From an uncultured SAR86 cluster bacterium (GTDB lineage: Bacteria; Pseudomonadota; Gammaproteobacteria; Magnimaribacterales; D2472): a stretch of 35,086 bases of DNA. Within the stretch, counting starts at the first letter, position 1, and the number at the start of each line of letters is the position of its first letter. The stretch covers positions 1-35,086 of the forward strand of contig CACDVW010000013.1 of assembly GCA_902556355.1 (NCBI GenBank), written 5' to 3'. The position numbers and the translations under genes were made by a program. The notes under the pieces were generated by a model. It was not told where the DNA came from. It saw only the letters and a program-made list of their open reading frames with translations, and did not search any database. Below are positions 1 through 35,086 of the stretch, in pieces.

Positions 1-320
1 GCTGACATAACATAATTTACAACAGATAATGAATTAGAGCCTTCTGCACAAAACCATTTAATATCCTTGGTATTTAAATATTTTGTGTCTAAGTGATCTA
101 TACCAGCTGTTGCTGATCCAACAATTTTAATTTTAGTATTTTTAAGTAAATCTTTGTCTACTGAGGTGGTTGATCTGATAAATAATGCTTCTGTATCTTT
201 TAATTTATCGTTAGTTATTTCTTGTGTATGAAGGTATTCAAATTCTATCTCATCAAACCCATTAATTGATGTAATTATTTTTTCAAAGGATTTTATCCCC
301 TTATCAACCGTTATCTTCAT
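1..320 (-). CDS. pdxB: Erythronate-4-phosphate dehydrogenase, N-terminal part (3' end outside window)
   Basis: This frame is not in the ORF track because it runs off the left edge; I translated it from the reverse complement. It starts at the ATG at 320 and is open to base 1 (about 106 residues). The product begins MKITVDKGIKSFEKI and continues through ALFIRSTTSVDKDLL and IVGSATAGIDHLD. These match the N-terminal substrate-binding part of PdxB, which resembles E. coli PdxB in the 'ALMVRSVTKV' and 'FVGTATAGTDHVD' segments. PdxB oxidises 4-phosphoerythronate with NAD in the DXP-dependent route to pyridoxal phosphate and is cytosolic. The NAD-binding core and catalytic residues would lie beyond the window. 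Other 2-hydroxyacid dehydrogenases of the same fold are the alternative, but the GSATAGIDH segment favours PdxB. Confidence 0.85.
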   Translation of the reverse strand, partial: MKITVDKGIKSFEKIITSINGFDEIEFEYLHTQEITNDKLKDTEALFIRSTTSVDKDLLKNTKIKIVGSATAGIDHLDTKYLNTKDIKWFCAEGSNSLSVVNYVMS

Positions 321-334
321 TTATTAATTAGGTA

Positions 335-1156
335 TTAATTAGATTTATCCGGCATAACTAAACTTTTTAGCCATCCAAATAAACTATTTTGTCCCAAAGT
401 ATATCTATCCAATGCATCAAATTCTTTTGCTAGTTTAATAGGATCTTCAAGAAAGTTAGCCCTAGTATTGAATTCTACATCATCTAATGTCTTTACTAAT
501 TTAGCCGGATTCCCAGCAAATATTGAATTTGGAGGAACATCTTTTGTAACAACAGCGCCAGCGCCAATAATACTATTTTTACCGATAGTCACTCCTTTGC
601 AGATAATTGCACTATCACCTATCCATACATTATCCTCAAAAACTACTGGCTTAGTATTTCCAACTGGTTCGGCTCTATCATATATACCATGCCAGTCAGC
701 ATCTGATATGTATGCGCCATGAGCAATCATGCAAGCATCCCCAATAATAATACTTTTAGCGGACATTATTCTAACGCCAGGAGTAATCAAGCAAAACTTA
801 CCAATTTTTATTTCACCTTTATGTTCACCAATATCCCAAGAGGTAAATTGTATATGGGCATCTTTAGATCCAATTAAAGTAGGATAATCATCAATTGAGA
901 CATTGCCGCCAAATACCTTTATGTACCTTGGTTTGAAATATGCGCCCCCTTTACCAAGATAATCAAATTGTGGTTCTAAGAATTGTCTTACATAAATTTT
1001 AACAATTTTGGTAACTAATTTTTTTAACCAATATGGTCTGTTGTCTTTTCTGATAATAATCTCCAAAGGTGATATTTTAATATGATAAAGTAGCGGAAAA
1101 ATTATTTCATAAAAATTGATTAAAAAATATTTAAAAGAATTTAAACACCTCTTCAA
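335..1156 (-). CDS. Left-handed beta-helix (hexapeptide) acyltransferase, WcaF/CysE-like
   Basis: The product (273 aa with the listed start) is a hexapeptide-repeat acyltransferase. From about residue 95 to 225 it shows repeating I-G-x4 turns (IKIGKFCLI, IIIGDACMI, VWIGDSAII, VTIGKNSII) and ends in the classical cap GAGAVVTKDVPPNSIFAGNPAKLVK. The likely catalytic histidine is in MIAHGAYISDADWHG. Such enzymes move an acetyl or other acyl group from CoA to a sugar or amino acid acceptor; the acceptor cannot be read here. The N-terminal 90 residues (RKDNRPYWLKK, FLEPQFDYLG) are conserved-looking but I cannot name the subfamily. The start is uncertain: the ORF-track start is TTG at 1156, which overlaps the divergent MATE gene by 41 bp; a later TTG at 1066 would remove the overlap. 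No clear ribosome site supports either. It lies 14 bp upstream of pdxB and could be cotranscribed with it. Confidence 0.8.
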   Translation of the reverse strand: MKRCLNSFKYFLINFYEIIFPLLYHIKISPLEIIIRKDNRPYWLKKLVTKIVKIYVRQFLEPQFDYLGKGGAYFKPRYIKVFGGNVSIDDYPTLIGSKDAHIQFTSWDIGEHKGEIKIGKFCLITPGVRIMSAKSIIIGDACMIAHGAYISDADWHGIYDRAEPVGNTKPVVFEDNVWIGDSAIICKGVTIGKNSIIGAGAVVTKDVPPNSIFAGNPAKLVKTLDDVEFNTRANFLEDPIKLAKEFDALDRYTLGQNSLFGWLKSLVMPDKSN

Positions 1157-2480
1157 TATTGGATTTCCAATATTTGGCTCTCAATTATCTTATGCTCTTA
1201 TGGGCACTACCGATACAATTATTGCTGGAAGAGCAAGTGCATCAGATTTAGCAGGTCTTGCTGTAGGAAATGCATTTTCCATGACTATTTTTATGTTTTT
1301 TTCTGGTGTAATTTTTGCAGTAACTCCAATAGTTGCTCAGCTTTATGGAGCAAAAAAATTCCAACTAATTGGTCAAAAACTTAGAGAAGTTTTGTGGATA
1401 TCTATTCTATTAGGATTCCTAATTGCTTTATTGTTTATGAATATGGGGATAATTTTAGATGTATTGCCTATTGATAAAAGCGTTACAGATATTTCAGAAA
1501 AATACCTCAAAGCTGTAGCACTAGGTTTTGCCTTTATTACGGTCTTTACATGTTTGAGGTGTTATAGCGAAGGTATGACACTAACAAAACCTGTTTTTTA
1601 TATTGCAGTTTTTGGAATGATTTTAAATATCCCCCTAGATTTAATTTTTGTATATGGATGGTTGGGGGCACCAAAGTTGGGTGGAGTTGGTTGCGGTATA
1701 GCCACTACAATTGTTTCATTTATTATGATGATAACGATCTTAATTTATATCAATATAAATAAAAAATATAAAATTACTGAGCCCTTCTCTAAATTTACAC
1801 CTCCTTCAATTGAAACTACTAAAGAGGTATTTAAGCTTGGATTGCCAATTGGTTTTGGAATTTTTATTGAACTAAGTATGTTTTCAGGTGCCCAAATTAT
1901 TTTAGGTATTCTGGGTGAAGATATTGTTGCAAGCCATGCTATTGCAATCAATGTCGCGAGTATATTTTTTATGGTGCCGTTAGCAGTTGGTTTAGCTGCT
2001 GCAACAAGAGTTGGTAATTTAATTGGTGAGAATAATTTCAAACAAGCTAAAGTCGCCTCTTCATCAACAATTTATTTATGTATTTTAACTGCATTAATGA
2101 ATGTGATTTTAATTTTAAGTTTTAGAGAGCTTATAGTAAGTATATATACAACAGATGAGGTTATATTTTCTCTTGCAGTATATTTATTAATTTTTGCTGC
2201 AATTTTTCAACTACCTGATGGAATTCAAATGGGCGCTCTAGGGAGTTTAAGAGGTTTTAAAGATACTTTTGTTCCAATGATACTTTTATTTATATCTTAT
2301 TGGATATTTGCAATGCCAATTGGATATTATCTGACTATGACAGGTTTTGATGCACCTATGGGAGCTGCTGGAATGTGGTTTGGCATGATAATCGGATTAA
2401 GCATATTTGCTATTTTAGCAATACTAAGACTTAGATGGGTTATTAAAAAATATCTTAAAAGAATTGCAGTTACTTATTAA
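1116..2480 (+). CDS. MATE-family multidrug/Na+ efflux protein, NorM/MdtK type
   Basis: A 454-aa inner-membrane protein with about 12 hydrophobic segments, the normal MATE size. It exports cationic compounds in exchange for Na+ or H+. It tracks E. coli MdtK along its length: [18 protein letters not shown] near residue 28, [12 protein letters not shown] near 67, [13 protein letters not shown] near 190, [13 protein letters not shown] near 375 and [18 protein letters not shown] near 420. The start is TTG at 1116: an in-frame stop lies at 1110-1112, and MIKKYLKEF aligns with the MdtK N-terminus, so the gene is not truncated despite the rare start codon and lack of a ribosome site. Its 5' end overlaps the divergent acyltransferase and its 3' end overlaps sucD by 11 bp. 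It is the only plus-strand gene in the first 26 kb, a lone insertion between pdxB and the TCA operon. Confidence 0.9.
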
Positions 2481-3338
2481 ACACTTTTGCTACAGTTGAA
2501 CCAATCTCAGTAAGATTATCAGCCACATTAACACCACATTCTTTTAACTTAGAAATTTTATCTGCAGCGGTGCCTTTACCACCAGCAATTATTGCACCAG
2601 CATGACCCATTCTTTTACCAGCTGGAGCAGTTTGACCTGCAATATAAGAAATAACTGGTTTTGAAACATTATTTTTTATAAATTCTGCAGCATCTTCCTC
2701 AGCAGTTCCTCCAATTTCTCCAACCATTACTATAGCTTCGGTTTGAGGGTCGTTTTCAAATAACTCAAGTATGTCTATAAAAGATGAGCCTGGGATAGGA
2801 TCGCCACCAATACCTACACAACTGCTTTGACCAAAACCTAAATCAGTTGTTTGTTTGACCGCCTCATAAGTTAACGTACCAGATCTAGAGATGATACCAA
2901 CAGATCCAGGCATATGAATACTTGCAGGCATAATGCCTAATTTTGCCTCTCCAGGCGTAATAAGACCAGGACAATTAGGGCCAATTAAGGTGAGGCCTAA
3001 TTCATCTACTCGTTTTTTAACATCAAGCATATCAAGAGTTGGAACGCCCTCTGTAATACAAACAATTAATTCTATTCCTGATTCTGCAGCCTCTAAAATA
3101 GAGTCTTTACAAAAAGGAGCTGGAACAAATATCAATGATGCATTCGGCTGAACACTTTTTACAGCTTCATCCATGGTATCAAATACCGGCTTTCCTAAAT
3201 GCGTTTGCCCTCCCTTACCTGGAGTAATACCCCCAACAATATTAGTGCCATACTCTATAGCTTGCTCTGAATGAAGAGTTGCCTGTGAACCAGTAAACCC
3301 TTGAACAATTACTCTTGTGTCTTTATTAACTAAGATAC

Positions 3339-3342
<4 letters not shown>
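2470..3342 (-). CDS. sucD: Succinyl-CoA synthetase alpha subunit
   Basis: At 290 aa it is the expected length (E. coli 289). It forms the catalytic alpha subunit of succinate-CoA ligase, which converts succinyl-CoA, NDP and phosphate to succinate, CoA and NTP in the TCA cycle. The N-terminal CoA-binding Rossmann part shows [19 protein letters not shown] and [23 protein letters not shown] and the phosphohistidine site [15 protein letters not shown] (His near residue 246) are intact. The ATG overlaps the stop of sucC by 4 bp, which implies translational coupling and equal subunit amounts. It is the last gene of the sdh-suc operon and its 3' end runs 11 bp into the convergent MATE gene. Confidence 0.98.
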
Positions 3343-7133
<3,791 letters not shown>

Positions 7134-7141
7134 AGTTATCC

Positions 7142-9946
7142 CTATTTTAAAGCTTCCTCTATAAGATTGTTTTGTTGTTCAAGATGTAATTTCATCATAC
7201 CAACGGCTGGAGCAGCTGCTGGAGGTCTACTGACCATGGAAATTTCTTTACCTGAATCTAATCTATCCAAAACTCTTTGTAATCTATGTCTGTGACTAAA
7301 CCAAGCTCCTTGGTTTGCTGGTTCTTCTTGGCACCAAACAATTTCTTCAACATTTTTATATTTTTTTAGGCATTCTTCTAAATCATCATATGGGAATGGA
7401 TATAGCTGCTCTATTCTCACAATAGCAATATGCTCCTTTTTATCTTGTATTTTTTTATTTTGAAGATCATAAAAGACCTTACCAGAACATAGTATGATTT
7501 TTTTGACATTAGATTTTTTCTTGGTATCACTATCAATAACACATTGAAAAGATCCCTTTGTTAATTCATTAATTGAAGAGGTTGCATTTGGGTTTCTTAA
7601 TAAACTTTTTGGAGAAATAACTATAAGAGGAGTTCTCATTTTTCTTATTGCTTGTCTTCTAAGTAAATGGAATATCTGAGATGGAGAGCTAGGAACACAT
7701 ACTTGTATATTTTCTGATGCACATAACTGTAAGAATCTCTCTATTCTTGCACTGCTATGTTCTGGGCCTTGTCCCTCATACCCATGGGGTAAAAGCATAA
7801 CTAACCCAGACAATCTCTCCCATTTGTGTTGTGCAGAAACTATAAATTGATCAATAACAACTTGAGCTCCATTTACAAAATCACCGAATTGAGCCTCCCA
7901 AATAGTTAAACCTGTAGGCCATGTTGCAGAATATCCGTATTCAAAACCTAAGACTGCTTCTTCTGATAGCAAAGAATCATATATATCAAACCTTGTATTG
8001 TGATCTCTAGCGATTTTTGATAACGGGATATACCCATCTCCAGTTTCTTTGTCAAAGACACATGCATGTCTATGAGAGAAGGTTCCTCTTCTGACATCCT
8101 GGCCTGTTATTCTTATTGGAAAGCCCTCTGAAAGTAATGAGGCATATGACATGCTTTCGGCAAATCCCCAATTTATTTCCAAACTACCTTCATTCATCTT
8201 TATTCTGTCAGCAAAAATTTTTGATGCCTGTGTTCCGAGATTAAAAGAGTTGGGAACTTCGCATATTTGTTTGCCTAGTTTTTTTAATTTCTTTTGATCA
8301 AAAGTAGTGTCAACTTTAGGCCACCATAAAACATCTAAATATTCTGTCCAGTCAAACCACAATTCATTATTTGAATGATCAGCTAAGCTTTTTGCTACAG
8401 TTTCACCGCCTTCTAGAGATTTTCTATATGAGTTTTTAATCTCTAATGCAGATTCTTTTGTAATATGACCATCGTTTATTAGCTTTTCTTGATATTGATT
8501 TAAAACAGTTGGATGTTTAGCAATTGTCTTATACATAGTTGGCTGTGTTGCTGATGGATCATCTGCTTCGTTATGACCTCTTCTTCTATAACAAAATAAA
8601 TCAATAACAATATCTTTATTAAATTTAGCTCTGTACTTACAAGCAATTTTTACTGCTTTTACAACCATTTCCGGATCATCACCATTTACATGAATAACAG
8701 GAGCCTGAATCATTTTTGCAACATCAGTGGCATAATCAGTTGATCTTGCATCCAATTTATTGCTAGTAGTAAAACCAATTTGATTATTCACTATTACATG
8801 GATAGTTCCGCCAACATTAAAGCCTCTGGTTTGAGACATTTGTAAAGATTCCATTACTACACCTTGACCTGAAAATGATGCGTCACCATGTAATAAAACA
8901 GGAATAACTTTTTTTCTATCTTTATCATCTAACCTATCCTGTCTTGCTCTAACCGATCCAAGCACCACAGGATCAACGATTTCTAGATGAGATGGATTGT
9001 TGTTTAAAGATACATGAACTTCACCACCAGGAGTATCAATATTTGATGAGAATCCAAGATGATATTTAACATCTCCAGTATTAGCACCTTCAAGTACATC
9101 AGTTTCATCAAATGCAGAAAATAAATCATTTGGAAGTTTACCCAATACATTTACTAATAAATTTAATCTTCCTCTGTGAGCCATACCAAAACAAATCTGA
9201 TTTGCTCCCAATGCTCCACAATTTTGTATAACAGCATCAACTAGTGGCACTAATGACTCACTGCCATCAATGCCAAACCGTTTCATGCCTGGATATTTAG
9301 CAGCTAAATATTTAGCCAGTCCTTCGGCAGAGTTTAGTCGTTCAAAAATATGTATTTTTTCTTCATCTGAAAAACTATAGTTTTCTATTTTTGACTCAAA
9401 TTTCTTTTGGAACCATCTTCGCTCATCTGAATGCATAATATAGTTGTATTCAATTCCAATATTGCCACAATAAATCCTTCTTAATTCTTTAACAATATTT
9501 CTTAAAGTAGATTTTTTTGACCCAATATCAAAAGTATCAGTAAAAAATTCATCATCCAGATCAGACTCATTGAGACCATGAAACTCAATTTTAAGATCTT
9601 CAATTTGATCTCTTTGCATAATGCCTAAAGGATCTAAGGTAGCTTCTTGATGACCTCTGTTTCTATATGCTTGAATAAGTCTTATAACCTTTCCTTGCCT
9701 TTCGTCGACTGATTCGTAAGAAGTGATTGAAGCTCTTGATAAATTCTTAAATTCTTCAACAATGCTCTGATGTGATATTTCAATATTACCATTTGATGAA
9801 TTTGGCAAGTTTTTAAAAAAATCTATCCACTCAGAAGATAAATCTTCTGGATTGTTTAAGTATTTTTCATATAGGGTTTCAAGATAGGCAGCATGTCCAG
9901 CTGACAAATGTGAACTCCCCCATAGTTCTTGCATCGAATTAGTCAT
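7142..9946 (-). CDS. sucA: 2-oxoglutarate dehydrogenase E1 component
   Basis: At 934 aa it matches E. coli SucA (933). It is the thiamine-diphosphate-dependent decarboxylase that acts on 2-oxoglutarate and succinylates the lipoyl group of SucB. Visible family segments are the N-terminal [16 protein letters not shown] and [32 protein letters not shown] near residue 255, [18 protein letters not shown] near 353, [17 protein letters not shown] near 378, [19 protein letters not shown] near 455 and the C-terminal [19 protein letters not shown]. The gene follows sdhB by 6 bp. Nothing is truncated or missing. Confidence 0.98.
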
Positions 9947-9952
9947 TTCAAT

Positions 9953-10699
9953 TTAATTCATAGCTCCATCTGTGGTGATAATTTCTTTTTTATCCTTTAA
10001 CAACATTGTCTTAATTTTACCAATTGCTTTATTTGGATTTAATCCTTTAGGACATACGTTTACACAATTCATAATTCCATGACATCTATAAACACTGAAT
10101 GGGTCTGATAAATCTTCAAGTCTCTCATTAGTTTTTAAATCTCTTGTATCGGCAAGAAATCTATATGCTTGAAGTAAAGCAGCAGGTCCTAAAAATTTAT
10201 CTGGATTCCACCAAAAAGATGGGCAACTTGTTGAGCAACAGGCACACAATATGCATTCATATAGTCCATCTAGTTTATCTCTATCTTCTGGAGACTGAAG
10301 TCTTTCTTGTTCTGGAGCAGTAGTACTATTTTGAAGAAAGGGTTTAATTTTTTCGTACTGTGCATAGAACTCTGTCATATCGACAACCAAATCTCTAATA
10401 ACTGGCAATCCTGGTAATGGTCTTAGTTCAATTTTGTTTTTCTTTAGAACAGAGGATATTGGCGTTATGCATGCAAGGCCATTCTTTCCATTGATATTCA
10501 TGCCATCTGAACCGCATACCCCTTCTCTACAAGATCTTCTATATGAAATAGATTCATCTTGCTCTTTTAATAGATGCAATAAATCCAAAACCATGATGTC
10601 TTTTGCAGGTTTTTCAATCTGATATTGTTTAATGTAAGGAAATTTATCCTCCTCAGGATTATATCTATACATATTTACTTCTAAAATATTAGTTGCCAT
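9953..10699 (-). CDS. sdhB: Succinate dehydrogenase iron-sulfur subunit
   Basis: A 248-aa protein with all three cluster sites of complex II: the [2Fe-2S] set in SCREGVCGSDGMNINGKNGL followed by AC, the [4Fe-4S] set in CILCACCSTSCPSFWWN near residue 150, and the [3Fe-4S] set in CHGIMNCVNVCPKGLNP near residue 207. It carries electrons from the SdhA flavin to ubiquinone at the membrane. Length is slightly above E. coli SdhB (238). Its ATG follows the sdhA stop directly. Cluster delivery would depend on the isc genes found elsewhere in the window. Confidence 0.98.
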   Translation of the reverse strand: MATNILEVNMYRYNPEEDKFPYIKQYQIEKPAKDIMVLDLLHLLKEQDESISYRRSCREGVCGSDGMNINGKNGLACITPISSVLKKNKIELRPLPGLPVIRDLVVDMTEFYAQYEKIKPFLQNSTTAPEQERLQSPEDRDKLDGLYECILCACCSTSCPSFWWNPDKFLGPAALLQAYRFLADTRDLKTNERLEDLSDPFSVYRCHGIMNCVNVCPKGLNPNKAIGKIKTMLLKDKKEIITTDGAMN

Positions 10700-12484
10700 C
10701 TAATAAGTCCTTACAATTGGTGGAAACGCCTCTACTTCTGAGGGATTAAAATTTACATCTCTTTTAGAGACTGTTTTTGATAATGGGTCATATAAAGAAT
10801 GACATAACCATCTCTCATCATCTCTATCAGGGAAATCGTCCCTAGCATGAGCGCCCCTGCTTTCATCTCTGCTGTATGCAGCAATTGCAGTAGCTTCTGC
10901 AACCTCAAATAAATTTTGAAGCTCAATTGCTTCTACTCTGCTTGTATTAAAAGCATTACTTTTATCTTTTAAATGAAGTTGATTAACCTTCTCTCGAATT
11001 TCTTGCAGTTCATCAAGGCCTTTTTTCATGTATTCGCCTCTTCTAAAGACTCCAAAATAATTTTGCATACATTGTTGGAGTTCTTTTTTTACTTCTGCTG
11101 TTTCATAACCGCTACCAGAATTATTTAATGTATTTAGTCTATCAAGAGCATTATCAATATCATCTTTATCAGCAGATTTAACACCGCCACCTGATTTTAA
11201 ATCTTCTTGAATGAACATTCCTGTAGCCCTTCCAAACACAACCAAATCAAGAAGTGAGTTACCACCAAGTCTATTTGCCCCATGTACAGAAACGCATGCT
11301 GCTTCACCAGCTGCAAACAAGCCAGGAATAATGGAGTCAGTTCCATCAATTCTATTAAAAGCTTGTCCATTAATATTAGTTGGAGTGCCGCCCATCATAT
11401 AGTGACATGTAGGAACAACAGGTATTGGTTCATATATCGGATCTACGTGAGCAAAGGTTCTTGATAGTTCGCATATTCCAGGCAATTTTGCATTTAATAC
11501 ATCAGCTCCAAGATGGTCTAGCTTTAAGTAAATATGATCATTGTTTTCACCACATCCTCTACCTTCAAGTATTTCAAGAACCATTGATCTAGCCACGACA
11601 TCCCTGCCAGCAAGATCTTTGACATTTGGAGCATATCGCTCCATGAATCTCTCACCATCTTTGTTTATTAAATATCCACCCTCACCTCTACAACCCTCGG
11701 TAACTAGTGAGCCAGCCCCGTATATTCCAGTTGGATGAAATTGCCACATTTCCATATCTTGCGCTGGATAGCCTGCCCTTAAAGCCATAGCAAGACCATC
11801 ACCAGTATTAATTAAAGCATTAGTAGTAGATGCATAAATTCTTCCAGCGCCGCCTGTAGCCATAACCGTAGATTGCGCTTTTAAATAAGCAACTTCTCCA
11901 TATTCAATTGAAAATGCAATTACACCAGTGACCTCATTTTTAGCATTTTTAACTATATCTACTGCAAACCACTCGTTTAAGAAGTTTGTTCCTTCTTTAA
12001 CATTATTTTGATAGAGAGTATGAAGTAATGCATGTCCAGTTCTATCTGCTGCAGCACAAGTTCTAGCAGCTTGGCCTCCCTTTCCATAATCTTTTGACTG
12101 ACCTCCGAATGGTCTTTGATAAATTCTCCCATTTTCAAATCTTGAAAATGGTAATCCCATATGCTCTAACTCAAAAACTGCCTTTGGTCCTTCTGAACAC
12201 AGATACTCTATGGCATCTTGATCACCAATATAATCTGCTCCTTTGACAGTATCATACATATGCCATCTCCAATCATCATTTGGATCAGCGCTTTGAATAG
12301 AACAAGTTATACCACCTTGGGCAGAGACTGTATGAGATCTTGTCGGAAAAACTTTAGATACAACAGCTGTTTTTAATCCAGATTTAGCAAGCTCAAGAGA
12401 TGCTCTCATTCCTGAGCCGCCGCCACCAATAATCAGAGCATCAAATTCTAATGTTTTGATATTTGAAGAATTGTAATTAGTCAT
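10700..12484 (-). CDS. sdhA: Succinate dehydrogenase flavoprotein subunit
   Basis: A 594-aa flavoprotein (E. coli 588). The FAD-binding start [20 protein letters not shown] and the covalent flavin histidine in [15 protein letters not shown] near residue 50 are present. [20 protein letters not shown] near residue 250, the substrate/catalytic region around RDVVARSM near 295, [10 protein letters not shown] near 360 and [18 protein letters not shown] near 400 are intact. The C-terminal [18 protein letters not shown] is typical. It oxidises succinate to fumarate on the cytosolic face of complex II. It is separated from sdhD by 3 bp and abuts sdhB. Confidence 0.98.
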
Positions 12485-12487
12485 GTA

Positions 12488-12838
12488 TTAAAACCAAATA
12501 ATTAAAATGTACAGAGCAGCAATCAATGCTCCCAGTAAAATAAATATATATTCATAGATTTTTCTTAAGGTATTGGCAGAGGCTCCCAAACCTGAAGAAA
12601 TAAAACCCAATGTTCTTTTTGTTAGATAATCAGTTCCAACAGTCCATAAACCGATATAAGCATGTATACATGCAAGCAATATAAAAATACTGAGCGAAGC
12701 TTTAAATAGGTTGTTGCTACTTAAAAATTGAAAAGTAATTCCACTTGTCCAGAATGTGTACTCTAAATATACAAGAAATGAAATAAAGTAAATCGCACTA
12801 TAGCGCTGGAGATACCATGTCAGTCTTCCACTTTTCAT
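12488..12838 (-). CDS. sdhD: Succinate dehydrogenase membrane anchor subunit SdhD
   Basis: A 116-aa protein with three hydrophobic segments (about residues 15-32, 45-66 and 92-114), matching E. coli SdhD (115 aa). The haem b and quinone-site segment is visible as LLACIHAYIGLWTVGTDYL, with His near residue 57 as the expected axial haem ligand and the Asp-Tyr pair near the quinone site. It anchors SdhAB with SdhC. The start overlaps the sdhC stop by 4 bp. Confidence 0.93.
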   Translation of the reverse strand: MKSGRLTWYLQRYSAIYFISFLVYLEYTFWTSGITFQFLSSNNLFKASLSIFILLACIHAYIGLWTVGTDYLTKRTLGFISSGLGASANTLRKIYEYIFILLGALIAALYILIIWF

Positions 12839-13239
12839 AGCATCACCAATAAAGTTAGAAGAGCGTTAACTGCAAATAAAGCTAGAGTAGTAACTGCAGA
12901 CTTGTATGATGAAGACAAGCTTTCATTAAGGATATGGAAATCCATTAAAATATGTCTTACACCAGTGAAAATATGATATTGAAAAATTAGAATTAAACCA
13001 ACGCATCCAAATTTAATTCCTAAATTTTTATGATACATAATCATAAAGTTATCAAAAGAATCCTGACTTTGTGTTAATTCTGAAAAGATAAAAACTGATA
13101 CAGGAAGTACTATAAAAAATATAAGAATCCCACTTATTCTGTGAGTGATAGATAAAAAAGCTGATAGCGGAAGTTTTATCTTTAATAGGTTTATGTTTAC
13201 AGGTCTATTTTGTGTCATTAAGAAAGTGACAAATGTCAT
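12835..13239 (-). CDS. sdhC: Succinate dehydrogenase cytochrome b556 subunit SdhC
   Basis: The SdhC anchor has three membrane segments, the quinone-site signature LSITHRISGILIFF (Ser, His and Arg conserved) near residue 29 and the haem/quinone segment YHIFTGVRHILMDFH near residue 88. The listed start gives 134 aa, but a second in-frame ATG at 13218 (MTQNRPVNINL) gives 127 aa and fits the E. coli N-terminus 'KKQRPVNLDL' better. Neither has a ribosome-binding site. It is the first gene of the nine-gene sdh-suc operon, with a 76-bp spacer to der that should hold the promoter. Confidence 0.93.
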   Translation of the reverse strand: MTFVTFLMTQNRPVNINLLKIKLPLSAFLSITHRISGILIFFIVLPVSVFIFSELTQSQDSFDNFMIMYHKNLGIKFGCVGLILIFQYHIFTGVRHILMDFHILNESLSSSYKSAVTTLALFAVNALLTLLVML

Positions 13240-13262
13240 TTTTTTATGTGCTTTATGGCTAA

Positions 13263-13278
13263 ATTATAACCGATTATA
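13263..13278 (-). promoter_or_regulatory. Candidate promoter of the sdh-suc operon with two TATAAT boxes
   Basis: On the minus strand the spacer between der and sdhC contains two perfect TATAAT hexamers 10 bp apart (TTATAATCGGTTATAAT), 24-39 bp before the ORF-track sdhC start. Either could serve as a -10 box. I find no good -35 hexamer at 16-18 bp from either, only AT-rich sequence. The block TTATAA-TCGG-TTATAA is also nearly its own reverse complement, so it might be an operator instead. The rest of the 76-bp spacer is AT-rich with no other clear signal. Confidence 0.4.
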
Positions 13279-13315
13279 AGCAATATAAATAAATGAAATT
13301 TTAAAAAAAATGTTT

Positions 13316-14692
13316 TTATTTTTTAACATGCTTCATCATTCTTTGTCTTTTCTTAATTTGCCTGTCTGTTAACTTATTCACTTTATTTTCAAAAGGGTTA
13401 TCAGATTTTCTAAAAATTAGTTTCAGCTGAATGCTCTGCAGTTTTAAAAACGATCTAAAAGAATTTTCAAGATACTTTTTGTAATTTTGAGGGATTTTTT
13501 TATCTTGATTTGAATGAATAATTAAAGTAGTTGGATTGATGCCGCCAAAATGAATATGCTTAAGCTTCAATTGTCTTCCGTTGACTGATGGAGGAGCACT
13601 TTGAGTAGTAAATTTTTCTAAAAGCTTGTTCAATGATGAGGTTGTGTATTTCTTTTGAGCGTTTTCAATAACATTATTCGTCACCTTAAAAAGCTTTTTA
13701 AAACCCCTACCTTTGATGCCAGAAATTTCTATTTTAAAAAAATTATCAACAAAATTTGATTGAACTCTTTTTGTCTCATATAAATCATCTTTTTGTCTTT
13801 TTGTAAGCAAGTCCATTTTATTGAATGCTAAAACAAGTGGCTTGCCCATTTCAGATACCATATTTATTATCTTCAAATCCTGATCAACAAGCCCTTCACT
13901 TGCATCGCACATAAATATAACTACATCACAAGTCTCAACAGAATGCATCGCTCTTACATATGAGAAATACTCTATCTTATGAGCATTCCTGTAACCTTTT
14001 CTTATACCCGCAGTATCTATGAAGACAAAATCATCATCATTTACAGAGAAAGGTATGCTAATCGCATCAATGGTAGTACCTGCTATTTCTGAAACAATCA
14101 GTCTATCTTCTTTTATGAACTTGTTTATAAAAGTTGATTTGCCAGCATTGGGTCTGCCTAAAATTGCTATTTTCTTCCCTTCGGGCACCTGCGTTTGATT
14201 GCTTGGAAGTGATTTCTTAATAAATGATCTTAAATCAAGGAGGTTTTTGCTGTGCTCTGCACTAATCTCAAAAAAATTATTAATACCTTTCTTATTTAAA
14301 TCTTCTTTAATTAAAGCGTCTGATTTTTTATCTATTTTATTTAGAACTGTTATGAAAGTTTTATTTAATTTTCTTAATCTTGAAAGAATATCTAAATCTT
14401 CTTTGTTAAGATTTTGCGATCCATCAAGGAGAAATATGATTAAACTTGATTCTTCAGCTGCAATCCATGCTTGATCAGCAATGTCTTCTTTTAAGATGGT
14501 GTCATCCTGAGCTATTCCACCTGTATCAATTAATAAACTTTTCTGTTCTCCGAAGGATATATATCCATAATTTCTGTCCTTTGTTAAACCAGAAAAGTCA
14601 GATACTATTGCTTGCCTAGATTTTGTTAATTTGTTGAAAAGTGTTGATTTTCCAACATTAGGTCTTCCTATAATTGCTATTGATGTAAACAT
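13316..14692 (-). CDS. der: Ribosome-associated double GTPase Der (EngA)
   Basis: A 458-aa protein (E. coli 490) with two tandem GTPase domains and a C-terminal KH-like domain, an arrangement unique to Der, needed for 50S ribosome maturation. G domain 1 has GRPNVGKSTLFNKLT at residue 8, DTGGIAQDD near 56 and LNKID near 117. G domain 2 has GRPNAGKSTFINKF near 178, DTAGIRKGYR near 226 and FNKMD near 292. The KH part ends in FRKSDNPFE. It is the last gene of the dapA-to-der run, 14 bp after bamB, with the sdh promoter region directly behind it. Confidence 0.98.
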   Translation of the reverse strand: MFTSIAIIGRPNVGKSTLFNKLTKSRQAIVSDFSGLTKDRNYGYISFGEQKSLLIDTGGIAQDDTILKEDIADQAWIAAEESSLIIFLLDGSQNLNKEDLDILSRLRKLNKTFITVLNKIDKKSDALIKEDLNKKGINNFFEISAEHSKNLLDLRSFIKKSLPSNQTQVPEGKKIAILGRPNAGKSTFINKFIKEDRLIVSEIAGTTIDAISIPFSVNDDDFVFIDTAGIRKGYRNAHKIEYFSYVRAMHSVETCDVVIFMCDASEGLVDQDLKIINMVSEMGKPLVLAFNKMDLLTKRQKDDLYETKRVQSNFVDNFFKIEISGIKGRGFKKLFKVTNNVIENAQKKYTTSSLNKLLEKFTTQSAPPSVNGRQLKLKHIHFGGINPTTLIIHSNQDKKIPQNYKKYLENSFRSFLKLQSIQLKLIFRKSDNPFENKVNKLTDRQIKKRQRMMKHVKK

Positions 14693-14706
14693 GACTAATT
14701 ATCATT

Positions 14707-15882
14707 CTATATGCTTAATGAATATAAATTAAAGGACTCATCAACAGCATAGAAATTTTTACTTCTACTTATAATCTTTTTAATAGGTTTTTTTGAAATT
14801 TTCTTTCTACCAATTGTTTTTCCATTTAATGGATCGATAACATGAATATATCCCTCATAATCACCAACTAACGTATAGCCAGAAAAACTTATTGGATTTG
14901 ATAGCTGTCTATTTAAATATTCATCTGATGTCCATGACTCTTCGAGTGTTTTTGTGAAGAAAGATCTTAGATTCGATTTTGATTCAACCAAAACAAGTAA
15001 GCCTTTAATCAAAAGTGGAGAATAAAAAGAGGATGCTTCAGATTGCCAGATAGCTCTTTTTTGAGCAATATCAAACAAGGTTAAGTTTCCTTGATAATTG
15101 GTTGTATATACGACTCCAGCATCAACAACCGGATCTGAATCTGAATCAATTAAATTCTCAAGCTCTGATGCCCCTCCAACATATGAAATAGCTCCATCCC
15201 AAATAGGAAAGCCTGAATCAAGCTCAAAAACTCCTAGTCTTCCATTATCAAAGGTAGCATAAACATTATCACCCTCAATTACAGGGCTGCTGCTACCTCT
15301 TATTGTCAGTGATGGTAGTTTAGATCTATATGACCATAAGATTTCACCATTAGATTTGTCCAGGGCAAGTAACTCTCCAGAGCCTGTTTTTACAATAATA
15401 AATTTTGCATCAATTGCAGGGGGTGATAACACTTCACCTTTTAAATTAACAGTCCACAAAACAGAGCCATTATCTTGATTCAATGAAATCATGTTTCCTT
15501 GAACATCAGCGACAACAATTATTCCAAAACCTGCTGCAACACCAGACGATAGCTCGCCAACTTCCTGCTCCCATTGAATATTACCAGAGCTTGAATCTAT
15601 TGATTTTATATTTCCATTTACATCAGCAAAAAAAATGCTTTTTGAACTAAAGGCAGGAACAAAATTTCCCAATAGGTTATCCCCTGAAAAAGATCTGTTC
15701 CAATCAACATTAATATTTATAGCATTCTTAATAGCCTCCAAAACGACAGGCTCATCAGGATCAATCTCATCACTTCCCCAAAACTTTAAAGAACTCAAAG
15801 AAGAGCATGATGAAACTATAAAAAGCATAAAAAATATTGCTAAATATTTATTAGCTTTTGGATAAAATTTATTTTTTAACAT
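14707..15882 (-). CDS. bamB: Outer-membrane assembly lipoprotein BamB
   Basis: A 391-aa lipoprotein (E. coli 392). The signal peptide YLAIFFMLFIVSSCSS has the lipobox VSSC, so it is lipidated at Cys near residue 26. The rest is an eight-bladed beta-propeller with PQQ-like repeats, each with an 'LDxxxGxxxW' pattern: SIDSSSGNIQWEQEV, SLNQDNGSVLWTVNL, ALDKSNGEILWSYRS, VFELDSGFPIWDGAI. It binds BamA and helps fold outer-membrane proteins. It follows yfgM by 2 bp and precedes der, the same order as in E. coli. BamC is encoded about 9 kb upstream in the same run. Confidence 0.95.
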   Translation of the reverse strand: MLKNKFYPKANKYLAIFFMLFIVSSCSSLSSLKFWGSDEIDPDEPVVLEAIKNAININVDWNRSFSGDNLLGNFVPAFSSKSIFFADVNGNIKSIDSSSGNIQWEQEVGELSSGVAAGFGIIVVADVQGNMISLNQDNGSVLWTVNLKGEVLSPPAIDAKFIIVKTGSGELLALDKSNGEILWSYRSKLPSLTIRGSSSPVIEGDNVYATFDNGRLGVFELDSGFPIWDGAISYVGGASELENLIDSDSDPVVDAGVVYTTNYQGNLTLFDIAQKRAIWQSEASSFYSPLLIKGLLVLVESKSNLRSFFTKTLEESWTSDEYLNRQLSNPISFSGYTLVGDYEGYIHVIDPLNGKTIGRKKISKKPIKKIISRSKNFYAVDESFNLYSLSI

Positions 15883-15884
15883 TT

Positions 15885-16523
15885 TTATATTGTTAAATTT
15901 GATATTTTCATTGAGATAATAGAAATAGAAGTATCGTCAGTATATTTTTCTTTAGCAAGATTGTACTGCTCTCTAGCGAGTTCTAATTTATTTTGCTTTT
16001 GTAAAATATCGCCTATAAGCTCATGAATAATAGCATTTGATGAGGAATATTTATCTAAAATTGTTAACGCATTCTCATAATTTTCTTGCGCATACATAAT
16101 TCTTGCAGCATTAATACTTGCTATCTTGTTAAATAATTTGTTTCCGCCAATGCCTTCGGTACTTTCTTTTAGCAAAAGAAAGTAATTTAACGCCGATTCT
16201 AAATCACCATTATTTGCCTTAACAGATGCATATTTAAGTAATGCTATATTTCCATATCCTGTTTTTTTATAAGAACTAATTAAATCTGCAAATAATTCTT
16301 CTGAAATTATTTTACCCTCATCGGTTTCTGTCTCCTGGGCAATCCATTTATTGTATATTTTTGCAGCTTCTAGATTATTCATCTTTGCAATTTGATTATT
16401 AACTAAATATGCAGAAATCATTAAGATCACCAATGCTGCAATACTAAGAATTACTTTTCTGTAATTCATATAAAAATTACGTATTGACGTTATTGCTGCA
16501 TTATTTTCAAAAACTTCGTTCAT
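15885..16523 (-). CDS. yfgM: YfgM-like inner-membrane TPR protein, SecYEG-associated
   Basis: A 212-aa membrane-anchored TPR protein. After a short cytosolic tail it has one transmembrane segment (VILSIAALVILMISAYLV, about residues 29-46) and then a periplasmic TPR domain (ALLKYASVKANNGDLESALNYF, ALTILDKYSSSNAIIHELIGDI). E. coli YfgM (206 aa) sits beside the SecYEG translocon and with PpiD passes secreted proteins to periplasmic chaperones. The start is well supported: GAGGAAA lies about 9 bp before ATG. Position between hisS and bamB is conserved. Confidence 0.9.
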   Translation of the reverse strand: MNEVFENNAAITSIRNFYMNYRKVILSIAALVILMISAYLVNNQIAKMNNLEAAKIYNKWIAQETETDEGKIISEELFADLISSYKKTGYGNIALLKYASVKANNGDLESALNYFLLLKESTEGIGGNKLFNKIASINAARIMYAQENYENALTILDKYSSSNAIIHELIGDILQKQNKLELAREQYNLAKEKYTDDTSISIISMKISNLTI

Positions 16524-16538
16524 AAGTATTTCCTCGGT

Positions 16539-17801
16539 CTAGAGAGTTTTATAAAAACTATATAAATCTTCAATAGAGACAGTTTGTTGCTCCTTAAGTT
16601 CATCATTTAAAGGCTTTATAACTGCAGTTTTATTATTAAACTCTTCTTCGCCAATAATAATTACGTATTCGGAATTATTTTTATTAGCTTTTCTCATCTT
16701 CGATTTAAGGCTTCCTTCTGATAAATGAATATCGAGAATAACCTCTTTGTTAATTGATCTTAGATGGTGCGCTATTTTATATGCTTTTGGTTCTAAATTA
16801 CTAGCTGCGATAATAAAAGAAACCAATTTTCTGTTAGGCTTTTGTAGGTTTGTAATATTTGCCAACCTTTCAAGCCCAATGGCCATACCAATGGCAGGCA
16901 TGTCCTTTCCTCCAAGTTGAGAGCAAAGTTGGTCATATCTACCGCCACCTAAAAATGAATCCTGTGCTCCTAATTCTGACGATATAGCTTCAAATACAAA
17001 ACCAGAATAATAATCCAAACCTCTAACTAAATTGTAATCGATTTCAATTTTACATAAATCTGAGAACTCATACTTAATTGAATCAAGTAACGCAATTGAA
17101 TCCCTATCAATAAATTCTTTTATAGAAGGAGCGTTTTTTAGAATTGCTTGTGTTTCAGAATTCTTTGAATCAAGGACTCTTAATGGGTTTTTACTAAGTC
17201 TTTCTAAATCTTTTTCATCAAAATCTTTTTTAAATGGTTCCAAGAACTCAACAAGAGCTTTACAAAAAGATTCTTTATTCTCTTTGGTACCTAGGTGGTT
17301 AATTTTGATGCAACAATTTTTAAGTTTAAATTGATCAATAACATTACACACTAATGAAATCATTTCATATTCCGGCAAACCCTCTGGTATACCAAGTATT
17401 TCAATACCGGCTTGATTGAATTGTCTATATCTGCCCTTTTGTGGTCTCTCATATCTCCACATAGGGCCCATATACCATAATTTATGATTTGCTTGATCTA
17501 ATTTCTTCTCAATGATTGATCTAATTACACTTGCAGTTCCTTCAGGTCTCATTGCAATAGTTTTATCATTCCTGTCATTGAAAGAATAAATTTCTTTATT
17601 AACAATATCTGAAGAGTTGCCAACGCTCCTTTTGAATAAATTTGCATCTTCTAAAATGGGAGTGCGTATTTCTTGGAATTTATAATTTATGAATATATTT
17701 TTAATTATTTTTTCTACTTCAAACACTTTTGATGATGCATTAGCCATATCGCCATCGTCATACTGATCTAGCATGCCTGTTAATGATTGAATTTTATCCA
17801 A
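16539..17801 (-). CDS. hisS: Histidyl-tRNA synthetase
   Basis: A class II synthetase that charges tRNA-His. Motif 2 is RYERPQKGRYRQFNQAGIEI near residue 108; the histidine-specific loop is VRGLDYYSGFVFEA near residue 258; motif 3 is AIGMAIGLERL near 305. The C-terminal anticodon-binding domain starts near residue 328. I chose the TTG at 17801 (420 aa, DKIQSLTGMLDQYD) over the ORF-track TTG at 17816. It has AAGGGG five bases upstream, aligns with the E. coli N-terminus 'AKNIQAIRGMNDYLP' without excess, and begins 1 bp after the ispG stop. The usual N-terminal RGxxD motif is altered to TGMLDQ. The ribosome site lies inside the last codons of ispG, suggesting coupled translation. Confidence 0.96.
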   Translation of the reverse strand: MDKIQSLTGMLDQYDDGDMANASSKVFEVEKIIKNIFINYKFQEIRTPILEDANLFKRSVGNSSDIVNKEIYSFNDRNDKTIAMRPEGTASVIRSIIEKKLDQANHKLWYMGPMWRYERPQKGRYRQFNQAGIEILGIPEGLPEYEMISLVCNVIDQFKLKNCCIKINHLGTKENKESFCKALVEFLEPFKKDFDEKDLERLSKNPLRVLDSKNSETQAILKNAPSIKEFIDRDSIALLDSIKYEFSDLCKIEIDYNLVRGLDYYSGFVFEAISSELGAQDSFLGGGRYDQLCSQLGGKDMPAIGMAIGLERLANITNLQKPNRKLVSFIIAASNLEPKAYKIAHHLRSINKEVILDIHLSEGSLKSKMRKANKNNSEYVIIIGEEEFNNKTAVIKPLNDELKEQQTVSIEDLYSFYKTL

Positions 17802-17802
17802 T

Positions 17803-18903
17803 TTATCCCCTTGCAATAATATCTTGTGAGTTTCTTAGTGACAGTTTTTCTCTTACTTTTTCTTCTATCTCTTTAACTAAATTCTCACTACTAATTTTTT
17901 TATCTGGTATGCCATCAACATAAAGTAAATTTTTTGGACTTGCTCCGGTTAAACCAATTTCTGCTGCCTTACTTTCTCCAGGACCATTTACATAACAACC
18001 GATAATCGCAACCTCTATATCATCAGATATGTCCTCTAATCTCTCTTCTAACTCATTTACTACCTCAATGACATTAAAGTTTTGTCTAGAACAGCTTGGA
18101 CATGCAATAATTTTGACTCCTCTGCTTCTAATATTAAGACTTTTTAATATATCCCAACCTACTTTAATCTCATCAACTGGGTTAGATGCTAGTGATATTC
18201 TAATAGTATCTCCTATACCTTCAGACAAAAGCATCCCAACTCCAATAGAAGATTTTACCGTACCGGCACGAAAACTTCCTGCTTCAGTAATGCCTAAATG
18301 AAGTGGCTGATTAATCAGATTAGATATTTTTCTGTAGGCTTCAACTGTCATCTCAATATTTGAAGCTTTTAGGCTCATTTTGTAATTATCAAAATTAAAT
18401 CTATCTAATATGTCCACATGTCTTAGAGCTGACTCTACAAGCGCATCAGCATTGGGTTCACCGTATTTTTTTTGTAGATCTTTTTCAAGTGAACCAGCAT
18501 TTACTCCCACTCTTATTGGAACATCATTATCTAGCGCAGCAGTAATCACCTCTTTAATTTTTGATTCTTTTCCAATATTACCTGGATTGATTCTTAAGCA
18601 GTCAGCAGAATCAGCAACCTCAATAGCAATCTTATAATCAAAATGTATATCAGCTACTAAAGGAATGGTTACAATGCTTTTGATTTCTTTAAAGGCTTTA
18701 GCTTCATCAAATCCCGGAACAGATACTCTTACTATATCTGCACCTGCGGCCTGCAATTCATTTATTTGGCTCACAGTAGACAGAACATCTGAGGTATTGG
18801 TGTTAGTCATAGACTGAATTGCAATTGGATTATCTCCACCAATAGGCACGCCCCCAACATTAACAACAGAGGTTTCTTTTCTTTTAATCCAATTACTCAT
18901 CAT
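17803..18903 (-). CDS. ispG: (E)-4-hydroxy-3-methylbut-2-enyl-diphosphate synthase
   Basis: A 366-aa IspG/GcpE (E. coli 372), the penultimate enzyme of the DXP isoprenoid pathway, which converts MEcPP to HMBPP with a [4Fe-4S] cluster. The TIM-barrel part shows [32 protein letters not shown] and RINPGNIG. The C-terminal cluster ligands are in CPSCSRQNF near residue 268 and in [19 protein letters not shown] near residue 300. The start overlaps rodZ by 11 bp. It is one of several Fe-S enzymes sharing this run with the isc genes. Confidence 0.98.
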
Positions 18904-19657
18904 TAAACATAACAGTACTTACATTAAGTCTATTAGCATTAGTAATAAAATCAATGTTATTGCCATTATATGAAGCTTCTATAGCTTCTGCGTTGCCAAC
19001 AACAATTTTGAAAGGTCTTTCAATCTCAAATTCAAAGCTATCTCCATATTTAAATAACTTATTAATTATCAACTCGTCATATGCATATATTTCAATCCAG
19101 CATTCATCAAAGAAACTAAAAACGAGTTTATTTGAAATGTTAATTAAGGGCACCTCTTCTATTGTATTTGCAGAGATTTCTATTAAATTATTAAAATTAA
19201 GATCTTCATCAATTTTATCTAATTCGTTGTTAGAAAAAGTTTCTTTAACTGATGGTAGATCATTTATCTTGGCTTCTTTGGAAAAGCTGATATTTATATA
19301 TAAGGACACAATAATGATAATTACTATAAACCCTGCTACTTTAATAATTGGTATTAATGAAGGGTTTAATTCAGCAATAGGTTCTTTAATAATTTTATCT
19401 TGTCTATTATTGTTCTCATACAGTGGTGGAAACTCGCATTCTATTGATAAAAAATCTTGGTATTTAGTAAAATATGCTCTAGCAAAGACCTCGCTTGGAA
19501 AGATAGAGTAATCCCCTGACTCTATTGCATTAATATATCTAATATTCATAAATGCAGTATTAGAAACTTCAACTTTGCTTAAACCAAGCTCTTTTCGTGC
19601 TACCTTAAAAACTTTACCAATCTTTGCTGATCTGGCTGACTTCAAAATTTCTGTCAT
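18893..19657 (-). CDS. rodZ: Cell-shape protein RodZ (cytoskeletal HTH membrane protein)
   Basis: A 254-aa protein, shorter than E. coli RodZ (337). The N-terminal helix-turn-helix domain (residues about 10-80: [39 protein letters not shown]) would bind MreB. One transmembrane segment follows at about 105-124 ([18 protein letters not shown]), then a short linker and a periplasmic beta domain ([34 protein letters not shown]). The periplasmic linker is much reduced. It lies between rlmN (4-bp overlap) and ispG (11-bp overlap), the conserved order. Confidence 0.93.
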
Positions 19658-20739
19658 GATATGAGTTTATGGGATATGAGTTTATTACCTTTAATCGATT
19701 TATTTAATTTACCAACAAGCTGGCCACATGCTCCATCAATTGCATCTCCTCTTGTAACTCTTAATGTTGTTATAAAACCTTTATCCATAAGAATTTTCTT
19801 AAAATTTTCAATAGTCTTTCTTTTAGAGCGCTTATAACTTGAGCCCTCAAAAGGATTGAAAGGTATTAGATTAATTTTACACGATATATTTGATAATAGT
19901 TTTGCTAGTTTTCTTGCTAATTCTTCTGAATCATTTATGCCATCTATCAAAATATATTCTATGGTTATACTTCTTTTACCGTCATAGCTTTTTAAATAGT
20001 TGTTGCATGAGTCCATTAAATTGCTTATTGGGTATTTCTTATTTATTGGAACTATTTCATCTCTCAATTCATTTGTTGGCGCATGAAGAGATATTGCTAA
20101 AGAGACGTCTATTTCATCACATAACTTATCTATTTGAGGTGTTATGCCCGAGGTGCTTATAGTTATTCTTTTCCTTGAAAGCCCATATGCAAGTTGTTCC
20201 TTCATTATCTTTGCTGATTCAATAACAGGTTCAAAATTTAATAGTGGCTCACCCATTCCCATAAATACTACATTAGTAATCGGAGGTTCATCATTTTGAT
20301 AAAAATTTGCAAGCCATAGTTGGCCGATAATTTCATCAGGGGTAAGATTTGTTTCAAATCCTTGTGCTCCAGTAGCACAAAAAGTGCATTGAAGAGCACA
20401 ACCTGCCTGTGACGATATGCAGAGAGTCATTCTTTTCTTTTCAGGTATTCTTACCATTTCAATCATAGATCCTGATTCAAGTTTTACTAAATATTTAATT
20501 GTTCCCTCAGGAGATTTGTAAACCTTTTCAACCATTGGTGTTCTTAGACAAGCTATTAGTTCAAGCTTCTCTCTCAGAATTTTATTGAAGTCAGTCATCT
20601 GATTAAAATCAAGGATACCTTTCTGATGAACCCATTTAATTAATTGTTTAGCCCTAAATTTAGGCTCACCAATATCATTAAAAAAAACTTCAAGGGATTC
20701 AAGAGAATACCCTAGGAGGTTTATTTTTTTATCAGACAA
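19654..20739 (-). CDS. rlmN: 23S rRNA/tRNA C2-adenine methyltransferase RlmN
   Basis: A 361-aa radical-SAM enzyme that methylates A2503 of 23S rRNA and A37 of some tRNAs. The N-terminal helical part is followed by the cluster motif CALQCTFCATGAQGFE near residue 111, GMGEPLLNF near 164, SLHAPTNELRDEIVP near 217 and the C-terminal catalytic cysteine in GDAIDGACGQL near residue 339. Its [4Fe-4S] cluster links it functionally to the isc genes upstream. It begins 3 bp after ndk and overlaps rodZ by 4 bp. Confidence 0.98.
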   Translation of the reverse strand: MSDKKINLLGYSLESLEVFFNDIGEPKFRAKQLIKWVHQKGILDFNQMTDFNKILREKLELIACLRTPMVEKVYKSPEGTIKYLVKLESGSMIEMVRIPEKKRMTLCISSQAGCALQCTFCATGAQGFETNLTPDEIIGQLWLANFYQNDEPPITNVVFMGMGEPLLNFEPVIESAKIMKEQLAYGLSRKRITISTSGITPQIDKLCDEIDVSLAISLHAPTNELRDEIVPINKKYPISNLMDSCNNYLKSYDGKRSITIEYILIDGINDSEELARKLAKLLSNISCKINLIPFNPFEGSSYKRSKRKTIENFKKILMDKGFITTLRVTRGDAIDGACGQLVGKLNKSIKGNKLISHKLIS

Positions 20740-20742
20740 AAT

Positions 20743-21168
20743 CTATTTAGATACTATTTCTTCTTCGGTGAAAAAATAATTTATTTCCCTTGCAGCACTT
20801 ATTTCAGAATCAGATCCGTGAACTGCATTAGCATCTATGCTATTTGCAAAATCTGCTCTTATTGTTCCGGGATCAGCTTCTTGTGGGTTAGTGCTGCCCA
20901 TAAGTTCTCTATTTTTTTGGATTGCTCCCTCACCTTCAAGCACCTGAACAAAAACTGGACCAGATGTCATGAACTTTTTAAGATCATTGAAAAAAGGTCT
21001 ACCTTCATGTTCAGCATAAAATCCTGATGCCATTTCATCATCGAGCTGTATTAGTTTGCCGGCAACAATATGAAGGCCATTGTCCTCAAATCTGGAGATT
21101 ATTTTGCCAATAATATTCTTTGATACTGCATCTGGTTTAATTATAGATAGTGTGCGCTCTGTTGCCAT
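20743..21168 (-). CDS. ndk: Nucleoside diphosphate kinase
   Basis: A 141-aa enzyme (E. coli 143) that balances nucleoside triphosphates. It begins [18 protein letters not shown], has [26 protein letters not shown] in the middle and the phosphorylated histidine in [16 protein letters not shown] near residue 117. ATG at 21168 is backed by AAGGA 7 bp upstream. A 40-bp gap separates it from iscX, the widest in this run, with a TATAAT hexamer in it; this may be a secondary promoter. Confidence 0.98.
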
Positions 21169-21208
21169 TTTGAATTCCTTATAAAAAATTTTAGGTATTA
21201 TATGAAAG

Positions 21209-21412
21209 TTATTTGGATTCTTCTATCCATAACATCTGAATAGCTTCAAGAATTTTTTCATTTGATTTGTTTGGATCGCCTATAAATCCATCTAGGCTGC
21301 AAATTTTATTATGCAGATCAGGAAAACTTATCCATTGAGGGTCTATTTCTGGAAATTTTTCTGAAAGCTCGATAGCAATATCATTTGTATCCAACCAATC
21401 TATACTATTCAT
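21209..21412 (-). CDS. iscX: IscX, Fe-S assembly modulator
   Basis: A 67-aa acidic protein that closely follows E. coli IscX (66 aa): [20 protein letters not shown] and [17 protein letters not shown] correspond to 'VRFTDMHQWICDLEDF' and '[17 protein letters not shown]'. It binds IscS and iron and modulates cluster assembly. Its ATG shares one base with the fdx stop (TAATG), so the two are coupled. It is the last gene of the isc cluster. Confidence 0.95.
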
Positions 21413-21750
21413 TAGTGATTCTCTGAAACCATATTAATATTGTATTTAGGTATTTCAATTTCAATATCTTCATCTTTTGGTATTGCCTGGCAACTAAGTC
21501 TTGATGTTTGCTCAAGCCCCCATGCTTTATCTAGAAGGTCTTCTTCAATTTCACTTGCTTCATCCAAACTATCAAAGCCTTTACGAACAATACAATGACA
21601 GGTTGTGCATGCTGCAGACATCTCACATGCATGCTCTATTTGTATACCATTTCTTAGAGCCGCCTCACATATAGTTTCATCAGGTTGATTCTCGATCAAA
21701 GCTCCCTCAGGACAAAGGTCTTCATGAGGTAAGATTTTAATTTTAGGCAT
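21412..21750 (-). CDS. fdx: ISC-type [2Fe-2S] ferredoxin
   Basis: A 112-aa adrenodoxin-type ferredoxin (E. coli 111). The [2Fe-2S] ligands appear in HACEMSAACTTCHCIV near residue 40, spaced C-x5-C-x2-C, with the fourth in RLSCQAIP near residue 85. It opens with the family segment PKIKILPHEDLCPEGALI. It supplies electrons to IscS/IscU during cluster assembly. It starts 2 bp after iscA, in the position where hscB and hscA would normally stand. Confidence 0.96.
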   Translation of the reverse strand: MPKIKILPHEDLCPEGALIENQPDETICEAALRNGIQIEHACEMSAACTTCHCIVRKGFDSLDEASEIEEDLLDKAWGLEQTSRLSCQAIPKDEDIEIEIPKYNINMVSENH

Positions 21751-21752
21751 TA

Positions 21753-22094
21753 CTATATGGTAAAGCTTTCACCACAACCACATACTGCTTTAGCATTAGG
21801 ATTTACAAATTTTATTCCTTGGTTAAGGCCATCTTTTTGATAATCAACTAAGCTGCCTTTTAAAAAGTCTAGACTGCTGTTATCAACAAAAATTTTGCAT
21901 CCATTTTTTTCGAAAACAACACCGTCATCATCAAAAGAGTCAACATAATCAAAAAAATATTCATAGCCTGAACATCCTGCTTTTTTAACTCCAATCTTAA
22001 TTCCAACACCTTTACCACGATTTTCAAGGCTTAATAAAAAGTGGTCAATCGCAGAATCTGAAAAGTTTAAATCTGTTGAGCTAAAAACTTGCAT
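21753..22094 (-). CDS. iscA: A-type Fe-S carrier IscA
   Basis: A 113-aa A-type carrier (E. coli 107). The three ligand cysteines are in KKAGCSGYEYFF near residue 40 and in the C-terminal CGCGESFTI. The body is rich in Asp and Phe (YVDSFDDDGVVFEKNG). It receives clusters or iron from IscU and passes them to apoproteins. By sequence it could be called IscA or ErpA; its place after iscU decides for IscA. Confidence 0.95.
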   Translation of the reverse strand: MQVFSSTDLNFSDSAIDHFLLSLENRGKGVGIKIGVKKAGCSGYEYFFDYVDSFDDDGVVFEKNGCKIFVDNSSLDFLKGSLVDYQKDGLNQGIKFVNPNAKAVCGCGESFTI

Positions 22095-22100
22095 GATTAT

Positions 22101-22505
22101 TTATTGTTTTGATTCGTAATCTTCTATTGCTTGCTTTATTGAATCTTCAGCTAACACAGAGCAATGAATTTTTATTGGGGGTAGTTCAAGGGCATCAACA
22201 ATCTCTTTGTTTTTGATAGCTTTTGCTTCTTCTAAGGTTTTACCAATAAGCATATCAACAAGTTCACTTGAAGATGCTATAGCAGAACCACATCCGTAAG
22301 TTTTAAATTTTACATCTTTTATTACATGCGTATTACCAGAGGGCTCACACTTTATTTGCAATTTCATAACATCCCCACAAGCTGGTGCTCCAACCATACC
22401 TGTTCCGACATTTTCTTCTTTTGGGTCAAATCTACCTACATTAAATGCCTTTGGATCATTTAAAGTATTTTCAAATTTGTCTACAACTTTTTTACTATAA
22501 GCCAT
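22101..22505 (-). CDS. iscU: Fe-S cluster scaffold IscU
   Basis: A 134-aa scaffold with the three ligand cysteines in VGAPACGDVMKL near residue 42, KTYGCGSAIASSSE near residue 68 and IHCSVLAEDSI near residue 111. The segment ELPPIKIHC carries the HscA-recognition motif in the form LPPIK (E. coli LPPVK), although no hscA or hscB gene is present beside it. Assembly of [2Fe-2S] and [4Fe-4S] clusters takes place on this protein with IscS. It follows iscS by 15 bp. Confidence 0.97.
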   Translation of the reverse strand: MAYSKKVVDKFENTLNDPKAFNVGRFDPKEENVGTGMVGAPACGDVMKLQIKCEPSGNTHVIKDVKFKTYGCGSAIASSSELVDMLIGKTLEEAKAIKNKEIVDALELPPIKIHCSVLAEDSIKQAIEDYESKQ

Positions 22506-22520
22506 TTCAAGCCTCCATTA

Positions 22521-23741
22521 TTAATGTGTATTCCAGGTTACCGTATCTAAATCAATTCCATCTAGATGCATTTCCCAAAGTGGAGAAAGTTCTCTTAATC
22601 TATCAACCACACTATTTAATATTGATAAAGTTTTATCTACGTCACTTTCTTTTGTAAATCTGCCAAAAGAAAATCTTATTGAGCTGTGAGCTAATTCATC
22701 TTTTCTACCAAGAGCTCTCAAGACATATGAAGGCTCTAGGCTTGCAGAAGTGCAAGCTGAGCCTGAGGATACCGCAATATCTTTAAGACCCATTATTAAT
22801 GATTCTCCCTCAACAAAATTAAAGCTCATATTAAGTATATTTGGGACTTTATTCTTTAAGTCGCCATTGATATAAACATGCTCAATTTTCATAGCTTCGT
22901 CTAAAAATTTTTCATGGTATTTTGCAATCATTTCATGATCTTTTGTCATTTCTAATTTAGCAATTCTAAATGCTTCTCCCATGCCAACAATTTGATGAGG
23001 GGCTAATGTTCCAGACCTCATGCCTCTTTCGTGGCCACCACCATGAATTAATGCTTCGATTCTTACTCTTGGCTTTCTTCTTACAAATAAAGCACCAATG
23101 CCTTTTGGTCCATAAGTTTTATGAGCAGAAAATGACATCAAGTCTACAGGCAGTGTTGAAAGATCAATTTTGACCTTTCCAGTACTTTGAGCAGCATCAA
23201 CATGGAAAAATACACCTGATTCTCTTGTAATTTCTCCAATTGATTGCAAGTCATTTAATGTTCCAAGCTCATTATTGATATGCATTAATGAAACTAATAT
23301 TGTAGATTCTTTTATGGCCTCTTTTACCTGCTCAGGTTGAATAATACCAAATTCATTGGGCTCAAGATAAGTAACTTCAAAACCCTCTCTTTCTAATTGT
23401 CTACATGGATCTAAAACTGCTTTATGTTCTATTTTTGAAGTAATAATATGATTTCCCTTAGATTTATAAAATCTGGCAACACCTTTTACAGCAAGGTTAT
23501 CAGCCTCAGTAGCACCAGATGTCCATACAATTTCTCTTGGATCTGCGTTCACAAGGTTAGCTACATGTGATCTGGCCTCTTCAACAGCATCGTCAGCTTT
23601 CCATCCGTATCTATGAGAACGAGATGCTGGGTTACCAAATTCACCATCAGGTGTAAGATACTCCATCATCTTTGATGCTACACGAGGATCAACAGGAGTA
23701 GTTGATGCATAATCTAAATATATGGTTGATTTTTCAGTCAT
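22521..23741 (-). CDS. iscS: Cysteine desulfurase IscS
   Basis: A 406-aa PLP enzyme (E. coli 404) that takes sulfur from cysteine for Fe-S clusters and tRNA thiolation. It begins [16 protein letters not shown]; the PLP lysine is in [17 protein letters not shown] near residue 208; the persulfide cysteine is in [21 protein letters not shown] near residue 330; and [12 protein letters not shown] near residue 75 is typical of the group. Its ATG follows the iscR stop directly, so regulator and desulfurase are cotranslated. Confidence 0.98.
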
Positions 23742-24176
23742 TTATACAATCTCTCTTATCTTTATATATGGGTCACTGTTAGTTTCTACAAGTGTGTTAA
23801 TTGTTATATTGCTTAAATAATTGTTTACGACGTCATTAAGCTCATGCCATAAGTTATGGGTATTGCATTTTTTTCCATCATTGCACGTGCTCATGCCACT
23901 ACAACTTGTTGCATCTAAGTCTTCTTCAACAGCATTCATGATATCTTTGATTGTAACTAATGCTGGATCCTTGGCATAAAGATAGCCGCCATTGCGACCT
24001 CTCGAACTAGCAACTATTCCGTAAAGCCTAAGCTTTCTGAAAATTTGTTCTAAATATGATATTTCAATATTTTGATTAGCAGATATATCAGATAGTGAAA
24101 CTGGGCCTTCTGAAGCCAAAAGACGAAGTTCAACTAAAGCATTAACAGCGTATTTACTTTTTGTAGTTAATTTCAC
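23742..24176 (-). CDS. iscR: Fe-S cluster-sensing transcription regulator IscR
   Basis: A 144-aa Rrf2-family regulator. The winged helix is at about residues 1-65 ([46 protein letters not shown]). The [2Fe-2S] ligands are C, C, C and H in [19 protein letters not shown], with spacings 6-6-3 identical to Cys92, Cys98, Cys104 and His107 of E. coli IscR. It should sense cluster supply and repress this operon when loaded. The start is GTG at 24176: the product aligns with E. coli 'MRLTSKGRYAV' and no upstream in-frame start exists in the 26-bp gap. There is no ribosome-binding site. A predicted promoter would start the RNA on or within a base or two of this GTG. Confidence 0.96.
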
Positions 24177-24182
24177 GCATGA

Positions 24183-24210
24183 ATTATAAATACCTGACTA
24201 ATTTAGTCAA
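24183..24210 (-). promoter_or_regulatory. Predicted sigma-70 promoter of the isc operon, inside the end of purC
   Basis: On the minus strand TTGACT (24210-24205) and TATAAT (24188-24183) are separated by 16 bp, five of six and six of six matches to the sigma-70 boxes. The -35 box uses the last codons of purC (GTT GAC TAA). Counting 6-8 bases after the -10 box places transcription start at about 24175-24177, on the GTG start codon of iscR. The promoter is seen in sequence; its activity is inferred. Confidence 0.75.
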
Positions 24211-24214
24211 CTAT
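24190..24214 (-). promoter_or_regulatory. IscR type-1 operator overlapping the isc promoter and the purC stop codon
   Basis: The 25-bp site reads, on the minus strand, ATAGTTGACT, then AAAT, then TAGTCAGGTAT. This fits the E. coli type-1 IscR consensus (ATASYYGACT, RWWW, YAGTCRRSTAT) at every position, and the reverse complement fits as well, as expected for a dimer site. It covers the -35 box and most of the spacer of the predicted promoter, so bound [2Fe-2S]-IscR should block RNA polymerase. It spans the purC stop codon. The consensus is quoted from memory of the E. coli work. Confidence 0.85.
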
Positions 24215-24925
24215 TATATTCATACCAAGTCTATCGGCGACCTGATGGTATGATTCAACAACATCACCGAGACCTTGTCTAAACCTATCTTTATCCATCT
24301 TCTTTAAAGTTTCAGAATCCCATAACCTACATCCATCTGGAGTAAACTCATCAGCCAATAAAATCTTGCCTTGACTGCAAACACCAAATTCAACTTTAAA
24401 ATCTACTAATATTAAATTAGAGTTGATAAATAGCTCTTTTAAGACAGTATTTACTTTATAAGTGAGCTCTTTCATCTTCTCAATTTGGTCTTTACTAGCC
24501 CAACCAAAAGAAATAATGTGCTCGTCATTTATTAATGGATCGCCCAAATCATCATCTTTTAAAAAAAATTCAAATAAAGGATTTTCTAGTATAAGCCCAT
24601 CCTCAGTGCCTAATCTTCTACATATTGATCCAGACGCTCTATTTCTAATAACGCATTCAATTGGAAACATATCTAATTTATAAACAAGAGAGTCATTACT
24701 GTTAAGAACTTCAATGTGATGAGTCTCGACACCATTTTTTTCAAGATGGTCCATAATAAATGCATTAAATTGGTTATTAACAGCACCTTTACCTAGTAAA
24801 GCTTCTTTCTTTTTGCCATCAAAAGCAGAAGTATCGTCACTAAAGTGCATCACCAGTTGATCATTGTCAGATGTAGTAAATAATGACTTTGCTTTTCCTT
24901 TAGTTATTTCTTTAATTTTTTCCAT
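24203..24925 (-). CDS. purC: SAICAR synthetase (phosphoribosylaminoimidazole-succinocarboxamide synthase)
   Basis: A 240-aa enzyme (E. coli 237) that joins CAIR and aspartate with ATP in purine synthesis. It begins KIKEITKGKAKSLFTTSDND; other family segments are FSDDTSAFDGKKKE near residue 29, ECVIRNRASGSICRRLG near 90, LVDFKVEFG near 175 and LADEFTPDGCRLWD near 192. The order dapA-bamC-purC is as in E. coli. It lies 8 bp after bamC. Its last codons double as the -35 box and operator of the isc operon. Confidence 0.98.
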   Translation of the reverse strand: MEKIKEITKGKAKSLFTTSDNDQLVMHFSDDTSAFDGKKKEALLGKGAVNNQFNAFIMDHLEKNGVETHHIEVLNSNDSLVYKLDMFPIECVIRNRASGSICRRLGTEDGLILENPLFEFFLKDDDLGDPLINDEHIISFGWASKDQIEKMKELTYKVNTVLKELFINSNLILVDFKVEFGVCSQGKILLADEFTPDGCRLWDSETLKKMDKDRFRQGLGDVVESYHQVADRLGMNIIVD

Positions 24926-24933
24926 AATTAGCC

Positions 24934-25911
24934 TTAACTTAGAGATTCATTAATTTTTGAGATTAGCTTTTCAGCTTCTTCAATTTTACCATCTTTTGAA
25001 TATGCTCTTACATATGTTTTATTATTTTTTACTGTAATTTTTACCTCAAATTGAGCACCATCAAAATTAACTTTTTGATTTTTATCATTTCTTCCAAAAT
25101 TTAAAAATGAGAAAAAGCTACCTTCTTCTTCTTCAGCGTAACTAACATAAAAAATACCATTACTTCTATCCTTGTCATTAGCAAGAATTTCAGACGCATT
25201 CATAGCTTTTGTGACCGAAGACCATGCCCTGTCAAAATTTAAATCAAGCTCTATGACGGTTTGGCCATTCTCAACAAAAATCTTTGCTTTCTTTATATCA
25301 TTTAAGTTTTGAGCAGCTAGAGATGTTCCAGAAAACTGATCAACAGACTCAGCAAAATAATTTACTAAATTACTAAGCTCAGACTGGATAAGCTCAGGAT
25401 TACTTATAATTTCATTAGAATTTTTATCTAACTGAGCTAAGAAGATTTCTGTTGAAGCTTCTTTTATACCATGCTCAATTTTCATTTTTAATATTGAGGT
25501 TTCATCAAAATTTATATCAATTTCACCAGTTAAAGGGTCGGCATTTAGCGTTTCAAACAATGATGTATTCCAATAGCTTTTTGTTATAGGCCATGATGTA
25601 GATGGTAAAGTCTCAACATATATCCACATCAACTCACCTAAACGCCTTAATTGAACAGAGCTATTTCCAGAGGATGCAAAGATTTGTCTAGGCTTAGGAA
25701 CCTCTTGATCATCAGATAATTCATTTACAACATTAACTGGATAATGATTTTCAATAACAATTACATTTAAGTCATCTGGTAACTGCATATCCTCTTCAAC
25801 TTTTTCTTTCAGAAATGCATTTTTTGTTGGTGGGAACATTCCTTCTGGTCCAGATATATATGAGCATGAAGATGTTAAGATTAATATATTGATTATAAAA
25901 AAATTTTTCAT
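24934..25911 (-). CDS. bamC: Outer-membrane assembly lipoprotein BamC
   Basis: A 325-aa lipoprotein (E. coli 344). The short signal FFIINILILTSSCSY has the lipobox TSSC, giving lipidation at Cys near residue 16. The unstructured N-terminal part (VEEDMQLPDDLNVI) would run along BamD; two helix-grip domains follow, at about residues 90-215 and 220-325 (LGELMWIYVETLPSTSWPITKSYW, ELDLNFDRAWSSVTKAM). Recognition rests on lipobox, length, these segments and the conserved place between dapA and purC. Its ATG follows the dapA stop directly. Confidence 0.9.
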   Translation of the reverse strand: MKNFFIINILILTSSCSYISGPEGMFPPTKNAFLKEKVEEDMQLPDDLNVIVIENHYPVNVVNELSDDQEVPKPRQIFASSGNSSVQLRRLGELMWIYVETLPSTSWPITKSYWNTSLFETLNADPLTGEIDINFDETSILKMKIEHGIKEASTEIFLAQLDKNSNEIISNPELIQSELSNLVNYFAESVDQFSGTSLAAQNLNDIKKAKIFVENGQTVIELDLNFDRAWSSVTKAMNASEILANDKDRSNGIFYVSYAEEEEGSFFSFLNFGRNDKNQKVNFDGAQFEVKITVKNNKTYVRAYSKDGKIEEAEKLISKINESLS

Positions 25912-26799
25912 TTAAATTAATTTAAGTTTATTTAGTTCTGACAAAATTTCATCATGATAAGTTTCATCTAATTCTATTAAAGGAAGTCTAATTGAATTTT
26001 CAATCATTCCTATTTTAGTTAACATCCATTTTACTGGTATTGGATTTGATTCAACAAATAATAATCTATATATATTGTTGTTAACTTCATTCAATTTCTT
26101 TGCCTCTGCAATATTATCATCTCTTATATGTTTGCATATTTGTGAAATTGATTTTGGTATAACATTAGCTGCCACAGATATAACTCCGTGAGCTCCTTCT
26201 ATCAAAGAATCCATGAAGGTAGGATCATCACCAGAAAAAATAGCAAAATCGGAGGAATTGTTAGAAATTTTAACTAGTTCTTTTATTCTTTCAACATCAT
26301 CAACAGCTTCTTTTAGACCAACAATATTTTTATGTTCAGAAAGAATGCTAACAGTTTCAGGTTTTAAATCACAAGCTGTTCTTGAAGGCACATTATATAA
26401 AATTTGTTTAATATCTACGTTATTAGCAATTTTTTCATAATGTGCTAGTAATCCTTTTTGATTAGGCTTGTTATAGTATGGAGTAACTAGTAGAACATAA
26501 TCTGCACCTTTTAATTTTGCTTCAAGAGATAGTTCTACTGCTTCGTCTGTTGAGTTTGCGCCTGTTCCCGCAATAACGGGTATTCTGTTATGAATATATT
26601 TTACTGTATAGTCAATTACTTCAATATGTTCTTTTACGTTTAAAGTAGCTGATTCGCCTGTAGTTCCAACAGAAACTATTCCATTGGTTTCATTGTCTAT
26701 ATGCCAGTCTAAAAGATTACTGAGAGATTCATAATCAACATCACCATTCTTTAAAAGAGGTGTTACTAGAGCAACTAAACTGCCTTGTAAAACTTGCAT
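25912..26799 (-). CDS. dapA: 4-hydroxy-tetrahydrodipicolinate synthase
   Basis: A 295-aa TIM-barrel aldolase (E. coli 292) that condenses pyruvate with aspartate semialdehyde, the entry to lysine and diaminopimelate synthesis. GSLVALVTPLLKNGDVDYESL opens the protein in family style; VGTTGESATLN near residue 43, the catalytic tyrosine in ILYNVPSRTACDL near residue 134 and the Schiff-base lysine in IVGLKEAVDD near residue 162 are all present. It heads the long minus-strand run towards der; the 68-bp divergent spacer to bcp should hold its promoter. I see no lysine riboswitch in that short space. Confidence 0.98.
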   Translation of the reverse strand: MQVLQGSLVALVTPLLKNGDVDYESLSNLLDWHIDNETNGIVSVGTTGESATLNVKEHIEVIDYTVKYIHNRIPVIAGTGANSTDEAVELSLEAKLKGADYVLLVTPYYNKPNQKGLLAHYEKIANNVDIKQILYNVPSRTACDLKPETVSILSEHKNIVGLKEAVDDVERIKELVKISNNSSDFAIFSGDDPTFMDSLIEGAHGVISVAANVIPKSISQICKHIRDDNIAEAKKLNEVNNNIYRLLFVESNPIPVKWMLTKIGMIENSIRLPLIELDETYHDEILSELNKLKLI

Positions 26800-26867
26800 T
26801 GATAAAATTTTCAGTAAAAAATAGGACTATACACTATTTTATTAAAAATACTTATAAGGTAACAAAT
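26800..26867. promoter_or_regulatory. Divergent promoter region between dapA and bcp
   Basis: This 68-bp AT-rich spacer must serve both dapA (minus) and bcp (plus). On the minus strand TATAGT is a possible -10 box for dapA, but no good -35 stands at the right distance. On the plus strand the bcp ribosome site AAGG precedes its ATG by 8 bases. No hairpin or riboswitch is visible. Confidence 0.35.
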
Positions 26868-27338
26868 ATGGCTAAAAATTTAGAAGGTAAAAAATGTCCT
26901 AAGTTTAGTGCAGAATGCACGAGCGGGTTAAGTCTTTCCAATAAGGATTTTGAGGGAAAGAATTTTGTTATTTATTTTTATCCAAAAGATAGCACTCCTG
27001 GGTGTACTACTGAAGGTCAAGAGTTTAGGGATAACTATAAATCTTTTAAAAAACTTAATACTGAAATTCTTGGTGTATCTAGAGATTCAATCAAGAGCCA
27101 TGAGAATTTTAAGTCAAAACAATCTTTCCCATTTGAACTATTATCAGATCCTGATGAACAAGTTTGCAATGCTTTTGATGTAATGAAATTAAAATCTATG
27201 TATGGAAGAGAGTATATAGGAGTTGATAGGTGTACCTTCTTAATAGATGTAAATGGGAAAGTTTTAAAGGAATGGCGATCAGTAAAAGTTAAAGGTCATG
27301 TTGAGGAAGTGTTAAATACTGTTAAAGATTTAACTTAA
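26868..27338 (+). CDS. bcp: Thiol peroxidase of the Bcp/PrxQ type
   Basis: The real start is the ATG at 26868 (MAKNLEGKKCPKFSAE, 156 aa), preceded by AAGG; the ORF track's 192-aa version adds 36 residues of non-coding spacer. Bcp reduces hydrogen and organic peroxides with thioredoxin. The peroxidatic cysteine is in YPKDSTPGCTTEGQEFRD near residue 46. In E. coli Bcp a resolving cysteine lies five residues on; here that position is Gln51, so the enzyme may act with one cysteine or use another, such as that in EQVCNAFDV. The neighbourhood beside dapA is as in E. coli, though gcvR is absent. The last 9 bases overlap the convergent perM-like gene. Confidence 0.95.
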   Translation: MAKNLEGKKCPKFSAECTSGLSLSNKDFEGKNFVIYFYPKDSTPGCTTEGQEFRDNYKSFKKLNTEILGVSRDSIKSHENFKSKQSFPFELLSDPDEQVCNAFDVMKLKSMYGREYIGVDRCTFLIDVNGKVLKEWRSVKVKGHVEEVLNTVKDLT

Positions 27339-28394
27339 ATCGCTATTTGACGATGATGGCCATGCATTCCATACCGCTTTTATAAAAGTTGCAATTGGTA
27401 TTGAAAAGAATACTCCCCAAAAACCAAACATGCTTCCAAAAATAAATACTGCCAGTATTATTACCACAGGATGTAATTTTACTGTTTCTGAAAAAATTAT
27501 AGGTACAAGTAAGTTACCGTCTAGGGCTTGTAAAAGAAGATATAAGCCTATTAACAAATAGAATTCTGTTCCTAAGCCAAACTGAAGCAAACCTACTACA
27601 ACAATAGGAATGGTTACCAAAAAAGCTCCAACATAAGGAATAATTACTGATAAACCAACTAATACAGACAATAAAGCTGAATACTTTAAACCCAGAGAAG
27701 CAAATATAATTGCTGCAGCAATTCCAACAATAAATATTTCAATTGTCTTGCCTCTTACATAGTTACTTAACTGAATATCCATTTCAGCCCATATATTAGT
27801 CAGCATTTCTCTCTTTCCTGGGATAATCTTTATAAAACCCTCAATAATATTTTTTCTATCAAATAAAAAGAAGTACACAAGTATTGGGAACAAAATAATA
27901 TATAACAGAAATGTTATTGCACTTTGTATGCCTGAAATAGATGACTTAATAATATTTTGAGCTATTTCACTGACCTCCTCTGATACCGCCTGGAAAAAGA
28001 TAGATATCTGTTCAGAAGAAACTAAATCAGGGAACTTGGTAGGCAATCCAGATATAAAATCAAGAAAATTATTTATAAGATTTGGAACATCAAGAATAAA
28101 AGCTTGAAGCTGAATATATAAAAGAGGTACCAACCATATCAATAGAGCTGCGCCTGTAATTATGAAAACTGAAAAAGTAATAATCAATGCAACATTTGCA
28201 CTGACATCATAAGACTGAATTTTTTTTTGCATGCCAACTAGCAGATAAGCAACAACTATGCTTATCATAAAAGGCGTTAAAATTGATCCGAAGAATGATA
28301 TGACTAGAAAAAATAATAAAATTGCTAACGAGAAGATTATTGTCTCCTCATTGCTAAATATATTTTTTAATACTTTATTTACTTGTTCAAACAT
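27330..28394 (-). CDS. perM: PerM/AI-2E family inner-membrane permease
   Basis: A 354-aa membrane protein (E. coli PerM 353) of the AI-2E exporter family. It has paired N-terminal segments (IIFSLAILLFFLVISFFG, LTPFMISIVVAYLLVG), one near residue 70, then an amphipathic region (residues 90-150), then several segments including LLYIILFPILVYFFLFDRKN and LSVIIPYVGAFLVTIPIVVVG. The C-terminal GSMFGFWGVFFSIPIATFIKAVWNAWP is typical. The transported substrate is unknown in this family. It is divergent from bepA, as in E. coli, and convergent with bcp. Confidence 0.88.
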   Translation of the reverse strand: MFEQVNKVLKNIFSNEETIIFSLAILLFFLVISFFGSILTPFMISIVVAYLLVGMQKKIQSYDVSANVALIITFSVFIITGAALLIWLVPLLYIQLQAFILDVPNLINNFLDFISGLPTKFPDLVSSEQISIFFQAVSEEVSEIAQNIIKSSISGIQSAITFLLYIILFPILVYFFLFDRKNIIEGFIKIIPGKREMLTNIWAEMDIQLSNYVRGKTIEIFIVGIAAAIIFASLGLKYSALLSVLVGLSVIIPYVGAFLVTIPIVVVGLLQFGLGTEFYLLIGLYLLLQALDGNLLVPIIFSETVKLHPVVIILAVFIFGSMFGFWGVFFSIPIATFIKAVWNAWPSSSNSDLS

Positions 28395-28556
28395 TTCAAT
28401 CTTAAATAATTACTATATTAAATTATGAACTACATGGTTAAAAAGCAGTCAAAATCTATAAATTTATAATAACTTAACCTTTAACATGGGATATATTAAT
28501 CTAAAAAACACGTTTATGTTAGTTTTAGCAAGATTGGATAAATTTTTAAATTAAAA
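28395..28556. promoter_or_regulatory. Divergent spacer between perM and bepA
   Basis: This 162-bp AT-rich stretch is the longest non-coding piece in the window. On the plus strand TATAAT at 28465-28470 could be a -10 box for bepA, but it lacks a clear -35. On the minus strand TTGACT is followed 19 bp later by CATAAT, a possible but over-long perM promoter. No hairpin, small RNA or short gene is evident, and there is no clear ribosome site before the bepA ATG. Confidence 0.3.
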
Positions 28557-29984
28557 ATGAAGAAATATATTCTATTAATAACTGCCGTCATATCTTTGCC
28601 ATTTATCAGTAAAGAAGAAAATGAATTGGTATTGCCTGAGCTTGGTGACAGAGTTTCTGGAGCAGTATCTACAGCCGAAGAAAAAATAATAGGTAGAGAA
28701 TTTTTAAAGCAAGTATACTTTCAAGCACCTTTAATATCTGACCCTTTAATACAGGAATACACAGAACTTCTAACATACAGACTATCAGAATATAGTGAGG
28801 TTAAGGACAGGCGTTTCACTGTACTTTTAATAGATGACGATTCTTTAAATGCTTTTGCCGCTCCAGGTGGGGTAATCGGTGTTAATGGAGGCCTATTTCT
28901 AAATGCAGACAATGAGGCACAATTTTCATCAGTTATGGCTCATGAACTTGCTCATTTAAGTCAAAGACACTTTGCAAGAAATGTTCTAAATGCTCAAGAT
29001 AGAAGCCTTGCATCTTCATTAACAATGATCTCATCAATTGCATTGGCATTAATAAGCAATAATCCAGGAGCAATGGTTGTGGGACCAGCTTTAATGCAAA
29101 CTCAAAATCTAAGATATAGTAGGCTCTTTGAAAAAGAAGCAGACAGAGTTGGCTTTGCAAACCTTGTCAGGGCTGGATACAACCCAAAAGCAATGGGTGA
29201 AATGTTTGAAAATATGAATGATCTTAGAAGGCTTGCTGGTGAAGCCCCTCCGGAATTTTTATTAACTCACCCCTTGTCATCTTCAAGGATAAGTGATGCG
29301 CTAAATGCTGCAGAAGGTATTCCTGAAGAAGGTACTAAAAAAGATTCTTTAGAATTTTCACTAATTAAATCAAGGCTGAAAGTTTACTATGAAAGTATTC
29401 CAAGCCAATCAATAAGATATTTCAATGCTGAAATGAAAAAAGAAAACTCAGATTCTAATATTTATGGCCTTGCTCTGGCATATAGTCAAAATAATAACTC
29501 TAGAGAATCAGAGAATCTTATTAATGTTCTCTTAAAAAAATATCCAAAAAACTTATTCTTAAATACATCTAAAATTGAAATTCTTACTAAAACTCAAAAG
29601 TATGATGAAGCCCTACAACTGGCAAATACTTTTTTAGAAATTTCTCCAAAGAACTATCCGTTAACTATTACTAAATCAAAATTATTACTTGAAATGAAAA
29701 GGTTTTTTGAATCTGAAGAATTGATACGCGATCAATTAATAAGAAGAAATGAAGATCCTGAATTATGGTTATTGTTGTCTGAGATTCAGAGAAATAGCAA
29801 AAATATAGTTGGCTATCATCAGTCCAGAGCAGAATATTTTTTATTGCTGGGTCAAAATGAGCAGGCCCTTGGGCAACTTGAGTTTGCTTTAAATCTAACT
29901 AAAAATAATTTTCAGGTTTCTGAGAGAATAATGAATCAAATTATATCAATCAAGAAAGCTATTGGGGAATCTCGGGGTTTTTAG
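28557..29984 (+). CDS. bepA: Periplasmic M48 metalloprotease / chaperone BepA
   Basis: A 475-aa secreted protein (E. coli 487). After a signal peptide (KKYILLITAVISLPFIS) comes the M48 peptidase domain: NAFAAPGGVIGVNGGLF near residue 97, the zinc motif VMAHELAHLSQRH near residue 126 and the third-ligand segment RLFEKEADRVGFANLVRAGY near residue 190. A TPR-rich C-terminal half follows from about residue 290 (KIEILTKTQKYDEALQLANTFLEISPKNYP). BepA promotes maturation of the LptD outer-membrane transporter and degrades stalled forms at the BAM complex. It belongs functionally with bamB and bamC in this window. The last 26 bp overlap the convergent MFS gene. Confidence 0.93.
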   Translation: MKKYILLITAVISLPFISKEENELVLPELGDRVSGAVSTAEEKIIGREFLKQVYFQAPLISDPLIQEYTELLTYRLSEYSEVKDRRFTVLLIDDDSLNAFAAPGGVIGVNGGLFLNADNEAQFSSVMAHELAHLSQRHFARNVLNAQDRSLASSLTMISSIALALISNNPGAMVVGPALMQTQNLRYSRLFEKEADRVGFANLVRAGYNPKAMGEMFENMNDLRRLAGEAPPEFLLTHPLSSSRISDALNAAEGIPEEGTKKDSLEFSLIKSRLKVYYESIPSQSIRYFNAEMKKENSDSNIYGLALAYSQNNNSRESENLINVLLKKYPKNLFLNTSKIEILTKTQKYDEALQLANTFLEISPKNYPLTITKSKLLLEMKRFFESEELIRDQLIRRNEDPELWLLLSEIQRNSKNIVGYHQSRAEYFLLLGQNEQALGQLEFALNLTKNNFQVSERIMNQIISIKKAIGESRGF

Positions 29985-31203
29985 ACTTTTCTTCAAAAAT
30001 TTTTGAAATTTTATATCCTGTTAGTGAAAAAATACCAGCAAATGGTATCGCTAATAGCGGCACCACAGTAATGCTTATTGCTGCGACTTTACCAATACCC
30101 ACAAAAAGGCTACCGGTTAAGTCACCAAACCTAGTTACAAAAGTATCGATAAACACAGTTGATTTATATCTATCTTTTTTCTTTAGTTGGCTATAAATAA
30201 TCTCTCTACTAGGTTTATTGAAGCCATATTCAAAAACTCTTAATAAAGCTTGAGAAAAAACTACCACACCTACAGATGGCATCAAACCATATAAAAGAAA
30301 AACAACAATAAATAACAAACCGTAAATAATTAGGATCATGGATGTGCCAAGGTAAGATATTACTAGATATGTCAATGTTAACTGAGTTATCAAAGTTAAA
30401 GGCGAAACTAGTTGCTCAATACGATTAAATAACACTATTCTATCTGGTGATAAATCTGAATAAGATTCAATAATTGGTATTGCGCTGATCCACTGAACTG
30501 TCATCAATGCAGTAAACAGCCATGAATATAAAGCAACCGACTTAACCTCTTTTACTGAAATTATATTTGAAATTGCATCAGACCAATCTCCACCTACTTT
30601 TTTAATAAGTACCTCAGAATTATTAAGATTGACTAAGTATGTAGCGACAATAATTGCAAGAAATAATAATAAAGAAGATGCCAGCGCGAATAATTCTAAA
30701 CCATAATTTGTATATGATTCTGAAAGTCTTACTGATATCTCAGAACCAACAATTGCTCCCAATGAACCACCTGCCATAATAAACCCATATAATTTTCTTG
30801 ACTGGGAGTCTCTAAAAATATTTATTACCAGTACCCAAAAAATTGAAACAACAAAAAAAGAATATATATTGCACCAAACATAAAATACCCTACCCAACCA
30901 CATCTGTTGAGTTACATCACTCTCACCTAGTGAACGAGAGTAAAGAATAAAAACAAATAGGTTCATTATCAAAAATGAATAACAATATGTAATTATTTTT
31001 TTAAAGTTTTTTCTGGAGGCAATCCATGAATATATTGGATTGACTATTAGCATGGTCAGTGCTGTAAAAGACAAAAGTATTAACAAAAAATCTTGGCCAT
31101 AATTTTCTACAGCCATTTCATTTCTAATACCTCTTATGACATACCAGGATGCTAAAACTAAAAAGAATAAAAAACTTGTTAGGATGGTATTTTTTAGTTT
31201 CAT
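29959..31203 (-). CDS. MFS permease resembling bacterial nucleotide (ATP:ADP) translocases
   Basis: A 414-aa protein with about 12 hydrophobic segments. The N-terminus ASWYVIRGIRNEMAVENYG resembles the 'YYxLRPxRDxxG' start of the TLC/ATP-ADP antiporter-like branch of the MFS that is widespread in free-living bacteria. Other segments are AGGSLGAIVGSEISVRL near residue 143 and RVFEYGFNKPSREIIYSQL near residue 323; the latter 'KPxREx(L/I)Y' piece also recurs in that group. True nucleotide exchange is proven mainly for intracellular parasites; here the substrate is unknown. It lies 21 bp downstream of the tRNA-Lys on the same strand, with no good ribosome site, and may be read through from the tol-pal-tRNA unit. 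Confidence 0.75.
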   Translation of the reverse strand: MKLKNTILTSFLFFLVLASWYVIRGIRNEMAVENYGQDFLLILLSFTALTMLIVNPIYSWIASRKNFKKIITYCYSFLIMNLFVFILYSRSLGESDVTQQMWLGRVFYVWCNIYSFFVVSIFWVLVINIFRDSQSRKLYGFIMAGGSLGAIVGSEISVRLSESYTNYGLELFALASSLLLFLAIIVATYLVNLNNSEVLIKKVGGDWSDAISNIISVKEVKSVALYSWLFTALMTVQWISAIPIIESYSDLSPDRIVLFNRIEQLVSPLTLITQLTLTYLVISYLGTSMILIIYGLLFIVVFLLYGLMPSVGVVVFSQALLRVFEYGFNKPSREIIYSQLKKKDRYKSTVFIDTFVTRFGDLTGSLFVGIGKVAAISITVVPLLAIPFAGIFSLTGYKISKIFEEKSKNPEIPQ

Positions 31204-31224
31204 AGAATTATTATGCCCTATGAA

Positions 31225-31300
31225 TGGTGGGTCGCACAGGATTCGAACCTGTGACCAATTGGTTAAAAGCCAACTGCTCTACCAGCTGAGCTAGCGACCC
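31225..31300 (-). tRNA. tRNA-Lys (anticodon UUU)
   Basis: The minus strand folds as a full cloverleaf: acceptor GGGTCGC paired with GCGACCC, D-stem GCTC/GAGC, anticodon stem GTTGG/CCAAT (one G-U pair) around CTTTTAA with anticodon TTT, and T-stem ACAGG/CCTGT around TTCGAAT. The discriminator A and the 3' CCA are encoded, giving 76 nt. It sits 27 bp after cpoB, the same place that lysT has behind ybgF/cpoB in E. coli. Confidence 0.98.
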
Positions 31301-31327
31301 ATGGTATTGCATAATAAAAAAAGGTGA

Positions 31328-31969
31328 TTATTCCATATTTTTCAATAACTGCAAGGCCAAAGATGAAGCAGTGTCATTTGGATATTCTCTTATTACAAAA
31401 TTATATTTATCTTTTGCCTTTTCTAGTTCATTCTTTTTAAGAAAAATATCTCCAATCTTCTTATGAGCAAGAGGAGTTCTGTAGTGTGAGGGGTATAGAT
31501 TAACTAATTCTAAGAAATATTCTTGTGATGATTCTAAATTGTTTTGAATCAATGCTATCTCTCCTAACCAAAAGATTGAAAGGGGTAATTTTTCTTCATC
31601 CTTAAAATTATCTACAAAAAATTTAAACAAAGAACTGGCTTTTTCGAAGTCTTGATTTTGAAGAGATTGAGTTGCACTCTTGTAAACCTCCTCTTTACTT
31701 CTAGTATCATCAATTCCTGCAAACCTTACAGTATTATCTGAGGCAAGATTGTTAGAATCTTCATTGGACTCTGAATCATCTACAGATTCTTGTATTAATT
31801 TTTGAATTAAATAATCTTGAGATTCTAAAATATTTCTAAGCTCGGCAATTTCTGATTCTAATTCTTGTATTTTTAAAAATAATAAATCAACTTCTACATT
31901 ATCATCCTCAGAAATTAAAAAAGATGAATATATAAAAAATAATGAAAATATTATTCTTTGTTTAAACAT
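31328..31969 (-). CDS. cpoB: Cell division coordinator CpoB (YbgF), TolA-binding TPR protein
   Basis: A 213-aa periplasmic protein (E. coli 263). A signal peptide (FKQRIIFSLFFIYSSFLIS) is followed by a coiled coil at about residues 28-62 (LFLKIQELESEIAELRNILES) that would trimerise, an acidic Ser-rich linker, and a TPR domain from about residue 88 (EEVYKSATQSLQNQDFEKASSLFKFFVDNF, AHKKIGDIFLKKNELEKAKDKYNFVIREYP). CpoB links Tol-Pal constriction with peptidoglycan synthesis by PBP1B. It starts 4 bp after pal and is the last protein gene of the tol-pal operon proper. Confidence 0.93.
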   Translation of the reverse strand: MFKQRIIFSLFFIYSSFLISEDDNVEVDLLFLKIQELESEIAELRNILESQDYLIQKLIQESVDDSESNEDSNNLASDNTVRFAGIDDTRSKEEVYKSATQSLQNQDFEKASSLFKFFVDNFKDEEKLPLSIFWLGEIALIQNNLESSQEYFLELVNLYPSHYRTPLAHKKIGDIFLKKNELEKAKDKYNFVIREYPNDTASSLALQLLKNME

Positions 31970-31973
31970 TTAT

Positions 31974-32477
31974 TTAGTTAATTTCTGCTCTTCTATTTTT
32001 AGAATAACTAACTTCATCAGACCCAAATGATGCTGGTTTTTCTTCGCCATAACTTTTTACACTAATTCTGTTTTTGTCTATGCCACTTAAAACAAAATAA
32101 TCTTTTACAGCATCTGCTCTTCTTTGTCCTAAAGCTAAATTGTATTCTCTAGTCCCTCTTTCATCTGCATGTCCAGCAATTGTGATACGAATAGATTGAT
32201 TGTCTTTCATAGCTGACACAGCACTTTTAAGGGTTTGAAGAGACTTGCTATTTAAATTGAATTTATCAAACTCAAAATAAATCGTTGCGTTTGTAAAAAT
32301 TGCCTTTGTCTCATAATCTAATTCAGTATCTTCTTGCATAGAAGCTTCAACTGTTCTTATGCCTCCGTCATATACAACTTCCTCGGTTACATTCATGCTT
32401 GAGCAAGACGAAATTAAGAAAACTAGAATAAGTAAGTTATATAAATTTATATTACTAATTTTTTTAATACTAAGCAT
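31974..32477 (-). CDS. pal: Peptidoglycan-associated lipoprotein Pal
   Basis: A 167-aa lipoprotein (E. coli 173). The signal LLILVFLISSCSS has lipobox ISSC (Cys near residue 25). The OmpA-like domain from about residue 65 shows TIYFEFDKFNLNSKSL, TIAGHADERGTREYNLALGQ and RRADAVKDYFVLSGI; the Asp and Arg of this region bind diaminopimelate in peptidoglycan. It ties the outer membrane to the wall and binds TolB. The C-terminus stops at NRRAEIN, close to the usual Pal end. The start is backed by GGAG about 8 bp upstream of the ATG. Confidence 0.96.
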   Translation of the reverse strand: MLSIKKISNINLYNLLILVFLISSCSSMNVTEEVVYDGGIRTVEASMQEDTELDYETKAIFTNATIYFEFDKFNLNSKSLQTLKSAVSAMKDNQSIRITIAGHADERGTREYNLALGQRRADAVKDYFVLSGIDKNRISVKSYGEEKPASFGSDEVSYSKNRRAEIN

Positions 32478-32493
32478 ATGTTTTCTCCATAAA

Positions 32494-33771
32494 TTATCTT
32501 AAAAAACCAGACCATGAAGGCTCTCTAACTTGTCCAATTTTAGTTGGAAGCCTAAATCTAGCGCCGCTTAAAGTTAGCCCAGCTAGTAGCCCTGTTCCAT
32601 CTTCTGATATTGCATAGATTATCACATTCCCGTTAGGAGAAATACTAGGTGATTCATCTAATCTTGATTTAGTAAGGGCACGTACAAAATTTTCATTAAA
32701 GTATTTTAAAGCTATCTGAAAACTATTATCTTTACGATGAACAAAAACAATACCTTCACCATTTGGTAAATATGATCCTTTGGCATTATAGTTCCCTTCA
32801 AAAGTAATTCTTTTTGGTGTTGCGTTAAATTTTCTTAAATTAATTTCATATAACTGAGGTGAGCCAGATCTGCCTGAGGTAAACATAATCTTTGAACCGT
32901 TAGGTGACCATGAAGATTCTGTATCAATTGAATAATGATTGGTTAATCTAGTTAAATTTTTATTTTTAAGATTTAGTATATAAATTTCAGCATTACCATC
33001 CTGATAAAGAGTCAGTGATAGGAACTTGCCATTTGGCGACCATGAGGGAGAACTTATTTGAGAATTATTTTCTAGAACTAGCTCTCTTGATCCAGATGCA
33101 ATATTTTGTATATATACTTTTGCCATGCCAGTCTCAAAGGAAACATATGCAACTTCTTTTGAGTCTGGTGACCATGAAGGAGAAATAATTGGTTCCCTGC
33201 TCCTAAGAAGAACTTGTTCATTCTCACCATCTGCGTCGGCTACAACTAGTTTAAATAACGATTTACTATCTATTATTTGCTCAGTTACATATAACAATCT
33301 TGTAGATGCAACTCCTTTAATTCCTGTTACCTCTTCATATATTCCATCGCTAATATAGTGTGATAATTGTCTTAATCTGTTTGGAATGCCGTATACTGTT
33401 GAAGTTCTTATCTTAGATTTCTTATTAACACTATAAATTTCATAGGCAACCGATATATTGCTTTTATCTTCCTGAGAGACTGCACCCATTACAATAAAAT
33501 CAACATTTAATAACTTAAAATCATCATAATTAATTTCGTCTTGATTTGATGGTGATGACAGGAGTTGATTATTTTTAAGAATACGGAACTCTCCAGTCCT
33601 ATTTAAGTCATTGCTAACTATAGAGCCAATTTGATTATTAATATTTTTTGGGCCATCAAAATTAATTATTGCTATTGAATATGGATCATCTGATCCTTTT
33701 GTAATTTCTAAAACCAACTCTGAGATAATTGATTGTGAAAATAGAATAAATATTAATAGTGCTTTTTTCAT
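32494..33771 (-). CDS. tolB: Tol-Pal system periplasmic beta-propeller protein TolB
   Basis: A 425-aa secreted protein (E. coli 430). After a signal peptide (KKALLIFILFSQSIIS) the N-terminal domain (about residues 20-150: SIAIINFDGPKNI, DLNRTGEFRIL, VDFIVMGAVSQED) is followed by a six-bladed propeller whose repeats are plain: SPSWSPDSKEVAYVSFE, SPSWSPNGKFLSLTLY, ESSWSPNGSKIMFTSGRSG, GSYLPNGEGIVFVHR, SPSISPNGNVIIYA. It binds Pal and the TolA C-terminal domain. It overlaps tolA by 4 bp. Confidence 0.97.
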   Translation of the reverse strand: MKKALLIFILFSQSIISELVLEITKGSDDPYSIAIINFDGPKNINNQIGSIVSNDLNRTGEFRILKNNQLLSSPSNQDEINYDDFKLLNVDFIVMGAVSQEDKSNISVAYEIYSVNKKSKIRTSTVYGIPNRLRQLSHYISDGIYEEVTGIKGVASTRLLYVTEQIIDSKSLFKLVVADADGENEQVLLRSREPIISPSWSPDSKEVAYVSFETGMAKVYIQNIASGSRELVLENNSQISSPSWSPNGKFLSLTLYQDGNAEIYILNLKNKNLTRLTNHYSIDTESSWSPNGSKIMFTSGRSGSPQLYEINLRKFNATPKRITFEGNYNAKGSYLPNGEGIVFVHRKDNSFQIALKYFNENFVRALTKSRLDESPSISPNGNVIIYAISEDGTGLLAGLTLSGARFRLPTKIGQVREPSWSGFLR

Positions 33772-34376
33772 GAAGGATTAAATGTAATAACTATATTTTT
33801 AAAATTGTTTTGGTATAAATTAAATGGGATTTTATTAAAGAAAGAGAAGGTTTCAACCCTCGAAATAGCTTTTATTGCAGAATTATCAAATCTTATGTTG
33901 CCGCTACTTTTTATTAAATCAATTCTAGTTACTCGGCCATTTTTATTGATTGTCATTCTAAGATCGCATACTAGCCCATCTTGAATATTTTGCGGCTTGA
34001 TCCAGGCTGATTGTATAGATTGGATTATCAAATTGCTGTACTCATTTATTAAAATATTGTCAGATTTTTCCTGCGCTAATTCATCTTCTTTGATTAAATT
34101 ATTAATATCTGTCTCCGGAATAACTGGAGTTAATTCAATCTTATTCTCAACTTGATTAACTTGAGCTTGTTCAATAGTCTTTTTTTGAATATTTTTTTTT
34201 GGTAAAGATTTTTTGGGCACTGCTTTCTCAAATAAAAGCTCAACATTTACAGGCTTGCTTAAAACAGGTCTAGTGTTTTTTTCATAATAAAAAAAATCTG
34301 TTAAATATAAAATTATTGTTGCGTGAATTACAAAAGATATAAAAGAAGCTACAAAATAATCAGATTTAATTTGCAT
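33768..34376 (-). CDS. tolA: TolA, short form, inner-membrane to periplasm energy transducer
   Basis: I place the start at ATG 34376 (MQIKSDYFVASFISFVIH, 202 aa) instead of the TTG at 34391 in the ORF track; this cuts the overlap with tolR from 26 to 11 bp. One N-terminal membrane segment (residues 8-27) is followed by a Lys- and Gln-rich linker and a C-terminal domain from about residue 105: IIQSIQSAWIKP, VCDLRMTINKNGRVTRIDLI and KSSGNIRFDNSAIKAISRVETF, as in the TolA/TonB C-terminal fold. E. coli TolA has 421 aa with a long Ala-rich helical stalk; here that domain is almost entirely missing. Function is taken from this architecture and its place between tolR and tolB. Confidence 0.88.
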   Translation of the reverse strand: MQIKSDYFVASFISFVIHATIILYLTDFFYYEKNTRPVLSKPVNVELLFEKAVPKKSLPKKNIQKKTIEQAQVNQVENKIELTPVIPETDINNLIKEDELAQEKSDNILINEYSNLIIQSIQSAWIKPQNIQDGLVCDLRMTINKNGRVTRIDLIKSSGNIRFDNSAIKAISRVETFSFFNKIPFNLYQNNFKNIVITFNPS

Positions 34377-34788
34377 AGCCTGTTGTGACAATTCCTATTT
34401 TTGAAATACCAACACTTTGAACGGCAGCCATAGCCTTAGCTACACTATCGAAAATTACATCCTTATCGCTTTGGAATACTATTTCTATCTCAGGATTTGC
34501 TTCAAAAATTACACTAGATTTTCTTTTTAGCTCCTCTAGATCAATAGGCAAAGACTCATCACCAACATTAATAAAATATTCACCTTCTTTATTGATAGAA
34601 ATTACTAAAGGTTCATTTTGTACGGACATTTTTGTTGTATCTGTATTGGGTAAGTTAACCTCTATTCCTTGAATTAATAGCGGAGACAAAACCATGAAAA
34701 TTATTAACAAAACCAACATTACATCTATATATGGCACAACATTTATCTCTGCCTTTAATGTCTTTTTTTTTGCTAATCTGTATATCAT
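34366..34788 (-). CDS. tolR: Tol-Pal proton-channel subunit TolR (ExbD family)
   Basis: A 140-aa protein (E. coli 142). A basic cytosolic tail (KKKTLKAEINVVPYIDV) leads into one transmembrane helix, YIDVMLVLLIIFMVLSPLL (about residues 19-37), carrying the conserved proton-path aspartate near residue 22. A periplasmic domain follows (LPIDLEELKRKSSVIFEANPEI, SVAKAMAAVQSVGISKIGIV). With TolQ it uses the proton gradient to move TolA. It starts on the base after the tolQ stop. Confidence 0.96.
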   Translation of the reverse strand: MIYRLAKKKTLKAEINVVPYIDVMLVLLIIFMVLSPLLIQGIEVNLPNTDTTKMSVQNEPLVISINKEGEYFINVGDESLPIDLEELKRKSSVIFEANPEIEIVFQSDKDVIFDSVAKAMAAVQSVGISKIGIVTTGYAN

Positions 34789-35086
34789 TTATTTTATAGA
34801 TTGCTTATAAAAAATACTTGCTAGCTCTTCTGAGAAAATAAGGGTTGATTGACTCATTGTCTCAAGTTCAGAAGTATATTTATTAAAAGCAATAACTGCA
34901 GGTATGGCAGCAAAGAGCCCCATTGCAGTTGCAACTAGTGCTTCTGATATCCCTGGAGCAACGGCATTAATGGTAGCTTGAGTAGCATCGGATAAACCTT
35001 GGAATGAGGTCATAATTCCCCAAACAGTTCCCAATAAGCCAATGTATGGACTTACTGATCCTACGTTTGCTAAAAAAGGAAGGTGT
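34789..35086 (-). CDS. tolQ: Tol-Pal proton-channel subunit TolQ, C-terminal part (5' end outside window)
   Basis: The frame is open to the right edge, beyond the ORF-track start at 35034, which is an internal TTG leucine codon. Reading from the edge gives [15 protein letters not shown], then [20 protein letters not shown] and [23 protein letters not shown]. These are the second and third membrane helices of TolQ, close to E. coli '[21 protein letters not shown]'. About 98 C-terminal residues are inside the window. It is the first visible gene of the tolQRAB-pal-cpoB operon. Confidence 0.95.
   Translation of the reverse strand, partial: [98 protein letters not shown]

Follow-up and report, generated by a model that had tools for sequence, protein, structure and literature searches.

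Introduction

In E. coli, type-1 sites specifically bind [2Fe-2S]-IscR and respond to its oxidation (PMC12594620). Two such sites, ATACCCGACTAAATCAGTCAAGTAA and ATAGTTGACCAATTTACTCGGGAAT, are found upstream of iscR, both well upstream of the start; the message has a leader with a ribosome-binding site, and hscBA is part of the operon. In P. aeruginosa, two type-1 sites at iscR share bases with the motif recognized by RNA polymerase, and repression of isc has been proposed for them; a ribosome-binding site is marked, and the available text of that report describes no overlap with an upstream stop codon (PMC3899308). Leaderless genes form a separate group, characterized by a TANNNT box ~12 bp before the start codon and described in Actinobacteria, Deinococcus-Thermus and some Xanthomonadales and Legionellales; in a survey, they occurred in only 15 of 239 gammaproteobacterial genomes, at a mean of 4.5% and mostly in these last two orders (PMC3160421, PMC12340547).

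Here, we describe the purC-iscR junction of a SAR86 gammaproteobacterium. SAR86 are among the most abundant surface-ocean bacteria, and to our knowledge little is known of their gene regulation; a literature search for ‘leaderless’ together with ‘SAR86’ found no paper. The junction resembles E. coli in having a type-1 site upstream of iscR and P. aeruginosa in the overlap of this site with the polymerase recognition sites. In contrast to E. coli, there is one site, which contains the -35 box, a leader is predicted to be absent, and neither HscA nor SufBD was found in the genomes tested. With the described leaderless genes, it shares a -10 box right before the start codon and the lack of a Shine-Dalgarno sequence. 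Autorepression of isc by holo-IscR is already known, and its regulatory logic is textbook; what appears to be new is a predicted leaderless iscR, mostly with a GTG start, an operator shared with a stop codon and a genome-wide leaderless signal in SAR86.

Architecture of the purC-iscR junction

The window is the whole stretch of 35,086 nucleotides that was analysed. Its genes at this locus, identified via NCBIfam, and the elements of the junction are as follows:

24203..24925, minus strand: purC, phosphoribosylaminoimidazolesuccinocarboxamide synthase (TIGR00081, 244.7 bits, over the cut-off of 189.9)
23742..24176, minus strand: iscR, GTG start, 144 aa, without ribosome-binding site (top NCBIfam match TIGR02010)
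22521..23741, minus strand: iscS (TIGR02006, 687 bits)
22101..22505, minus strand: iscU (best match TIGR01999)
21753..22094, minus strand: iscA (best match TIGR02011)
21412..21750, minus strand: fdx, ISC-type 2Fe-2S ferredoxin (TIGR02007, 179 bits, over the cut-off)
24190..24214, strand (.): predicted type-1 IscR operator, the 25-mer ATAGTTGACTAAATTAGTCAGGTAT read on the minus strand, with 0 mismatches to the E. coli type-1 consensus
24205..24210, minus strand: -35 hexamer TTGACT, inside the operator left half and inside purC
24203..24205, minus strand: purC stop codon TAA, made of operator bases
24183..24188, minus strand: -10 hexamer TATAAT, 16-nt spacer from the -35 hexamer, 6 nt before the iscR start codon
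24176, minus strand: predicted transcription start, the first base of GTG, placed by the -10 distance of 6-7 nt and a genome-wide peak at the same distance

The minus-strand sequence of the junction is ATG AAT ATA ATA GTT GAC TAA, the end of purC, followed by ATTAGTCAGGTATT TATAAT TCATGC GTG, the start of iscR. The left half of the operator carries the last purC codons and the stop, the gap from the purC stop to the iscR start is 26 bp, and six bases (24182-24177) separate the -10 box from the GTG (24176-24174). TTGACT-16-TATAAT is the top promoter-like match in 21000-27500, agreeing at 11 of 12 positions, and no terminator-like site was found between purC and iscR. The preliminary description had placed a 25-bp type-1 site across the purC stop, overlapped by this promoter with a -10 box ending 6 nt before GTG, had let the last purC codons double as -35 box and operator half, and had noted the 26-bp gap and the lack of an iscR ribosome-binding site. 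This anatomy is right, every element being where it was placed, on the minus strand, and the meaning given to it is mostly right; scans of intergenic DNA only, which it expected to miss the site, would miss half of the operator.

The consensus used for comparison, the 25-bp palindrome ATASYYGACTRWWWYAGTCRRSTAT, is the published E. coli one, checked as printed in PMC3899308, and the SAR86 site matches it at 25 of 25 positions. Base composition predicts 5e-7 perfect sites for the window and 1.5e-5 for the genome. Shuffling the window never yielded a site with three or fewer mismatches, and the 1.07-Mb, 75%-complete assembly of the same organism holds no second one; the reversed consensus pattern, as a control, also occurs there in one place, so that the background at three mismatches is about one per genome, the operator match itself being perfect.

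To follow the junction in relatives, iscR loci with their upstream DNA were taken from 88 SAR86 genomes; they include 71 loci of the window's own family (f1), 16 of a sister family (f2) and one of a further family (f4); these loci are related and not independent, which a tree-based count and the comparison of two families meet only in part. iscR heads the isc operon, with iscS, iscU, iscA and fdx downstream. Its product has an Rrf2 domain (PF02082, 117.8 bits, over the cut-off) and scores 157.3 bits against a curated TIGR02010 cut-off of 207.55 bits, which is an annotation threshold and not a biochemical trait. The four cluster ligands, C92, C98, C104 and H107, are present in every complete IscR of both families, and E43 and R59 are likewise conserved; in E. 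coli, E43 is the residue behind the preference for [2Fe-2S]-IscR over apo-IscR (PMC3899308). Since residues 1-4 (M-K-L-T here, M-K/R/N-L/F-T in relatives) align with residues 1-4 of E. coli IscR, the GTG is very probably the true start. No Shine-Dalgarno-like sequence was found upstream of iscR; such sequences precede iscU (GGAGG), iscS (AGAGAG) and ndk (AAGGA).

Conservation of the operator and switching of the purC stop

In the window's family, operator and promoter are kept in all 71 loci with the spacer fixed at 16 nt, and the overlap of the operator with the -35 box and spacer of the iscR promoter in each of them fits a control of iscR/isc transcription. Mismatches to the E. coli consensus number 0-3 in this family and 3-5 in the sister family, and the -10 box is TATAAT, GATAAT, CATAAT or TATACT throughout the 71 loci. 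purC lies upstream of iscR in 70 of these; the remaining contig begins too close. The 26-bp gap is shared by 43 relatives. Their -35 box is invariant save for TTGATT in two, and the right half of the palindrome, located in the promoter spacer, is nearly invariant, with A, T, C, G, T, A and T at -23, -21, -20 and -17 to -14. GAC closes purC in 41 of the 43, compared with a GAC share of 20% among the Asp codons of these purC genes, and the information content at third positions of the final codons is 1.7-2.0 bits, compared with a mean of 0.69 for purC third positions; elsewhere in purC, only one of 96 third positions exceeds 1.8 bits.

The purC stop is found inside the operator in either of two frames, as GAC TAA or as TGA. 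In the 43 loci with the 26-bp gap, purC ends in GAC TAA, the protein terminating mostly in IIVD or IKLD; in most other loci of the family, purC ends in the TGA within TTGACT (NIET or a similar ending, in 21 loci by the main count), at the same operator. Outside the family, PurC ends a few residues earlier, in LGVI, LGIN or LGISL. On a PurC plus IscR tree, the stop frame has switched at least three times with the operator intact throughout; therefore, the DNA seems to be what is selected, and PurC would take whichever ending the operator offers. Relatives that keep the purC protein end and lose the palindrome had been named beforehand as a refuting result; the comparison shows the reverse, in that end and frame of purC vary and the palindrome stays. 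The constraint on the end of purC lies in the DNA and not, as had been supposed, in the protein sequence IIVD, PurC ending in IIVD, IKLD or NIET. Selection on the C-terminus IIVD itself was dropped as an explanation because the frame of purC switches across relatives.

The sister family provides a second arrangement: purC is located ~5 kb upstream of iscR on the same strand, three oxidoreductase genes form an operon of opposite orientation in between, and operator and promoter of iscR persist with nearly the same spacing. By a reading of the open reading frames, as distinct from a family search, the products of this operon resemble ferredoxin-dependent 2-oxoacid oxidoreductases. Its middle gene, used as a marker, is present in four of four genomes of the sister family and absent from the 11 genomes of the window's family and the one f4 genome tested.

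Several minor variations were seen at these loci. In many sister-family genomes (L075-L087), the divergent region that precedes the iscR operator contains all or part of a recurring palindrome, GGTACATGTACC, possibly the site of another regulator. The right half-site AGTC is changed to ACTC in 13 genomes of the window's family (L053, L055-L058, L060, L062-L064, L066, L067, L070, L071), as in the second E. coli iscR site, with E43 and R59 unchanged. A purC match in one genome (L249, G106) was reported with one in-frame TGA, which may be a natural stop in the matched stretch, an assembly error or a sign of a pseudogene.

Leaderless geometry at iscR and across the genome

The -10 box is separated from the iscR start by 6 nt in 60 and by 7 nt in 5 of the 71 loci of the window's family (65 together), and by 7 nt in 11 of the 16 sister-family loci, where the spacing is 9-10 nt in three others and 26 nt in one. 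Conservation is stronger for the distance than for the sequence it spans, since the bases between the -10 box and the start vary (TCATGC, CTCCCC, CGGCAC, ACCTGC, ACACTC). A -10 box at 6-7 nt and the missing Shine-Dalgarno sequence are the sequence features by which a leaderless gene is recognized, and iscR has both. In E. coli, leaderless messages that start with GTG are poor templates for translation, so that the GTG in 46 of the 65 loci with 6-7-nt spacing is unexpected. The only longer spacing in the family belongs to genus g6 (6 of 71 loci), with 40-44 nt from the -10 box to the start, which is ATG in all; the tree needs one change for it. Leaderlessness is not indispensable, because this genus has the longer spacing. 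In its 40-44-nt leader (L042, L044-L047, L051), a hairpin can form close to the predicted 5' end, with nine pairs, -12.6 kcal/mol and z -2.5 in one member and a weaker fold, z -1.3, in another.

The same geometry was looked for genome-wide in 1.2 Mb of a single-contig, nearly complete relative (G018), in ~0.43 Mb of the organism's own genome (G000) and in 200 kb of E. coli, with simple calling of open reading frames, gene starts set by open-reading-frame rules and genes at least 20 nt from the previous gene. In the relative, -10-like boxes peak at 6 nt before the start, 34 compared with a background of 10.2 per position (Poisson P 4e-9), and counts at 8-9 nt (18 and 17) are also above this background. 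The sample of the own genome has 13 boxes at 6 nt compared with a background of 3.1; no -10 peak at 6-nt spacing was seen in the 200 kb of E. coli. In the two SAR86 sets, 20-27% of genes have a Shine-Dalgarno-like motif in front, compared with 37-54% in the E. coli sample and 7-10% in control stretches. As the E. coli control differs in base composition, the argument rests on the peak within SAR86. The leaderless geometry proposed beforehand for iscR, with its predicted start site, is supported by its recurrence in 65 of 71 loci and most of the sister family and by its place in this genome-wide pattern.

The geometry is not unique to iscR in SAR86. An unrelated gene, greA, has a -10 box at 5-7 nt before its ATG in 30 of 30 SAR86 genomes (L255-L284; contig C8 17776 in the own genome). 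This box is TATAAT, mostly with an upstream TG (extended -10), and directly follows a conserved CAAGAAAT stretch, which may be the end of the gene upstream; greA is a candidate for a second conserved leaderless promoter. We regard it as quite probable that leaderless transcription is an established mode in SAR86, used by a substantial minority of transcription units, of which some are set tightly behind the preceding gene, and that iscR belongs among them as a leaderless, mostly GTG-start gene with a single operator serving as promoter, repressor site and purC stop in two frames.

A model for control of the isc operon

We propose, with a probability of roughly 85%, that the SAR86 isc operon (iscR-iscS-iscU-iscA-fdx) is autoregulated from this element, a leaderless promoter that is repressed by holo-IscR and whose operator supplies the stop codon of purC. 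The model builds on what can be read from the DNA, namely operator, promoter, spacing, the missing ribosome-binding site, conservation and the IscR ligands, and would operate in the following manner: RNA polymerase with the housekeeping sigma factor would use TTGACT-16-TATAAT and begin transcription on the iscR start codon or one base away. The resulting mRNA would be leaderless, and its first codon would be translated with no help from a Shine-Dalgarno sequence. With ample clusters, [2Fe-2S]-IscR presumably occupies the type-1 operator, covers the -35 box and spacer and blocks the polymerase, as proposed for P. aeruginosa; when clusters are scarce or oxidised, IscR may be released and the isc operon expressed. 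purC, whose end contains the left operator half, would take its stop from there in whichever of the two frames it arrives.

Operator and promoter could also be real with a very short leader of 1-5 nt, or with several starts, so that iscR would be near-leaderless and not strictly leaderless. The sister-family loci with 9-10 nt and 26 nt and the genome-wide excess at 8-9 nt in G018 are in line with this; however, at the usual distance from -10 to +1, the spacing of 6-7 nt in 65 of 71 loci puts +1 on the start codon, and we consider a short leader rather unlikely. Less probable still is that iscR is expressed mainly by read-through from purC, the internal promoter being minor and bound IscR serving chiefly as a roadblock where purC ends. 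The short gap, the common strand and the missing terminator-like structure would permit such a long transcript, but it would offer iscR no Shine-Dalgarno sequence, and the sister family keeps operator and promoter even though its purC lies ~5 kb off behind an oppositely oriented operon.

It seems hardly credible that a strong sigma-70 promoter and a conserved purC end give rise to the palindrome as a side effect and that IscR does not bind it. Half of the site does double as -35 box and coding sequence; yet the right half is conserved within the spacer, a stretch in which the promoter requires no box, the purC frame changes and the DNA does not, the site persists where purC is not adjacent, and all 25 positions match an operator that was defined independently. 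The locus offers a well-conserved, testable regulator-operator pair for Fe-S homeostasis in an iron-poor habitat, and its host apparently depends on the ISC system only. The locus further suggests that leaderless transcription is routine in SAR86, which would change the annotation of gene starts and promoters.

Regulon and Fe-S systems

For a scan of type-1 sites, a weight matrix was built from 69 cleanly parsed sites, and the idea of the iscR operator as one of many type-1 sites was dropped on the outcome. The highest score in G018, 32.8, belongs to the iscR site; the runner-up has 14.2, less than the weakest family member at 18.0. The sample of the own genome contains no other type-1 site scoring above 7, and other matches to relaxed type-1 patterns in 107 genomes occur at about the rate of the reversed control. 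Further members of a type-1 regulon, which the preliminary description had envisaged, did not emerge, the nearly complete G018 holding no other strong site.

In seven SAR86 genomes (G000, G018, G021, G023, G025, G091, G097), no match exceeded the HscA cut-off and no SufBD was found; the top HscA-profile matches, at ~606 bits, are probably DnaK. Judged from their gene content, these genomes seem to run the ISC system without HscA. The single strong site in G018, together with the lack of SufBD and HscA in the tested genomes of both families, suggests, on the evidence of the type-1 scan, that adjusting the expression of its own ISC operon is the main or sole task of IscR.

A different setting is seen in the f4 relative (L088, G141), where an IscR-like protein with C98 replaced by Ser is encoded beside SufBD genes. 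An operator-like TTGACAAAACTAGTCAAGAATTATAAA is present, with a leader of >50 nt that contains a GAGAG motif, and the neighbourhood under this similar operator is suf rather than isc.
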